A DNA stretch of 64,000 nucleotides from Ruminococcus sp. (GTDB taxonomy: Bacteria; Bacillota; Clostridia; Oscillospirales; Acutalibacteraceae): positions 1-64,000 of the forward strand of contig JAFSZY010000057.1 in NCBI GenBank assembly GCA_017458845.1. The letters are read 5' to 3'. Below are positions 1 through 64,000 of this stretch, piece by piece; within the stretch, counting starts at the first letter, position 1; each line of letters begins with the position of its first letter. A program made the position numbers and the translations under genes. The notes beneath the pieces are model-generated. The model worked only from the letters and a program-made list of their open reading frames with translations. It searched no databases and had not been told where the DNA came from.

Positions 1-135
1 ATAAACAGCCGCACGTGAGCGGCTGCTTGAAATTGTAATGCGTTGTCATTCATTCGATGCCCCCGGCTGCAGGGGGCACGCCTGCAATAGCCCCTTATAG
101 GGGCTGGTCAAACCACCCGTTCAACGGGTGGTTTT
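1..135. repeat. Cluster of four short hairpins at the window edge
   Basis: This gene-free stretch holds four perfect or near-perfect hairpins in 135 bp: AGCCGC/GCGGCT at 7-24, GCCCCC/GGGGGC at 59-77, a 17-nt palindrome at 89-105, and a 12-bp stem at 110-134. The last stem is followed on the + strand by a T-rich tail, so it can act as a terminator for an unseen + strand gene and perhaps for the DUF1846 gene on the other side. Four hairpins is more than a simple terminator needs. The rest may be a dispersed repeat, the end of an IS200/IS605-type element, or part of a structured RNA cut by the window edge. I cannot tell which. Confidence 0.5.
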
Positions 136-159
136 GATTTTACATAGTTTTCTGTTTAA

Positions 160-1641
160 TTATTTTCTGTAGAATCTTGCTGTTTCATATACAGGCTCGG
201 TTGTCAGTCTGATACCCAGCTTTTTAAGTGTGCGTGTGTCGATATCCGACAGGATAACCGTAGCGTGAGCCTCTGTGTCTCGAAGCCTGGGTAGTTGCTC
301 CATAGCAAGTCTTGCCGAGGGATTTGTAACAGCCGACATCGACAGCGCTATGAGTATCTCGTCCGTATGCAGACGGGGATTAGCCGAGCCGAAGCTGTCA
401 ACCTTTAATTTCTGTATAGGCTCAATTACCGCCGCGTCAATTATGTCAACGTTCTCGGGGATTTCAGCCAGTGATTTCAACGCGTTCAAAAGCATAGCCG
501 AGCACGCTCCGAGCAGGTTGGTTGTTTTGCCCGTGATAAGCTTGCCGTCATCAAGCTGAATCGCCGCCGCGGGAGCGCCTGTCTCCTTGGCTTTAGCAAG
601 AGCGGGAGCAATTACTACTCTGTCCTCGGTGCTGAGCTTGTTCTGCTTGATGAGCAGATTGATTTTGTACGCCTCATCGTTGTGGTCAATTCCCTTTGTC
701 TGGTTGCACATAGCCGTGTAATAGCGCCTGATGATTTCCTGGTTCGCCGCGGCGCATACAACAGCGTCGTCAATAATGCAGTTGCCCGCCATATTAACGC
801 CCATATCGGTGGGGGACTTGTACGGCGACTCGCCGAGAATCAGGTCGAACATTGTATTAAGCACGGGGAAGATTTCGATATCCCTGTTATAGTTTACAGT
901 CGTTTTGCCGTATGCTTCAAGGTGGAACGGGTCTATCATATTAACGTCGTTGAGGTCGGCTGTAGCAGCCTCATACGCGACATTAACAGGGTGCTTAAGC
1001 GGCAGGTTCCAGATGGGGAAGGTCTCAAACTTTGCGTAACCCGCCTGAATACCGCGCTTGTGTTCGTGGTAAAGCTGAGAGAGGCATACCGCCATTTTTC
1101 CCGAACCCGGACCCGGGGCGGTTATTACAACCAGCCTGCGGGTGGTCTCGACATATTCGTTCTTGCCGTAGCCGTTATCGCTTACAATCAAATCAACGTC
1201 GGTGGGGTAGTTAGGGATTGTGTAGTGGTGGTAGACGTTAATGCCGTTCTCTTTGAGGTGTTTCTCAAACTTGAGAGCGCTGGGCTGGTCGGCAAATCTT
1301 GTCAGTACAACAGACGCCACATAAAGTCCTCTGCTGCGGAATACGTCAAGCAGTCTCAAAACGTCCAGGTCATATGTGATACCGAGGTCGCCTCTGACCT
1401 TATTCTTCTCGATATCGTCGGCGTTGATTACAATAACAATCTCGGCTTCGTCCTTGAGCTGCATAAGCATCTGAAGCTTGGAGTCGGGCTTGAACCCCGG
1501 CAAAACGCGGGAAGCGTGATAGTCGTCAAAGAGCTTTCCGCCGAACTCAAGATACAGCTTGTCGCCGAATTTAGCTATTCTGTCTCTGATATGCTGCGAC
1601 TGTGTTTCAAGATACTTATTGTTGTCAAAACCGATTTTCAT
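160..1641 (-). CDS. DUF1846 domain-containing protein
   Basis: The 493-residue product matches the DUF1846 family in length and in its opening (MKIGFDNNKYLETQSQHI). The family is widespread in Firmicutes and has no firmly assigned reaction. A P-loop-like GPGSGK segment lies near residue 177, which suggests nucleotide or phosphate binding, although no full Walker B motif is obvious. No signal peptide or membrane segment is seen, so it should be cytoplasmic. It stands alone on the minus strand, divergent from the Stn operon, with a palindromic repeat between them. The family assignment is firm; the function is unknown. Confidence 0.85.
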   Translation of the reverse strand: MKIGFDNNKYLETQSQHIRDRIAKFGDKLYLEFGGKLFDDYHASRVLPGFKPDSKLQMLMQLKDEAEIVIVINADDIEKNKVRGDLGITYDLDVLRLLDVFRSRGLYVASVVLTRFADQPSALKFEKHLKENGINVYHHYTIPNYPTDVDLIVSDNGYGKNEYVETTRRLVVITAPGPGSGKMAVCLSQLYHEHKRGIQAGYAKFETFPIWNLPLKHPVNVAYEAATADLNDVNMIDPFHLEAYGKTTVNYNRDIEIFPVLNTMFDLILGESPYKSPTDMGVNMAGNCIIDDAVVCAAANQEIIRRYYTAMCNQTKGIDHNDEAYKINLLIKQNKLSTEDRVVIAPALAKAKETGAPAAAIQLDDGKLITGKTTNLLGACSAMLLNALKSLAEIPENVDIIDAAVIEPIQKLKVDSFGSANPRLHTDEILIALSMSAVTNPSARLAMEQLPRLRDTEAHATVILSDIDTRTLKKLGIRLTTEPVYETARFYRK

Positions 1642-1743
1642 ATGCCGTTCCCCTTTTAGATTAATACTAGATATTTATAGCACAATTTCAAACGCCTATA
1701 TATATAATAAAGAAAATTTCAAAATTTTAATTATTTTGTTGTA

Positions 1744-1910
1744 GGTTGGAGCGAAAGCCCTCCCTTGGGGGAGGGTGGCACGCCGCAGGCGTGACGGGTG
1801 AGGGACTCGGCTTCCTCTATATCAAAGCCGAAACGGAGTACTTACGGAAATGTAGTCCCTCATCCGTCTCCCGTTGGTCGCCACCTTCCCCCAGGGGAAG
1901 GCATATTGCT
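1744..1910. repeat. MITE-like palindromic intergenic repeat
   Basis: Two arms in inverted orientation, CCCTCCCTTGGGGGAGGGTG on the left and CACCTTCCCCCAGGGGAAGG on the right, enclose about 120 bp. Each arm also folds on itself, and each carries a (T)GAGGGACT motif towards the middle. Related single or paired arms occur at 45960-46030, 61612-61655 and 63024-63290, so this is a dispersed family of the genome. It lies upstream of the Stn operon promoter and contains no convincing gene. Confidence 0.7.
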
Positions 1911-1981
1911 AACATCTTTCAAATTTATTGCTTTTACCATTAAATTGCGTGTCAAATTTCAAAAATTATGCAATAATTGTC

Positions 1982-2010
1982 TTGAAAAACTGCATTATAT
2001 ACGTTATAAT
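1982..2010 (+). promoter_or_regulatory. Sigma-70-type promoter of the Stn operon
   Basis: TTGAAA at 1982-1987 and TATAAT at 2005-2010 are separated by 17 bp, a near-consensus housekeeping promoter. The predicted transcript starts about 50 nt before the first operon gene. No clear Rex-type palindrome is seen next to it. Confidence 0.75.
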
Positions 2011-2065
2011 ATCCTATGTATGACTATACAAATAATTTATAAAAATATTTTAGGGGGCAAGTAAT

Positions 2066-2545
2066 ATGGACAGCAAAAAAGTGGACTTATCCCTGCTCGA
2101 CGGCGTTCTTAATGAGTACGCTCAGGTCAAGGGAAGTCTCATCACCATTTTACAGCACACACAGGATATTTACGGCTATCTTCCCAAGGAAGCTATCGAG
2201 CTTATCTCCGAGAAGACAGGCATAGCGACCTCCGAGATTATGGGCGTCGGAACATTCTATACCCAGTTCCGTTTTGAGCCTGTGGGCAAATACCTTATTA
2301 TGCTTTGTCAGGGCACAGCGTGCCACGTTAACTCCTCCGAGCTTATTTTACAGACTATCAAGGATGAGCTCGGTATTGACGACGGTCAGACCACCGAGGA
2401 CGGACTTTTCTCGCTCAAGTGCGTTGCGTGTCTCGGTTGCTGCTCGCTGTCGCCCGTTATGATGATTAACGAGGATACATACGGCAGCCTCACACCTGAC
2501 AAGACAAAGAAGATTCTTAAAGAGTTAAGGGAGGCGGCACAATGA
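2066..2545 (+). CDS. stnA: NuoE-like [2Fe-2S] subunit of Stn-type transhydrogenase
   Basis: This 159-residue thioredoxin-fold ferredoxin is of the NuoE/HydC type. Four cysteines in the expected pattern (LCQGTACH, then CVACLGCC) would bind one [2Fe-2S] cluster. The N-terminal helical region LITILQHTQDIYGYLPKEA is typical of the family. In bifurcating hydrogenases and in Stn enzymes this subunit sits beside the NuoF-like flavin subunit and relays or parks electrons. It is the first gene of a three-gene operon and its stop overlaps the next start (ATGA), which indicates translational coupling. The third gene is NfnB/GltD-like rather than a hydrogenase, so I assign the Stn family; a HydC name would be the main alternative. 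Confidence 0.85.
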   Translation: MDSKKVDLSLLDGVLNEYAQVKGSLITILQHTQDIYGYLPKEAIELISEKTGIATSEIMGVGTFYTQFRFEPVGKYLIMLCQGTACHVNSSELILQTIKDELGIDDGQTTEDGLFSLKCVACLGCCSLSPVMMINEDTYGSLTPDKTKKILKELREAAQ

Positions 2546-4287
2546 GAATAGTTATCGGACAGGGCTCCTGCGGTATAGCGGCGGGCGCCGAGAAGGTAAG
2601 AAAAGCCCTTCTTAACACTAACATAAACAAGGACGATATCTCCATCACAGGCTGTATAGGTATGTGCTACCTTGAGCCTATCGTGGATATCTATGACGAC
2701 AATAACAAGGTTACACGACTTGTACAGGTCAGTGAGAACGACGCCGAGACTATCGCTCAGTTCGTAGAGAGCGGCGACAAGTCCCTGCTTGACAAGCTCA
2801 TTGTGTCCGACGAGGACAGCGAGTTTTTGACAAAACAGACCCGTATCGCTCTTCGTAACTGCGGTATTCTCAACCCCGAGAAGATTGACGAGTACATCGG
2901 CGCGGGAGGTTATGAGGCTATCAAAAAGGCGCTTACCGAAATGACTCCCGAGGAGGTTATCGACGTAGTCAAGACCTCGGGTATCGGCGGTCGAGGCGGC
3001 GCTGGCTTCCCGACATGGTTCAAGTGGAACGCCGCAAGAAGCAGCGAGGGAGAGGAGAAGTATCTCATCTGTAACGCCGATGAGGGCGACCCCGGCGCGT
3101 TTATGGACAGAGCCGTAATCGAGTCCGACCCTCACAATCTTATCGAGGGAATGCTCATCGGCGCGTACGCTATAGGCGCTAAGCACGCTGTAGTATATGT
3201 CAGAGCTGAGTATCCGCTCGCTATCAAGCGCCTCAAAAAGGCTATTGAGCAGGCGAAGGAAAAGGGCTTAATCGGCAACAATATCTTCGGCACGGATTTC
3301 TCCTGCGACTTTATGATTAAGGCGGGCGCGGGCGCGTTCGTATGCGGTGAGGAAACGGCTTTGATTGAGTCCCTCGAAGGCCACCGCGGTATGCCCAGAT
3401 TAAAGCCTCCGTTCCCCGCGCAGTCAGGCTTCTGGAGAAAGCCCTCTAACATCAACAATGTTGAGACTTTCGCTAACATCGCGTGGATTATAAACAACGG
3501 CGGCGAGGCTTTTGCCGCTATGGGTACCGAGGGTTCCAAGGGCACCAAGGTGTTCGCCGTAACAGGTAAGGTTAAGCGTTCGGGACTCGTTGAGATTCCT
3601 ATGGGTAAGACTCTGCGTGACGTTATCTTCGACATCGGCGGCGGTATGAAGACCGACAAGGACTTCAAAGCCGTTCAGATGGGCGGTCCCTCGGGCGGAT
3701 GTATTCCCGCCGAGCTGATTGACACCGTTATCGACTACAAGGCTCTGGGCGCTACAGGCGCTATTATGGGCTCGGGCGGTATGGTTGTTATGGACGAGAG
3801 CACCTGTATGGTCGGCATGGCTAAGTTCTTCCTCGACTTTACGGCAAAGGAGAGCTGCGGTAAGTGTATACACTGCCGTATCGGTACAAAGCGTATGCTC
3901 GAAATGCTTGAGCGCATTACAAAGGGCGAGGGCAAAGAGGGCGACATCGAACTGCTCGAGGAGCTCTGCTACTCCATCAAGGACGGCGCTCTGTGCGGCC
4001 TCGGTCAGACTGCTCCCAACCCTGTTCTTACCACAATCAAGTATTTCCGCGATGAGTACGAGGCTCACATCAAGGACAAAAAATGTCCCGCGGGTGAGTG
4101 CTCCGACCTCATTGAGTATAAAATCGACGCCGATAAGTGTAAGGGCTGCACGCTCTGCGCGCGCAACTGTCCCGTCAACGCTATTTCGGGCACAGTCAAG
4201 AACCCCCACGTTATCGACACAGATAAATGTATCAAGTGCGGCAAATGTTACACAGTATGTAAGTTTGGCGCGGTAGTCAAGGAATAA
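2542..4287 (+). CDS. stnB: NuoF-like NADH/FMN subunit of Stn-type transhydrogenase
   Basis: This 581-residue protein has the NuoF/HydB layout. An N-terminal thioredoxin-like [2Fe-2S] domain (GSCGIAAGAEKV, TGCIGMC) is followed by the FMN/NADH core with the glycine-rich GRGGAGFPTWFKW near residue 150, an SLBB region, a [4Fe-4S] motif ESCGKCIHC, and a C-terminal two-cluster ferredoxin domain (CKGCTLCARNC, CIKCGKCYTVC). It should oxidise or reduce NAD(H) and pass electrons through its clusters. The start overlaps the stop of the gene before it. The C-terminal ferredoxin domain is the feature found in bifurcating enzymes rather than in plain complex I. Confidence 0.88.
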   Translation: MRIVIGQGSCGIAAGAEKVRKALLNTNINKDDISITGCIGMCYLEPIVDIYDDNNKVTRLVQVSENDAETIAQFVESGDKSLLDKLIVSDEDSEFLTKQTRIALRNCGILNPEKIDEYIGAGGYEAIKKALTEMTPEEVIDVVKTSGIGGRGGAGFPTWFKWNAARSSEGEEKYLICNADEGDPGAFMDRAVIESDPHNLIEGMLIGAYAIGAKHAVVYVRAEYPLAIKRLKKAIEQAKEKGLIGNNIFGTDFSCDFMIKAGAGAFVCGEETALIESLEGHRGMPRLKPPFPAQSGFWRKPSNINNVETFANIAWIINNGGEAFAAMGTEGSKGTKVFAVTGKVKRSGLVEIPMGKTLRDVIFDIGGGMKTDKDFKAVQMGGPSGGCIPAELIDTVIDYKALGATGAIMGSGGMVVMDESTCMVGMAKFFLDFTAKESCGKCIHCRIGTKRMLEMLERITKGEGKEGDIELLEELCYSIKDGALCGLGQTAPNPVLTTIKYFRDEYEAHIKDKKCPAGECSDLIEYKIDADKCKGCTLCARNCPVNAISGTVKNPHVIDTDKCIKCGKCYTVCKFGAVVKE

Positions 4288-4301
4288 GGAGGGGTATGAT
4301 A

Positions 4302-6500
4302 ATGATTAATTTAACAATTAACGGAAAAGCTATCACAGCCCCCGAAGGTTCAACAATTCTTGAGGCGGCTCGTGCCAACGGAATTGACATTCCCACACTT
4401 TGTTACGACAAGGCTGTAGAGGTTTACGGCGCTTGCGGACTTTGCGTTGTTGAGGCTGAGGGAATCCCCAAGCTTCTGCGTTCCTGTTCCGCCAAGGTCA
4501 GCGAGGGGATGGTAGTAAATACCGAGAGTGAGCGTGTAGTACGCTCCCGTAAAATCGCTATGGAGCTGCTTATGTCCGCTCACGACGGCGACTGCGTGGC
4601 TCCCTGCCAGCTCAACTGTCCCGCCAGGACTGACTGTCAGGGCTATGTAGGACTTATCGCCAACGGCGAGTATGACGCGGCAATCAAGCTGATTAAGAAT
4701 AAAATATCTCTTCCCGCTTCAATCGGACGAGTTTGTCCTCATCCCTGCGAGAAGGCGTGTCGTCGACAGAACGTGGAAGAACCCATTAATATAGCGCAAT
4801 TAAAAGCTTTCGCGGCTGATATGGACCTAAAGGCTGACAGCTATATGCCCGATATTCAGGAGCCCACAGGCAAGAAAGTCGCCATCATCGGCGGTGGTCC
4901 CGCGGGCTTGACAGCGGCGTATTATCTCACCATTATGGGACACAGCGTGACTGTTTATGATATGATGGATAAGATGGGCGGAATGCTCCGCTACGGTATC
5001 CCTCAGTACAGACTTCCCAAGGAAGTTCTCGACAAGGAAATTTCTATAATAGAAAAAACAGGCGTTAAGTTTGTTAATAACTCCAAGCTCGGCGTTGACT
5101 ATACAATTGAGAGCTTAAAGGCTGAAAACGACGCCGTAATCGTAGCAGTAGGCGCTTGGAAGTCCAGCTCTATGCGCACACCCGGCGAGGAACTCGACGG
5201 CGTATACGGCGGTATCGACTTCCTCAGAGGCGTAATTCAAGGCAACGCTCCCGAAATCGGTGAGAAGGTCGCCATTTGCGGCGGCGGCAACACGGCTATG
5301 GACGCTTGTCGTACAGCGGTACGTCTCGGCGCTAAAGAAGTTTATGTAGTTTACAGAAGAACAAGGGCGGAAATGCCCGCCGACAAGCTTGAAATCGACG
5401 AGGCAGAGGAAGAAGGCGTAATTTATAAGTTCCTCACAAACCCGCTTTCGTTCAACGGCGAGGACGGCAAGGTCAAGTCCATTACATTACAGATTATGGA
5501 GCTCGGTGAGCCCGACGCTTCGGGCAGACGCAGACCTGTTCCCGTTGAGGGCAAGACAGAGGAAATCGCTGTTGACAGCGTAATTCTCGCTATCGGACAA
5601 AAGCTCGTACAGGGCGATGTAAGCGAGCTCGAGCTCAACGAGAGAGGCAATATCGTTGCCGATCCCGATTTCTTTACAACAAGCATTGACGGCGTGTTCG
5701 CTATCGGTGACGCAACCAACCGCGGCGCTTCAATCGCTATTGAGGCTATCGGCGAGGCTGACCGCTGCGTCAAGGCTGTTGACGCTTATCTCAACGGTCA
5801 GCAGCTCGACACACGCGTTCCTTACATCTCAAAGCGTGACGAGGACACTATCGACTACTCAGACCGCGAGAAGAAGGATAGAATCAATCCCAAGGTTCTT
5901 CCCGCCGACGTTCGCAACAAGAACTTTGACGAAGTAAGCCTCGGATTCACCGAGGACGAGGCAAAGGCTGAAGCCGATCGCTGTCTTGAGTGCGGATGTC
6001 GTGAGTATTACAAGTGTAAGCTTCTCAATGTCGCTCAGCGCTACGACATCTGTCCCGAGCGCTTCAAGGGCGAAATGCCCCAGAAGTACAGCCACGACGA
6101 GAACGCTTTCATCGAGAGAAATACCTCCAAATGTATTCTCTGCGGACTTTGTGTGCGTTCCTGCCGCGAGGTTATGAAGCTCAGCTCAATCGGACTTATG
6201 GGACGCGGTTTCAAGACCGACGTAAGCCCCGCGTTCTCACTTCCGCTTGACGAGACCAACTGTAACAACTGCGGACTCTGCGTTCAGCTTTGTCCCACAG
6301 GTTCGCTCACAGAGAAGTTTAACCTGCCCAAGCAGGTTCCGCTCGACGAGCAGTACAGCGAGGAATTTGTCGAGATTGACGGCATGAAATCAAGCGTTAT
6401 CGTATCAAGATATAACGGAAAAGTCCTCAGAGTCATCCCCAACGACGAAGTGTCCCGCAACAGCGGACTCAGCCGTGAGGAACTCCGGAAGTTATTATAA
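4302..6500 (+). CDS. stnC: Stn catalytic subunit: NuoG-type [2Fe-2S] domain fused to NfnB/GltD-type flavoprotein
   Basis: About 732 residues. The N-terminus is a plant/NuoG-type [2Fe-2S] domain (CYDKAVEVYGACGLC). A GltD-like cysteine-rich linker follows (CVAPCQLNCPA, CPHPCEKACRR), then an FAD site (IIGGGPAGLTAAYY) and an NAD(P) site (ICGGGNTAMDACRTA). A C-terminal ferredoxin domain carries CILCGLCVRSC and CNNCGLCVQLC. This fusion next to NuoE and NuoF subunits matches the Sporomusa-type Nfn (Stn), an electron-bifurcating enzyme that links NADH, NADPH and ferredoxin pools. An upstream in-frame ATG at 4296 is only one base from the AGGAGGGG site; the ATG at 4302 has normal spacing and is preferred. 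A 12-bp stem terminator closes the operon. Confidence 0.85.
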   Translation: MINLTINGKAITAPEGSTILEAARANGIDIPTLCYDKAVEVYGACGLCVVEAEGIPKLLRSCSAKVSEGMVVNTESERVVRSRKIAMELLMSAHDGDCVAPCQLNCPARTDCQGYVGLIANGEYDAAIKLIKNKISLPASIGRVCPHPCEKACRRQNVEEPINIAQLKAFAADMDLKADSYMPDIQEPTGKKVAIIGGGPAGLTAAYYLTIMGHSVTVYDMMDKMGGMLRYGIPQYRLPKEVLDKEISIIEKTGVKFVNNSKLGVDYTIESLKAENDAVIVAVGAWKSSSMRTPGEELDGVYGGIDFLRGVIQGNAPEIGEKVAICGGGNTAMDACRTAVRLGAKEVYVVYRRTRAEMPADKLEIDEAEEEGVIYKFLTNPLSFNGEDGKVKSITLQIMELGEPDASGRRRPVPVEGKTEEIAVDSVILAIGQKLVQGDVSELELNERGNIVADPDFFTTSIDGVFAIGDATNRGASIAIEAIGEADRCVKAVDAYLNGQQLDTRVPYISKRDEDTIDYSDREKKDRINPKVLPADVRNKNFDEVSLGFTEDEAKAEADRCLECGCREYYKCKLLNVAQRYDICPERFKGEMPQKYSHDENAFIERNTSKCILCGLCVRSCREVMKLSSIGLMGRGFKTDVSPAFSLPLDETNCNNCGLCVQLCPTGSLTEKFNLPKQVPLDEQYSEEFVEIDGMKSSVIVSRYNGKVLRVIPNDEVSRNSGLSREELRKLL

Positions 6501-6510
6501 TTACAAATCA

Positions 6511-6544
6511 GAAAGCTGTCGCAAAACGCGACAGCTTTCTTTTT
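6511..6544 (+). terminator. Intrinsic terminator of the Stn operon
   Basis: A perfect 12-bp stem (GAAAGCTGTCGC with GCGACAGCTTTC) encloses the loop AAAAC and is followed by TTTTT. It lies ten bases after the stnC stop codon. Confidence 0.92.
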
Positions 6545-6555
6545 GGTATAGATGA

Positions 6556-6584
6556 TTGACACCATTATATTTTTTCAGTATAAT
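6556..6584 (+). promoter_or_regulatory. Perfect consensus promoter of the 54-residue protein gene
   Basis: TTGACA at 6556-6561 and TATAAT at 6579-6584, spaced by exactly 17 bp, form a perfect consensus. It lies between the Stn terminator and the next small gene, so that gene is its own, probably strongly transcribed, unit. Confidence 0.9.
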
Positions 6585-6613
6585 GATATAAATAACAGAT
6601 AGGAGGTTTCGGT

Positions 6614-6778
6614 ATGAAAATAAAGTACAGAGTTCCAGAAATGAATATTGAGCAAATCGAAAAAGCCGACGTGCTTACCGCTTCCGCCGAAACCGAGAAA
6701 CGCGACAACGTTTATTCCTCAGTAGATTCGCTTAACGATTTTGATTCGAGCGGATTTGATATGACCTCCTTCCTGTAA
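6614..6778 (+). CDS. Orphan 54-residue small protein, KxxYxxPE...DVLxASxE type
   Basis: The start codon sits seven bases after an AGGAGG site, and the gene has its own perfect promoter and its own terminator, so it is very likely real. The product begins MKIKYRVPEMNIEQI, continues KADVLTASAE, and ends in an acidic, serine-rich, hydrophobic tail (GFDMTSFL). No membrane segment, signal peptide or cysteine is present. A second protein of exactly the same length, encoded at 19423-19587 in the island, shares 13 of its first 26 residues and then diverges. A conserved front and variable tail recall a leader plus core arrangement, but no modifying enzyme is nearby. The function is unknown. Confidence 0.85.
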   Translation: MKIKYRVPEMNIEQIEKADVLTASAETEKRDNVYSSVDSLNDFDSSGFDMTSFL

Positions 6779-6795
6779 ATAAAGATATAAAAATT

Positions 6796-6830
6796 CCACC
6801 TGCTAATCATATGATTAACAGGTGGTTGTT
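6796..6830. terminator. Bidirectional terminator between the 54-residue gene and capA
   Basis: A 15-bp stem with one mismatch (CCACCTGCTAATCAT with ATGATTAACAGGTGG) is flanked by T-rich sequence on both strands. It can end the + strand small gene and the minus-strand capA gene, which converge here. Confidence 0.85.
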
Positions 6831-6831
6831 T

Positions 6832-8124
6832 TTATTTTGCGCAAGCGGCAAAGGGGAGAGTCTTGTCGAGCTTAAGGAAAACATTTTTGTACGTCTTATA
6901 TACTTCCTTATATTCGGGCAGGTACTCTTTGATCTCACTGCTGCTGAAGGGAATAACCTTGTGTCCTCTCCATGTGTCCTGATTAAAGTAGCAGTACAGA
7001 AGCTCGTTGTTCATATCCTCCAAGGTGATTTTGACCTTACCGTTGTCGTTGGACTTTTTAACTGTAAAGGTGGAGAGTATGCTTGTAACCTTGTTGTAGT
7101 TTTCATCCTGATACTGTGAGCAGAGCAGGTTGCCCATCGAGTAGTAACACATCATATCGCCTACATATCTCGCGGGTTCAATTACGTGGGGATGCGTACC
7201 TATCATAAGGTCTACGTCATTATCTGAGAGGAACTGAGCCATATCGTCCTGATACGCTGATTCTAAAGGCTGATACTCCACACCCGCGTGAATAGCTACT
7301 ATCAAAAAGTCAACCTGACCTCTCACGGCGTCAATGTCTTTTTTGACTTGCTTTTTGTATTCCTGATACTTCTTGTCCTTTTCGGGGTTGTTGATTGAGA
7401 GGTTTGTCGGCCATACGTTTACGAGGTAATCCTTGCCCTCGGGTACAGGTATGCCGTTTGTGTCGTAGGTGTAATTGAGCATTGTGTATGTAATGCCGTT
7501 GCATTCCTTGATTTTGATTTCGTCGCGGGCTTTCTGACTGTTATATGTGCCCGCCATAAGAACGTTATTCTGCTTTTTCCAGTATTTGCAGGAGTTCAGA
7601 ATACCCTGCTCGCCGCCGTCCATGGCGTGGTTTGTGGCAGTAGAAACAAGGTTGTACCCCAGCTTTACCATAGCGTCGCCAGCTTCGGGAGGACTTACAA
7701 ACATCGGGTAATCGGAAGGCTCCATACCGTCAAACGCCGCGAGGACAGTTTCCTGATTGTAGTAGTTTACGTCACAGTCCTTTGTAAATTGCTTCAAGTT
7801 TTGAACCATAGGGTAGAAGTCATATCCGCTTCCGCCCGCCAGCTCCTGAGCACCCTTGTAAATTGAGCTGTAGATAATGTAGTCGCCCGCGACAGACATT
7901 TTAAAGGACGACTCCTTTACAGGCGTTGCTATATACGCGGGGTCAGTGTTTGTATCGCTGACAGTTTGGGTGTCCGCGTTGTTCACGGAACAGGAAACTA
8001 TACTTCCTACAGCCAGTACAATAACAATACCGATAACAACCAAAACGGCTGAAAGGGATTTTGGATTGCTGTTTTTCAGGTTATTGATAAAGTTTCTAAA
8101 GGATTTTTGGTTTCTGTTGTCCAT
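6832..8124 (-). CDS. CapA-family membrane-anchored phosphoesterase-like protein (copy 2)
   Basis: 430 residues of the CapA/PgsA family, whose members have a calcineurin-like phosphoesterase fold and are linked to poly-gamma-glutamate or other surface-polymer systems. Visible motifs are NYYNQET, STATNHAMDGGEQG, VAIHAGVEY, IGTHPHVIEP and YSMGNLL. A hydrophobic stretch at about residues 23-45 ends in IVSC, which fits a lipobox, so the protein is probably anchored outside the cell. It is the downstream member of a tandem pair, 33 bp after its paralogue, and the two are nearly identical over most of the domain. No other pgs or cap genes are nearby, so a polyglutamate role is not supported by context. 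Confidence 0.85.
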   Translation of the reverse strand: MDNRNQKSFRNFINNLKNSNPKSLSAVLVVIGIVIVLAVGSIVSCSVNNADTQTVSDTNTDPAYIATPVKESSFKMSVAGDYIIYSSIYKGAQELAGGSGYDFYPMVQNLKQFTKDCDVNYYNQETVLAAFDGMEPSDYPMFVSPPEAGDAMVKLGYNLVSTATNHAMDGGEQGILNSCKYWKKQNNVLMAGTYNSQKARDEIKIKECNGITYTMLNYTYDTNGIPVPEGKDYLVNVWPTNLSINNPEKDKKYQEYKKQVKKDIDAVRGQVDFLIVAIHAGVEYQPLESAYQDDMAQFLSDNDVDLMIGTHPHVIEPARYVGDMMCYYSMGNLLCSQYQDENYNKVTSILSTFTVKKSNDNGKVKITLEDMNNELLYCYFNQDTWRGHKVIPFSSSEIKEYLPEYKEVYKTYKNVFLKLDKTLPFAACAK

Positions 8125-8157
8125 AAAAATCTCACTTCCTAATATAATTGAACTGTA

Positions 8158-9447
8158 TTATTCAGCGCAGGGCGCGAAGGGGAGAGTCTTGTCGAGCTTG
8201 AGGAATACTTTTTTATAAGTCTTGTAAACCTGCTTGTAGTCGGGCAGATACTCCTTGATTTGCTCATTGCTGAACGGGATAATTTTAAAATCATTTCTGG
8301 CTTTCTGCTCATAGTAGCAGTACATAAGCTGGTTGTTCATATCGTCCAGTTTGATTTTCACCTTGCCGTTGTACGTTGTTTTCTTTACGGTAAAGGTTGA
8401 GAGTATGCTCGTCACCTTGTTGTAGTTTTCGTCCTGATACTGCGAGCAGAGCAGGTTGCCCATCGAGTAGTAGCACATCATATCGCCTACATATCTCGCG
8501 GGTTCGATAACGTGAGGATGAGTACCAATCATAAGGTCAACGTCGTTGTCCGAGAGGAACTGCGCCATATCGTCCTGGTACGCTGATTCATCCGGCATAT
8601 ATTCCACACCCGCGTGAATAGCGACAATCAAAAAGTCAACCTTGTCTCTGACAGCTTCGATATCCTTTTTGACCTGTTTTTTATACGCCTGATAGTTTTC
8701 GTCCGCCTCGGGGTCGTTAATGCTCAAATCCGTGGGCCAGATGTTTACCATATAATCCTTGCCCTCGGGAGTCGGGATTCCGTTAGTGTCGTAGGTGTAG
8801 TTGAGCATTGTGTATGTAATTCCGTTACATTCCTTGATTTTGATTGCGTCACGGCTTTTCTGACTGTTATATGTGCCCGCCATAAGAACGTTCTTCTGCT
8901 TTTTCCAGTATTTGCATTCGTTGAGAATACCCTGTTCTCCGCCGTCCATAGCGTGGTTTGTAGCTGTGGACACAAGGTTATAACCAAGCTTAACCATAGC
9001 GTCGCCCGCTTCGGGAGGGCTGACAAACATAGGATATGTGGAAGGCTCTAAGCCGTCATAAGCGGCTAGCACGGTTTCCTGATTGTAGTAGTTTACGTCG
9101 CAGTTTTTTGTAAACTGTTTTAGGTTCTCGACCATAGGGGAGAAGTCATATCCGTTTCCGCCCGCGAGTTTCTTTGCGTCATTGTAAATCGCGCTGTAAA
9201 TAATGTAGTCGCCCGCGACCGACATTCTGAAAGACTCTTCCTGCTTAACCGGCTTCGCGCTTGTTGCCGAGGTCGTTTTAGGTGTATCTGTTTTTTTAGA
9301 GTTGTTCACTGAGCACGAAACAATGCCGAAAATAATCAAAGCGACCAGCACTACGGGTATAATCATAATCGCGATTGCCGCCTTGGAATACTTGTTTCTT
9401 TGGCGGCGGGCTCTGTCTCTTTCCTCGCGCGGATTCCTGTTTTCCAT
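8158..9447 (-). CDS. CapA-family membrane-anchored phosphoesterase-like protein (copy 1)
   Basis: 429 residues and the first gene of a tandem pair of paralogues. A charged N-terminus rich in Arg and Asn (about 22 residues) precedes a hydrophobic helix that ends in GIVSC, a possible lipobox. A Ser/Thr/Lys-rich linker follows, then the CapA domain with NYYNQET, STATNHAMDGGEQG, VAIHAGVEY and IGTHPHVIEP. The domain should sit on the outer face of the membrane. The two copies differ mostly in the N-terminus, the linker and the last 70 residues, which points to a fairly recent duplication with local divergence. Confidence 0.86.
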   Translation of the reverse strand: MENRNPREERDRARRQRNKYSKAAIAIMIIPVVLVALIIFGIVSCSVNNSKKTDTPKTTSATSAKPVKQEESFRMSVAGDYIIYSAIYNDAKKLAGGNGYDFSPMVENLKQFTKNCDVNYYNQETVLAAYDGLEPSTYPMFVSPPEAGDAMVKLGYNLVSTATNHAMDGGEQGILNECKYWKKQKNVLMAGTYNSQKSRDAIKIKECNGITYTMLNYTYDTNGIPTPEGKDYMVNIWPTDLSINDPEADENYQAYKKQVKKDIEAVRDKVDFLIVAIHAGVEYMPDESAYQDDMAQFLSDNDVDLMIGTHPHVIEPARYVGDMMCYYSMGNLLCSQYQDENYNKVTSILSTFTVKKTTYNGKVKIKLDDMNNQLMYCYYEQKARNDFKIIPFSNEQIKEYLPDYKQVYKTYKKVFLKLDKTLPFAPCAE

Positions 9448-9556
9448 ATTTTCACTTCCTGCTTGAAACCATATTATAATTCATTATATACTATAGCACA
9501 CATAGAGAAAAATAACAAGGAAATAGGCGGAATTATAACGAAATATGTCGGTAAAG

Positions 9557-9583
9557 TGCTTGAATGGGTTCAAGAGGCGGAGC
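9557..9583 (+). other. Fragment resembling the tRNA-Pro anticodon arm
   Basis: The segment GCTTGAATGGGTTCAAGAGG, 140 bp upstream of the tRNA-Pro gene, matches that tRNA's anticodon arm apart from one missing G in the loop; the similarity fades after GGC. It may be a relic of an older integration or tRNA duplication. The anticodon arm is self-complementary, so part of the match could be chance. Confidence 0.35.
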
Positions 9584-9636
9584 AGGTAAAATTCAGGAAA
9601 TGTTATAAAGAATTTTAAGAATAATATAAATAACAC

Positions 9637-9665
9637 TTGATATTCTCAGCGGACTGTGCTATAAT
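9637..9665 (+). promoter_or_regulatory. Promoter of tRNA-Pro
   Basis: TTGATA at 9637-9642 and TATAAT at 9660-9665, spaced by 17 bp, lie 23 bp before the tRNA. Confidence 0.75.
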
Positions 9666-9687
9666 AACAAGGCTGAAAACAGCAAAT

Positions 9688-9764
9688 CCGGGTGTGGCGC
9701 AGTTTGGTAGCGCGCTTGAATGGGGTTCAAGAGGCCGCTGGTTCGACTCCAGTCACTCGGACCA
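9688..9764 (+). tRNA. tRNA-Pro (GGG)
   Basis: The 77-nt sequence folds as a full cloverleaf. The acceptor stem is CCGGGTG with CACTCGG, the D stem is GCGC/GCGC, the anticodon stem is CTTGA/TCAAG, and the T stem is GCTGG/CCAGT. The anticodon loop ATGGGGT gives anticodon GGG, which reads CCC. The CCA end is encoded. The 3' part from base 9718 is repeated exactly at 36298-36344, so this gene is the integration site of the island that follows, and it remains intact. Confidence 0.95.
9718..9764 (+). repeat. attL: 47-bp direct repeat within the 3' end of tRNA-Pro
   Basis: The 47 bp from GAATGGGG to GGACCA are identical to 36298-36344. The bases on both sides differ, so these are the exact repeat limits. 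Identity with the 3' half of a tRNA is the usual crossover site of tyrosine integrases. Confidence 0.93.
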
Positions 9765-9765
9765 C

Positions 9766-9806
9766 GGAAAAGTCCAGTATCCATCAGGGTTCTGGACTTT
9801 TTCTTT
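9766..9806 (+). terminator. Terminator following tRNA-Pro, supplied by the island
   Basis: AAAAGTCCAG pairs with CTGGACTTTT around a 14-nt loop, followed by TCTTTTT. It replaces the ancestral tRNA terminator, now found after attR. Confidence 0.85.
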
Positions 9807-9936
9807 TTGTATGATTCTTAATACTGACCGCTGAATAGTAGAATTATAGTAGAATTTCATTATTTCCAATCCTTCTTTATTGACCTATTATTCTAACCTT
9901 TTTATGATTAGTTTTAATAGATTATTCATTTAAAAA

Positions 9937-9975
9937 CATAGGGAGAAGCTCTTATTTAGGGCTTCTCCTATATGT
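9937..9975 (-). terminator. Terminator of the integrase operon
   Basis: On the minus strand an imperfect 14-bp stem (about ACATATAGGAGAAGC with GCTTCTCCCTATGT) is followed by TTTTTAAA. It lies immediately after the stop codon of the last operon gene. Confidence 0.82.
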
Positions 9976-10584
9976 TTATTTCTTTTCCTTTTCAAGTTGC
10001 TCAAATAATGTGTGAACAAGCTTGATTCTTTCTCTTCTTCTGTGATTCTTTTCTCTTTTACGAGTTTTGGGATGTTTACTTCTGTCCTCATTATGCTCTC
10101 GGCGTGTTTTCGTTTTGATAAACCTATTCTCATACGGGTTCTCAATTCTGTACTTGTCATGTTGTTTTATGTAGTCCAGTATCGTTAACAAATCCCTTGA
10201 ATGAAAATGTTGATAATGATATCCCGGGAAAATACTCGGCTCATTCTTAATTGAATATATTGAGTTCTTATGATATAGAATAAAGGTTTTTTTATTCTTT
10301 TTTGAGAACAGCTTGTATTTATTAAACGGTGTGGTTACTTCAATTACATCATTATCAAATGACGTTGTGTAGCCCCGCTTTTTACATTCTTTCAGAAATT
10401 GATAACGTTGTTTTCTGTATAGTCTGGCGGTGTGGGTACAGCATTTACAAAGACGAAAACCTGATTTGACTACATCGTATCTGGTATTGAAAAATCCCAA
10501 AATCCTTTTGTCTACACCTTGAATAAATCGACAATCTGTACTGTGCGCGATTTTTCTTTTGCTGTTCTTGTTATATGCGTACAT
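9976..10584 (-). CDS. Unknown protein with N-terminal Ada-like zinc-binding motif
   Basis: 202 residues and the last gene of the integrase operon, ten bases after the gene before it. Near the N-terminus, HSTDCRFI (residues 14-21) and GFRLCKCC (42-49) follow the pattern H-x3-C ... G-(F/Y)-R-x-C-x-x-C of small zinc-binding modules like the metal-binding part of Ada. The middle is beta-rich with aromatic residues. The last 50 residues are extremely basic (RKREKNHRRRERIK) and probably contact nucleic acid. It has no recognised family beyond that motif. A DNA- or RNA-binding accessory protein of the element is an inference. Confidence 0.7.
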   Translation of the reverse strand: MYAYNKNSKRKIAHSTDCRFIQGVDKRILGFFNTRYDVVKSGFRLCKCCTHTARLYRKQRYQFLKECKKRGYTTSFDNDVIEVTTPFNKYKLFSKKNKKTFILYHKNSIYSIKNEPSIFPGYHYQHFHSRDLLTILDYIKQHDKYRIENPYENRFIKTKTRREHNEDRSKHPKTRKREKNHRRRERIKLVHTLFEQLEKEKK

Positions 10585-10594
10585 AATGTCTCCT

Positions 10595-11311
10595 TTATGT
10601 TTCGCTGTTATCCTTACACCACTGAGCCATTTTTTTCATTTCATCTTCCGTGGGAGTTAAAGGGATTCCAATGTGTTCTACAATATAACAGTACTCTTTC
10701 AGAGCCTTTTTGTAAGCGTCTAATAAACTCTTTTTTTCATCACTGTCAATAGTGTTGTAATTCTCAGCTTTTTTCTCAACTAAATCAAATACCTTTTCGA
10801 ATCTCTCAGACTCTTTCATATATAGCTTTTGACAAAGTATTACTAACTGAACGTCAAAATCAGAACATCCGCTTCCGAATTCTCTCGGTGAAACAAAAGA
10901 AAACAATACAGCTTTGTAACTGTGACGACTCATATATTCAATAATATAATCAATAAATTCATGGTCCTGATGATCCTCAGAGCATATTTGTTTTGTTAAC
11001 TCAAACGCCAACAAACGATAATTAAGCGGAATTGTTTTATAAACTATATATGCTTGTTCCTTTTCTCTTATTTTTTCTTTTCGCTCAGCAGAATCCTTTT
11101 TTATGAATATTTTTATCAATCTTTCTTTTTCTGTCATATCATTTTCTTTATCGTCATTATCTTCATTCAACAATTCATAAATGGGTCTGCTTTTTTTGCC
11201 CTCTTTTACATATTCTTCATATGCTTCTTCAGCTATAACCGCTAATGCTTTTTCAAATTCATCAAAATCATCGTATGTATTATGTAATAACTGTTCTTTA
11301 TTATCTTTCAT
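10595..11311 (-). CDS. Unknown acidic helical protein of the integrase operon
   Basis: 238 residues, predicted largely alpha-helical and rich in Glu and Lys, with no signal peptide, membrane segment or recognised motif. A charged, probably disordered stretch (NEDNDDKENDMTEKERL) lies around residues 49-65. It sits 27 bp after the YhaM-like gene, in the same direction, with a good AAGGAGG site. I do not recognise a family. Position suggests an element-specific function. Confidence 0.65.
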   Translation of the reverse strand: MKDNKEQLLHNTYDDFDEFEKALAVIAEEAYEEYVKEGKKSRPIYELLNEDNDDKENDMTEKERLIKIFIKKDSAERKEKIREKEQAYIVYKTIPLNYRLLAFELTKQICSEDHQDHEFIDYIIEYMSRHSYKAVLFSFVSPREFGSGCSDFDVQLVILCQKLYMKESERFEKVFDLVEKKAENYNTIDSDEKKSLLDAYKKALKEYCYIVEHIGIPLTPTEDEMKKMAQWCKDNSET

Positions 11312-11338
11312 AATGATTACCTCCTTATAGTTTCCTGC

Positions 11339-12325
11339 TTAAAGATATTTGGGCTTGTATAATCTGTTTCCGAGCGCGAATGGCCTTCTATCCGTAATTG
11401 TTCCGGAATCCATCTCTTCATAGTATTTTTCACATTGAGCGATTTTCGCGTCCATATTATCAATATGATGCACTGCAAACGCTTCAGGTATAGCGGGTGC
11501 TACTACCGCACCGTATTCGTTTCTACCATGATGTGACAAAAGAATGTGGACAAGGAGCTTTATTTCTTCTGGGTTATAATTCTTTTTTGCGGACATACAT
11601 TTCACAATTAATGAGCCACAAAAAGGATGGCCGTATAAAACACCGTAATCAGTCATTTCTGCTTCACCTAGTTCAGATGTTTTGTATTCCATAATCTTAC
11701 CTATATCGTGTAAAGCAGTTCCGCACACCAAGAGCTCTTTATTTAGATTCGAGTATATTTCAGCCAAGGTGTTTGCCGCTTTAACCATACGGTAAGTATG
11801 GTAAAGCAGCCCGCCTCTATAGTTGTGGTGAACCATTAACGCCGCCGATGATTTAGTAAAAGCGTCTCTCGCTCTTTCTATAATTTCGATAGCAAGATTC
11901 GATAAGGGTAAATAGTTTGTTCCGTTATCAGTATGAGCTGATCTTAGAATGCTTACGATTTCAGCAAACATTATATCTTCTTCAATAGGCGCATGTACTA
12001 TGAAGTCGTTAATTGATAAGCCTGAATTCAGATTAATTGCTATATCTTTTACGTTATAGCTTTTTCCAGCGTATTCCGACACTTCAATATTGACATCCAC
12101 AATAGAAACGGGAATGATGCCCATAGCTTCAACCTGTTCCGCTGTAGTGTTAAACATTTTTGCGTCTGATACGGATGTGCCGTCCATAAATGTAAAAGTT
12201 ACGAACGGATAACCGTTTTTCGCGGTTCCTTCCGTATAATTTGTTACTAGTAATATCATATTGTAGCTGTCACCAACTACGGTTTCTGAAAATTTTAAAG
12301 TATTTTGAATTGATTTTTGAATCAT
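11339..12325 (-). CDS. YhaM-like OB-fold/HD-domain 3'-5' exoribonuclease homologue
   Basis: 328 residues in the order of YhaM/CBF1 proteins: an N-terminal OB-fold nucleic-acid-binding domain (about 15-100) and an HD phosphohydrolase domain (about 165-310). Visible are VHHNYRGGLLYHTYRM, the metal-binding ALHDIGK (H206, D207), LSHHGRNEYG and VHHIDNMDAKI. Family members degrade short RNA and, in some cases, DNA 3' ends. Its start overlaps the stop of the AbrB-like gene by four bases. A copy inside an integrase operon is unusual: it could process element transcripts or recombination intermediates, which is only an inference. Confidence 0.83.
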   Translation of the reverse strand: MIQKSIQNTLKFSETVVGDSYNMILLVTNYTEGTAKNGYPFVTFTFMDGTSVSDAKMFNTTAEQVEAMGIIPVSIVDVNIEVSEYAGKSYNVKDIAINLNSGLSINDFIVHAPIEEDIMFAEIVSILRSAHTDNGTNYLPLSNLAIEIIERARDAFTKSSAALMVHHNYRGGLLYHTYRMVKAANTLAEIYSNLNKELLVCGTALHDIGKIMEYKTSELGEAEMTDYGVLYGHPFCGSLIVKCMSAKKNYNPEEIKLLVHILLSHHGRNEYGAVVAPAIPEAFAVHHIDNMDAKIAQCEKYYEEMDSGTITDRRPFALGNRLYKPKYL

Positions 12326-12657
12326 AATATTGTGTCTCCTTTTAGTGTGATAGATTTATTGTTTTTATTAATGTCAATAGAAAAATTACTGGTTGTCTTT
12401 AATCCAACCTCTTTTAATAATTTTTTAGACAATATAACTTTATCATTAATATTAGCCTTGCTAATAAAGATAGTTTTATATTCAGGGTCAAAGTCTACAC
12501 ATACTTGTCTGTCATCAGGCGAAAGTTCCATCGCGTCCATCCATTTTTTAGGTAGCGCGAGCTTACAGCCTGTAGACACTCCGCCGTTTGCGTTACGAAC
12601 AATACTGAATATAACACTAATTACTCGTCTTTCGATAAAATACTTGATTACTGCCAT
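12322..12657 (-). CDS. AbrB/SpoVT-like DNA-binding protein
   Basis: 111 residues. The segment GGVSTGCKLALPKKWMDAM followed by DDRQVCVDFD matches the swapped-hairpin AbrB/MazE/SpoVT fold, preceded by about 25 less typical residues. A second beta/helix repeat follows (KVILSKKLLKEVGL). Proteins of this fold bind DNA as dimers and act as transition regulators or as antitoxins. It overlaps the integrase stop by one base (TAATG) and the YhaM-like start by four, so all three are translationally coupled. It may autoregulate the integrase operon. No partner toxin of the MazF type is seen. Confidence 0.7.
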   Translation of the reverse strand: MAVIKYFIERRVISVIFSIVRNANGGVSTGCKLALPKKWMDAMELSPDDRQVCVDFDPEYKTIFISKANINDKVILSKKLLKEVGLKTTSNFSIDINKNNKSITLKGDTIL

Positions 12658-13775
12658 TATTCCTTTACCTCGCTTGATTGTTTATTACAATTTAGTTTTG
12701 AGACAGCTTCTTCGAGAGTTGCCTGTGAAGTATGTAAATAACCGTCTGTTGTATCAACATTAGAATGACCTGCTAATCTTGAAATTGTTTCCATAGGTAC
12801 TCCATTAGCTTGGAGTCGAGTTATATATGTGTGGCGGCAACAATGCGGTGTTAAAACTCTAACTTCAGAAATTTTTTGCAAAGCTTTCTTGAATTTTTTT
12901 CTATACGTAGATACTGAACATAAAGGGTTTAAACTCGAGAGTGTCCATATAAACGGATTCGCTCCGTTTTCACGAATAAATATTGCATATTTCCTATAAT
13001 CTATAGGGATAGGAATAACTCTATTGCTTTTCTTGCTCTTAGGCGGACCAAGTTTTGCGGTTCCGTCCACTATCTTTATAGCTTTATTTACAATAATGTT
13101 TGAACCGTCGGCAGAAATATCTGATTTTTTTAAAGCGAGTAACTCTTGTACCCTTAGTCCTGAACCAAGTTGTAGCATTATACTGTTGCCTAATAAGTTG
13201 TCAGGAAGTTGATTTTGAAGTAATTCTATTTCGTCTTCTGTAAAAGCATCTTTTTTAAATAATGTATTTTCCGAAAGCTTTTTGAACCGCATTGAGTGTC
13301 TGGCAGGGTTTTTAATTATCATTCCATTGTCATCAGCATAATCACAAATTTGTATTAGCATAGCACGTATTTTTCTAATATAAGATGTTGAATAAATCAT
13401 AACTAGGTTTTGAATAAAACGGTTAATATGTATAGGTTTTATATCGTTAAGCAGCATATCTCCAAGACCATCCTTAATTTTCTTTAGAGTGTATTGATAA
13501 CCGCTATAGGTTGATTCTTCCACTTGACCTTTATAATCTCTATACCATATATCTGCAAATTCGCTTAGCGTAATACTACGGTTTAAATCAGGATTATTTT
13601 CATGTTCTATTTTTATTCTTCGCATTTCCTCAAGAACTTCTGCTTTTGTAGTACGAGTAACACTAATAATGTTTTTCTTTCCGTCATCTTTATAACCGAG
13701 CATGAATTTTGCTGTATAAGTATTATTCTTATTCTTTTGAATATGACCTTCACCATTTCCGCGTCTTGTGCCCAT
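12657..13775 (-). CDS. int: Tyrosine site-specific integrase of the island
   Basis: 372 residues with the usual three parts: an N-terminal arm-type DNA-binding domain (about 1-60), a core-binding SAM-like domain (65-165) and a C-terminal catalytic domain. All catalytic residues are visible: R208 in SGLRVQELLAL, a lysine near 249, H311 and R314 in HCCRHTY, H337 in AGHSNVDTT, and the nucleophile Y346 in DGYLH. Its length and motifs are those of Tn916/phage-type integrases. It lies near attL and is coupled to the excisionase gene by a TAATG overlap. It is the obvious enzyme for recombination between the 47-bp repeats. Confidence 0.93.
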   Translation of the reverse strand: MGTRRGNGEGHIQKNKNNTYTAKFMLGYKDDGKKNIISVTRTTKAEVLEEMRRIKIEHENNPDLNRSITLSEFADIWYRDYKGQVEESTYSGYQYTLKKIKDGLGDMLLNDIKPIHINRFIQNLVMIYSTSYIRKIRAMLIQICDYADDNGMIIKNPARHSMRFKKLSENTLFKKDAFTEDEIELLQNQLPDNLLGNSIMLQLGSGLRVQELLALKKSDISADGSNIIVNKAIKIVDGTAKLGPPKSKKSNRVIPIPIDYRKYAIFIRENGANPFIWTLSSLNPLCSVSTYRKKFKKALQKISEVRVLTPHCCRHTYITRLQANGVPMETISRLAGHSNVDTTDGYLHTSQATLEEAVSKLNCNKQSSEVKE

Positions 13776-14005
13776 TAAATCACCCCCTTTGCAAACGAAA
13801 GAGTGGTAGGAATGTAGGTTCTAGCCTCAACCCAACTCCAGAATGCATCTTCTGGGATTCTGATTGTCCCTCCAAACTTGCAAACCGGGAAGTCTTTACG
13901 ATGGGTTAATTCGTATGCCGCAGACTGACTGATTTTTAAAATATTTTTAATATCAGTTACGGTATAATAGTTTCTGCTCACTTCTTTTGCTTTGTTGTTA
14001 GTCAT
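13775..14005 (-). CDS. xis: Excisionase-like winged-helix protein
   Basis: 76 residues with the MerR/excisionase-type winged helix: YYTVTDIKNILKISQSAAYE, then FPVCKFGGTIRIPEDAFWSW. Such proteins bend DNA at att sites and favour excision over integration. It is the first gene of the operon, preceded by an AGGAGG-type site, and overlaps int by one base. A promoter, leader and intrinsic terminator lie upstream, so its expression may be conditional on read-through. Confidence 0.85.
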   Translation of the reverse strand: MTNNKAKEVSRNYYTVTDIKNILKISQSAAYELTHRKDFPVCKFGGTIRIPEDAFWSWVEARTYIPTTLSFAKGVI

Positions 14006-14040
14006 TGTATTGACCTCCTAAATTAAATATATTTAGGAAA

Positions 14041-14074
14041 AACAAAAACGCTGTGTGGGCTATCCTACACAGCG
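14041..14074 (-). terminator. Intrinsic terminator or attenuator before xis
   Basis: On the minus strand an 11-bp stem, CGCTGTGTAGG pairing with CCCACACAGCG (one G-T pair), around ATAG is followed by TTTTTGTTTTT. It lies between the leader promoter and the xis start, so int expression must pass it or start downstream of it. Confidence 0.85.
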
Positions 14075-14258
14075 CATTTAATACAAATGACATACAAATA
14101 ATCCTATACTTATATCTTTACACTATTGCAATTCTGTTAAAGAGTTGCTATAATGAGCAAGACGGTGCGGAATATCCGTTGTGTAGGTGATAAGGCCACC
14201 TTCGCAGGAACTTAGGAGCGCCAACTCCTTGGCTCTGCCGTCGTTTTCATTTTTCACT
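14044..14258 (-). ncRNA. Structured leader or small RNA upstream of xis-int
   Basis: A perfect consensus promoter starts a minus-strand transcript near 14258 that meets an intrinsic terminator at 14074-14044, just before xis. The roughly 215-nt transcript can form at least three hairpins: AGGAG/CTCCT, AGGTG/CACCT and CGGATATTCCG. It also contains a 44-codon GTG-initiated frame and a 12-codon ATG frame (MKTTAEPRSWRS), both starting within a few bases of the predicted transcript start and so without a ribosome site. The arrangement fits an attenuator that limits xis-int expression, or a free small RNA. Confidence 0.5.
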
Positions 14259-14264
14259 ATATAA

Positions 14265-14293
14265 ATTATAACGTATATAGGTCCATATGTCAA
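14265..14293 (-). promoter_or_regulatory. Perfect consensus promoter of the xis-int leader
   Basis: On the minus strand TTGACA (14293-14288) and TATAAT (14270-14265) are spaced by exactly 17 bp. It is divergent from the ribbon-helix-helix gene, whose product is a plausible repressor of this promoter. Confidence 0.88.
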
Positions 14294-14328
14294 GTGGTGT
14301 TGCAAAAAAGACTTAAAAGGAGATAATA

Positions 14329-14523
14329 ATGACTTCACAATCTCAATTAAAAGCTTCCAAAAAACATATGAAAGAAAAATTGGATGATGTAAGATTTCGC
14401 GTGCCCAAAGGTCAGCGCGCCGTTATTCAAGAACATGCTAAAAAAATGGGCGAATCTACTAATGCGTTTATTAAACGAGCGGTAGCCGAGACAATGGAGC
14501 GCGACAACAGCAAATCAGATTAA
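14329..14523 (+). CDS. Ribbon-helix-helix (Arc/CopG-like) DNA-binding protein
   Basis: 64 residues. VRFRVPKGQRAVIQEHAKKM followed by GESTNAFIKRAVAETMER is the beta-strand/helix/helix pattern of Arc-type regulators. The start is preceded by AAAAGGAG with seven bases of spacing. It is the only + strand gene in this part of the island. It is transcribed away from the int promoter and ends in a strong terminator, so it may repress the divergent int leader promoter. That role is inferred from position. Confidence 0.8.
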   Translation: MTSQSQLKASKKHMKEKLDDVRFRVPKGQRAVIQEHAKKMGESTNAFIKRAVAETMERDNSKSD

Positions 14524-14531
14524 GTCTTCTT

Positions 14532-14565
14532 CCGAGGCAGTTTATCCTGCCTCGGAATTTTCATT
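14532..14565 (+). terminator. Terminator of the ribbon-helix-helix gene
   Basis: The perfect 9-bp stem CCGAGGCAG/CTGCCTCGG with a 6-nt loop is followed by AATTTTCATTTTTC. It overlaps the stop codon of the convergent recombinase gene. Confidence 0.87.
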
Positions 14566-16095
14566 TTTCTTTTCATATTTTCTATACATATTATGGTATG
14601 TTTTGATACTGTTTAAGGGCTCTGATTTATCACTATCATATTGCTCTACCATCGGATGACGTTGAACTTCTGATGGGATTTCACTGTCAGTTTCTATACG
14701 AATATGTATACTATCATTGGGAGTCTTAGCTTTAATTGAAATTACGATTTCACGTTTTCGTGAGCCTTTTGGAATACCGATTATTTGTCTATATAGGCTA
14801 TCAATTGTTCTTGAAGTTTGCGCTTCTAAAACAGATTCGTTGTTTTGGGGGTGTGTTGAAGAAAACAAGGTCCTTTCGTCAAGCTTTTTCTTCATTTTAT
14901 AAAGAAGATCCGGATTTGTAAAATTGTATCTATTCAGCTCCACAGAGGAAATACTGTGCCCCATTAAATATTGAATTTCGTTAAGGCTTAGTCCTAATAT
15001 TTCCAATATTGTTCCGAAATGTCGCCTAAACAAATAAGCGGTCGGCTCCTTTTCAATTAGTTTTTGTTTAAATACTTCATTATGCTTTTTTGTTAATTTA
15101 GAATGGTTAATTTCTATAAAAGCCACTACTCTGCTGTCAACATTGGCATATTTTAATACTACTTTTCCTGCTTGCGTTAGATCGTTTGTATTACAAGGTT
15201 TATGAAAGTCATCTTTTACACAAGCTATTGTTAATTTATTCACTTCTTCATCGCAAATATTTAATTTGCGTTTTACATATTCTTTTCTTTTAATTAAAAA
15301 ATCAAGTAGTTTATCACCATATATAGGAATAGATCGATATGCGTTTTCTGTTTTGGTAGTAGCTGTTATCTCTCTGCTGCGAGTCGCAGTTTTGCGAATT
15401 ATTAATCTGTAGCAATCTTCGTGTCCGGTCATTGGGAGAATATCTCCAAATTCAACACCACAGGCTTCTGAATTGCGTAGTCCGAATGCAAACATAAGCG
15501 CAATGCCCATAAATTCTCCGCTTTGTTCCGGATTCGTCATTACTTTTTCAAAAACTTTAGCTTCTTCTGGAGTGGTCAACGATTTTCTTAATGAAATATT
15601 TTCAGCAATGAGATTTTCAATAATTATATCATTTTTATCCTTGTTTTTAGGCGCATAGATATCATTATTCAATATGTCGTAATTAGCCAAAGATACCGCT
15701 GTTCCCCAAAACAAAGAAACACTTCTAATTCCTTTTACAACAGAAATTTTATCAATACTTTTTATATTACTCAGTAAGGTATCCATTTTATGTTCTGAAT
15801 AATACTTATTTTTCCCCTTTCTGGTATATCCAGAGATTTTTATTTTATTAAGGATTTCAATAATTTCTTTGTATGAATATTCAGCAAAAGGTTTATCTTC
15901 AAAGTACGGCGATAGAATATCTCGAAAATTACTTTTATATTGTTTAGCGGTTCGCTTTTCATCTTCTGTTCTAGCTTTTTTATCCCAGTGTTTTTCTAAG
16001 TCTTTTTTATATTTGTTATATATACCCCAAAGCGTAAGCTTTTCTCTGACGGTTTTCTTTGGAACTCTTTTTTTATTTTTTCTTTTTCTTTTCAA
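14542..16095 (-). CDS. Second tyrosine-recombinase-like protein with a C-terminal beta-rich extension
   Basis: About 517 residues. On the 519-residue numbering from the upstream ATG, R209 (FAFGLRNSEACG), R359 in box II, H382 (LMGHS) and Y392 (NRYNF) are in place. The box II histidine position is Tyr (YLFRRHFGT), a substitution that occurs in some active recombinases. A lysine-rich N-terminus and about 120 residues beyond the tyrosine are unusual; the extension includes a beta-rich stretch (REIVISIKAK, SIHIRIET). The ATG at 16101 is one base from AAGGAGG, so the TTG at 16095 is the better start. It follows the next recombinase-like gene within a few bases. Confidence 0.8.
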   Translation of the reverse strand: MKRKRKNKKRVPKKTVREKLTLWGIYNKYKKDLEKHWDKKARTEDEKRTAKQYKSNFRDILSPYFEDKPFAEYSYKEIIEILNKIKISGYTRKGKNKYYSEHKMDTLLSNIKSIDKISVVKGIRSVSLFWGTAVSLANYDILNNDIYAPKNKDKNDIIIENLIAENISLRKSLTTPEEAKVFEKVMTNPEQSGEFMGIALMFAFGLRNSEACGVEFGDILPMTGHEDCYRLIIRKTATRSREITATTKTENAYRSIPIYGDKLLDFLIKRKEYVKRKLNICDEEVNKLTIACVKDDFHKPCNTNDLTQAGKVVLKYANVDSRVVAFIEINHSKLTKKHNEVFKQKLIEKEPTAYLFRRHFGTILEILGLSLNEIQYLMGHSISSVELNRYNFTNPDLLYKMKKKLDERTLFSSTHPQNNESVLEAQTSRTIDSLYRQIIGIPKGSRKREIVISIKAKTPNDSIHIRIETDSEIPSEVQRHPMVEQYDSDKSEPLNSIKTYHNMYRKYEKKNENSEAG

Positions 16096-16107
16096 ATACA
16101 TGCCTCC

Positions 16108-17913
16108 TTATATTATACGAGATGAAATTGCACCATCAAAGCCATGTTCATTTTCAATGATAATTCTGGCGTTAGCGTCACTTCCTATATTCATAGTAAT
16201 AACATCTGAAGCTACCTTGCCAACACCTGCTTCAATGGTTATATTATGCAAACAAGATTTTTTAGCTTTATTATTCTCTTCATCATAGGCAATAATACCA
16301 GTCTCGAGCACGGAATCTACGGAATAAATTGCATCAACTATTAAATCCATTTTTTCGGCGAGTTTTTTCTGGACAAAATCGTTTGAATAATCGCAATAAT
16401 GTCCTGAATATGGATCAGGAGCGTTATTTCCAAGAATATATGCAATCTCACCGCTGGTGAGTTTACCCTGCTCCGTTGCATGATGTTGAAAATTAATTCT
16501 GAACAATTGCACTTTGTTTAAATCATTTAATTTTTTTGATTCCGGCATTAAAAATTTGTTTTCAACTTTTCTAAATCCATTTTCTTTTGCTTTTTTATTA
16601 TAATTTCTTAGTGTTTTCTGCGCTAACGGCAGCATAAACTCTTCGCCTTCTTTTAGATATTTATCACAGCTTCTAGAAACAATAGGATAATCTTTGGTTT
16701 CTTCAAAAATTCGCTCATCAAAGATTTTATGAAGTTTTTTATCAGGTATATTATTGAATTCTTGATAACTAATTGTATTAGTGTTTAGAGCTTTAAAAAG
16801 CATTTCTATAAGGTCGTTATATTTTTTGTTTTTCAAACGGCTTCTTATTGACTTTTTATACTGCTCTAATTTATAGTTTAGCAAATTGTTTCTCTGTATT
16901 TCTATAAGCTCGTCTATTATTCTTGGTAACGGCACTAATCTGTACGCTTGTTTTCTGTCTGCTTCAATTGGTTCCAGTTCGACCCCTTGGCCAGACATTT
17001 TTTTAGTTATTTCAAAATGATGTCGACCATTTGAATATTTGATTCCCTTATAATCGCACCACTGAAGTGCACACACTTCTGCTGGATAGAGCCCCGTAAA
17101 AAGTTCTATCAAAACACCTAAATAAGCATATTCGCCATTCTTAAATCTGTCGATAAGCCAATCTGTCAATTCTCTGAAGCTAAATAATGATAAGGACTTT
17201 TCAGCCAACGCTTTTCGACTTCTTCTGTATGCCCTTTTTTCTTGAGCGTTTATTAAGTTATCATTATTTTCAAGGTGAAGTACAATTTTGTTTTCTATTA
17301 TTTTATTTATATATGCGTGTCTCAATATATAATTCAATAAAAGTTCAATTCTATATATTGAAATACCCTTATGCTTAATTATATATTTTTCTATAGCGTA
17401 AGTAATATTATCTTCAACATCTTCGTTTAATATAATGTTTCGAAACAAATTATCTTTTACAATAGTCAAGAAATCGTCTTTGTTGAAACGGCTTTCTTTG
17501 CAAATATCATCGTAAAAAGCATATGAGAAAAGCAACAACGTCACATTATTGATTGTTTTATTTGCTAATGCTGACAACACTTCTTCTTTGACGATTTTTC
17601 GAAGATCCTCATACTTCCAAATTTCATCGAAAATGATTGCTTTTATTTTGGATGGATCGTTTGTCTTAACATCAATTGTTCTTTTGAAAAGTATTTTCCC
17701 ATATGGTTTTGGGGTTACTTTTTGGCTTTTGGTTTGTTTTTTTGTTTTTTGTTTCTTTTTGAATTTTGCAAATCTGATTTTAACAACGTTATATGTTGTT
17801 GTCTCGTTTTTGATATTATTATATTGTTGTTCTCTAACTGTCCATAAGATTAAAAAATCTTTTGACAAATAGTATTGATTCGGTCTGTTTCTTTTGTTGT
17901 TTGTGTCATTCAC
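16108..17913 (-). CDS. Degenerate tyrosine-recombinase-like protein, probably non-catalytic
   Basis: About 601 residues. The catalytic domain can be followed through LIELFTGLYPAEVCALQW, LVPLPRIIDELIEI and IAYILGNNAPDP. On the 604-residue numbering, the first arginine is Tyr (Y279), the box II H and R become Ile and Gln (I476, Q479), the next His becomes Asn (N499), and only a candidate Tyr (Y509) remains. It therefore probably cannot cut DNA and may act as a partner or DNA-binding subunit of the recombinase encoded just downstream. Its tail (SDVITMNIGSDANARIIIE) is beta-rich like that of the partner. A GTG at 17913 is better placed after AAAGGA than the TTG at 17922. Confidence 0.7.
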   Translation of the reverse strand: MNDTNNKRNRPNQYYLSKDFLILWTVREQQYNNIKNETTTYNVVKIRFAKFKKKQKTKKQTKSQKVTPKPYGKILFKRTIDVKTNDPSKIKAIIFDEIWKYEDLRKIVKEEVLSALANKTINNVTLLLFSYAFYDDICKESRFNKDDFLTIVKDNLFRNIILNEDVEDNITYAIEKYIIKHKGISIYRIELLLNYILRHAYINKIIENKIVLHLENNDNLINAQEKRAYRRSRKALAEKSLSLFSFRELTDWLIDRFKNGEYAYLGVLIELFTGLYPAEVCALQWCDYKGIKYSNGRHHFEITKKMSGQGVELEPIEADRKQAYRLVPLPRIIDELIEIQRNNLLNYKLEQYKKSIRSRLKNKKYNDLIEMLFKALNTNTISYQEFNNIPDKKLHKIFDERIFEETKDYPIVSRSCDKYLKEGEEFMLPLAQKTLRNYNKKAKENGFRKVENKFLMPESKKLNDLNKVQLFRINFQHHATEQGKLTSGEIAYILGNNAPDPYSGHYCDYSNDFVQKKLAEKMDLIVDAIYSVDSVLETGIIAYDEENNKAKKSCLHNITIEAGVGKVASDVITMNIGSDANARIIIENEHGFDGAISSRII

Positions 17914-17978
17914 AAGCCTCAATCCTTTCCTAACTTCTTAATACATTCGCAAATTATTTAGTTTTGATTATTTTATGT

Positions 17979-18006
17979 TTGATTTTTTAATAATATATGA
18001 TATAAT
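17979..18006 (+). promoter_or_regulatory. Promoter of the candidate ncRNA
   Basis: TTGATT at 17979-17984 and TATAAT at 18001-18006 are spaced by 16 bp, on the strand opposite to the neighbouring genes. Confidence 0.65.
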
Positions 18007-18011
18007 ATAAA

Positions 18012-18120
18012 AACCTTAATAGACGCACTTCGCCTATAGAAGTACGATATGATTTTCCGGCAAGAAAATTTTCTTTTAAGGTGTTATCACTCCGAGCGTC
18101 CACTCGGGGTGAATTTTTTT
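18012..18120 (+). ncRNA. Candidate structured small RNA, about 105 nt
   Basis: Between the degenerate recombinase and the XRE regulator, a + strand transcript with its own promoter and terminator is predicted. A closing stem ACCTTAA (18013-18019) with TTAAGGT (18076-18082) encloses two hairpins, ACTTC/GAAGT (18027-18043) and ATTTTC/GAAAAT (18052-18069). The terminator stem CACTCCGAG/CTCGGGGTG (18088-18111) and seven T follow. No open reading frame of interest is present. The fold is a three-way junction plus terminator. I do not recognise it as a known RNA family. It may regulate the divergently arranged recombinase or regulator genes. Confidence 0.6.
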
Positions 18121-18149
18121 ATAAAATAAGAATGGCCGTTCTTATTTTA
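18121..18149 (-). terminator. Terminator of the XRE regulator gene
   Basis: On the minus strand AAAATAAGAA pairs with TTCTTATTTT around CGGCCA, followed by ATAAAAAAATT. The stem overlaps the stop codon of the regulator gene. Confidence 0.6.
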
Positions 18150-18908
18150 ATAATTTTGGGGGAAATGATGTATTCCTAGATAATTGTCAATAAAAGTATG
18201 TCCATTGTAGCTGACATCAACATCCATACTTCTTATACGAACCGATTCAAAGAGCAGATCCAATGTAGATTCAGGCAAACTGCTTTTTTCTGCAATTTTA
18301 TAAGCTATTAAGTCCTCGGCGTCAAAAGATTTCAAAACTATTAGGTTTGCATTATTATCTTTAGATTCTATTAAATAAATTGTATGTTCGCCGTCTAAAG
18401 ATACCTTAAAATAATAATCGTTAAAACCAAGCTGGATGTCTCCAAATTGCTCCGTTTTGTAGCGGAGTTCCCATCCTTCAGAAGAAATATTAAAATCTTC
18501 ATGCATCTCAGGGTCATCAACAAATGTTTTATATGCGTTCGCTGATAATTCATTTTCTAAAAACTTATTGTAATTATGACACCAAAACAAATCTCCGTCT
18601 TGTGTATCTTTTATTAGTCTATCTACAAACAATTTGATTGTTTTCATTGACTTGTTTAAAGGCGCATAGTCTAAATCGCTATACATAAGATCCAGCAAAG
18701 GTATTTCTAATAGTTCAGCGATTTTATCAGCTTGCTCAATTGTAAAGCGTGAGGTTTTCTTCTGATTAACCCTGGATATAAACCCAATGCTTATGCCAGC
18801 CTCCTTTTCAAGCTCACCAATTGATGATATACACCCTTCTTTAGCAGCATTTTCATTTAGTATTATCTTGATATTATTGATAAATCGTTCAATATTATAT
18901 TGTAGCAT
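18147..18908 (-). CDS. XRE-family transcriptional regulator
   Basis: 253 residues. The N-terminal helix-turn-helix spans about residues 20-75 (SSIGELEKEAGISIGFISRV, ADKIAELLEIPLLDLM). The C-terminal 170 residues are an unassigned sensing or oligomerisation domain, with alternating aromatic strands such as IQLGFNDYYFKVSLDGEHTI. The start used here follows AAGGAGAGG with normal spacing; an upstream ATG would add ten residues but lacks a site. It has its own consensus promoter. It is probably the switch regulator of the island's recombinase region, as judged by position. Confidence 0.82.
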   Translation of the reverse strand: MLQYNIERFINNIKIILNENAAKEGCISSIGELEKEAGISIGFISRVNQKKTSRFTIEQADKIAELLEIPLLDLMYSDLDYAPLNKSMKTIKLFVDRLIKDTQDGDLFWCHNYNKFLENELSANAYKTFVDDPEMHEDFNISSEGWELRYKTEQFGDIQLGFNDYYFKVSLDGEHTIYLIESKDNNANLIVLKSFDAEDLIAYKIAEKSSLPESTLDLLFESVRIRSMDVDVSYNGHTFIDNYLGIHHFPQNY

Positions 18909-18937
18909 TAGTATTCCTCTCCTTTCCTCATGTAACA

Positions 18938-18966
18938 ATTATAACATGTATATTAAAAATATTCAA
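18938..18966 (-). promoter_or_regulatory. Promoter of the XRE regulator gene
   Basis: On the minus strand TTGAAT (18966-18961) and TATAAT (18943-18938) are spaced by 17 bp. Confidence 0.8.
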
Positions 18967-19216
18967 GAAGATATATAAAAAAATTAAATATTTTCAATTT
19001 GATTAATATTTTTCATATAAACCAAGGAATATATTCAAATATAATAGTTGTTTTATAGATTTTAAATTATTATTTTCAATACCTACATATTATAATTTTG
19101 CTAATTTGAATGTTTAATTCCGCTAAATTCATATAAATCTATCAAATCGAAGTGCTTATTATGGGACAATATTTTTGAAAAAAGCGGTATAAGCCCCCCA
19201 CTAAATAAACCCTAAA
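18967..19216. other. AT-rich intergenic stretch without a gene
   Basis: This very AT-rich spacer separates the recombinase/regulator module from the surface-protein cargo. I see no ribosome site followed by a convincing frame and no strong hairpin inside it. Confidence 0.6.
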
Positions 19217-19271
19217 TAAAAAAACTAAACGCAACATTTTAAACGTTTATAGTAAAAATAGTTGCGTTTAG
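19217..19271 (-). terminator. Strong terminator downstream of the surface-protein operon
   Basis: CTAAACGCAAC pairs perfectly with GTTGCGTTTAG, and the stem extends by about five more pairs after a bulge. On the minus strand it is followed by TTTTTTTATTT. It backs up the hairpin at 19356-19394. Confidence 0.85.
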
Positions 19272-19344
19272 AATTAAAATAAGGTACGAATTCAGTCACG
19301 TACTCAGCTGGTTTCACTTGTGCGTTGATTTATTTCACTATTCA

Positions 19345-19394
19345 ACACAAAAGCAGTCACCGCCACCACTCTATAATTGAGCGGCGGCGGTGAC
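19345..19394 (-). terminator. GC-rich terminator after the 54-residue gene of the island
   Basis: A 16-bp stem at 19356-19371 and 19379-19394, rich in GCC/GGC and with two G-T pairs, has a 7-nt loop. It is followed on the minus strand by TGCTTTTGTG. It lies 28 bp after the last stop codon of the operon. Confidence 0.8.
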
Positions 19395-19422
19395 CGTAGA
19401 TTAGAGTTATCGTTTACTTATG

Positions 19423-19587
19423 TTAAAAGCCGTTAGTCAATGCATCCCAAACAGAATCAAAGAATGATGTTGTCTGGTTATCGACATCAGTAGGAGGTGT
19501 CGGGGTGTTTTCACTTGACGCGCAGAGGACATCCTGCTTTGTTAGCTCTTCTACTATTATTTCGGGAGTTTTGTATAATTTTTTCAT
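19423..19587 (-). CDS. 54-residue small protein at the end of the LRR operon
   Basis: Begins MKKLYKTPEIIVEEL, continues KQDVLCASSE, then a Pro/Thr/Asp-rich stretch and the hydrophobic end SFFDSVWDALTNGF. It has the same length as the orphan protein at 6614-6778 and shares 13 of the first 26 residues, including Y5, P8, E9, D19-V-L and A-S. The start follows a good AAGGAGG, 13 bp after the third LRR gene, so it should be co-transcribed with these surface proteins. Longer in-frame starts upstream lie inside the LRR gene and lack a site. Function unknown; a secreted peptide, a chaperone-like partner or a RiPP-like precursor are all possible. Confidence 0.82.
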   Translation of the reverse strand: MKKLYKTPEIIVEELTKQDVLCASSENTPTPPTDVDNQTTSFFDSVWDALTNGF

Positions 19588-19600
19588 TTTAACAACCTCC

Positions 19601-22600
19601 TTATGAAAGTGCGGATGTAAGAGCCGCATAGTTTGTAACGCATCCTGTGAAGCTGGTATTATAATTAGCGTAGTAAACGTCACCTGACTTCATTTTGATA
19701 TAGAAGCGGACAACAAAGCCCTGATTACTGGGAACATTCTTTACGGCTAACGTAACATACTTATACTTTGTATCAGTAGAGTTCTTTCCGTAAGCTCCGC
19801 TGAAGTTGTTGTCGGTATACATACAGCTGTTTTTCAGAGTATTGGGAGCGTCCAAAGTAACCTTTGAAATAAAGCTGTTGGTAGCGGAAGCGGTTGATGT
19901 GTAGTCGGTCTTTGCCATTACAAAGCCGTAATCTACAACGTCGCCGCCTTCTTTTGCGTCCTTGATAATACCTTCGTTGATAACGGAAACGAAGCGCATT
20001 GTGTTGGTCGTATCCGCTTTCTGCTGTACACCAATAAGTTCAATATTACCGTAGATATTTTGAGCAAGTCCAAAGCTCGAATCGCCGCCGTCCTTTGTTT
20101 GGGTATCAGTCAGCGGAGCATATGTATACCCGCTGCCTGTATTAATTTTTACTAAAAGGACGAACGGAATATTGTTGCTTTCAGCATAAGACGCAGTATT
20201 GGAAAAACCGTAGAGAGTGAGGTTTGTACATCCGTCAAACGCTCCGCTGCCAAAGCTCTCAACACTAATCGGTATCGTGGCTTTTGTAAGCCCCGTTTTA
20301 TTCTTAAACGCGTTAGCGCCGATTGCGGCAACGGTATGGAAGCCGTCGCTCGAGGGAAGCTCGCTCGGTACGTCTATTTCGGAAGCCGAGCCGTTGTACT
20401 TTGTAATTGTGGCAGTACCGTTCACGTTTACGGTATATTCATATTCATCGAGGTTGAAATAGCTTGAATATAATGAAGGACTCATTGGAAGTCCCGACGA
20501 AGAGCCGTGACCGTAAAGTGAAAAATACGGACAGCCCGCAAACGCATAAACGTGAATATCATTAACAGAACTCGGAATTGACACGCTCCTGAGCGATGTA
20601 CAGTAGCCAAACACATACTCGTCCAGACTTGTAACGCCGTTGCCGATTGTTACACCCTTTAAACTTGAGCAATCTCTAAACACGCTTTTGCCCAAAGATG
20701 TAACACTATTGGGAATAACCACGCTCGTGAGTCCGCTGTTTCTGAAAGCATCATCGTCGATAGTTGTAACAGTATTTGGAATTGTTACGCTCGTAAGGTC
20801 GGCGCAATTCTGGAACGTATTACTGTTTATAGTTGTTACACCACTAGGAATATCTATGCTTATGAGACCGCTGGCGCCAAAAGCGCTGCCGCCTATAGTT
20901 GTAAGGCTGTCGGGGAGTTCTATGCTCTCGAGACTGCTGCAGCCGTAAAACGCTGAACCACCTATACTTGTAACTTTATCACCCAATGTTACACTTTCAA
21001 GATTGCTGCAATTATTAAACGCTCCGCCTTGTATTTCTTCAACATTGGTACCGAGCGTTACATTCTTAAGGCTGCTTACGCCTGAGAAACAACCGCCTGA
21101 TATGCTCGTAAGTCCGTCGCCGATTGTTACGCTTTCAAGGCTGGTACAGCCGCCAAACACTCCTGCGCTCAAAAATGTAACGCTATCAGGAATTACTAAG
21201 CTAGTTAGACTCGAACAATTACCAAATGCACCACCTTGTATTTCTTCTACATGGTTGCCTATTGTTACGCTCTCAAGACTGCTCAAGCCATAGAAACAAC
21301 CGCTTGTTATGCTTGTAAGCCCGTTACCTATTGTTATGCTTGAAAGGCTTGTGCAGCCGCTAAACACACCGCTGCTCAAAAATGTAACGCTGTCGGGAAT
21401 TACTATGCTCGTAAGACTTGAGCAACCGCTAAACGCGCCGCCATTTATACTCTCAACGCTGCTGCCTATTGTTACGCTTTCAAGATTACTTAAACCTGCG
21501 AAGCAACCGCCGGGTAAGCTTGTAACCGAATTGCCGATTACTACATTTGTCAAATTGGTGCAACCGGAAAACGCTCCTCCGCCTAAACTTGTAACACTGT
21601 TAGGAATTGTTAAGCTTATAAGTCCCGAACAGCCGCTGAAAGCGCCGCTTTCTATAGTTGTAACGCTGACGGGAATGGTCAGACTCGTAAGATTTGAGCA
21701 ATTAAAAAACGCTCCGCTTCCTATAGTGTTAACGGAATTGGGAATTGAGAAAGAAGTTACTGTTTTTCCTGCAGGGTATTGTATCAGAGTTGTTTTGTTC
21801 TTATTATAAAGAACACCATTCTGAGAAGAGTAATTGGCGTTGCCTGAATTAACAGTTATGTCCCAAAGATCAGAACAATTGTTAAAAGCGCCACTGCCTA
21901 TGCTTGTAACACTTGCAGGAATCGTTATGCTTGTAATATCCGAATTGGAAAAAGCTGAACTATCAATTCCTGTGACGCTGAAGCCATAAATAGTTGAGGG
22001 AATGGTTATGTCAGTATCTGAGCCTTTATAGCCTTTGATTTTTACACCGTTCCCATATGGTCCTACTACGAAATCACTGGGCTCTAAAGAAGCGAAATCC
22101 TCAATATCAATAAAGAGCATCTCATTGTTTGAAGCAAAGCTTTTCGCTGTGGACGGATCATATCCTACTATAATAGGTTTGTAATCGCCAAACGCATTTG
22201 TATCAATGACAGTATCGCCATTCTCAAAAACAGCGAACAATATTTCACTGCCGCCTGAAAACGCGTTAGCGCCCACGCTCTCAACAGTGTCGTCGATTGT
22301 AACACCTTCAAGAGCGGTAAAACTGCTGAAAGCACCTGAAGTAACGGCTGTTCCTGTAACCGTCAGATTCTTTACCGTTGAATAAGGCAGTTTGCTATAG
22401 TCAAACTGTCCGTTGCCGATTACTGTTAAGTCAATAACATTAGCGCCTGTAAACACAGCGTTACCTATGCTAGTAACTCCGCTTCCTATCGTTACGCTTG
22501 TGAGATTTGCGCAGCCGTTAAATGCATAACCGCCTATGCTTTCGACGCTATTCGGGATTTCTATACTTGTCAGACTTGAACAAAGTGCAAACGCAAATTC

Positions 22601-23356
22601 ACCAATACTCTCAACGCTGTTGGGAATTGTTAAATCCGTAAGGTTTGAGCAGGAGATAAAAGCTTCATCACCGATACTCGTAACGGTATTGGGAATTGTA
22701 ACACTTTCAAGACTGTATAAATTATTACCAAATGCGTGATATTTTATAGAATTTCCGGTAACAATCAAATTCTTAGTTGAACTAGGCAACCGACCTGTAT
22801 CAAACTGATAGTTACCATTAACGGTTAAATTAGTAACATTATTACAGTTGTAAAACACTGAATAGCCCATACTCGTAACACCGTTACCGATTGTAACGTC
22901 CGTAAGGCTCGTGCAATTATAAAACGCGTAATCTCCAATACTTGTTACACTATTTGGGATTGTTATGCTTGTAAGGCTTGTGCAATCACAAAACGCACAA
23001 TCTCCTATATTTGTTACACCGTTAGGGATTGTAACATCCGTAAGGCTTGTGCAATAATAAAAAGCATAAGTTCCGATACTTATTACACTGTTAGGAATTA
23101 TGACACTCGTAACGGCTGTTTTGCTATAAAACGCGTAGTCTCCTATACTTGTAACCGAAACACCACCTATTGTAGAAGGAATATCTACAACCGTGTCTGT
23201 GCCATTGTATCTTGTAATTGTGCCTGTACTGCTGTCAAAGGTAAAATCACTATCGGGAGTCGCTGCATCGGCAGACACAGGTACAAGCGTGAACACGGAA
23301 ATCATAAGTAAGAGCGTCAGTATAATGCTGACAGATTTTTTAATTAATTTTGTCAT
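19601..23356 (-). CDS. Giant secreted BspA-like leucine-rich-repeat protein (third of three)
   Basis: 1251 residues. A signal peptide (TKLIKKSVSIILTLLLMISV, cleavage near SADA) is followed by many 23-residue TpLRR/BspA repeats of the form SVTIPNSVTSIGDYAFYNC, with two short irregular interruptions. A roughly 180-residue C-terminal domain follows, shared with the two upstream proteins (PLTDTQTK, MRFVSVINEGII, DYGFVMAK, TGCVTNY). Unlike the other two, it lacks the last 20-residue tail. BspA-like LRRs mediate adhesion to host or microbial surfaces in characterised cases. No LPxTG motif is visible. The ATG used follows AGAGGTGG; a GTG nine bases upstream overlaps that site. Confidence 0.9.
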   Translation of the reverse strand: MTKLIKKSVSIILTLLLMISVFTLVPVSADAATPDSDFTFDSSTGTITRYNGTDTVVDIPSTIGGVSVTSIGDYAFYSKTAVTSVIIPNSVISIGTYAFYYCTSLTDVTIPNGVTNIGDCAFCDCTSLTSITIPNSVTSIGDYAFYNCTSLTDVTIGNGVTSMGYSVFYNCNNVTNLTVNGNYQFDTGRLPSSTKNLIVTGNSIKYHAFGNNLYSLESVTIPNTVTSIGDEAFISCSNLTDLTIPNSVESIGEFAFALCSSLTSIEIPNSVESIGGYAFNGCANLTSVTIGSGVTSIGNAVFTGANVIDLTVIGNGQFDYSKLPYSTVKNLTVTGTAVTSGAFSSFTALEGVTIDDTVESVGANAFSGGSEILFAVFENGDTVIDTNAFGDYKPIIVGYDPSTAKSFASNNEMLFIDIEDFASLEPSDFVVGPYGNGVKIKGYKGSDTDITIPSTIYGFSVTGIDSSAFSNSDITSITIPASVTSIGSGAFNNCSDLWDITVNSGNANYSSQNGVLYNKNKTTLIQYPAGKTVTSFSIPNSVNTIGSGAFFNCSNLTSLTIPVSVTTIESGAFSGCSGLISLTIPNSVTSLGGGAFSGCTNLTNVVIGNSVTSLPGGCFAGLSNLESVTIGSSVESINGGAFSGCSSLTSIVIPDSVTFLSSGVFSGCTSLSSITIGNGLTSITSGCFYGLSSLESVTIGNHVEEIQGGAFGNCSSLTSLVIPDSVTFLSAGVFGGCTSLESVTIGDGLTSISGGCFSGVSSLKNVTLGTNVEEIQGGAFNNCSNLESVTLGDKVTSIGGSAFYGCSSLESIELPDSLTTIGGSAFGASGLISIDIPSGVTTINSNTFQNCADLTSVTIPNTVTTIDDDAFRNSGLTSVVIPNSVTSLGKSVFRDCSSLKGVTIGNGVTSLDEYVFGYCTSLRSVSIPSSVNDIHVYAFAGCPYFSLYGHGSSSGLPMSPSLYSSYFNLDEYEYTVNVNGTATITKYNGSASEIDVPSELPSSDGFHTVAAIGANAFKNKTGLTKATIPISVESFGSGAFDGCTNLTLYGFSNTASYAESNNIPFVLLVKINTGSGYTYAPLTDTQTKDGGDSSFGLAQNIYGNIELIGVQQKADTTNTMRFVSVINEGIIKDAKEGGDVVDYGFVMAKTDYTSTASATNSFISKVTLDAPNTLKNSCMYTDNNFSGAYGKNSTDTKYKYVTLAVKNVPSNQGFVVRFYIKMKSGDVYYANYNTSFTGCVTNYAALTSALS

Positions 23357-23373
23357 AAATACCACCTCTTTCT

Positions 23374-26300
23374 TTAATTATCCGCAAAGGGCGTCAGACT
23401 GTCCCAGTCGTCCATATACCGCACAGCGTTCTCGCCTTCGATAATCGACGCTACTTGAGAGTAGCTCGCCACACAGCCCGTATAGCCTGAGTTGTAGTTT
23501 GCGTAATATACCTTGCCTGACTTGGTTTTGATGTAAAAGCGAACGACGAAGCCCTGGTCATCGGGAACATCCTCTATTGCTAATGTGACGTACTTATACT
23601 TTGTTTTGGTTGATTTCCTGCCGTAATTTCCACTGAAGCTGTTTTCTGTATCAAAGCAGCTGCGGCTCTTTGTTTTAGGAGCTCCCAAAGCAACCTTTGA
23701 AATATAGCTGTTGTCAGTCTGGGCTGATGATTTGTAATCGGACTTTGCAACGACAAAACCGTAATCGGCAATATCGCCGCCGTCATTTGCGTCCTTGATG
23801 ATACCCTCGTTGACCACAGCAATAAAACGCATATCGTTGCCGTTACTTCCGACTTTCTGCTGAGCACCGAGGAGCTCGATGTTGCTGTAGTTTGCCTGGC
23901 TGAGTCCGAAGCTTGTATCGCCGCTATCCTTGGTTTGAGTATTCGTCAGTGGAGAGTAGGTGTATTTTCTGCCCGCGTTGGTTTTTACCATAAGAATGAA
24001 GGGCAAATTGTTTGTTGAAGCGTAAGCTTCTGCGGCAGAGCCGTCATAGCCGCAAATTGTAACGTTCGGACAATTTGCGAACGCAGAACTGCCAATGCTT
24101 GTGACGCTTCTGGGAATTATAACCTTGCTGAGACTTGACGCAGAAGCAAACGCGTCGTTCGTTATCGTGGTAACAGGACAGCCGCCGAGCGTCGGAGGAA
24201 TCTCAGCTTCAGTTCCTGATCCTTTATAATTTGTTATAGTTGCCGAATCACCGCTGAGTGTGAAATCAAAATCAGTCGAAGTGTCTTCGCTTTCAACAAA
24301 AGTGATTGAACCGTATGAATTGTCCGCGTAGTCCTTTGCGGGAGACGGGTCAAAACCGTAGAATGTCAGCGGATAATAACAAGAGTCAAATGCGCTATCA
24401 CCGATTGTGGTTTGAGAGGAAAGGAAAGTCACACTCGAGAGATTATAGCAGTAATAGAATGCATTGCTTTTGATTTCCGTAACGCTGTCGGGAATCGTAA
24501 TACTCTCAAGACTTGAGCAATTATAAAATGCGTTCTTACCAATACTTGTAACGCTGTTGGGAATAGTTACGCTCGACAGGCTGCCGCAATAGTCAAACAC
24601 ACCTTCCTCTAATTCTGTAACGGTGTCGGGGATTGTTACACTCGTAATTCCGCTGCCGGTAAACGCGTATCTTCCAATACTGGTAACGCTGTCAGGAATT
24701 GTTATATCTGTAAGGTTATAACAATAAGAAAATGCACTGTCTCCTATGCTCTCAACATTGTCAGGGATTGTTACGCTCGTAAGTCCAGAGCAACTGCCAA
24801 ATGCAGATTCTGCTATACTTTTTATACCGCTGCCGATTGACAGGCTCGTAGCATTATAGCAGCCGTAAAAAGCTGAGTAGTCTATACTCTCGACACTGTC
24901 GGGAATCGTTATGCTCGAAAGCCCCGTACAGTAATTGAACGCAGATTCGCCAATGTTCTTGACGCTGTCGGGGATTGTAATGCCCGTAAGATTTGAGCAA
25001 TTATCAAACGCGTTGTCTCCTATACGCGTTACCGTACTCGGTATTGTGAAAGAACCCGATTTGCCATATGGGTAGAGAACTAACGTCGTTTTATCCTTGT
25101 TATATAAAATGCCGTTTTGTGAAGAAAAATTCGGATTATTCGCGTTTACGTTTACGCTATTAAGAGAATAACAATAACTAAACACACCGTTCCCTAGAGT
25201 CTCTAAGCTTGCGGGGAGAGTTACGCTTGTAAGACTTGAGCAGTAATAAAACGCGGAATATCCTATGCTCTTTACGCCGCTGCCGATTGTCAGCTCAGAA
25301 AGATAATAGCAATCGTAAAATGCGTGGTGTCCTATACTTTCAACGCCGCTGCCGATTGTAACACTGGAAAGGTTATAACAATCAGCAAACGCATAATCTC
25401 CAATACTCTTGACATTATCGGGAATAACTATACTTGTAAGGCTTGAGCAGTCTCGAAAAGCCTCATAGCCTATGCTTGTAACACCACTGCCGATTGTTAC
25501 ATTTGCAAGGTCTGGATGATAATAAAATGCCTCATCCCCTATGCTGGTAACGCTGTCCGCTATTATAACGTTTTCAAGATAACCAAAGCCGCTCATAGCG
25601 TTTTCCGTTACAGCTGTTCCCGTAACAGTCAAATCCGTGACTGTATAGCGAGGCAATTTGCTGTAATCAAAATTGGCGTTGCCGCTTACGGATAAGGTTG
25701 TGATATTACTGCAGCCGCTGAAAGCGCCATCGCCTATGGTTTTAACGCTGTCGGGAATTGTAAGACTCGTAAGACCTGCGCAATTATTAAACGCGTTATC
25801 ATCAATCGTTTCAACGCCATTGGGGATTGAAATACTCGAAAGACTTGAACAGCCTAAAAACGCATTTTCACCTATTGTCTTAACACCGCTGCCGAGTGAT
25901 ACGCTTGAAAGACTTGTACATCCGTCAAACATATTTTCACCTATTGTAGTTATACTATTAGGAATTGTTATACCAGTAAGGCTTGAACAGTCTCTGAACG
26001 CATACTTGCCTATTTTTTCAACGCTGCTCGGAATCGATATGCTCGAAAGGCTCGAACAACCCCTGAACGCGCTGACGCCTATGCTTGTAACCCCGTTCGG
26101 GATATTGATGGTTGTGAGGCTCGAGCAGCCGTAAAAAGCGGAATCGTCTATCTCTGTAACTCCGCTGCCGAGGGTTACGCTAGTGAGGTTTTTACAATTT
26201 GCAAATGCGCCCGCGCCTATATATGTAACGGTGTCGGGAATTACAACGCTCGTAACATCTTTGCCCGCAAAAGCAAGATCGCCAATGTAATAAACATATT

Positions 26301-27399
26301 GATTATTAATCCGAGTGGGTATAACTACATTTAATACATTGTAGTCATAATAAGCTTTGATCGTTCCTTTTTCAAAATCAAAATTGTCGGAATCGGTTGA
26401 AACACTCTCAAAATCTACAAACGCAATCGTTCCGTATGAATTCTGAGCGTAAGTTTTTGCGGTTGACGGATCATTACCATAAAATGTTAAATTATAAGCA
26501 CAATTATCAAAAGCATTATTTCCTATTACTGCAAGGTCAGAAAGGAAAGCGACTCTCTCAAGGTGCGAACAGTTTTTGAATGCGTTATCGCCAATGCTTG
26601 TCACAGTGCTTGGTATCGTAACACTTGATAAATTTTTACAACCGTTAAAAGCTGAATTCCCTATCGTTGTAACGCCTTCAGGGATTTTTACGCTTTTAAG
26701 GTTATCGCAACCATCAAAAGCAGAATCCCATATAGTTGTAACAGTATTTGGAACCGTATAGAAGAAATCAGTTTTTGTGGACGGATATGACATTAAAATT
26801 GTCATATCGTTGTTAAATGTAACGCCGTCCACTTCACAAATGTTGCTACTTACACTCATTGTGAACTCAGACATCTGAATGTAGCCGTTGGCCTTTGGAG
26901 TGACCTCAATCTTATAGTACATATATGAATCAGCGACAGAGTCAAGATCATAGGTATATGTAGTATAATTTGCAGCCTGAAGCTTGTCGTCATTTGTAAC
27001 CGTAGTTATAACTTCCCAACTGCCAGAATTCCTTGCAGCTTGGCTGTCATTATCAAAATTAGCTCCGTAGATTGTCCAGCCTTTCCAGTTACGACTGGGA
27101 TTTTGTTGAGTGTCATTAGCCGTTGTCAGGCTGTATGAATCCATACAGACACTTTCTGCTGTCTTAAAAACAACATAATAAGTTGTGCTCGCAGAAACGC
27201 TGCAGCACCATTTGGTGCTCGTGCTGCCGTCTAACAATTTAGCATGATTTTCGTTACTGCTTGTACCTCCTGAACCGCTTAATACTGTGAATGCGGTGTA
27301 GGTGTCAGCGCTTACAGAAACAGGTACAATCGTAAACACGGAAAGAATAAGTAAGAGCGCCAGTATTATACTGACAGGTTTTTTGAATAATTTTGTCAT
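23374..27399 (-). CDS. Giant secreted BspA-like LRR protein with N-terminal discoidin-like domain (second of three)
   Basis: 1341 residues and the largest of the trio. The signal peptide (TKLFKKPVSIILALLLILSV) is followed at about residues 35-190 by a region with the look of an F5/8 type C (discoidin) carbohydrate-binding domain: KLLDGSTSTKWCC, YYVVFKTAE, PSRNWKGWTIYGAN, YYKIEVTPKANGYIQMSEF. Long BspA-type LRR arrays come next, then the C-terminal domain shared by all three and a short tail ending DWDSLTPFADN. It lies 17 bp upstream of the next LRR gene. The extra sugar-binding-like domain suggests a glycan target, which is an inference. Confidence 0.9.
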   Translation of the reverse strand: MTKLFKKPVSIILALLLILSVFTIVPVSVSADTYTAFTVLSGSGGTSSNENHAKLLDGSTSTKWCCSVSASTTYYVVFKTAESVCMDSYSLTTANDTQQNPSRNWKGWTIYGANFDNDSQAARNSGSWEVITTVTNDDKLQAANYTTYTYDLDSVADSYMYYKIEVTPKANGYIQMSEFTMSVSSNICEVDGVTFNNDMTILMSYPSTKTDFFYTVPNTVTTIWDSAFDGCDNLKSVKIPEGVTTIGNSAFNGCKNLSSVTIPSTVTSIGDNAFKNCSHLERVAFLSDLAVIGNNAFDNCAYNLTFYGNDPSTAKTYAQNSYGTIAFVDFESVSTDSDNFDFEKGTIKAYYDYNVLNVVIPTRINNQYVYYIGDLAFAGKDVTSVVIPDTVTYIGAGAFANCKNLTSVTLGSGVTEIDDSAFYGCSSLTTINIPNGVTSIGVSAFRGCSSLSSISIPSSVEKIGKYAFRDCSSLTGITIPNSITTIGENMFDGCTSLSSVSLGSGVKTIGENAFLGCSSLSSISIPNGVETIDDNAFNNCAGLTSLTIPDSVKTIGDGAFSGCSNITTLSVSGNANFDYSKLPRYTVTDLTVTGTAVTENAMSGFGYLENVIIADSVTSIGDEAFYYHPDLANVTIGSGVTSIGYEAFRDCSSLTSIVIPDNVKSIGDYAFADCYNLSSVTIGSGVESIGHHAFYDCYYLSELTIGSGVKSIGYSAFYYCSSLTSVTLPASLETLGNGVFSYCYSLNSVNVNANNPNFSSQNGILYNKDKTTLVLYPYGKSGSFTIPSTVTRIGDNAFDNCSNLTGITIPDSVKNIGESAFNYCTGLSSITIPDSVESIDYSAFYGCYNATSLSIGSGIKSIAESAFGSCSGLTSVTIPDNVESIGDSAFSYCYNLTDITIPDSVTSIGRYAFTGSGITSVTIPDTVTELEEGVFDYCGSLSSVTIPNSVTSIGKNAFYNCSSLESITIPDSVTEIKSNAFYYCYNLSSVTFLSSQTTIGDSAFDSCYYPLTFYGFDPSPAKDYADNSYGSITFVESEDTSTDFDFTLSGDSATITNYKGSGTEAEIPPTLGGCPVTTITNDAFASASSLSKVIIPRSVTSIGSSAFANCPNVTICGYDGSAAEAYASTNNLPFILMVKTNAGRKYTYSPLTNTQTKDSGDTSFGLSQANYSNIELLGAQQKVGSNGNDMRFIAVVNEGIIKDANDGGDIADYGFVVAKSDYKSSAQTDNSYISKVALGAPKTKSRSCFDTENSFSGNYGRKSTKTKYKYVTLAIEDVPDDQGFVVRFYIKTKSGKVYYANYNSGYTGCVASYSQVASIIEGENAVRYMDDWDSLTPFADN

Positions 27400-27417
27400 A
27401 AATACCACCTCTTTCCT

Positions 27418-30400
27418 TTAGTTATCCGAGAAGGTTGACATACTGTTCCACTCATCTCTGATAAGAACAGAGTTGTCACCGCCGCTCATAGCCGCAATTC
27501 GATTGTAGTCCGTTACACAACCTGTGTGTTCTGTGCCATAGTTTGCGTAATATACTCTGCCTGACTTTGTCTTAACATAGAAGCGAGCAACAAGGCCCTG
27601 CTCGGGATTGACGTTATTTACAGCCAGAGTTACATATTTGTACTTGGTATCAGCGTTATATACGCCGTAAGCGCCGCAAATCTGATTGGATGTGTTTTTA
27701 CAGCTTAATGTAAGGGCATTGGAAGAACCTACAGTTATTGTCTTTATATTATCCTCGCTCGTTGTCGAGGTTGAGCTCTTGGAACACTTGGCGACAACAA
27801 AGCCGTAGTCGTCAACATCGTGGCTTCTTGTAGCCTCGGCTACAATACCCTCGTTAATAACGCCGACAAATCGAATACCGCAGCCTTGGTCATTCTTCTG
27901 CTGGATACCGAGGAATTCGATGTTGCCGTAGGTTTCCTGATTAAGCCCGAAGGTATTGCCGTCATTGACCGCAGTTTGTGTATCGGTGAGCGGAATATCC
28001 TCATATCCAATACCCTTATTGGTGTTGAGCAGAGGAACAAAATCAACATCGTTGTCTGATGCGTAAGTATCAGCGGGAGATGAATCATAGGCATAGATTG
28101 TGATGTCGTCATCACAATTCTTAAATGCGTCGCTGCCTACAGCAGTTCCTCTGCCCCAGATGTATGCTTCTTCAAGATTTGTACATCCTTTGAACGCATT
28201 TTCACCCAAGCTGTCAGCGCCGCTCGGAACGACTAGATTAGTGAGATTCGTACAATTCAAAAACGCCGAAGCGTCAATTGTTTTGATTCCAACTGGAAGG
28301 TTGATATACTGCAGCTCTGAGCATCCGCTGAACGTGCGAGCTCCTATATCGGTAATTGTCGCTGGAAGTTCAATGTTTCTCATAGTCGTAAAATCTTTAA
28401 ATACATCATCCCCGATTTTGGTGACGGGATTATCATAAAATGTATTCGAAACAACTATATTTTCGAAATTATCAGGAACGGAATAACTATCAAGTGTAGC
28501 CTTTGCGCCAGAAGCTGAATAAGCAATAAAAGGAATGTTGAGGCCCTCGGCAAATTCTTCCGCATAAGAACCTGAATATCCGCTTATTACCAAATTATTA
28601 CAGCCGCTAAACGCGTCAATTCTTATGCTGTTGACCGATTCAGGAATTGTTATATTAGATAGGCCATAGCAATAACTAAATGCTCGCTCGCCAATGCTTG
28701 TTATTCCTTCGGGAATCTCAACATTATCCAGACTGGTGCAATTGTTGAACGTATAAGCGCCTATGCTCGTCATGCTGTCGGAAAGCTCGATGTTCTTAAG
28801 ATTTTTACAGTTTTCAAATGCAGAATCTCCCAAACTTGTAACAGTATCGGGGAGTTCTATATTTTTTAGACCGTCGCAGCCGCTGAATACAGAATCGCCC
28901 AACTCAGTAAGTCCGTCGGGAAGTTCAATGTCGTCAAGATTTATACAATCAGAGAATACTGAGTCTTTAACACTTTTAAGTGTGTCAGGTATTTCTAACT
29001 CACTCAAGCTCTTACAAGACGAGAATGCGATATCTCGGATATTCGAAAGATTATTTGGCAAATCAACGTCTGCTAAACTTGTGCAGTTTCTAAATAATCC
29101 ATAACTTATTGACGTAAAACTATCTGGGAGTTCTATACTACGCAGACTCGAACATTCATTAAACGCAGCTTTACCCAAAGATGTTAATCCATCAGGGAGG
29201 TTGATTTCCTGCAACTTTTTACAGCCGCTGAATACGGAATCACCTAAAGTCGTAACGCTTTCGGGAAGCTCTACGTCCGTAAGATTCGAGCAGTTCTCAA
29301 ACGCATATTCTCCTAACTCCTGAACGCCCGCTTTTAATGTTGCCTCACCGAGCTTTTTGCAGCCGCTGAATGCCCACGAGCCTATGTTCTCAATGCTGTC
29401 GGGGAAGCCTATACTCTTGATGTCGAGGTTCCTGAATGCGCCAACTGCTATATTTTTAACAGGAGAACCTTCAAGAGAAGAAGGAATCTCCAGATTGAGG
29501 TCGGCGCCTATATAATCAGCGATTGCGTCATATCCACCTGCAATACCTATAAGTGTATTCAGGTCGGAGAGAGGACCTCCTCCCGATTCGGCAGCGAGCT
29601 CGTCTTCATCTTTATATTTTATGGGATTTTCATCTTTAGCCCAATCATAACCTTGATTATTCGCGTAGTATTCTGCTGAAGCGGATTTTGGAGAGGTAAG
29701 AGTTACGTTCCGCGGACCAAATGCCAATGTACCTTGTATATCAATAAGGCTGCTTGGGCATCTTACTGTTTGAATTTTAGTTTCGGTTGGGTAAGGGCTA
29801 TACGCGGGACCTCCAAATAATGAGAAAACAGGATTGTCTGAAATAAAACCGCCACCTTCATCTTCATAATATGAAGGGTCAGCAAACCACTCATCAGAAT
29901 AAATTGAAAACGCTCCTTTTTCAATCGTTGTAATACCGTTATAAATTGTTACGTTCTGAACCCCGCTGTCAAGAAACGTCAGCTTTCTTATTGTGCCAAT
30001 GCTTCCGGGGAGATCTATACTGGTAAGGCTGCTACAGCTTAGAAAGGCTCCCTTGCCTAAGCTCTGAAGATTATTCGGCAGGATAATATAATTCAGACTA
30101 TAACAATTAGCAAATGCATAGCTTCCAATTGATTTAAGTCCCTTGTGGAGCTCTACCGCTTCAAGTCCGTTGCAGCGACGAAACGCTTCGTCTCCTATAT
30201 ACTCAACACTCGGGGGAATCCGTACTTGCCTGAGAGGAGAAGTAACCGCAAGACCACTTGAGCCCCAATAATAAAGAAAATAAAACGCTCTCGCTCCTAT
30301 AACTTGAACGGTATTGGCGATCGAAACTTCCTCAAGACTGTAAAAGTTTTTAAAAGCTTCCTCAGGTATTCGCTTACTTCCTGCAGAAATTGTTAATCGT

Positions 30401-31053
30401 TTTACAGAACAATACGGCAAATTGATGTAACGAAAATCAAAATCTGTGTTCAGAGTTAAATCGGTAACACCATCCTCAATAATAGCCGGGGTATTATCTG
30501 TATATATATAACCACCGTCAAACGCATCGCGCGCTACGAACTTAATGCTTTCGGGCAGCTCCAGTACTTTTAATTTCGGGCACTCTTTAAAAGCATGAAC
30601 CCATATTTTTTCAACACCGTTACAAATTTCTAATTCACTGAGATTTGCACAGCCTCTGAACGCGAAATATCCTATAGTTTTGATACTGCATGGGATTGTT
30701 ACGCTCCTGATTGTTTGGTTATTAAAGAAAGCTCCTTTGTTTCTTATGTCGGGAGACCTTCCATACGAATCACTATAATGATAAGTTTCATCATAGCTGC
30801 TAATAAGGTCAGGGTCCATGCAGCCGATACTCTCAACAGGATAGCCGCCGAGAGTGGACGGGACGACCACCTTCTTGGCGTGACCTATGTATTTGACAAT
30901 TGTCGCCTTCTTCTTGGAAACCGTGTACTGGTAGTTTCCCTCGGTATAGACAGTGGCGTCATCCGCGCTGACCGACACGGGCGCCGCTGCCGCAACCGAC
31001 AGAAGCAGCAAAAGCGTCAGCAATAAGCTGACTGGTTTTTTTAGTTTGTTCAT
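27418..31053 (-). CDS. Giant secreted BspA-like LRR protein (first of three)
   Basis: 1211 residues: signal peptide (KLKKPVSLLLTLLLLLSVAA), then irregular and regular BspA-type LRRs (for example IELPDSLTSIG-like units with more Glu and Leu than in the other two), then the shared C-terminal domain (PLTDTQTA, IRFVGVINEGIV, DYGFVVAKC, TGCVTDY) and a tail ending DEWNSMSTFSDN. It is the first gene of the operon, 113 bp downstream of the AraC-type regulator and in the same direction. It is the most divergent of the three, so the duplication that made the other two is probably younger. Confidence 0.9.
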   Translation of the reverse strand: MNKLKKPVSLLLTLLLLLSVAAAAPVSVSADDATVYTEGNYQYTVSKKKATIVKYIGHAKKVVVPSTLGGYPVESIGCMDPDLISSYDETYHYSDSYGRSPDIRNKGAFFNNQTIRSVTIPCSIKTIGYFAFRGCANLSELEICNGVEKIWVHAFKECPKLKVLELPESIKFVARDAFDGGYIYTDNTPAIIEDGVTDLTLNTDFDFRYINLPYCSVKRLTISAGSKRIPEEAFKNFYSLEEVSIANTVQVIGARAFYFLYYWGSSGLAVTSPLRQVRIPPSVEYIGDEAFRRCNGLEAVELHKGLKSIGSYAFANCYSLNYIILPNNLQSLGKGAFLSCSSLTSIDLPGSIGTIRKLTFLDSGVQNVTIYNGITTIEKGAFSIYSDEWFADPSYYEDEGGGFISDNPVFSLFGGPAYSPYPTETKIQTVRCPSSLIDIQGTLAFGPRNVTLTSPKSASAEYYANNQGYDWAKDENPIKYKDEDELAAESGGGPLSDLNTLIGIAGGYDAIADYIGADLNLEIPSSLEGSPVKNIAVGAFRNLDIKSIGFPDSIENIGSWAFSGCKKLGEATLKAGVQELGEYAFENCSNLTDVELPESVTTLGDSVFSGCKKLQEINLPDGLTSLGKAAFNECSSLRSIELPDSFTSISYGLFRNCTSLADVDLPNNLSNIRDIAFSSCKSLSELEIPDTLKSVKDSVFSDCINLDDIELPDGLTELGDSVFSGCDGLKNIELPDTVTSLGDSAFENCKNLKNIELSDSMTSIGAYTFNNCTSLDNVEIPEGITSIGERAFSYCYGLSNITIPESVNSIRIDAFSGCNNLVISGYSGSYAEEFAEGLNIPFIAYSASGAKATLDSYSVPDNFENIVVSNTFYDNPVTKIGDDVFKDFTTMRNIELPATITDIGARTFSGCSELQYINLPVGIKTIDASAFLNCTNLTNLVVPSGADSLGENAFKGCTNLEEAYIWGRGTAVGSDAFKNCDDDITIYAYDSSPADTYASDNDVDFVPLLNTNKGIGYEDIPLTDTQTAVNDGNTFGLNQETYGNIEFLGIQQKNDQGCGIRFVGVINEGIVAEATRSHDVDDYGFVVAKCSKSSTSTTSEDNIKTITVGSSNALTLSCKNTSNQICGAYGVYNADTKYKYVTLAVNNVNPEQGLVARFYVKTKSGRVYYANYGTEHTGCVTDYNRIAAMSGGDNSVLIRDEWNSMSTFSDN

Positions 31054-31166
31054 AAAAACCTCCTCCTTCTTTCAGATGGATAAAATATCAATTACCGCTT
31101 TGAGCGGAATATTGCCAATGATAAAAACTTTGCTTGCTTCTCCTCAAAAAACGGCAGAGAAAACAA

Positions 31167-32123
31167 CTAACTATTAGTCCTCGTGCTGAGGCGGTACTCG
31201 CTGGGGGTTACGCCATAATAATCTTTAAACGCTTTTGTGAACATTGAGCATTTGGTAAAACCCACAGCAAGCGACAAATCCACTATTCTGATTTTTGAGG
31301 TTGCAAGCATCTGAGCAGCGTACTCCATTCTGACTTTTATCTGATACTCTTTGAAACCGTAGCCGTAGGCCCTTTTAAAATATGATTTAACGGTAGTGTC
31401 GCTTACCCCGTATTTTTCGGCGAATATCTGAGCAGTCCATTTCGTCGCAAATTCCTCTGTAAGGCAACGATGAATATCTTCGGCTATCAGCATTTGCTTA
31501 TCGGAAACCTTTGTCTTGCTCGTCTTAAGGTCGTTACCCAGTCTGTGACCGATTACAAGAGTATAACCTATATTGATAATATCAGCTAAACTGCTGAAGC
31601 CCGCTTTAAGGTATTCGTCTATAATTCGTTCCGTGTTGGGCGAGAACGCAAATATATAACCGTTGCAGTTGCGAATCTCCTGTTCGGGAAGGCTCATCGC
31701 CTTAATGACCTTTCTTAGTTTTCTGTATGATGTATTTTCGTTGATCAGGGTTGATTGGATAGTAATCTCCACACCTTTAAAATATTCGCTTGTAAATGTG
31801 AAATCTCCCTTGTCAACCATCGAATAATCAAACATAGCTTGATCGGCAGACAGCTTTTGCGTTATTCCGTCTACCGTAAAATCACAGCATCCGCTGCGGC
31901 ATATTAACGCCCTGAGATAACGCCCCTCGGCAACCTTTCTGAAACCAAGCTTCCAAAGGTCGGGAATCTCCGAAGAATGAATATCATAGAAAAGAACCTG
32001 TACACCCCTGAAAGGAAAATAACAGAAGATTTTGCCTCCTGACAGGAGAAAAAGTTGCTTGTGATTTTGGTCTATTTCTGTTATTTCAATTTTTTCGTTT
32101 ACTTTGTAGTGTTTTGTTGACAA
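31167..32123 (-). CDS. AraC-family transcriptional regulator
   Basis: About 318 residues. The C-terminal 100 residues hold the two helix-turn-helix motifs of the AraC family (WTAQIFAEKYGVSDTTVKSY, then VDLSLAVGFTKCSMFTKAFK) and the typical end YYGVTPSEYR. The N-terminal 200 residues resemble a cupin-like or mixed sensing domain. The ATG at 32162 has no site; TTG at 32123 follows GGGGGGAGGGAG with good spacing and is preferred. It directly precedes the three LRR genes in the same direction, so it is the likely regulator of the surface operon. Confidence 0.88.
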   Translation of the reverse strand: MSTKHYKVNEKIEITEIDQNHKQLFLLSGGKIFCYFPFRGVQVLFYDIHSSEIPDLWKLGFRKVAEGRYLRALICRSGCCDFTVDGITQKLSADQAMFDYSMVDKGDFTFTSEYFKGVEITIQSTLINENTSYRKLRKVIKAMSLPEQEIRNCNGYIFAFSPNTERIIDEYLKAGFSSLADIINIGYTLVIGHRLGNDLKTSKTKVSDKQMLIAEDIHRCLTEEFATKWTAQIFAEKYGVSDTTVKSYFKRAYGYGFKEYQIKVRMEYAAQMLATSKIRIVDLSLAVGFTKCSMFTKAFKDYYGVTPSEYRLSTRTNS

Positions 32124-32186
32124 CTTATTCTCCCTCCCCCCTAAGAAGATATAAATTCTCATTAAAACGCATTATATAAAATCATA

Positions 32187-32207
32187 ATACGCAGATTATT
32201 GGCGTAT
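32187..32207. promoter_or_regulatory. Palindrome upstream of the AraC gene
   Basis: ATACGC and GCGTAT are arranged as an inverted repeat with a 9-bp spacer, about 65 bp before the AraC start and close to a TATAAT on the minus strand. It may be an operator; which protein binds is unknown. Confidence 0.4.
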
Positions 32208-32329
32208 CGAAAGCCAGTTTTAGAGATATTTAACTTTTTAGATGTAAAAAACCGTGATTTTTTTAATTTTTTTACATTTTTTTAATTGTTCGTAGAATTT
32301 TTCTGTGAAATTCTATTATTTTAGGATAC

Positions 32330-32362
32330 AAAAAAGGCGCATAGCCGAAGCTATACGCCGAA
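32330..32362 (-). terminator. Minus-strand terminator
   Basis: A 10-bp stem with one mismatch (GGCGTATAGC with GCTATGCGCC, TTCG loop) is followed on the minus strand by TTTTTTGT. The transcript it ends would include the nested inverted repeat at 32382-32510, since no minus-strand gene lies just upstream. Confidence 0.75.
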
Positions 32363-32381
32363 AAACGCTGACTCCGATTGC

Positions 32382-32510
32382 GCCACACAACTTGATACAC
32401 TATAAGTCAAAGTATACCAAAAAGGAGTATGCGTTTTTTCCGAATATGGAAACACGAATACTATGACTTATAGCGAATTACTTTTCACTTTCTATATCAA
32501 ATTGTGTGGC
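32382..32510. repeat. Nested inverted-repeat element, about 130 bp
   Basis: The ends GCCACACAACTTGATA and TATCAAATTGTGTGGC are inverted copies (15 of 16 match). Inside them, CTATAAGTCAAAGTAT and ATACTATGACTTATAG are a second inverted pair (15 of 16). The rest of the centre is unique. It contains no gene. It may be a miniature inverted-repeat element, a transposon remnant, or the DNA of a structured RNA that ends at the 32334 terminator. Confidence 0.6.
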
Positions 32511-32570
32511 ACTAATAGTTTACCACAGACCAGCGGATTATTCAATGAAATTATTTCCATTTTATTTTGA

Positions 32571-32795
32571 TTGTTCAATAAAACATCAGTAAATGATGCA
32601 ATAGTTGGAGCAATGTGGATTTGTGGACGTAGTGAAGATATATGGATAATATTAAAAACGATAAATACTATCTTAAATCATTACCGAAATGTGCATAAAT
32701 ACGACAACGTAGATATGAGCGTGATTTATAATACCGTTATGTTTGACTTGCCCGAGCAGCTGCGTGATATTGAGGAGTTCTATGAAAAAAAATAA
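32571..32795 (+). CDS. Possible small protein or C-terminal gene remnant
   Basis: An open frame of up to 74 codons starts at TTG (32571); the first ATG is 14 codons later. Neither has a convincing ribosome site. The product (MWICGRSEDIWIILKTINTI, ending LPEQLRDIEEFYEKK) looks like a plausible soluble helical domain, and the frame is followed 20 bp later by a terminator. This pattern suits the surviving 3' end of a larger gene cut by the inverted-repeat element. Family not recognised. Confidence 0.4.
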   Translation: MFNKTSVNDAIVGAMWICGRSEDIWIILKTINTILNHYRNVHKYDNVDMSVIYNTVMFDLPEQLRDIEEFYEKK

Positions 32796-32811
32796 ACGTT
32801 ATAATAAGAGA

Positions 32812-32842
32812 AAAACGAGCAGCCTTTTGGTTGCTCGTTCTT
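32812..32842. terminator. Bidirectional terminator
   Basis: ACGAGCAGCC pairs with GGTTGCTCGT around TTTT. T-rich sequence follows on both strands, so it ends the FRG-domain gene on the minus strand and the small frame on the plus strand. Confidence 0.82.
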
Positions 32843-32866
32843 CTTGTACTTTGTTTTTTGAATTCG

Positions 32867-34312
32867 TTATATACAGAACATCCAGCGAATAGTTGAATTA
32901 ATATTCTTTATTGATTCAAAACAGTCACGGTTTAATTCTCGTTCTCTTTCGACTGAACACCACTGGATATTGCCACAAAAATTATACCCTTGTTTCTCCA
33001 ACTGCTTTTTTATTTCATTTGACTTATTTTCGTCAAACTGTAGCCGATGTGTTGCAGCGTTGAATGCTTCTATTGTATGTTGTCGGGAATTCATTATTAT
33101 ACCAGCAATATCTTGACAGTTACCCTTACCCTCATTTGGATATACCAATTCACCTTTATTCATTTCGTGATATATCCAATCACAAATTTCTTCCGTCAGT
33201 CTGAACTTAACTTTAGTAAAAGATCTATCCTTGAACAAATCGTAAGTGCGACCTGTTTCGATTATGAAAGCACTTTGCCTTTCACATCTTTGGAACGGCT
33301 GGATTCCAACAGGAGTTACATTTGTAATATGTAAATCTTCAATGTTGGCTACTTTGCTCAACTCAGCTATATCCGCGGGAGCGGAATACAAAATACCGTA
33401 TCTGGAATCTCCTCCTAACTCATCAACCTTTTCTCTTGAATTTGCTTGTGTAAAATCGTCATTCGATAACGGTAACCATTTTTTACTTTTATTGTCATAG
33501 TAACAGCACGCAAAAAATAAAGCTATCTTAAGATTTGAAGAAATATCCATACCGTTAGTTGCAATACCATAGTGCTGTGCAACCGCGCCGTGAAACACAT
33601 CGCCGTGCGGCCATTTTTTAACACATTCCAGATGAGAAAGCCAAATAGCAAAATCAATCATTTTTATCGTTCGAATAAAAATGGTTTCTTCCGCTTGGTT
33701 TTCATCCATAGTATCTAATCCGCGAAACATAGATGATTTTGATGTTTTATAATACGCATTCTCACCTCTGAAAAAGTTTCTGGTATATCCTTGCGAAAGC
33801 ATATCTCTGCCGTTGTAGTTGATAATCTGATTACTGCGAATATAATCCATCATCGCATTGACCATTACAGCTATTATATTTGGCTTGGAGCTCACAGAAT
33901 CCCATATGGCTTTTCCTTCCTTTTCAGAGCAAACATATAAATCCAAAGTATTTGGGAACAACGTTTCCAGCCTGTCTGTGTGACCTGGGGCAAGCCCCAT
34001 AATTCCAGCTATCTCTCGATAATCTTCTTCTGTTATTTTGCCTGATTTATTGTATTGATCATACTTTCTTTGTAATTCAACAGATATATTACGAAAATAT
34101 TTTTCACGTTCGATTAATTGTTGGATTTCTTTAAAGGTTATCTCCGGTATATCCTCAATTGAATCCGCAAAACGACAACCTCTGCAAAACATATCACTAT
34201 TAATATACCTGATTAGATTATGCTTAAATGAACCGCGTTCTCCATAAATCTCAGTTAAATACTGTTCAAGAAATTCAAATCCATTGCTTGATGGGAATAT
34301 TTTGTGCTCCAT
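32867..34312 (-). CDS. FRG-domain protein
   Basis: 481 residues. The FRG domain (named for its Phe-Arg-Gly motif) is marked by NFFRGENAYY (F181-R182-G183), VAQHYGIATNGMDISSNLKI with ALFFACCYYDN, and GIQPFQRCERQSAFIIE. About 175 helical residues precede it, with several cysteines (DMFCRGCRFAD). FRG proteins occur often in accessory and defence islands and the domain resembles ADP-ribosyltransferase folds, but a proven reaction is lacking for most. It is a single gene with its own terminator, next to the AbiE pair. A defence or abortive-infection role is an inference from context. Confidence 0.82.
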   Translation of the reverse strand: MEHKIFPSSNGFEFLEQYLTEIYGERGSFKHNLIRYINSDMFCRGCRFADSIEDIPEITFKEIQQLIEREKYFRNISVELQRKYDQYNKSGKITEEDYREIAGIMGLAPGHTDRLETLFPNTLDLYVCSEKEGKAIWDSVSSKPNIIAVMVNAMMDYIRSNQIINYNGRDMLSQGYTRNFFRGENAYYKTSKSSMFRGLDTMDENQAEETIFIRTIKMIDFAIWLSHLECVKKWPHGDVFHGAVAQHYGIATNGMDISSNLKIALFFACCYYDNKSKKWLPLSNDDFTQANSREKVDELGGDSRYGILYSAPADIAELSKVANIEDLHITNVTPVGIQPFQRCERQSAFIIETGRTYDLFKDRSFTKVKFRLTEEICDWIYHEMNKGELVYPNEGKGNCQDIAGIIMNSRQHTIEAFNAATHRLQFDENKSNEIKKQLEKQGYNFCGNIQWCSVERERELNRDCFESIKNINSTIRWMFCI

Positions 34313-34420
34313 ACATTTAATACTTTTAACAAAACATATAACAGCAATATAATAACAAAAATTCGTTTACCATTATAGATATTTACAATCAACAAATGTC
34401 CCAATTAAAGCACTTTTAAA

Positions 34421-35317
34421 TTAGGTCCAAGTTTTGATTTCCGCGCGCCACTGCTTTTGGAATTCGTTTTCTTTTATGAATGAATCCCATACAGGTTCAA
34501 TAAAGGCGGAAATGCCATCCATAACCTGTTCAAAAGTAATATCAACATCGTGAAGCGTGCGTAGGAAGTTGCGCCATCTGACTTGCATATTTTCATCGTT
34601 TACAAGCTCCGTAATAAGCTTAAAACTATCAGCGTTATAATCAGTGCCACGGTTTTGCAGCGTTTCCGATATAGCCGTCTGGAGCTTCAAACCGTCGAAA
34701 TCAAACATTTGTGAAAGATAATAAATATCATAAAAATCTTTCATTCTTCCTGTGAGTTCAAATCGTTGCAGAATAGCGTCCAGCTTTTCTGCAATTGTGC
34801 TCTCTAAAGAATATGTCATAATCTCGGGCGCCTCAAAATCATCAAGCTGTGTTTTAATTGTACGAGCCTTTGCTGATGGTACAATTACATCGCCGACACC
34901 AATATCAATACTGAACGGCACACGAACATTTTTGATATATCCTGTAATTTGTGTACTGACCCCGTGATACTTTCTGTTTGCCGCAATCGGTTCTGTAGGA
35001 AGCACTTTGAATGTTATAAAATCGTTGCCAGTCGGAACAGCGAGAATCTCAGCAATTATTTCATCCATACGCTCCATATCATTTGAGAGACCTCTCAACA
35101 AAAAATCAACGTCAACCGTCGCACGGCTCTCGAAGTTCGTCAATGTATAAATGAACAGACCGCCCTTGAGAATTAGATTGTCCTTGTATGGGGAAGCAGA
35201 AAGTTTACGCAAAAACTCTTCCTGAAGGAAAAGCTGCAGACACTGCTGATAGCTGATGCCGCTTTCCTTAGCTTTGTTTCTCAGCCTTGCCAGTACCGAA
35301 GCTGCTTTATCTGTCAT
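34421..35317 (-). CDS. abiEii: AbiEii-type nucleotidyltransferase toxin
   Basis: 298 residues of the AbiEii/AbiGii (MenT-like) family. The nucleotidyltransferase motif is visible as LILKGGLFIY followed by ATVDVDFLLRG, with the later conserved region STIAEKLDAI and RMKDFYDIYYL. Such toxins attach nucleotides to target RNA, in some cases tRNA 3' ends, and stop growth. The ATG at 35317 overlaps the antitoxin stop (TAATG) and is well spaced from AGGAG; a GTG nine bases upstream is too close to that site. It is the second gene of a type IV toxin-antitoxin operon. Confidence 0.9.
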   Translation of the reverse strand: MTDKAASVLARLRNKAKESGISYQQCLQLFLQEEFLRKLSASPYKDNLILKGGLFIYTLTNFESRATVDVDFLLRGLSNDMERMDEIIAEILAVPTGNDFITFKVLPTEPIAANRKYHGVSTQITGYIKNVRVPFSIDIGVGDVIVPSAKARTIKTQLDDFEAPEIMTYSLESTIAEKLDAILQRFELTGRMKDFYDIYYLSQMFDFDGLKLQTAISETLQNRGTDYNADSFKLITELVNDENMQVRWRNFLRTLHDVDITFEQVMDGISAFIEPVWDSFIKENEFQKQWRAEIKTWT

Positions 35318-35916
35318 TATAGCCACACTCCTATCAAATCTTTAACCAATTTTACGCAACGAAGCGAACCAGCATATTTCATTAGTCTTGAAATGTTTTT
35401 GCTTGTATCAACCACATAACTTTGAATTGCTTTGTTGAACAGTTCCTTATCCATTTTATTTCTATAACGCAGGCAATCGCATATGACACGCTCTTTGTCA
35501 TACATTCTGACCTTGTTACCGTCAATCTCCTGTTCACAGAGACCCAGCTCCAAAATATCGGGTGCAACAAAGTATGGTTTTATGAATGGGTAATCAATCT
35601 TAAAACGTGTACGGCCAGAATATTTATTGACTGCAATGTGCCATTCAGCAGGTGTGCGGTCAATGTAGCCATAATGACGTAAAGCGGTATCCATACACAA
35701 AATACCGTCAGGAAACATATGCGTAACAGTAAATGCCTCGCTTATATTATCATTGTCAACCAGCTGATAATAACCTGTACGAAGCTTTTCAATTACACCG
35801 TTTTGAAGAAGCGACATCAGTTCTTTGTAATAAATTTTTTCTTTAGTCAGTTGAGATGTTTTCATTATACCGCCGTAAGGTTGAAACACCTCTTTTATTT
35901 CACTAATATTTCGCAT
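35317..35916 (-). CDS. abiEi: AbiEi-type antitoxin and autorepressor
   Basis: 199 residues of the AbiEi family. An N-terminal winged helix (IKEVFQPYGGIMKTSQL, LLQNGVIEKLRTGYYQL) precedes the C-terminal antitoxin domain (CMDTALRHYGYI, MYDKERVICDCLRYRNKMD). Family members bind operator repeats in front of their own gene and neutralise AbiEii indirectly. The ATG at 35916 follows AAGAGGAT; a start nine codons upstream lacks a site. The promoter region carries two copies of GAGCAGATA that flank it, as expected for autoregulation. The pair sits at the right end of the island and may stabilise it. Confidence 0.88.
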   Translation of the reverse strand: MRNISEIKEVFQPYGGIMKTSQLTKEKIYYKELMSLLQNGVIEKLRTGYYQLVDNDNISEAFTVTHMFPDGILCMDTALRHYGYIDRTPAEWHIAVNKYSGRTRFKIDYPFIKPYFVAPDILELGLCEQEIDGNKVRMYDKERVICDCLRYRNKMDKELFNKAIQSYVVDTSKNISRLMKYAGSLRCVKLVKDLIGVWL

Positions 35917-35956
35917 AACAATCCTCTTATATAAAATTAACATTTAAAATTCTTTT

Positions 35957-36045
35957 GAGCAGATATTTTACTACAATATTATTATACCATTGTTTTCAAA
36001 AAATGCAATACTAATTTTACTGCTTTAAAGTATTTCGAGCAGATA
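35957..36045. promoter_or_regulatory. Repeated operator-like sites around the abiE promoter
   Basis: GAGCAGATA occurs at 35957-35965 and 36037-36045 in the same orientation, each flanked by T-rich sequence, one on each side of the abiE promoter. This fits binding by AbiEi, but characterised AbiEi operators are inverted repeats, so the match is only partial. Confidence 0.5.
35981..36008 (-). promoter_or_regulatory. Promoter of the abiE operon
   Basis: On the minus strand TTGCAT (36008-36003) and TATAAT (35986-35981) are spaced by 16 bp. Confidence 0.7.
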
Positions 36046-36297
36046 ATTTCAACATCTTTATAACTGGTACAATAAAACAAAAGCGTGAAATAGCTTTTGA
36101 TATAATCTAAACATATATTTTTTTGACCAAAACATAATATAAATATAAGTTAGATATATATAAATAGGTCAAAAAAATAGTAGAATTAGGGTATAAAACA
36201 AGTGAATATTATGGAAGAATAGGAAGATAAATAATAGCTGAAACTCCGCATATACACTATATTTCCATATGTTCTGAACATCCCGTATTCGGGAGAA

Positions 36298-36344
36298 GAA
36301 TGGGGTTCAAGAGGCCGCTGGTTCGACTCCAGTCACTCGGACCA
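36298..36344 (+). repeat. attR: 47-bp copy of the tRNA-Pro 3' end
   Basis: Identical over 47 bp to 9718-9764, without the 5' half of the tRNA. It marks the right end of the island and is followed by a terminator that would have served the tRNA before integration. Confidence 0.93.
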
Positions 36345-36346
36345 TT

Positions 36347-36378
36347 AGAGGCGATTTCCGAATCGCCTCTTATCTTTT
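36347..36378 (+). terminator. Ancestral terminator of tRNA-Pro
   Basis: The perfect 10-bp stem AGAGGCGATT/AATCGCCTCT with TCCG loop is followed by TATCTTTT. It begins three bases after the attR copy of the tRNA end. Confidence 0.85.
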
Positions 36379-36460
36379 GCCAAAATATCCGAAAACGGCT
36401 TAAATACTGGGGTTGCAAGCTGTTTGTCGAGGTAATGAGTGTATGTTTCGGATAAGTTAA
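36372..36460 (-). pseudogene. Possible C-terminal relic of an integrase
   Basis: Translation of the minus strand gives LSETYTHYLDKQLATP and then VFKPFSDILAK without a start or upstream domain. The TYTHYLD part resembles the region around the catalytic tyrosine of tyrosine recombinases. Its place right beside attR would suit the remains of an earlier element at the same tRNA. The match is short and unverified. Confidence 0.3.
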
Positions 36461-36717
36461 ATTAAGTAAAAATACTATCATTTTTACTTCAAATGCTGTC
36501 AACATTACTATCAAAAATCCAATTATTAATCAGGGCTTAAAGCCTGTTTTAAAAATCAATTTACTATCATTTTAAGAAAATCCGAAAAAACACATAAAAT
36601 ATCGCTCTGACCGTCATAGTTTTCTATGGCGGTTTTTAAAAGTCTAAAGCAGTTATTTCATACGCGAATATAAGTGTGGTTAATTACTCAAGAAATTATT
36701 TGTTTTTTTGACATTGC
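36461..36717. other. Intergenic stretch with one + strand terminator
   Basis: ACCGTCATAG pairs with CTATGGCGGT around TTTT at 36610-36633, followed by TTTTT. No gene is seen upstream of it on the + strand within this stretch, so it may belong to a lost gene of the older accessory region. The rest shows AT-rich sequence only. Confidence 0.6.
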
Positions 36718-36747
36718 TTGACATTCTCTTGGTTTTAGTTGTATATT
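36718..36747 (+). promoter_or_regulatory. Promoter of the Cap15-like/2H gene pair
   Basis: TTGACA at 36718-36723 and TATATT at 36742-36747 are spaced by 18 bp, about 30 bp before the first gene. Confidence 0.65.
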
Positions 36748-36776
36748 ATTATAAAAAATGTAATTAAGAGGTTATA

Positions 36777-37445
36777 ATGAAATCACATAATTATTGGAAG
36801 TTAAAACTTATTCTTACAGGATTTACAAAATATATTTTGTGGGCGTTAGGTCTATCGCTTTTATTACTCCTTCCTATTGTTCCGATTCAATTAAACACTA
36901 TATCAACAATTATCAGTATTTTTTCTGTTGTGCTTGCTTTTTTATGGAGTATGTTTGATAAACGCTGGTGGAAAATTAAGAGAATAAATAAGCATTTGCC
37001 AGATAAGTTTTCTACTCCTATTATTGAAGGGCGCTGGGAAGGTATACTTACACGAGGCAAGGATAAACGTCCTTTCGTATTAGAAATAACTCAAACATTT
37101 ACGAGCGTTTCTTGTCAAACTTTTTCTCCTACAAGCTTTTCAAATAGTATAAATGCAGAATTATTATTTGATGAAGAAACAAAATCTCATCAATTAGCTT
37201 ATTTATGGATCGGAAACACTTCAAACACAACAGATGGTTCGTCATCCACAAATAAGTTTTATGGGTATACATTATTAAATATAAATGCTGCTCAGAATAG
37301 ATTAAGAGGCAATTATTTTACCGACAGGCAACCAAACCAAACACGTGGAGCATTAGACCTATCTTTTGTACAAAAAGATAAAGTGAATTCTTTTGAAAAC
37401 AATGAACCAGAAAGTTCCTTTGAAGAAAAAGACAAAAATAACTAA
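36777..37445 (+). CDS. Cap15-like 2TM beta-barrel effector protein
   Basis: 222 residues. Two membrane helices (about 18-36 and 40-60) separated by a short turn are followed by a basic stretch (KRWWKIKRINKHLP) and a beta-rich domain from about residue 82. The pattern EGRWEGILT, then FVLEITQTFTSVSCQTFSPT, AELLFDE, HQLAYLWIG, YGYTLLNI and LRGNYFTDR is that of the SMODS-associated 2TM beta-strand-rich family (Cap15 of CBASS, OptE-like proteins). Known members bind a cyclic nucleotide in the barrel, and their activation or release damages the membrane. No cyclic-nucleotide synthase is encoded nearby. The gene has its own promoter and AGAGG site. The family call rests on pattern only. Confidence 0.7.
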   Translation: MKSHNYWKLKLILTGFTKYILWALGLSLLLLLPIVPIQLNTISTIISIFSVVLAFLWSMFDKRWWKIKRINKHLPDKFSTPIIEGRWEGILTRGKDKRPFVLEITQTFTSVSCQTFSPTSFSNSINAELLFDEETKSHQLAYLWIGNTSNTTDGSSSTNKFYGYTLLNINAAQNRLRGNYFTDRQPNQTRGALDLSFVQKDKVNSFENNEPESSFEEKDKNN

Positions 37446-37476
37446 AAAAATCATTTTATCTATCATATAATTTGAG

Positions 37477-38124
37477 GTGATTAATATTAAAGAAAAAATT
37501 GAAGGACTTAGGGAGTTGTCTGGTGAATTGATTGGACTGCTAAATGGTGAAAAAACAAAAATTAATGTTTTCTTTACTGTTACTGAACCACTTAATAGTT
37601 TTTGTCACAAAATAAATAATGAAGCAAATAAGTGTGTTTCTGGTTTTTGGAATTTTGGAAATAATTCAGTCTATTTTCCCCACATCTCATTATTTATGGG
37701 GTTTGTTGACTCTGAAGAACAGCTCTTAAATGTGTTTAAAACAGTTTCGGATTTTTCAAAAACCATTGCACCATTTAAAATTGATCCAATGGCATTGTAC
37801 TTTAAATCAGTATCTGAAAAATCATCTAAGTATTTGTTTTTAGATTTTCTACAGAATGATTACATGTATGAAATCAAGAATACATTAGATGAATTATTAC
37901 AAAAAGATGTATTTCCTATTGGCTGGGATATAAAATCTGAACGCACACATATATCACTTGGTTGTTTTAAACATTTAAACACAAAAATTAATAATCTAGT
38001 TGAATCTTATAGACAGTTCCCCTCATGTGAAATAAATCAAATAGGAATATCTTTTATGGGTAAACATGGTGTGTTGATAGGAACAATTAAAACATATAAT
38101 TTGGAAAAATCCAAAACTTTATAA
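37477..38124 (+). CDS. 2H phosphoesterase (2'-5' RNA ligase-like) protein
   Basis: 215 residues. Two H-x-S motifs, FPHISLFMG (H69, S71) and RTHISLG (H158, S160), about 89 residues apart define the 2H fold, whose members open 2',3'- or 3',5'-cyclic phosphates or cut 2'-5' linkages. The phage anti-CBASS enzyme Acb1 belongs to the same broad fold. The gene lies 31 bp after the Cap15-like gene in the same direction and shares its terminator. The GTG at 37477 lies within the AGGTGAT site; an ATT at 37486 is an alternative start. Degrading the signal sensed by the membrane protein is a plausible role but is an inference. Confidence 0.75.
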   Translation: MINIKEKIEGLRELSGELIGLLNGEKTKINVFFTVTEPLNSFCHKINNEANKCVSGFWNFGNNSVYFPHISLFMGFVDSEEQLLNVFKTVSDFSKTIAPFKIDPMALYFKSVSEKSSKYLFLDFLQNDYMYEIKNTLDELLQKDVFPIGWDIKSERTHISLGCFKHLNTKINNLVESYRQFPSCEINQIGISFMGKHGVLIGTIKTYNLEKSKTL

Positions 38125-38177
38125 AACTTGCAACAGGTTTTTTATATACTTTTGTAAATTGGGATCATATATAATAA

Positions 38178-38212
38178 ACTTCCCTATGGCAGCCAAGCCA
38201 TAGGGAGTATTC
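38178..38212. terminator. Terminator between the 2H gene and fic
   Basis: The perfect stem TCCCTATGGC/GCCATAGGGA with a 6-nt loop lies between two convergent genes. The tails are only moderately T-rich on each strand. Confidence 0.7.
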
Positions 38213-38817
38213 TATATTTCTTCAGTTTTAAATGTTGTATAGCCTTCGTAATAGTAGCTGTGGTCAATGCCTTTCATGTAAATCTCTCGGTCATCAATCT
38301 TATCTGTAAGAGCGTTTTGGAGAAGCACCTTAATTTCGATATCTTTTATAGGGCTTCGTTCCATAGCGAGAAGATAATCATCCTTATCCACCTTGCTCCA
38401 ATCCACAACCTTTTTGAGTTCGTGTTTCAAAATAAGGTCAAGCCAGATTCGTGTGGCTCTGCCGTTACCTTCTCTGAATGGGTGGGCAATGTTCATCTCA
38501 ACATATTTCTCAATTATCTCATCATAGGTAGATTGCGGCATTTTCTCAACGTTATCTAACGCAGCTTTCAAATACATAACCGGTGCAAATCTAAAATTGC
38601 TCTTAGCAAGATTTACGGTGCGTATTTTACCTGCAAAGTCGTAAATATCATCAAATAAATAGCGATGAATAAAACTCAGAGCTTTAAAAGAACCTGCTTT
38701 TAACTTGTCAAGCATACCGCTTTCAAATAATTCAGCAGCTTTTTTCTTGCTTATACGTTCTTCTTCACGAGCTAAATCTGCTGAGTTTTCAATATTAAGC
38801 TTATTCTTTAGTGCCAC
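38212..38817 (-). CDS. fic: Fic-family AMP-transferase, class III (C-terminal inhibitory motif)
   Basis: 201 residues. The full catalytic motif [12 protein letters not shown] (H112 to R123) is intact. Fic enzymes with this motif transfer AMP from ATP to a hydroxyl on a target protein. The C-terminus contains SYYYEG (S187, E191, G192), which fits the (S/T)-x3-E-(G/N) inhibitory helix of class III Fic proteins such as the Neisseria enzyme, so it should be self-inhibited and need no separate antitoxin. None is encoded beside it. It starts at GTG and has its own promoter. Characterised relatives modify DNA gyrase and topoisomerase IV; the target here is not known. Confidence 0.88.
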
Positions 38818-38841
38818 GTTATCACCGCCTTTAACAATATT

Positions 38842-38870
38842 ATTATACCATATTTAGTTGTAAATGACAA
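38842..38870 (-). promoter_or_regulatory. Promoter of fic
   Basis: On the minus strand TTGTCA (38870-38865) and TATAAT (38847-38842) are spaced by 17 bp. Confidence 0.82.
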
Positions 38871-38945
38871 TCTAATTCTTAAGGTTTTGTTATCTTTTCC
38901 AATTCTATTCTGATGGTTTCTTCAAGCAAATCCATATAAGTTAAA

Positions 38946-39190
38946 TTATTTTTTTAGCCATCCCTTGTCCATAAAACCAAACAAGATTGTTTTTAACATA
39001 TTGACCGGATTGTATCCCTTGCGTCCTACTGTGTAGGTTGTGCTTTTGAGATGCTTTTCTATTTCAATCTCCTCCATGATATGGTCAAATGTCATTACCG
39101 GATCAGAAATTTTTACTAAATCTGAAATAAATACTGGAAATCTTCCTTGTTTTGGACTATAATATGTTGTGGCGTTATTGTTTTTCACAA
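38946..39190 (-). pseudogene. Truncated IS1182-type transposase (N-terminal fragment)
   Basis: About 80 residues match the beginning of IS1182-family transposases: YYSPKQGRFPVFISDLVKIS, DPVMTFDHIMEEIE, GRKGYNPVNMLKTILFGFMD. The reading frame then ends in KGWLKK, so the catalytic domain is lost. It marks the right edge of the accessory stretch that begins at attR. No complete terminal repeats were identified. Confidence 0.82.
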
Positions 39191-39204
39191 ATTCATTATA
39201 CCAC

Positions 39205-39277
39205 AAAAGGCACACAACCGTCATTACTTTCGGTTATGTGCCTTCTTGTTTTACAGGACTGTTTTTTTCACAGCCCC
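39205..39277 (-). terminator. Terminator region of the nifS-nifU operon
   Basis: Two hairpins follow the nifU stop on the minus strand: a weak one at about 39255-39277, and a 14-bp stem (AAGGCACATAACCG with CGGTTGTGTGCCTT) at about 39207-39244 followed by TTGTGG. The second is the better terminator, although its T tail is short. Confidence 0.6.
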
Positions 39278-39289
39278 TTTTTCTTATTC

Positions 39290-39727
39290 CTATTCTTCAT
39301 GTTCGTGGTCGTGAGAGCTCCCGATTTTACCCATAATCGGCTCAGGGTCAATTCCCTGACGCTTATAGTAATCAGCCACAGCAGAGCGGATAGCTTCCTC
39401 GGCGAGTACCGAGCAGTGCACCTTTACGGGCGGAAGTCCATCCAGAGCTTCCATAACCGCTTTGTTTGTGAGCTGCAGGGCTTCGTCAATAGTCTTGCCC
39501 TTAATCAGCTCCGTTGCCATTGAGCTTGTGGCGATAGCCGCGCCGCAGCCGAAGGTCTTGAACTTAACGTCGGTAATTACTCCGTCGTTAACCTCAATAT
39601 ACATTTTCATAATATCGCCGCACTTTGAGTTGCCTACCTCGCCGATTCCGTCCGCGTTTTCAATTTCGCCGACGTTTCTCGGGTTGGCAAAGTGGTCCAT
39701 TACCTTTTCAGAATATGTGAATGCCAT
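39290..39727 (-). CDS. nifU: Iron-sulfur cluster scaffold protein NifU/IscU
   Basis: 145 residues of the IscU-type scaffold. The three cluster-ligand cysteines lie in GNSKCGDIMKMY, TFGCGAAIATSS and VHCSVLAEEAI. The start MAFTYSEKVMDHFANPRNVG is typical of clostridial NifU, and a His/Glu-rich tail ends the protein. It assembles [2Fe-2S]/[4Fe-4S] clusters from sulfur supplied by the cysteine desulfurase encoded 11 bp upstream. This two-gene set is the main Fe-S system in many anaerobic Firmicutes, and it would serve the cluster-rich Stn enzyme among others. Confidence 0.94.
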   Translation of the reverse strand: MAFTYSEKVMDHFANPRNVGEIENADGIGEVGNSKCGDIMKMYIEVNDGVITDVKFKTFGCGAAIATSSMATELIKGKTIDEALQLTNKAVMEALDGLPPVKVHCSVLAEEAIRSAVADYYKRQGIDPEPIMGKIGSSHDHEHEE

Positions 39728-39738
39728 GTCTTTCTCCT

Positions 39739-40941
39739 TTAGTTTACAAATTTCGCTCCGCTTTTTTCGCCTTTCTTGATGTTTTCCCAGAGAGGTGACA
39801 TATCTCTCAGGGTCTTAACAATTTTGGGGACAGTTTCTAAGATATAGTCGATATCTTCTTCGGTTGTGCTGTCGTCAAACGTCATTCTGGTACTGCCGTG
39901 AGCAATCTCGTGGGGGAGACCGATGGCCAGAAGTACGTGACTCGGGTCAAGACTTCCCGATGTGCAAGCCGAACCCGACGATGCGGAAATTCCCGCGAAC
40001 TCCAGCCTGAGCAGGAGGCTTTCGCCCTCAATGCCCTCAAAGCACATATTTACATTGTTGGGCAGTCTGTTGACTCTGTCGCCGTTAACTCTGCTTCTCT
40101 CAATTTTGAGCAGCCCATCAATGAGCTTGTCCCTGAGCTTGGAGAGCTTTTTGTTGCGCTCATCCATAGTGTCTACGGCAATCTGAAGCGCAGCGTCCAG
40201 ACCGATTATGCCCGCGATATTCTCAGTGCCCGCGCGTTTGCCGCGTTCCTGAGCGCCGCCCTCAATCAGGTTGTCAATCAGTATACCCTTGCGTATGTAC
40301 AGTAGTCCGCAGCCCTTTGGACCGTGAATCTTATGAGCTGTCATAGACATCAAATCAATGTTTTGTTCTGCGACGTTAATCTTGCAGTAGCCCGCCGCCT
40401 GAACAGCGTCGGTGTGGAACAACACCTTGTGTTCCTTGCATATTTTGCCGATTTCGGCGATAGGCTGTATTGTGCCGATTTCGTTGTTGGCGTACATAAT
40501 CGAGACGATAGCCGTGTCCTCGCGGATAGCTTTTTCAACATCCTCGGGACGCACTATGCCTTTCTCGTATACATCGAGATACGTTACCTCAAAGCCTTCC
40601 TTTTCCAGAGCTTTGCAGGTGTGCAGAATCGCGTGGTGCTCAAATTTAGATGTAATTATGTGGTTTTTACCTCTGGCTTTAAGTCGGTGGCAAATGCCTT
40701 TGAGAGCCCAATTGTCGGACTCCGAGCCGCCCGAGGTAAAGTATATTTCGCTCGGATGCTTTGCGCCAAGGTTCTTCGCGATATTAGCCCTGGCGTCCTC
40801 TACGGCTTTCTTGGCTTCCTGACCTATGCCGTACAGGCTTGAGGGGTTGCCGTAAACTTCTGTCAGATACGGCATCATTTTTTCAAGGGCAACGGGGGAG
40901 AGCTTTGTCGTTGCCGCGTTATCTGCGTAAATATTTCTCAT
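39739..40941 (-). CDS. nifS: Cysteine desulfurase NifS/IscS
   Basis: 400 residues, class V PLP enzyme. Visible are the N-terminal [18 protein letters not shown], the PLP-binding lysine in [11 protein letters not shown], and the active-site cysteine in the loop [17 protein letters not shown]. It converts cysteine to alanine and a protein persulfide, passed to the scaffold encoded 11 bp downstream. The start follows AAAGGAG. No IscR-like regulator is encoded beside it. Confidence 0.95.
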
Positions 40942-40973
40942 TTTATCTCCTTTATGATGACATTATTAAGTAA

Positions 40974-41423
40974 TTATTTTGTGTATTTTTCCGCCTGAGC
41001 GACAGCAAGACGGTCGCACCTTTCGTTCTCGGGATGTCCCGCGTGACCTTTAACCCAGTGAACGTCAACCTTGTGAGTGTCGCAAAGCTTGAGAAGAACT
41101 TCCCAGAGTTCTGGGTTCAGTGCTTTTTCCTTCTTGTTTCTCATCCAGTTGTTGGCTTTCCATTTTTTAGCCCAGCCCTGTGTCAAAGCGTTGGCTATAT
41201 ACTGGCTGTCGGTGTAGAGCGCGACCTCGCACGGTTCTTTCAGAAGTTTGAGCGCTTCAATAACAGCGGTGAGCTCCATACGGTTGTTGGTTGTGTCAGT
41301 TTCTCCGCCCGATATTTCCTTCTCGACGCCTTTATATCGCAGGATAGCTCCCCAGCCGCCGGGACCGGGGTTCCCCTTACACGCGCCGTCGGTAAATATT
41401 TCAACTTTCTTCAAGTTCATCAC
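40974..41423 (-). CDS. rnhA: Ribonuclease HI
   Basis: 149 residues. The catalytic carboxylates are visible in [36 protein letters not shown] and ENERCDRLA. It cuts the RNA of RNA-DNA hybrids. It lies 32 bp upstream of nifS in the same direction and may be co-transcribed with it. The start is uncertain: GTG-ATG-AAC-TTG lies in frame after ATAGGTGATG, and the TTG may be the true start, which would remove three residues. Confidence 0.93.
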
Positions 41424-41586
41424 CTATAAATTATTTTATACAATACCTATTATAATACTATGTTTAATTAATTGCAACTACTTTATAATCATTTTTCTTT
41501 ATTTGTGCATTTTAATATCTTAAAACCGCATATTTTTCGCGTAAACAGTCCATATTTCAGGGTAGTAGATATTAATGAGAAAAGGC

Positions 41587-41616
41587 TTGACATACATAGT
41601 GTAAATGAGGTAAAAT
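41587..41616 (+). promoter_or_regulatory. Promoter of the RNase J operon
   Basis: TTGACA at 41587-41592 and TAAAAT at 41611-41616 are spaced by 18 bp. Confidence 0.7.
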
Positions 41617-41694
41617 AATATGAATATTTATAATCAGATAATAGGCAAATAGCGCAATTTGCCATAGATAAAGAATAAAACAGGAGGTAAAATT

Positions 41695-43503
41695 TTGTCA
41701 GCAGAAAACAACAAATTCAAGAAAAACTACAGTGGCAAGCGTAACTCGAACAACGCTAAATCTAATTCTGCTAAAAGCTTTTCTAAGAAAAAGACAGTAA
41801 AAAGAACAAGTCCAAAACGGACAAAAAAGCCGCCCAAAAAGGCAAAACCGTCGATAAAGATTGCTTTTCTCGGCGGACTTAATGAAATAGGCAAGAACAT
41901 AACTCTATTTGAATGCGAGGGCGATATCATACTGCTCGACTGCGGTATGGCGTTCCCCGACGGCGATATGCTCGGCGTTGATTTGGTAATCCCCGACTTC
42001 ACCTATATTGAACAGAATATCGACAGGGTCAAGGGTATGGTCGTTACGCACGGACACGAGGACCATATCGGCGGAATACCTTTCCTGCTCTCAAGGATGA
42101 ACATTCCGATATTCGGTACACCGCTCACAATCGGACTTATCGGCAACAAATTAAAGGAACACAATCTCTTTAATTCCGCAAAACTGAACGTTATCAACGC
42201 TGGCGGCAAGATAAAGCTCGGCTGTTTTGAGGCGGAGTTCATCAGAGTCAACCACTCGATTCCCGACTCTGTAGCTATAGCGCTGCATACTCCCGCGGGT
42301 ACTGTTGTGCATTCGGGAGACTTCAAGATTGACTGCACGCCCTTTGTAGGCGATATGATTGATTTGCACGCGTTCGCGCGTCTTGGTCACGAGGGAGTTC
42401 TGGCGTTTTTATGCGAGAGCACCAACGCCGACCGCCCGGGATACACAGCGACTGAACAGACTGTTACAGCCAGCCTCGATAAGCTCTTTAACGACGCTTC
42501 AAAGGACAGAATCATCATCGCGACATTCGCGTCCAACGTGAACCGTGTTCAGCAGATTATCGACGTCGCTCACAAGTATAAACGCAAGGTCGCTTTTTCG
42601 GGACGTTCAATGGTCAACTATATGAGCGTTGCCGAGGAACTCGGTTATCTGAAAGTTCCGCAAAACATCATAATTGATATAGATATGCTCGACCGCTATC
42701 CACGCGAGCAGATTGTGTTAATCACAACAGGTTCACAGGGCGAGCCAATGTCGGCGCTGTCGCGTATGGCGTATTCCGACCACCGCAAGGTTATGGTAGG
42801 CGAGGGGGATTTCATCATAATCTCCGCCAATCCTATCCCGGGCAACGAAAAGAGCGTGGGCAACGTAATCGATGAGTTGTTAAAGCGCGGCTGTAAGGTT
42901 GTTTACGAGGGTATGTACGATGTACACGTATCGGGACACGCGTGTCAGGAGGAGCTCAAAATCCTGCAAAAGCTTGTCAACGCCAGGTACTTTATCCCTG
43001 TTCACGGCGAGCAGAAACACCTGCGTAAAAACGCCGAAATCGCTCAGTCGCTGGGAGTGGATAGGAAGAATATTTATATAGGCGATATTGGCTCGCAGAT
43101 TGAGCTTAACGAGGAACACATCAAGGAGCTCTCATCCGTTCCTGCGGGCAAGGTCTTTGTAGACGGCCTCGGGGTAGGGGACGTAGGTTCAATCGTTCTG
43201 CGTGACAGGAAGCATCTGGCTCAGGACGGCTTGATCATCATTGTTGCGTCTCTCGATGTATACGACGGTCACGTTATCAGCGGACCCGATATTGTATCCC
43301 GCGGATTTGTTTATGTTCGCGAGAGTGAGGAGCTTCTCGATGAGATTCGTTCGTCAGCGCTCCATATATTAGAGGATTGCGCTGACCGTAACATCCACGA
43401 GTGGGGTACAATCAAAAACAGAATCAAGGACGACATCTCCAAGCTTATAACTCAGAAAACGCGTCGTTCACCGATGATTCTTCCGATTTTACAAGAGGTT
43501 TAA
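41695..43503 (+). CDS. rnj: Ribonuclease J
   Basis: 602 residues. A basic, Lys/Ser/Asn-rich tail of about 50 residues precedes the metallo-beta-lactamase/beta-CASP core: LGGLNEIGKN, VVTHGHEDHIGG, HSGDFKID, STNADRPGYT, SGRSM, ITTGSQGEP and HVSGHA. It acts as an endonuclease and 5'-3' exonuclease in mRNA decay and rRNA maturation. The N-terminal tail is longer than in Bacillus RNase J1 and may bind RNA. Translation starts at TTG after AGGAGG with normal spacing. It heads the rnj, gdpP, rplI and dnaB series. Confidence 0.94.
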   Translation: MSAENNKFKKNYSGKRNSNNAKSNSAKSFSKKKTVKRTSPKRTKKPPKKAKPSIKIAFLGGLNEIGKNITLFECEGDIILLDCGMAFPDGDMLGVDLVIPDFTYIEQNIDRVKGMVVTHGHEDHIGGIPFLLSRMNIPIFGTPLTIGLIGNKLKEHNLFNSAKLNVINAGGKIKLGCFEAEFIRVNHSIPDSVAIALHTPAGTVVHSGDFKIDCTPFVGDMIDLHAFARLGHEGVLAFLCESTNADRPGYTATEQTVTASLDKLFNDASKDRIIIATFASNVNRVQQIIDVAHKYKRKVAFSGRSMVNYMSVAEELGYLKVPQNIIIDIDMLDRYPREQIVLITTGSQGEPMSALSRMAYSDHRKVMVGEGDFIIISANPIPGNEKSVGNVIDELLKRGCKVVYEGMYDVHVSGHACQEELKILQKLVNARYFIPVHGEQKHLRKNAEIAQSLGVDRKNIYIGDIGSQIELNEEHIKELSSVPAGKVFVDGLGVGDVGSIVLRDRKHLAQDGLIIIVASLDVYDGHVISGPDIVSRGFVYVRESEELLDEIRSSALHILEDCADRNIHEWGTIKNRIKDDISKLITQKTRRSPMILPILQEV

Positions 43504-43533
43504 TCAGTATATTACTTTGTTTAAGGAAACGGT

Positions 43534-45471
43534 ATGAAAAGAAGAGTCTGGACATCTGCTCCATGGTTAATTATTTCAATATTCATAATTTTCGGTATGG
43601 CAATTGCGGTATACCCTTATCAGCCTTTGGTATCTTTTATCGGAGGCGGAGTAGCGATTGTTCTTTTAGCGCTGTCCATAATTTTTCGTTCGCGTTACAG
43701 ACGTTATGTAACCCGTACGCTTGACTCCGCGCTTAACAGTATCGGAAAAGTCGAGAAGGATTACCTGGACCGCTTTAAGGTTCCCGTCGCTCTTGCGGGG
43801 AAACACGGCGATATTGTATGGAGCAACTCCAGGTTCAAAAAGCAGCTGTGCTCGGGACGCAACCCCTCAAACGAGGACATCAGCCCTTATATAGGCGCCA
43901 AAGAGATTGACAGTGTCGCTGACAGCGACGGCTTTGAAATCGACTTCAACGGCAAACATTTTATGGTGCTCTGCACCTCGGTAGAGGAAGGCTACGCGTG
44001 CTTCTATATTGATAATACCGATTACTACTATATTTACAAAAAGTATCTCGAAACCCAGAAATCCGTCGCGTTAATCAGCTTTGACAACCAGGACGAGTTT
44101 TCAAACGACAGTGAGGAGGAAAGTGCAAGAGTTTTGCTCGCGCTCGAAACCAAGCTGCTCCACTTTGCAGACGAAAACAAAGCTCTGTTCAAGACTTTGC
44201 CGTCAAACAAGTATATGATGATATTTGACAAGGTCGCGCTCGACAAGCTTGTCGCGGATAAATTTCCAATCCTTAAGGAAATTCGCACAATCAAGTTCAA
44301 CAACCGTGAGGCGACTGTTTCAATCGGAATCGGTATGCATTGTGAAACTCTTGTTGAAAGCGAACAAAAGGCGCGCAAGGCGCTCGATATGGCGCTTGGC
44401 AGAGGCGGCGACCAGGTCGCCGTTATGAAGGACGACAGTTACGAGTTCTTCGGCGGAGTTTCCGCGGGTATAGAGAAAATGAGCAAGGTTCGCTCCCGTG
44501 TAATTGCTACATCCATTACGAGAGCTGTTTCCGAGGCTGACCGTGTATATATTATGGGGCACCGTTTTTCCGACCTTGACTGCGTCGGCGCGGCGGTAGG
44601 TTTACAGCCTGTTATCGAAAATGTCCTCAAAAAGCATTGCCGAATTGTCATCAACAGGGGTTCTTCAATGGCAAAAAGGTTGATTTCCCTTGCTGAACAA
44701 AGCGGCACCAAAATGTTTATCACTCCCGATGAAGCTCTCAAAAACATCTCTTACAGAACACTCATAATAGTTGTGGATACTCATATCCGCGATATGGTTG
44801 AGAGCCCCGAGCTTCTTTCAAAGTGTTCGCACGTTGTTGTAATAGATCATCACCGCAAAATGGTTAATTATATCAACGACGCTGTCATCTTCTATCACGA
44901 GCCGACCGCTTCGTCGGCTTCCGAGATGGTAGCCGAGCTGATTACATATATAGGCGACGCCAAGCTTTCAAAGCTTCAGGCGGAGGCGCTTTTGTCGGGT
45001 ATTATGCTTGACACAAAGAACTTTGTTGTCCGCACGGGTGTGCGCACATTTGAGGCGGCGGCGTTCCTTAGAAAACACGGAGCTGATACGGTTGAAACTA
45101 AGGAGCTCTTCGCGGGTCCGCTTGAAAACTATAAGCAGAAATACAAGCTTGTCAACAACGCCGAAGTTTACCGTGACTGCGCTATATCCATAGCGGACGG
45201 CGAGTGTGACAATATCCGTATAGTTGCGTCACAGGCAGCGGATGAGTTGCTTTCGGTTGAGAACGTTGTCGCCAGTTTCGTTGTGTTCGAAAGCAACGGC
45301 GGAATAAACATTTCCGCGCGCAGCTACGGAAAGCTTAATGTTCAGCTTGTTATGGAAAACCTCGGCGGAGGCGGTCACCAGAATATGGCGGCGGCTCAGC
45401 TTAAGGGGCTTTCCCCTCAGGAATGCAAGAGAAAACTGATTGACGCTATTGACAGTGTTATTCAGGAATAG
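43534..45471 (+). CDS. gdpP: GdpP-type cyclic-di-AMP phosphodiesterase (DHH/DHHA1, membrane)
   Basis: 645 residues in the order of GdpP/YybT: two membrane helices (about 8-30 and 32-52), a PAS-like domain (about 70-160), a degenerate GGDEF domain (about 165-300), then DHH and DHHA1. Catalytic motifs include [28 protein letters not shown] and the C-terminal [13 protein letters not shown]. It hydrolyses c-di-AMP to pApA at the membrane and so affects cell-wall and potassium homeostasis. It lies 30 bp after rnj. The order gdpP-rplI-dnaB is conserved in Firmicutes. Confidence 0.94.
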
Positions 45472-45512
45472 TTTTATACATAATCAAATGTCATATAGAA
45501 AGGAAGACCAAA

Positions 45513-45959
45513 ATGAAAGTTATTCTTTTACATGAGGTTAAGTCACTCGGCAAAAAGGGCGATCTCGTTAACGTATCCGATGGTTACGCCCGCAATTTTC
45601 TCTTTCCAAAGAAACTGGCTAAAGAGGCTAACGCTCAGGCTATGAACGAGTACAAGAACGCTGAGGACAGCAAGAACTATAAGATTGCCACCCAGAAGGC
45701 TCAGGCTAATCACCACAAGAGCCTGCTCGACGACAAAACAATTACAATGAAAGCCAAGGGCTCGGGCGAAAAGCTCTTCGGAAGCATTACGGCTAAGGAT
45801 ATCGCCGCTGTTATCAAGCAGGAATTCCAAATCAGCGTTGACAAGCGCAAAATTGTGCTTTCCAAGGATATCAAGTCCTTCGGCAAATACACCGCGGAGA
45901 TTAAGCTCTACACAGGTATCTCGGCAACAATCACTATTGAAGTTGTAGAGGAAGTCTGA
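45513..45959 (+). CDS. rplI: 50S ribosomal protein L9
   Basis: 148 residues beginning [20 protein letters not shown], with the N-terminal RNA-binding domain, a long connecting helix rich in Lys and Ala, and the C-terminal domain ([11 protein letters not shown]). Length and sequence are standard. It lies 41 bp after gdpP with an AAAGGAAG site. Confidence 0.97.
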
Positions 45960-46030
45960 TTGCCTTCCCCCTGGGGAAAGGTGTCAAAGGCGTGAGCAAA
46001 GCGAATGACTTTGACGGATGAGGGTCGGCG
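45960..46030. repeat. Single arm of the dispersed palindromic repeat
   Basis: GCCTTCCCCCTGGGGAAAGG followed by GTGTCAAAGGCG...GACTTTGACGGATGAGGG resembles one arm of the element at 1744-1910. It begins at the rplI stop and could act as a weak terminator or processing signal before dnaB. Confidence 0.6.
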
Positions 46031-46162
46031 TTAGTAAGTGCTATTGCAATATAAATAGTTTTGTGTACCGACTTTTGTCTTTATCCGACTATGCTTAAAC
46101 CTTGTTCCAGTCTGTTAATTGTTTTTTGTTAACAGAAGATTTATAAAATACAGGTACATATT

Positions 46163-47530
46163 ATGGCAGATAATAATGTGACAACAGGATATGACGGGCT
46201 CAACCTGCCTTACAGCCCTGAGGCTGAGCAGGCTGTTCTCGGCGCGATTATAATCGACAGCGAAGCTGTTAACGAGGTTGCCGAAATCCTTACGGATTCA
46301 AGATATTTCCACGTGAATACACACCGTGATATTTACGCGGCTATACTTGATTTGTATAACAACGGCAAGAACATTGACTTTGTAACCCTGCTCAACAGGC
46401 TTACAAAAGAAAAGAATTTTGACGAAAGTATGGGCAAAACCTATCTGATGGATTTAGCCCAGAACTGTCCCGCTGTCTCAAACGCCGCCGAATACGCCAA
46501 GATTGTCCGTGAAAAATATGATGTAAGAAGTCTTATCAACGCTTCGCGCGACACAATCCGCGACGCTTCCGACGGAGAGATCGAGTCACAGACTCTTATT
46601 GACGCTGCGGAACAGAGGATTTTTGACATCAGGCGCGACACAATCAACGGCCTTGAACCGCTCAATAAAGTTCTTCTCAGAGAATTTGACAGACTTGACG
46701 CTCTTGGCAGGAACTCCGACGACGCTCTCAAGCCTATCCCCACAGGGCTCAGCGATCTTGACAGGGTTATTACGGGACTTAACCGTTCCGACCTGATTTT
46801 CCTTGCGGCTCGCCCGGGTATGGGTAAAACTTCTTTCGCGCTGAATATAGCAAAGCACGTGGCCATGACCAGCAAAAAGACCGTCGCTTTCTTCTCGCTT
46901 GAAATGAGCAAGGAACAGCTTGCGTCCAGACTTCTTTCCTCAGAGGCTCTTGTAGGCGGTACTAAACTGCGTACAGGACATCTCAACAATGAGGAATGGG
47001 AGCGCATCGTCAAGGCTGGCGACGTGCTCGCCAAGTGCGACTTTTATCTCGACAGTACGCCCAGCATCACTGTGGGTGAAATGAAATCGAAGCTTCGCCG
47101 TCTGAAAAACATCGACTTTGTAGTAATCGACTATCTGCAGCTTATGACAAGCGGCAGACGTATAGACAACCGTGTTCAGGAGGTTTCCGAAATCACCCGA
47201 AGCCTGAAGATTCTCGCCAAGGAGATTGACGTTCCCGTGCTGTGCCTCTCACAGCTCAACCGTTCGGCTGAGGCGAGAGCGGACCACAGACCAATGATTT
47301 CCGACCTTCGTGAGTCGGGCTCCACCGAGCAGGACGCCGATATCGTCCTCCTGCTTTACCGCGAGGGCTATTACGGAAGTCAGGGCGAGGATCAGAACGA
47401 CGCTCAGACCGACTATAACAGCGGCGAGTGTATCGTAGCCAAGAACCGTCACGGTGAAACCACCAGCGTAAAACTCCATTGGCAGGGCGAGTTTATGCGT
47501 TTTACATCTGTGGAGCATAACCGTGAGTGA
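46163..47530 (+). CDS. dnaB: Replicative DNA helicase DnaB
   Basis: 455 residues. The N-terminal helical domain starts near LPYSPEAEQAVLGAIIID. The RecA-type core carries Walker A ARPGMGKTSFALNIA and Walker B FVVIDYLQLM, with later motifs LSQLNRSAEAR and SDLRESGSTEQDADIV. It is the hexameric helicase of the replication fork. Its last eight bases overlap tilS. A roughly 200-bp gap with a repeat separates it from rplI, so it may have its own promoter; none is clear. Confidence 0.96.
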   Translation: MADNNVTTGYDGLNLPYSPEAEQAVLGAIIIDSEAVNEVAEILTDSRYFHVNTHRDIYAAILDLYNNGKNIDFVTLLNRLTKEKNFDESMGKTYLMDLAQNCPAVSNAAEYAKIVREKYDVRSLINASRDTIRDASDGEIESQTLIDAAEQRIFDIRRDTINGLEPLNKVLLREFDRLDALGRNSDDALKPIPTGLSDLDRVITGLNRSDLIFLAARPGMGKTSFALNIAKHVAMTSKKTVAFFSLEMSKEQLASRLLSSEALVGGTKLRTGHLNNEEWERIVKAGDVLAKCDFYLDSTPSITVGEMKSKLRRLKNIDFVVIDYLQLMTSGRRIDNRVQEVSEITRSLKILAKEIDVPVLCLSQLNRSAEARADHRPMISDLRESGSTEQDADIVLLLYREGYYGSQGEDQNDAQTDYNSGECIVAKNRHGETTSVKLHWQGEFMRFTSVEHNRE

Positions 47531-48791
47531 TTTTGTCAGTAAAGTAAATAAAGCCGTAGAAGCTTTTGATATGCTACAAAACGGCGACAGCTTGATTGTC
47601 GCGTTGTCGGGCGGAGCGGACTCGGTGTCGCTTTTAAACGCGCTTATTGAGCTGAAAGACGAATATAATTTGACAATCTATGCCGCTCATCTAAACCATA
47701 ATCTCAGAGGCAATGAGGCAAATCGTGACGAGGACTTCGTCAGAAAAATATGTCGCAATATAGATATAAAATTGTTTGTAAAAAGCGTTGATATACGCTC
47801 TCTCGCTAAAGAGAGAAAGCAGAGTGAGGAGCTCTGCGGACGTGACGAACGCTATAAGTTTTTCAATGAGCTCAGCGAAAAGCTTGGCGCAAAAGTCGCC
47901 ACAGCCCACACTGCAAGCGATAACGCCGAAACAGTTATTTTCAACCTGACTCGCGGCGCGGGCATAAACGGGCTCAGCGGAATCGCTCCCGTTCGTGACA
48001 GTATTATCCGTCCGCTGATTTACGTTACACGAGATGAGGTAGAGGCGTACTGCGCTGGAAAGAGTCTTGATTTTGTCACCGACAGTACCAATCTACAGGA
48101 TGAATACACCCGCAACAAAATCCGTCATTCCATCATTCCTGTCTTAAAAGAGCTCAATCCCGATTTTGAGAATACAGTCACACGCGAGAGCGATATGCTC
48201 AGGGGAGTTAATTCTTTTATAGAATTAAAAACCGATGAGGCTATTGAACAAATCAAAGCCGAAAACGGCTATGACAGCAAGCTTTTATCAAAATTTCCCG
48301 AAGCCTTAAGGCTGAGTGTTATATTTAAGCTCTGCAAACTCAACACAAGTGAGGTTGACTATAAAGCCGTAAAGCTTATTGACGACTCTCTCGACGGGGG
48401 AGCGGTTACTCTCGAAAGCGGTCTGACGGCTGTTTGCAAGCAGGGCACGCTCAGATTTGTAAAAGACAGAGAAGAGGATTATTTTTCTGAAATAGAATTA
48501 AAGCTTGATTCGAGTTTTATATATAAAGGTAAAGAATATTCTGTAAAAGAATTAAAACCGGAAGATAAAAAAATAGTTTTTCGCACACGCAGGGCAGGGG
48601 ACACCTTTACTTTGCCGAGGCGAAACATAACTAAAACAGTAAAAAAACTCCTGAATGAATTAAAAATTCCCGAGGAAAACCGTGACAGTCTTATCCTCGC
48701 CGCTTGCGGCAGCGAGGTTCTCTGGATAGAGGGGATAGGCGTATCGCGAAGAGCGTCGGGAAAGCTATCAATTAGTGTTAAAAATTTATAG
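47523..48791 (+). CDS. tilS: tRNA(Ile)-lysidine synthase
   Basis: 422 residues. The PP-loop ATPase motif LIVALSGGADSVSLLNAL is followed by family motifs AAHLNHNLRG and NLTRGAGINGLSG, and by the C-terminal TilS domains (FRTRRAGDTFTLPRR). It modifies C34 of tRNA-Ile(CAU) with lysine so that it reads AUA. Translation starts at GTG inside the end of dnaB. The tilS, hpt, ftsH order that follows is typical of Firmicutes. Confidence 0.93.
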   Translation: MSDFVSKVNKAVEAFDMLQNGDSLIVALSGGADSVSLLNALIELKDEYNLTIYAAHLNHNLRGNEANRDEDFVRKICRNIDIKLFVKSVDIRSLAKERKQSEELCGRDERYKFFNELSEKLGAKVATAHTASDNAETVIFNLTRGAGINGLSGIAPVRDSIIRPLIYVTRDEVEAYCAGKSLDFVTDSTNLQDEYTRNKIRHSIIPVLKELNPDFENTVTRESDMLRGVNSFIELKTDEAIEQIKAENGYDSKLLSKFPEALRLSVIFKLCKLNTSEVDYKAVKLIDDSLDGGAVTLESGLTAVCKQGTLRFVKDREEDYFSEIELKLDSSFIYKGKEYSVKELKPEDKKIVFRTRRAGDTFTLPRRNITKTVKKLLNELKIPEENRDSLILAACGSEVLWIEGIGVSRRASGKLSISVKNL

Positions 48792-48813
48792 ATAAAAGGA
48801 AAGAGGTATTACT

Positions 48814-49350
48814 ATGCATAAGGATATTCAAAGCGTATTGGTTAACGAACAGGAAATCGAGTCCATCGTAAAAAGACTTGCCGCCGAAATCGACAGGGAT
48901 TACGCGGACAAGGACTGGCTTATGGTCGGCGTGCTCAAGGGAAGCATTCTGTTTATGGCCGACCTTATGAAGGCGATGAAAAACGACTTTAAAATCGACT
49001 TTGTTGTTGTTTCCTCATACGCCGACGGCACCGAAAGCACAGGCCGTGTAAACGTTATCAAGGATATTTCCCAGTCAATCGTAGGAAAGGATATTCTAAT
49101 TGTCGAGGATATTATTGACTCGGGCAACACGCTCCACTTCCTTGACCAGTACCTCAGAGCAAAGGGAGCGGCTTCGGTAAATCTTGTCACATTGTTTGAC
49201 AAGCCCGACCGCCGTGTAAAGGAAGTTCCCGTAAAATATGTCGGCAAAGTTATCCCCGACGCGTTTATCGTCGGTTACGGACTTGACTACGCCGAGAAAT
49301 ACCGCACTTTACCTTATGTAGGTATATTGAAACCCGAAGTGTATTCATAA
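48814..49350 (+). CDS. hpt: Hypoxanthine phosphoribosyltransferase
   Basis: 178 residues of the type I phosphoribosyltransferase family. Visible are VGVLKGSILFMADLM, the flexible-loop region VVSSYADGTESTGRV, and the PRPP loop ILIVEDIIDSGNTL. It salvages hypoxanthine and guanine to IMP and GMP using PRPP. It lies 22 bp after tilS with an AAAGGAAAGAGG site. Confidence 0.95.
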   Translation: MHKDIQSVLVNEQEIESIVKRLAAEIDRDYADKDWLMVGVLKGSILFMADLMKAMKNDFKIDFVVVSSYADGTESTGRVNVIKDISQSIVGKDILIVEDIIDSGNTLHFLDQYLRAKGAASVNLVTLFDKPDRRVKEVPVKYVGKVIPDAFIVGYGLDYAEKYRTLPYVGILKPEVYS

Positions 49351-49391
49351 TTTCCTCGGAAATAAGAATACTAAATTAAGGAGTGAACAAT

Positions 49392-51296
49392 TTGGATAAT
49401 AAAAAGAAAACGCGTAACCTGCTCTTGTATATCGGAATACCGATAGCTGTAGTGCTGCTCGTAACACTGCTGTTCAGTACACAGCAGAGGGCTGAACAGA
49501 CCGAAACCTCCGAGATTATAAGTTATTTCAAGGACGGTAAGGTCGCTGATTATCAGCTTAATTACGGCACAGGCGCTATCGAGGTTACTCTCAACGACAA
49601 AAAGGAGACTGTAATCAACGGTACAATAGCTGACCCCGAGGAATTCAACGAGGACGTTGAGCAGTATTACAGCAAGAATAAGAACCCCGACAATAAGGAA
49701 CACAACTATGAAATGACCTATAACTTTATCCGCCATACGGATAATTCGTTCCTTATGAACCTGCTCCCGACTGTTATTTTCTGCGGGCTTTTGGTGCTGT
49801 TCTGGATATTCATTATGCGCCGTATGGGAGGCGGAGGTCTCGGCGGTCGTGAAATGAACTTCGGCAAAGCTAAGATAAAGAACACCAACGACGAAAAGCG
49901 CAAGACTACATTTGACGACGTCGCGGGCGCTGACGAGGAGAAAGAGGAGCTCGAGGAAATCGTAGAGTTCTTAAAATCTCCCGAAAAGTTCAACACTCTC
50001 GGCGCGCGTATCCCCAAGGGCGTTCTGCTCGTGGGACCTCCCGGAACAGGTAAAACCCTGCTCGCCAGAGCCGTAGCGGGAGAAGCGGGAGTACCGTTCT
50101 TCTCGATTTCGGGTTCCGATTTTGTAGAGATGTTTGTCGGTGTCGGCGCGTCACGTGTACGCGATTTATTTGAACAAGCCAAGAAGAATTCACCCTGTAT
50201 TATATTCATAGATGAGATTGACGCCGTAGGACGTCAGCGCGGCGCGGGGCTCGGCGGCGGCCACGACGAACGTGAGCAGACGCTTAACCAGCTGCTTGTT
50301 GAAATGGACGGTTTCGGTGCTAACGAGGGCGTAATTATGATTGCCGCCACAAACCGCCCCGATATTCTCGACCCCGCTCTTATGCGTCCGGGAAGATTTG
50401 ACCGTCAGGTTATCGTAAGCTATCCCGACATCAACGGACGTGAGGCTATCTTAAAAGTTCACGCGCGCAAAAAGCCCCTTGCTCCCGACGTAAACTTGCG
50501 CACTATCGCAAAGACTACGGCTGGCTTCACGGGCGCAGACCTTGAAAACCTCCTCAACGAGGCGGCTCTGCTTGCCGCCCGTGCTGATAAAAAGGCCATC
50601 ACAATGAAGGAGATAGAGGAAGCCACAATCAAGGTTGTAGCAGGTACGGAGAAGAAGAGCAAAGTGATGAGCGACAAGGAAAAACGCCTGACAGCCTATC
50701 ACGAGGCTGGACACGCCATTCTCTTCCACGTTTGTGAAACTCAGGACCCCGTTCACGAGATTTCAATCATCCCTCGCGGTATGGCGGGCGGATATACAAT
50801 GCCCCTTCCCACCGAGGATAAGAGCTACAATTCCCGCAACGAGATGTTTGAGGACATCGTTGTCGCTCTCGGCGGACGCGCGGCAGAGGCTCTTATACTC
50901 GACGATATCTCAACGGGCGCTTCCAACGATATCGAGCGCGCCACAAAAACCGCCCGCAATATGGTCACAAAGTACGGTATGACCGATGAGCTCGGACCTA
51001 TTGCTTACGGTCAGGGCTCGGGAGAGGTTTTCCTTGCCCGCGATATGGGCCACGTCAAGGATTATTCAGAGGAAACAGCCGCCAAGATAGACAAGCTCAT
51101 TATTGATATTGTCAAAAAAGCTTATAAGCAGGCGGAAACTCTCCTCAGCGAAAATGTTGACAAGCTTCACGAGGTTGCGAAGTATCTGATAAAGAACGAA
51201 AAAATGCACACCGAGGACTTCGAGGCAGTTATGGACGGAACCTTTGTCTGGAATGAAACCGAGGACGACGGGGAAGAAACTGCAGCAGAAGAATAA
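49392..51296 (+). CDS. ftsH: ATP-dependent zinc metalloprotease FtsH
   Basis: 634 residues. Two membrane helices (about 9-27 and 120-145) enclose an extracytoplasmic loop, followed by the AAA ATPase domain (Walker [20 protein letters not shown], Walker [15 protein letters not shown] region [20 protein letters not shown]) and the M41 protease with the zinc motif HEAGH. It degrades membrane and regulatory proteins. The first in-frame GTG (49383) touches the AAGGAG site; TTG at 49392 has normal spacing and is preferred. The tail is acidic (GEETAAEE). Confidence 0.96.
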
Positions 51297-51375
51297 AGTA
51301 GGGGATACCGTCTCGGTATCCCTCAATACTATAAGCAGTTTTAATCGGGAGCCCGAGACGGACTCCCCTACAAAA
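51297..51375. repeat. Small inverted-repeat element between ftsH and uvrA
   Basis: GTAGGGGATACCGTCTCGG on the left and CCGAGACGGACTCCCCTAC on the right are imperfect inverted copies about 35 bp apart. It is a MITE-like or bidirectional terminator-like element directly after the ftsH stop. It is not the same family as the repeat at 1744. Confidence 0.65.
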
Positions 51376-51388
51376 AAGGTGTAGATAA

Positions 51389-54211
51389 ATGTCAAAAAGT
51401 ATTATTGTAAAAGGCGCGCGCCAGCACAACTTAAAAAACATCGACGTAACTATCCCGCGCGACAAGCTTGTGGTTATCACAGGGCTGTCGGGGTCGGGCA
51501 AGAGCTCGCTTGCCTTTGACACTATTTACGCCGAGGGACAGCGCAGATATGTTGAGAGCCTGAGCTCATACGCCCGTATGTTTTTGGGACAAACAAATAA
51601 GCCCGACGTGGACGAAATTCAGGGACTTTCTCCCGCAATTTCAATCGACCAGAAAACTACTTCTCACAATCCCCGCTCAACAGTCGGTACGGTAACGGAG
51701 ATTTACGACTATCTGCGTCTTTTGTTCGCGCGTATCGGCATTCCTCATTGTCCCGTATGCGGACGTGAGATTACCCAGCAGTCAATCGACCAGATTGTAG
51801 ACAGCGTGCTTTCCCTTGACGAGGGTACAAAAATCCAGATTATGGCTCCGATTGTAAGGGGCAGAAAAGGCACTCAGCAAAAGGAGTTTGAGAAAGCCCG
51901 CAAGGCTGGTTTTGTGCGCGTCAGAGCCGACGGCGAAATCTATGATTTGTCCGAAAAAATCGAGCTTGAAAAGAACAAAAAACACAGTATTGATATAATA
52001 GTAGACCGCCTTGTTGTAAAGGACGGTATCCGCTCACGCCTCGCGGATTCAATCGAAACCGCCTCAAAGCTCACTTCGGGGCTGATTTCCGTCAATGTTA
52101 TAGGCGGAGAGGATATGCTGTTTTCACAGAACTATGCCTGCCCCGAACACGGAGTTAGTGTGGACGAGCTTTCCCCGAGAATGTTCTCGTTTAACAATCC
52201 GTTCGGCGCTTGCCCCAAGTGTACGGGCTTGGGTGTTTTCCTCAAGGTTGACCCTCAGCTTGTGATTCCCGACCCCGAGAAAAGCATAGCTCAGGGCGGC
52301 TTAAAGGGCAGCGGCTGGGCAATGGAAGGCAACTCAATTGCTGAGATGTATTTCCAGGCGCTCGCCGACAAGTACGGTTTTTCGCTTGACACTCCGCTTG
52401 GCGAATTGCCCGAGCATATAATAAATGTACTTCTTTACGGCACCAACGGCGAACCCCTACGCCTTGTGCGTCATATGCCTTTCGGCGACACCCGAGTTAT
52501 GACCAGACCGTTTGAAGGTATTATCAATAACCTTGAAAGGCGTTTCCGCGAGACCACAAGCGCGTGGATAAAGGATGAAATCCAGGGCTATATGTCCGAG
52601 ATTCCCTGCGATGAGTGCGATGGAAAAAGACTCTCAAAGGTAAGCCTCGGCGTTACGGTAGGCGGACTGAATATCTCAGACTTCTGTGATATGCAGGTTG
52701 TTGAGGCGCTTGATTTTATCAAGACCGCTAAAATCACAGAGCGAGATTTGTTTATAGGCAAAGCCGTGTTCAAGGAAGTGAGGGAGAGGCTCAATTTTCT
52801 CAACAGCGTAGGCTTGGGCTATCTTACACTCTCACGTTCCAGCGGTACTCTCTCGGGCGGCGAAAGCCAGCGCATACGTCTCGCGACGCAAATAGGTTCG
52901 TCTCTTATGGGCGTAATGTACGTGCTTGACGAGCCCAGTATCGGACTTCATCAGCGCGATAACCAAAAGCTGCTCGGCACTTTAAAGCACCTGCGTGACG
53001 TCGGCAATACCGTCATAGTTGTAGAGCACGACGAGGACACCATGTACGCCGCTGACCATATCATTGATATCGGACCGGGCGCGGGTATACACGGCGGTGA
53101 GATTATAGCCACGGGTACGGTTGACGAAATCAAAGCTTGTAAGGACTCGATTACAGGTCAGTACCTCAGCGGAGCTAAAAAGATTCCCGTTCCGTCTTCA
53201 CACAGAAAAGGAAACGGAAAATTCCTTGAAGTGCGCGGAGCGGCTCAGAATAACCTGAAAAATATCAACGTTAAATTTCCTTTAGGGAAATTTATATGTG
53301 TCACAGGCGTTTCGGGTTCAGGCAAAAGCTCGCTCGTAAACGAGATTGTTTACAAACGTCTTGCCGCTGAACTCAACCGCGCTAAAATCCGCGCGGGCAA
53401 GCACAAGACGATTAAAGGGCTTGAAAATCTCGACAAGGTTATCAACATCAATCAGAGCCCAATCGGCAGAACTCCTCGAAGCAATCCCGCTACATATACG
53501 GGAGTATTCACGGACATCCGAGCGCTCTTTGCTTCCACAAGCGAGGCTAAAATGCGCGGCTATACACAGAGCCGTTTCTCCTTTAATGTCAAAGGCGGAC
53601 GCTGCGAAGCCTGTCAGGGCGACGGTATAATCAAGATTGAAATGCACTTTTTGCCCGACGTATATGTTCCCTGTGACGTGTGCAAGGGAAGAAGATATAA
53701 CCACGAAACCCTCGACGTCAAGTATAAGGGTAAGTCAATCCACGATGTGCTCGAGATGACCGTCGAGGAAGGGCTTGAGTTTTTCAGCTCTATTCCCAAG
53801 ATTCAGCGAAAGCTTAAAACTCTCTACGACGTCGGACTCGGTTATATCAAAATCGGACAGCCCGCCACTACTCTCTCGGGCGGCGAGGCTCAGCGTGTAA
53901 AGCTCGCCACCGAGCTTGCCAAGCGCAGCACAGGAAGGACTGTATATATCCTTGACGAGCCTACAACAGGTCTGCATATAGCCGACGTGCACAAGCTTAT
54001 AGAGGTGCTTAACACCTTAGTTGACAGCGGCAACACCGTAATCGTTATCGAGCATAATCTTGATTTGATAAAGATATCAGACCACATTATTGACCTCGGA
54101 CCCGAGGGCGGCAACAACGGCGGTGAAATCGTAGCCGAGGGTACTCCCGAGCAGGTCGCTGAGAACAAAAACTCCTTTACAGGTCAGTATCTTAAGAAAG
54201 TTTTGGAATAA
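51389..54211 (+). CDS. uvrA: Excinuclease ABC subunit A
   Basis: 940 residues, standard length. Two ABC ATPase modules are visible: Walker [15 protein letters not shown] and [14 protein letters not shown], and signatures [12 protein letters not shown] and [12 protein letters not shown]. Zinc fingers include CPVCGREIT and the pair CEACQGDG / [10 protein letters not shown]. It recognises DNA damage in nucleotide excision repair together with UvrB. uvrB and uvrC are not in the window. It is probably a separate unit from ftsH. Confidence 0.97.
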
Positions 54212-54214
54212 AAA

Positions 54215-54372
54215 AATCGTACCCCTTTTTAAAGGGGTCAAAATCGCTAAGCGCGTGCGCTTCGATTTTGGGGGATTATCTTTCCTTTATCAGAACGTTC
54301 TGACAGAGGACCGTTAACGCTATACAATCCTCCGAAATCAAAAGATTTCGACCCCTTAAAAAAGGGGTACAT
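54215..54372. repeat. MITE-like element between uvrA and thyX
   Basis: GTACCCCTTTTTAAAGGGGTC on the left and GACCCCTTAAAAAAGGGGTAC on the right are terminal inverted repeats enclosing about 115 bp, with a second inverted pair inside (AAAATCG.../CGAAATCAAAAG). There is no gene. Each terminal repeat is itself a hairpin, so it probably also ends uvrA transcription. Confidence 0.75.
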
Positions 54373-54399
54373 TATTGTCAAAATCTTTTGATTTTACTC

Positions 54400-54428
54400 T
54401 TGTCACCCAGCCTCTCTTGTGTTATAAT
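54400..54428 (+). promoter_or_regulatory. Promoter of thyX
   Basis: TTGTCA at 54400-54405 and TATAAT at 54423-54428 are spaced by 17 bp. Confidence 0.82.
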
Positions 54429-54468
54429 TTACAATGTATAGAAATGTATTTATAAGGGGGACTAGGAT

Positions 54469-55269
54469 ATGAAACCTAAGGTTACTCTGTTAGCTCACAC
54501 TCCCGCTCCCGAGGAAGTTGTGGCTATGGCGGCAAAGCTCTGCTATTCCGCTTCCGATATTGAGAATATTCGCGAGGGGCTCGACGAAGAAAACACCGCT
54601 CGTTTTATTGATATGCTTACAAGTCTGGGACACGGCAGTCCCGTTGAACACGCTTCGTTTACTTTCGGTATCGAGGGTATCAGCCGAGCCTGTTCTCACC
54701 AGCTTGTACGCCACCGCATAGCATCCTACAGCCAGCAGTCGCAGCGATATGTGGACGGCACTAAGTTTGAGTTTGTCACACCTCCCGAGATAGAGAATAA
54801 CGAAAAAGCTTATAACGCCTACAAAAAGGTTATAGATATGCAGTCTGATGCCTACCGCGAGATTCGCGACGCTTTGGTAGCGGGCAGTATCCGCGAGCAT
54901 TTCGGCGATAAATTCAGCGGTACGGACGAAGAAATAATCGAAGCTTTCAAGTCAAGCGAAAAGTCTATGTACACCGCTTTTCTGAAAAAGGCTAACGAGG
55001 ACGCGCGCTTTGTGCTCCCCAACGCCTGCACCACAAAGATTATCTGCACCTTTAACACACGCAGTCTTGACAACTTCTTTGCTCACCGCTGCTGCAACAG
55101 AGCGCAGTGGGAAATCCGTGAGGTTGCCGAGCAGATGCTCCTAGAGTGCCTCAAAGTTGCTCCTCATCTTTTCAAAAACTGCGGACCTTCCTGCCTGTTC
55201 GGACCTTGTCCCGAGGGCAAAATGTCTTGCGGAAAAGCCAAGGAAATGAGAGAGAAATATGGCAGGTAA
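54469..55269 (+). CDS. thyX: Flavin-dependent thymidylate synthase ThyX
   Basis: 266 residues. The ThyX signature R-H-R-x7-S is present as RHRIASYSQQS. Other typical parts are GHGSPVEHASFTFGIEG and LDNFFAHRCCNRAQWEIREV. It makes dTMP from dUMP using FAD, NAD(P)H and methylene-THF, releasing THF. It replaces ThyA, which is not present in the window. The last 11 bases overlap the kinase gene for the next step, a functional coupling of dTMP synthesis and phosphorylation. Confidence 0.96.
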   Translation: MKPKVTLLAHTPAPEEVVAMAAKLCYSASDIENIREGLDEENTARFIDMLTSLGHGSPVEHASFTFGIEGISRACSHQLVRHRIASYSQQSQRYVDGTKFEFVTPPEIENNEKAYNAYKKVIDMQSDAYREIRDALVAGSIREHFGDKFSGTDEEIIEAFKSSEKSMYTAFLKKANEDARFVLPNACTTKIICTFNTRSLDNFFAHRCCNRAQWEIREVAEQMLLECLKVAPHLFKNCGPSCLFGPCPEGKMSCGKAKEMREKYGR

Positions 55270-55918
55270 GTTCATTGTAATTGAAGGACTTGACGGTTCG
55301 GGCAAAGCAACCCAGACCGAGATTCTCAGAAAGTATTTTGAACAAAACGGCGAGAATGTAAAGAAGCTGACTTTTCCCGATTACGACAACGAAAGCTCAG
55401 CTCTCGTCAAGATGTATCTCGGCGGTGAGTTCGGCGACAATCCCGACGACGTTAACGCCTACGCCGCGGCGGCTTTCTACACGGTTGACCGAATTGCCAG
55501 TTACCTAAAATTCTGGAAAGAGGATTATGAAAACGGTTCGGTTATTCTCTCAGACCGCTACGCAACCTCAAATATAATTTATCAGATGTCTAAGCTTCCC
55601 GAGAGTGAGTGGGACAGCTATATCGACTTTCAGCAGGATTTTGAGTATTCGAAAATCAAAGTTCCCGAGCCCGACCTAATTATCTACCTTGACGTTGAAC
55701 CCGAGGTCAGCCAGAAGCTTTTGAGCTCGCGTTATTCGGGTGACGAAAGCAAAAAGGACTTGCACGAAAAGAATCTTAGCTTTCTGCTCAGTTGCAGGGA
55801 ATCCGCTCTCTACGCCGCAAAAAGGCTTGGCTGGGTAAAAATATCCTGCACCAAAGACGGCGAAATGCGTTCCATTGAGGACATCAGCGCAGATATACTA
55901 AAGGTTATAAATTCATAA
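55259..55918 (+). CDS. tmk: Thymidylate kinase
   Basis: 219 residues. The P-loop FIVIEGLDGSGKATQTEIL and the DRY motif (LSDRYATSNIIYQM) identify a dTMP kinase. It phosphorylates dTMP to dTDP, using the ThyX product. The start lies inside the end of thyX. The sequence is of the divergent long type seen in Clostridia, with an insertion around ESEWDSYIDFQQDFEY. Confidence 0.9.
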   Translation: MAGKFIVIEGLDGSGKATQTEILRKYFEQNGENVKKLTFPDYDNESSALVKMYLGGEFGDNPDDVNAYAAAAFYTVDRIASYLKFWKEDYENGSVILSDRYATSNIIYQMSKLPESEWDSYIDFQQDFEYSKIKVPEPDLIIYLDVEPEVSQKLLSSRYSGDESKKDLHEKNLSFLLSCRESALYAAKRLGWVKISCTKDGEMRSIEDISADILKVINS

Positions 55919-55929
55919 GGAAATAGATT

Positions 55930-56820
55930 ATGCTGGATTTTAAAAGACCGGCTAAAGATGATTTGGCGTTCCTGCGAAAAATCTGCGAGAACCACGGCAC
56001 TATGGGCTGTGATTTCAACGCCTCAAATATCTTTATCTGGAGAAACAAGTACAATATAAAAATTTGCTTCTACGGTGGTTTTCTTCTCCTCGCTTATTTC
56101 AAAGAGAACAACCCGTGGGGCTATTGTTTCCCTGTGGGAGAAGGAGACCCGACAAGCGCGATTGCCGCTATCTATCGTGACGCTAATCAACGCGGGATAG
56201 AGGCTGAGTTTGTTATGCTCACCGACGCTCAAAAGGAAAAGCTTGTTGAAATCACCGAGTATGAATATTCTTTTAAAGAATTAACAGGTGACGAGGACTA
56301 CATATACACCAACTTTGACCTCAGCGTTTTACCCGGGAAAAAGTACCACTCAAAGCGCAACCATATTTCAAAGTTTGAGCGTGAATATCCCAAGTGGAAG
56401 TTTACATTAATTTCCGAGAAAAATTTTGTTGACGCTATGACTGTTTTCAAAAAGTGGTGCGAGAATAATAACATAGAGCCCTCTCAGTATGATGAGTATC
56501 AGGCGGTCACTGAAATGTTTGAGAATTACTCGCTGCTTCAGATGCACGGCGGAATCCTCTATGTAGAGGACAAGCCGGTTGCTATGACCGCTGGTTCAAG
56601 AATCAATCAGACTACTTTTGACGTTAGCTTTGAAAAGGGTTTGACCGAGTACGAGGGCGTATACGCCAAGATTAACAACGAGTTTGTAAAGACATTAATC
56701 GGTTTTGAGTTTATCAACCGCGAGGAAGATATGGGCATAGAGTCACTCAGAAAGTCAAAGATGTCCTATCATCCCGTCGCCATACTCAAGCGTTACAGCG
56801 CGAAAAGAATAGAGAGCTGA
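55930..56820 (+). CDS. DUF2156 (phosphatidylglycerol lysyltransferase-like) domain protein
   Basis: 296 residues of the DUF2156 family, which has a double GNAT-like fold related to the catalytic half of MprF. Visible are CDFNASNIFIWRNKY, GKKYHSKRNHISKFEREYP and INREEDMGIESLRKSK. There is no membrane part, unlike MprF. The reaction is unknown; transfer of an acyl or aminoacyl group is suggested by the fold. It follows tmk by 11 bp and precedes a GNAT gene. Confidence 0.85.
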   Translation: MLDFKRPAKDDLAFLRKICENHGTMGCDFNASNIFIWRNKYNIKICFYGGFLLLAYFKENNPWGYCFPVGEGDPTSAIAAIYRDANQRGIEAEFVMLTDAQKEKLVEITEYEYSFKELTGDEDYIYTNFDLSVLPGKKYHSKRNHISKFEREYPKWKFTLISEKNFVDAMTVFKKWCENNNIEPSQYDEYQAVTEMFENYSLLQMHGGILYVEDKPVAMTAGSRINQTTFDVSFEKGLTEYEGVYAKINNEFVKTLIGFEFINREEDMGIESLRKSKMSYHPVAILKRYSAKRIES

Positions 56821-56928
56821 ATACCAATGGTCGGCTCACAAGTCTCCTAAACTTCACAGGAATGATGAGGTTCGGGGGATATGATTATTTGATAGGAACG
56901 TTCACGGTATACGAGGAGAAATCAAAAA

Positions 56929-57744
56929 ATGATAGAAATGAGGTACGCGTCAAAAGAAGATGTTAATTCCTTAAAAGAATTATATCTCTCATCCTTTGAC
57001 GAAAAGCCCGAAGCGATAGAATTATTCTTTAATAGAATATTTATTCCCGAAAATTGCTATATAGCTATCGAAAAAGACGAGCTCATCGCTATGGTTCATA
57101 TGCTTCCGACAATGATAAACGGCAGGCGGACGCGCTATCTTTACGCAGCCGCTACCAAGGAGGAGTTTCGGGGTTTCGGGATAATGGACGGGCTTGTCAA
57201 GGCGGCGCTCTCCGTATACGCTCCCGAGATTTGCGTCACGCTTCCCGCTGATGACGGTCTTTATGATTACTACAAGCGTTTCAGGTTCAAGCCGCTCGAA
57301 GTGAATGTCGCTGAGCTCAGCCATGATGAAGCTGTTTTGCTCTCAAAGTCTTTTGATGAGCAGGAGCTTGTTGTTGAAAATTATTGTGGAATTAGAAACA
57401 GAGTTTTAAAAGATAATTTTCTTTTCTGGAATAATAATCACATCAATTACGCCTTTGACTATAACGAGCTCTATGGCGCTAAGATTATAAAAAGTAACTT
57501 CGGCTACGCGATAGCCTATGAGGAAGAGGGAGTTTGCGAGGCTGTCGAGTTTATTTGCGCCGACGAACATTCGCCGCAAATGCTTTCCCTGCTGATTAGT
57601 GAATTTAACAGCGATAAGTTCAGAATACGACTTTCACCGAACCAGAAGTTTTTCAAAGATACGCACAGCGAAAAGTTCGCTATGGCTCGTTACGCTGCAA
57701 ATTACGAACCTGAGTTTATTTACTCGGGACTGACATTAGAATAG
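56929..57744 (+). CDS. GNAT-family N-acetyltransferase
   Basis: 271 residues. The N-terminal GNAT domain (about 1-130) has the acetyl-CoA-binding segment LYAAATKEEFRGFGIMDGLV (R/Q-x-x-G-x-G/A variant) and VTLPADDGLYDYYKRFRFKP. The C-terminal half may be a second, degenerate acetyltransferase or sterol-carrier-like domain, as in Eis-type proteins. Substrate unknown. It lies about 110 bp after the DUF2156 gene, with a GAGGAGAAA site before the ATG. Confidence 0.84.
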   Translation: MIEMRYASKEDVNSLKELYLSSFDEKPEAIELFFNRIFIPENCYIAIEKDELIAMVHMLPTMINGRRTRYLYAAATKEEFRGFGIMDGLVKAALSVYAPEICVTLPADDGLYDYYKRFRFKPLEVNVAELSHDEAVLLSKSFDEQELVVENYCGIRNRVLKDNFLFWNNNHINYAFDYNELYGAKIIKSNFGYAIAYEEEGVCEAVEFICADEHSPQMLSLLISEFNSDKFRIRLSPNQKFFKDTHSEKFAMARYAANYEPEFIYSGLTLE

Positions 57745-57900
57745 TAGTCAGTAGTCAGTGGTCAGTTAAGCGTTAACAAGTGTTTAATTGGGTTCTAAGC
57801 AAACATCTCGCGGTATATGTTCTTTTGTAACTGTATTTACTTTATCGCTTGAATAACTTACCACTTATCACTTCTCATCTAGGAATAAGGTGAGTGGATA
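57745..57900. repeat. Possible degenerate short-repeat element
   Basis: Just after the GNAT stop, AGTCAGT-like units occur three times in a row. At 57858-57880, ACTTACCACTTATCACTTCTC is a loose inverted counterpart. This looks like a decayed dispersed repeat. No gene is seen. Confidence 0.4.
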
Positions 57901-57947
57901 TAAAGCACACGATAGGAACTACATTTTTTGATAAGGAGAAATCAAAA

Positions 57948-58487
57948 ATGATATATTTAATGCTAGCCGACGGATTTGAAATCACCGAGGCTTTAACAAC
58001 AGTTGACGTGCTTCGCAGAGCAAAGCTCGACGTACTCACAGTCGGAGTATATGACAAGCAGGTTACAGCTTCCTGCAATATCACCGTCACAGCCGATATC
58101 ACCGCGGACGAAGTTGAAATCGACAGACTTGACGCCGTAATTCTTCCCGGCGGTATGCCGGGAACTCTCAATCTTGAGAAGTCGGATTTTGTTCAGAAGG
58201 TAATTGATTTTGCTGTGGAGAACGACAAGTGGATTTGCGCTATCTGCGCCGCTCCGTCAATCCTCGGACATAAGGGTATTCTCGACGGCAAGAACGCCAC
58301 CTGCTACCCGGGCTGCGAAGTCAGCGAGGATATGGTGAATTACACAGGCGAGCCCGCCGTGTGTGACGGCAAGGTCATCACAGGCAAGGGCGCGGGCTGT
58401 ACAATCAACTTTGGTTTGTTAATCGCCGAGAAGCTGGCGTCAAAGAGCATCGCCGACGACGTTAGCTCATCAATGCAATGTCCGTGA
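57948..58487 (+). CDS. DJ-1/PfpI family protein
   Basis: 179 residues of the DJ-1 subfamily. The early glutamate lies in ADGFEITEAL, and the nucleophilic cysteine lies in the elbow ICAICAAPSILGHKGIL. The remainder (AVILPGGMPGT, TGKGAGCTINFGL) is typical. Proposed activities of the family include deglycase and chaperone functions, which are debated. The start chosen follows AAGGAGAAATC; an upstream in-frame GTG lacks a site. The last ten bases overlap the next gene. Confidence 0.9.
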   Translation: MIYLMLADGFEITEALTTVDVLRRAKLDVLTVGVYDKQVTASCNITVTADITADEVEIDRLDAVILPGGMPGTLNLEKSDFVQKVIDFAVENDKWICAICAAPSILGHKGILDGKNATCYPGCEVSEDMVNYTGEPAVCDGKVITGKGAGCTINFGLLIAEKLASKSIADDVSSSMQCP

Positions 58488-59050
58488 AAACCAAGCAGCA
58501 AGTCCGCTCGTACTGTAAAGAGATAAGAGCTGATTATTCCGCGGAGATTAAAAGCAGCTATGACCGTGAAATCTCCGAAAAGCTATTAAGCCTCGATGAG
58601 TATTCAAACAGCAAAACTGTTTTGGCGTTTGTTTCCAAGGATATTGAGGTGGACACCAAAGCGATAATCGCTAAAGCTTTTTCACACGGCAAGACTGTCG
58701 CCGTGCCAAGGTGTAATGTCGAACGGGGGACGATGACTTTTTATGTCATAAAATCCCGCTCTGACCTAACGTCGGGATATTACGGAATCCTTGAACCGAA
58801 AGAAACTTGTCCCGAGCTTAAAGATTTCAGCAGCTCAATTTGTCTTGTGCCGGCCCTCGCGTATGACAAAGAGCTGTTCCGCGTAGGCTTTGGAAAAGGC
58901 TATTACGACAAATTTTTAAAAGATTATTCGGGCGTCAGCGTCGGAGTTTGTTATTCGGATTGTATCGCCGAACAACTCCCCAAAGACGAATTTGACCGCC
59001 CTGTAAATATACTTATTACAGACAGCATAATTTATCGGAAGGATAATTAG
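58478..59050 (+). CDS. 5-formyltetrahydrofolate cyclo-ligase
   Basis: 190 residues of the 5-FCL/MTHFS family. Visible are the N-terminal KQQVRSYCKEIRADYS, the middle FVSKDIEVDTKAII, and the conserved ATP and folate motif GFGKGYYDKFL. It converts 5-formyl-THF to methenyl-THF with ATP. It overlaps the DJ-1 gene by ten bases and lies four bases before mltG. Confidence 0.93.
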   Translation: MSVKTKQQVRSYCKEIRADYSAEIKSSYDREISEKLLSLDEYSNSKTVLAFVSKDIEVDTKAIIAKAFSHGKTVAVPRCNVERGTMTFYVIKSRSDLTSGYYGILEPKETCPELKDFSSSICLVPALAYDKELFRVGFGKGYYDKFLKDYSGVSVGVCYSDCIAEQLPKDEFDRPVNILITDSIIYRKDN

Positions 59051-59053
59051 GGT

Positions 59054-60400
59054 ATGGATAACAATTCTTATGAAGAAAGATCAGCCAGAAGAGCCAGAGA
59101 AGAGAAGGTTAAAAATTTCCATGTTCATATTGACCAGGATGACCTTGCTGTAGGCGAGCGTTACAGACAGCTCGAGAACCTCGACGAGCCTCAAACCGAA
59201 GCTATCAGTTCTTTCTCTGACGATGATGTGCGCAAGCAGATGAAAAAGAGCTCCAGAAACCAGGCGAAAGTAGAGCTCAAAGCTGCCAAAAAACAGCAGA
59301 AATACATTGACCGGCAGAACAGGCGTACGTTCCGCTTTATCTGGTGGATGTCTGTTGCCGTCGTCGGCGCGATGATTGCCCTGTTCGCGCTTGTGGGTAT
59401 AAACGATATGCTCGCTGTCAGTCGTTCCGCTGACAAGACTGTAAGTATCTCAATTCCCGAGAATCCCACTCTTCAGGATGTCAGCGCCGAGCTCGAAAAG
59501 AAGGGAGTTATTTCCGAACAGGGTTTCTTTGAGACGTACGCCAAACTCACCAAGAACGAAGAATTCAGCCAGGGCGAATACAAGATTAAAACCAATCTTG
59601 ACTACGAGGCGATTATAAACTATCTCGCTTTGATGACCAACCGTACCGATACCATCAAACTAACTATTCCCGAAGGTCTGAACGTTCAGGAGACAGCAGC
59701 TTTACTTGTCAAAAAGGGTGTATTATTCAACGAGGCTCACTTCCTTGAGCTTTGCAACTCAACTTACTTTGACGAGGACTACAAGTTTTTGGCGCACAAG
59801 AATGACGACAAGCGCTACTATAAGCTTGAGGGTTATCTTTTCCCCGATACATATGTATGCTATACCAACGAGCGTCCTGAGCTTACTATCACAAGAATGC
59901 TCGACAACTACGAGAACCGTATAACATCGTCTCAGTATGTCGAGGGCTACAAAAAGCCTGTGAATATCTCTAAGATAGCCAAGAAAAAGAAAATCAGTAT
60001 GAACAAACTGCTCACAATGGCTTCTATTATTCAGGCTGAGGCGGCTTCTACCGAGGATATGTACAACGTAAGCTCTGTTATCTACAACCGTCTCAAGAGC
60101 GGAGCCGAGAGTGACGTGTATCGTCTGGAGCTTGACTCTACAAGATATTATCCCTACAGGAAGAAGTCAAAAATCCCAGCGGAAGAACGCAAAACTTTTA
60201 AAAGTACATACAATACATATAAGAAAAAAGGACTGCCCGCGGGTCCCATCTGTAACCCGGGCATGCAGGCAATTATGGCGGCGCTCTATCCGAACGATAC
60301 CGAGTACCTCTATTTCTGTCACGACAGTGACGGCACTCCGTACTATTCCACAAATTACGAGAGCCATCGCTACAATCTTGAACTTGCGGGATTATTATAA
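59054..60400 (+). CDS. mltG: Endolytic transglycosylase MltG
   Basis: 448 residues. A charged cytoplasmic N-terminus of about 95 residues precedes one membrane helix (WWMSVAVVGAMIALFALVGI) and the extracellular YceG/MltG domain. The domain starts at VSISIPENPTLQDVSAEL, contains the LysM-like TIPEGLNVQETAALL, and has the catalytic region MASIIQAEAAS with the essential glutamate. It cuts nascent glycan strands during cell elongation. The cytoplasmic tail is longer than in E. coli. Its stop overlaps the U32 gene start by one base. Confidence 0.94.
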   Translation: MDNNSYEERSARRAREEKVKNFHVHIDQDDLAVGERYRQLENLDEPQTEAISSFSDDDVRKQMKKSSRNQAKVELKAAKKQQKYIDRQNRRTFRFIWWMSVAVVGAMIALFALVGINDMLAVSRSADKTVSISIPENPTLQDVSAELEKKGVISEQGFFETYAKLTKNEEFSQGEYKIKTNLDYEAIINYLALMTNRTDTIKLTIPEGLNVQETAALLVKKGVLFNEAHFLELCNSTYFDEDYKFLAHKNDDKRYYKLEGYLFPDTYVCYTNERPELTITRMLDNYENRITSSQYVEGYKKPVNISKIAKKKKISMNKLLTMASIIQAEAASTEDMYNVSSVIYNRLKSGAESDVYRLELDSTRYYPYRKKSKIPAEERKTFKSTYNTYKKKGLPAGPICNPGMQAIMAALYPNDTEYLYFCHDSDGTPYYSTNYESHRYNLELAGLL

Positions 60401-61611
60401 TGTTTAAACCTGAAGTATTATCTCCCGCGGGAGATTTCGAGTGCCTACAGTCCGCTGTACGATTCGGCGCGGACGCCGTTTTCCTAGCGGGCAAGCAATT
60501 CGGTATGCGTACGGCCAGCGCTAACTTTGACCTCGACGAGCTCAAAAAAGCCTGTGACTACGCGCATAAAAATAGCGTAAAGATACACCTTACCTGTAAC
60601 ACACTGCCTCGCGGCTATGAGCTTGCGGGGCTTCCCGTATTTCTGGAAAATGCGGCTTTGGCGGGGGTTGACGCTTTCATAATCGCCGACGTGGGAGTTA
60701 TGGAGCTCGCCAAAAAATACGCCCCCGATGTAGCGCTGCACGTTTCTACTCAGGCGGGCGTTACGAATCATTTAACCGCCAATACCCTTTATAATATGGG
60801 CGCTTCAAGAGTTGTCCTCGCGCGCGAGCTCACGCTGGACGAGATTTCGGATATGCGCGCCAAAGTCCCCAAGGAGCTCGAGATTGAGTGCTTTGTGCAC
60901 GGCGCTATGTGCGTGTCGTTCTCGGGCAGATGTCTTATTTCGAGCTATATGACGGGCAGAGACGCCAACCGCGGCGACTGCGCCCAGCCGTGCAGGTGGA
61001 AGTATCACCTCTTTGAGGAAAACCGCGAGGGACAGTTTTTCCCCGTTGAGGAGAATGAGCAGGGTACGTTCCTCTACAACTCCCGCGACCTTTGTATGAT
61101 TGAGCACATTCCCGAGCTTATCAAAGCGGGAATTTCAAGCTTTAAGATAGAGGGCAGAGCCAAGTCAAGCTACTATGTAGCGGTTACCACAAACGCCTAT
61201 CGTCACGCTGTGGACGAGTTTATGAAGAACCCCGATGGCTTTGTGCTGCCAGACTGGATTAAAGAGGAAACCGAGAAGATTAGCCACCGTGAGTATAACA
61301 CAGGCTTCTACTTCGGCTCCGAGCCAGGGCAGGTCACCGACAACGGCGGCTATATCCGCCATTATGACGTAGTGGCGTTCTGTGAGAGCTCAGACGGCTT
61401 AACCGCGAATATAACCCAGCGCAACAAGTTCCTTGTCGGCGATACTCTCGACATTCTCCCGCCCGGCGGAATACCTTTCAATACAAAGTGCCTCAAGCTG
61501 ATTAACGAAAGCGGGGAAGAGGTGGACTCCGCTCCCCACGCTATGGAAAAGCTCACAATGAACACGGATTCAAAAATCCCCGCTGGCTCTGTAATCAGAA
61601 AGAAAAAATAA
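60400..61611 (+). CDS. Peptidase U32-family protein
   Basis: 403 residues of the U32 family (YegQ/RlhA/TrhP group). The N-terminal PEVLSPAGDFECLQSAVRFG, the signature EIECFVHGAMCVSFSGRC, and the cluster-ligand-like cysteines in RGDCAQPCRWKY are visible. Many members of this group are now linked to hydroxylation of tRNA or rRNA bases rather than to proteolysis. It directly follows mltG in the same operon. The exact substrate cannot be told from sequence. Confidence 0.9.
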   Translation: MFKPEVLSPAGDFECLQSAVRFGADAVFLAGKQFGMRTASANFDLDELKKACDYAHKNSVKIHLTCNTLPRGYELAGLPVFLENAALAGVDAFIIADVGVMELAKKYAPDVALHVSTQAGVTNHLTANTLYNMGASRVVLARELTLDEISDMRAKVPKELEIECFVHGAMCVSFSGRCLISSYMTGRDANRGDCAQPCRWKYHLFEENREGQFFPVEENEQGTFLYNSRDLCMIEHIPELIKAGISSFKIEGRAKSSYYVAVTTNAYRHAVDEFMKNPDGFVLPDWIKEETEKISHREYNTGFYFGSEPGQVTDNGGYIRHYDVVAFCESSDGLTANITQRNKFLVGDTLDILPPGGIPFNTKCLKLINESGEEVDSAPHAMEKLTMNTDSKIPAGSVIRKKK

Positions 61612-61655
61612 AGGCTCCTTTGGCTAAAGGAGCTGTCAGCGAAGCTGACTGAGGA
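61612..61655. repeat. Short arm of the dispersed palindromic repeat
   Basis: GGCTCCTTTGGCTAAAGGAGC followed by TGTCAGCGAAGCTGACTGAGG contains two hairpins and resembles arms of the elements at 1744 and 63024. It sits right after the U32 stop. Confidence 0.6.
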
Positions 61656-61666
61656 TTGTATAAATT

Positions 61667-62692
61667 ATGAAAAAAGCAGTTATTATAACAATAAGTATAG
61701 CGGTTGCCTTGACGATAGCGTCTTTGGCGTTTGTTATTTATCTTAATTCAAATTTTCTACCAAAGGGAAGATTTGTGCCCGATGAAAGTACATTTGATAA
61801 TTCTTTAAACTGCAACGATTTGATTCTTATGGATGATAAGCTGTATTATAATTTTAACGGTAACGATGATATTTTTAAATACGGCACCTATGAAATCGAC
61901 AAAGACGGAAGTCGCCGTGTTCAATGGAACGGTCCTTCATTCTCGGGAGGCGCTCCGCTTGATTATTTCAAACTATTTAAAGGTAATTTGCTTTTGCCTG
62001 ATATTTCAGCATCAGGCGGCATCTATCGTTATAATACGGATACTCAGTCTAAAGAATTGTTTTCCTCCCTAAAAGATTACAAGGAGAACCGTTATCAGTC
62101 TTTTGATATAATTGACGGCAAAATGTATCTTTCTACTAAAGATAAACTGTTTGTGTCCTCAGACGGTGTAAATACCGAGGAGATGTTTGACTTGCATAAT
62201 GTGTCACCAGATTATTCAGTATATAGAATATCGGATGATTGTATAGTATATGTAAGTAAAGGTAATCACATAAAACAATATAACTACAAAACTAAAAAAG
62301 TTGTTATAGACAAAAAGCTCTATATTCCCGATAAAGAACTTGAACTGGAAGATATATTTCTAATAGAGAATAATATTATTCTTGAATACTCAAACGACTT
62401 TGGTACAAAAATTTACAATTTTTCCGATAATAAAATGCTTTATGAAACAGGCGGCGGGTATTATTATCTGAACGTTGTTAACGCTTGTCACGATTGTTTA
62501 TTCATAAGTGTTGATGAAGACGGAATATTATCTATTGATATCAAAACAGGAAAGATAACAAAGCTTGTCAACGGTGATAATTGTTGCATTTATATTTTCG
62601 GTGATAAGTGGATATATTATACTAAAGGCTATGATGATATTCTCTACCGAACAACTCGCGACGGAAAAACTACCGAAAAGATATTTGGTTAA
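61667..62692 (+). CDS. Membrane-anchored protein of unknown function, beta-propeller-like
   Basis: 341 residues. One N-terminal hydrophobic helix (VIITISIAVALTIASLAFVI) anchors a large outside domain made of repeated strand-turn units (LMDDKLYYNF, IIDGKMYLSTKDKLFVSS, IFGDKWIYYTKGYDDILY). This resembles the DUF5050-type or propeller-like repeats of clostridial surface proteins. It is more AT-rich than its neighbours. No enzymatic motif is seen. It is the last gene before the alaS leader. Confidence 0.7.
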   Translation: MKKAVIITISIAVALTIASLAFVIYLNSNFLPKGRFVPDESTFDNSLNCNDLILMDDKLYYNFNGNDDIFKYGTYEIDKDGSRRVQWNGPSFSGGAPLDYFKLFKGNLLLPDISASGGIYRYNTDTQSKELFSSLKDYKENRYQSFDIIDGKMYLSTKDKLFVSSDGVNTEEMFDLHNVSPDYSVYRISDDCIVYVSKGNHIKQYNYKTKKVVIDKKLYIPDKELELEDIFLIENNIILEYSNDFGTKIYNFSDNKMLYETGGGYYYLNVVNACHDCLFISVDEDGILSIDIKTGKITKLVNGDNCCIYIFGDKWIYYTKGYDDILYRTTRDGKTTEKIFG

Positions 62693-62696
62693 TCTA

Positions 62697-62738
62697 AATT
62701 GTCATTCTGAGTCCAGCGAAGAATCTTTTAAAAATTCT
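62697..62738. repeat. Short dispersed repeat of the GTCATTCTGAG type
   Basis: GTCATTCTGAGTCCAGCGAAGAATCT resembles a short interspersed sequence found in many bacterial genomes. It overlaps the end of the gene before it and precedes the T-box promoter. Confidence 0.5.
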
Positions 62739-62739
62739 C

Positions 62740-62768
62740 TTGACATTTTTTATACTTAGTCATATAAT
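62740..62768 (+). promoter_or_regulatory. Promoter of the alaS T-box leader
   Basis: TTGACA at 62740-62745 and TATAAT at 62763-62768 with 17 bp between them form a perfect consensus. Confidence 0.9.
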
Positions 62769-62774
62769 CATTAA

Positions 62775-63017
62775 GGTAAATTAAATGAATACAAAACGGC
62801 TTTGACGGAACGAGTAAAGTTAAGCGTTTTTCAGAGAGAGGTCGGTTGCTGCAAGACCTTAAACAATAGCTTTACAGCCACTCCCTAGCTCCGTATGAGA
62901 TAAGTACGGCGTGTGTCCGCGTTAAGGACTTTCAAGCGGGTATTTTTATAAATACCAATTTGGGTGGTACCGCAGGATTCGCTCTTGTCCCATTTCGGGA
63001 TGAGAGCGTTTTATTTT
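62775..63017 (+). promoter_or_regulatory. T-box riboswitch of alaS
   Basis: The leader contains the T-box sequence GGGTGGTACCGC (62962-62973), the Stem I elements GAACGAGTA (62807-62815) and CAGAGAG with GGTTGCTG, and a final terminator with a 12-bp stem CGCTCTTGTCCC/GGGATGAGAGCG (62980-63008) and TTTTATTTT. By comparison with the tyrS leader layout, the specifier triplet is probably GCC at 62877-62879, an alanine codon, which fits the downstream gene. Uncharged tRNA-Ala would stabilise the antiterminator and allow alaS transcription. Confidence 0.93.
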
Positions 63018-63023
63018 GAACGT

Positions 63024-63290
63024 TGGAGAGGAGCACCAAGGCTTCCCTTGGGGAGACTCCCTTACTAAGGGAGATGTCGCGTATGCGACAGAGGGTTTGC
63101 CGTCTCCGGCTTAGGAAAGCTGTCGAGCGTAGCGAGACTGAAGAGGGTCAACTCTAGAAAAGCTCGGTATATTAAACGTAAGGTGGTAAGCCTGTTTACA
63201 AGTGGACTCTCTCCCGACCTTTTTGCCGGGCAAGACGGCAAAAAGCCCACCCTCCCCCAAGGGAGGGCATACTTCCAACTTTCCATTAAA
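63024..63290. repeat. Palindromic repeat between the T-box terminator and alaS
   Basis: The arms CCTTGGGGAGACTCCCTTAC on the left and CCCACCCTCCCCCAAGGGAGGG on the right, in inverted order, enclose about 200 bp with inner hairpins such as GTCGCGTATGCGAC and GCCGGGCAAGACGGC. It belongs to the family of 1744-1910. It adds about 300 nt of untranslated mRNA between the riboswitch and the start codon of alaS. Confidence 0.7.
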
Positions 63291-63321
63291 CATTAATCAC
63301 TATTATAAATTGGAGGATTAA

Positions 63322-64000
<679 letters not shown>

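Follow-up and report, generated by a model that had tools for sequence, protein, structure and literature searches.

A candidate antisense small RNA between an XRE regulator gene and a pair of tyrosine recombinase-like genes in an integrative island of Ruminococcus sp.

The DNA under study is a stretch of 64,000 nucleotides from Ruminococcus sp. (hereafter the window). The features needed to follow the argument are these.

9718 to 9764, + strand: attL, the 3' part of tRNA-Pro(GGG) and left end of the island, a perfect 47-bp repeat
14542 to 16101, - strand: second recombinase gene of the pair, for a 519-aa tyrosine recombinase that retains the catalytic R, R, H and Y
16108 to 17922, - strand: tyrosine-recombinase-like protein of 604 aa or less, without both catalytic arginines, probable antisense target
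17979 to 18006, + strand: promoter of the small RNA, with -35 TTGATT, a 16-bp spacer, -10 TATAAT and the extended -10 TATGATATAAT
18013 to 18120, + strand: predicted small RNA of about 107 nt, from the promoter and terminator positions and the fold
18013 to 18082, + strand: body of the RNA, a three-way junction in which the closing stem ACCTTAA/TTAAGGT encloses two inner hairpins (z -2.7 when the terminator is left out)
18087 to 18120, + strand: intrinsic terminator with a 10-bp stem, a loop of 6 and a T7 tract
18147 to 18908, - strand: XRE-type regulator with start codon ATG at 18908, probably the upstream gene of the sense transcription unit
18938 to 18966, - strand: promoter of the XRE gene, TTGAAT-17-TATAAT with TG, top scorer of the module
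36298 to 36344, + strand: attR, right end of the island, where the 3' part of tRNA-Pro recurs as a perfect 47-bp copy

As delimited by the two att copies, the host of the candidate RNA is a 26.6-kb integrative island in tRNA-Pro. Its G+C content is 38%, compared with 46% outside, and it has its own integrase and excisionase at 12657-14005. The small RNA, the XRE gene and the two recombinase-like genes share a stretch with only 31% G+C (14530-19300). The cargo of the island includes BspA-type leucine-rich-repeat proteins, an FRG-domain protein and AbiEi/AbiEii. An unannotated segment at 32360-32860 has strong outward-facing terminators on both strands and, on the + strand, a short remnant of a reading frame that ends ahead of the + terminator; it resembles a decayed gene. 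Just past the right att, positions 36777-38817 hold a Cap15-like two-transmembrane cyclic-nucleotide receptor (CBASS-type effector model) beside an unassigned gene of 215 aa, and next comes a Fic-domain protein that matches the candidate defence family PDC-S04.

Both arginines are missing from the longer recombinase-like protein (GLYPAE; FQHHAT), which keeps the HYxxY tail, and its reading frame may start at the ATG at 17909, which has a better ribosome site. Distant recombinase pairs were found in Aristaeella and in Oscillospiraceae, including Intestinimonas. The gene had been labelled a degenerate recombinase in an earlier note on this DNA; the distant Aristaeella lactis partner (1031 aa) also lacks the catalytic arginines, so that the degenerate state looks like a property of the type and not like recent decay. 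That the same partner lacks them in so distant a pair suggests that the two proteins divide the labour in a stable way and that neither is decaying. As for the XRE regulator, whose C-terminal part is unassigned, its relatives in these searches were limited to hypothetical proteins encoded by Ca. Heliusvirales gut phages and one protein from a phage-like region in a genome of the same family; in two of these phages the gene lies upstream of ssDNA-binding and replication genes.

The promoter of the small RNA, TTGATT-16-TATAAT, has 10 matches out of 12, and its -10 region is the complete Gram-positive extended form, fitting TRTGNTATAAT. On its two strands together the 64-kb window contains five matches to this pattern, where dinucleotide shuffles give 0.4 expected matches, and it appears in 0.1% of the shuffles of the spacer between the XRE and recombinase genes; another of the five matches stands just 5' of tRNA-Pro. 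Promoters on both strands of 14300-19400 were ranked with a simple sigma-A weight matrix, entered from general knowledge, which placed this one second, behind the promoter of the XRE gene. The RNA is expected to start at about 18013, 7 nt past the -10 box and on the first base of the closing stem, and to end at about 18120, in the T tract. The terminator stem contains six G-C pairs and is followed by ATTTTTTTAT; only about seven strong + strand terminators, this one included, are present in the 64 kb. Upstream there is no + strand gene that it could serve, so it needs a + strand transcript of its own. Given the promoter, the terminator and nothing else on the + strand that explains the latter, an independent RNA of about 107 nt is likely, and we regard its reality as quite probable. 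Its synthesis is proposed to be constitutive, from its own extended -10 promoter. A small peptide product was rejected: the sole ATG frame, of 26 codons (18049-18129), reaches its stop codon (18127-18129) only past the terminator. The earlier note had described a promoter with 16-bp spacing, a strong terminator, the absence of a coding frame (essentially right), flanking genes on the other strand (both are on the - strand) and, from these, an independent + strand RNA in a mobile element; all of this holds up, and the last point is well supported by the RNA having its own promoter and terminator.

The fold deserves more caution. The minimum free energy structure does contain the closing stem and the two internal hairpins proposed before, arranged as a three-way junction followed by the terminator, with pair probabilities of about 0.8-1.0. 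Much of the excess stability of the segment is supplied by the terminator, however: the whole segment reaches z = -3.7 to -4.5 and the terminator alone z = -5.1, whereas the z of -2.7 for the junction body is attained by 4.1% of the 75-nt windows of the contig and 4.6% of those inside the island. The structure is therefore little evidence for a specialised fold. Of the earlier idea of a structured RNA with an unrecognised fold, the stem-loops stand, but nothing beyond ordinary stem-loops does, considering this z value, the lack of an Rfam match and the lack of homologues in the searches described below. The stability of the reverse complement equals or exceeds that of the + strand (-19.7 kcal/mol with z -3.7, versus -17.2 kcal/mol), so that folding cannot pick the strand and it is the promoter and terminator that do so. 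This slightly better fold, together with a closing stem that is followed on the - strand by GGUUUUUAUAUU, a weak terminator-like tail, would suit a cis-regulatory leader of the recombinase mRNA, to which the + strand signals would be secondary. We consider such a leader highly unlikely, as it is the + strand that has both the promoter and the canonical strong terminator, and Rfam yielded no matching leader family. Three other ideas were discarded. An orphan riboswitch governing antisense read-through into XRE would be expected to have an antiterminator, and neither this nor an Rfam match was seen; the arms of an integron attC-like folded site have the consensus RYYYAAC/GTTRRRY, which the stems here do not fit; and an operator common to the XRE and small RNA promoters is not distinctive, because TTTGATT occurs six times on the + strand in 5 kb.

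Searches for relatives were carried out by several routes. Rfam gave no match at the gathering score, the antisense-control RNA families described there included, and up to E of 10 only microRNA, snoRNA and other chance matches appeared, with no antisense-control family among them. DNA homologues were restricted to the genome itself, 300 genomes of the family yielding only short chance matches. Covariance models were built from the single sequence, with and without the terminator. The model with the terminator found one extra, weak match in 398 family genomes, the terminator after rplT; the model of the body only, run on 300 family and 60 genus genomes, had other matches, likewise weak, only inside reading frames. 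Hence the covariance search with the three-way-junction fold, which the earlier note had put forward as a check, recovers this locus only among about 400 family and 60 genus genomes. A model from one sequence reaches fairly close relatives only, and it is only at that range that the absence is meaningful. With blastn, plasmids gave one AT-rich match, to a Borreliella record over the AT-rich promoter side, and phages gave none to the locus. Exact hairpin patterns were absent from viral contigs, apart from one 18-mer without the fold. Moreover, the distant relatives of the 604-aa and 519-aa recombinases and of the XRE protein that were located through the neighbouring genes all lack the small RNA. 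Thus, neither DNA, nor the structure model, nor the neighbouring proteins lead to a homologue, and nothing points to conservation or covariation: as a three-way-junction family the RNA has no second member, and so no compensatory base changes, in the genomes, plasmids and phages searched.

This lack of conservation, the merely mild unusualness of the junction and the many promoter-like sites that AT-rich DNA yields are what would be expected if no functional RNA existed here, that is, if a chance promoter-like site stood before a barrier terminator that guards the 3' end of the XRE gene and insulates convergent transcription, the stems being incidental. We think that this is unlikely, as the complete extended -10 is rare among the shuffles, it is correctly spaced before a strong terminator, and that terminator is not needed by any upstream + strand gene.

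The small RNA lies wholly within the 224-bp spacer (17923-18146) that separates the XRE gene from the tandem recombinase pair, and it is antisense to both. It is fully complementary to the - strand of the spacer, its complement lying 91-198 nt before the recombinase start codon. The earlier note was right in placing the flanking genes on the opposite strand, but missed that the RNA is fully antisense to the spacer of a possible XRE-recombinase unit. The spacer scan found no strong - strand terminator between the XRE and recombinase genes, and the best - strand promoter in 17920-18250 ranks only 131st in the module by the sigma-A matrix, compared with first for the XRE promoter; a better - strand candidate is located at about 18300, inside the XRE gene. 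In the absence of a credible - strand promoter or intrinsic terminator in the spacer, transcription of the recombinase genes would most simply begin at the XRE promoter, or else within the XRE gene, and a recombinase mRNA made from the XRE promoter would contain the exact complement of the small RNA. The mRNA-sense spacer is predicted to fold into mirror-image hairpins of those in the RNA. This antisense position would provide an obvious cis target and would make the molecule an RNA of a familiar type.

The best mechanism that we can propose, tentatively and with a confidence that stays somewhat short of even, is a cis-antisense brake on recombinase expression in which the XRE protein is the transcriptional partner. 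The recombinase mRNA, initiated at the XRE promoter or within that gene, would cross the spacer, and the small RNA, acting mainly as a cis-encoded antisense RNA (countertranscript), would pair with it through the complementary hairpin loops. Pairing would lead to cleavage of the mRNA by RNase III, or would make its downstream part less stable or less translated, and recombinase production would be held low. The strong opposing promoter of the small RNA may add transcriptional interference by polymerase collision, while the XRE protein would form the transcriptional half of a two-part control. Positions, signals and full strand complementarity are read directly from the DNA; from them we infer the synthesis of both RNAs, their pairing and its outcome.

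Several observations restrain this proposal. The ribosome site of the recombinase gene is left uncovered, as the paired stretch stops 91 nt short of the start codon, and an attenuator hairpin is lacking behind it: the leader is AU-rich and has no G-C hairpin with a T tract past 18013 on the - strand. Therefore, neither a start-site block nor attenuation of the pIP501 type fits directly, and the routes left, we infer, are duplex cleavage by RNase III, a change in mRNA stability or polymerase collision. An AU-rich hairpin right after the XRE stop codon also speaks against the brake, and in the Aristaeella pair the upstream spacer has no antisense terminator, only one in the same direction. Instead of cotranscription across 224 bp, it is possible that the promoter within the XRE gene (about 18300), or one that was not recognised, drives the recombinase genes, and the recombinase may be other than the functional target of the RNA.

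Other ways of action were weighed against the antisense brake. A trans-acting regulatory RNA, whose loops or single-stranded joints pair imperfectly with island or host mRNAs, would typically have its own promoter, its own terminator and compact hairpins, as here, and mobile elements do carry such RNAs, RteR of CTnDOT being an example named in the literature. However, when the body was paired with 17 translation starts belonging to the island and its ends, the energies were no better than those of shuffled sequences (z -1.4 to +1.8), and the lack of homologues prevents finding a conserved seed. We judge a role in trans to be rather unlikely, if still worth keeping in mind.

The neighbouring genes bring to mind Salmonella Genomic Island 1 (SGI1), where transfer requires sgm-sRNA. 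This RNA arises by processing from the 3' end of a primary transcript several hundred nt long, and its gene neighbours an operon of two genes for tyrosine-recombinase-like mobilization proteins (PMC9299015). By analogy with this precedent, the RNA could bind proteins of, or be a co-factor for, the recombinase module: here too an island RNA adjoins two tyrosine-recombinase-like genes, one of them without catalytic residues, in an island without recognised conjugation genes. The likeness is one of layout, and sgm-sRNA is enterobacterial and has no short transcription unit of its own, while the RNA described here is predicted to be a short primary transcript and, judging from the sequence, has its own terminator and, 7 nt ahead of the first stem, its own promoter. 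Since it is also missing beside the distant relatives of the recombinase pair, a co-factor role seems decidedly unlikely. A still bolder version, a new co-factor or control RNA specific to islands with an active and a dead tyrosine recombinase, needed for or gating recombination and the first in Clostridia, strikes us as very improbable.

For the antisense brake, the nearest parallels come from plasmids and transposons. RNA-OUT of IS10/Tn10 is an antisense RNA that restrains the transposase by covering its start site. It resembles the present proposal in curbing the DNA-rearranging enzyme of a mobile element, but the start site is uncovered in our case. Like the countertranscribed RNAs of plasmids, the RNA stands opposite the leader or spacer of the gene that it would control, with full complementarity, and is short and structured with its own promoter and intrinsic terminator, as far as the sequence tells; those RNAs govern a replication initiator, whereas the genes downstream here are tyrosine-recombinase-like. 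RNAII of pMV158, 48 nt long, runs against the direction of copG and repB and overlaps the region between these two genes (PMC4485353). It is, similarly, a short antisense RNA with its own promoter and terminator in the spacer between a repressor and its target, opposite to both, but it consists of one hairpin directly upstream of the repB start signals, in contrast to a branched RNA of about 107 nt that lies 91 nt before the start of recombinases rather than of a replication initiator. The repressor CopR of pIP501 works alongside antisense RNAIII, which is 136 nt long and lies in a leader of 329 bp (PMC4981023). This layout is close, with an antisense RNA of similar length in a long leader plus a DNA-binding repressor; however, RNAIII works by transcription attenuation in the leader, for which no hairpin is visible here, it controls replication and not recombination, and no sequence relation was found.

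Overall, the original observation was mostly right and its interpretation half right, and we think that the RNA is plausibly a fresh candidate of the conventional antisense type. Its importance is modest because it has no homologue, is still a candidate and is best explained in a conventional way; the evidence is one uncorroborated locus, and its value lies in a cheap and specific test. Beyond Bacteroides and enterobacteria, few control RNAs of islands have been described, to our knowledge. Should the RNA be produced and restrain the recombinases, an antisense circuit in the style of copy control, composed of a regulator, an antisense RNA and a DNA-acting enzyme, would be applied to recombination, and the setting would be an island in a gut-type Clostridia genome.
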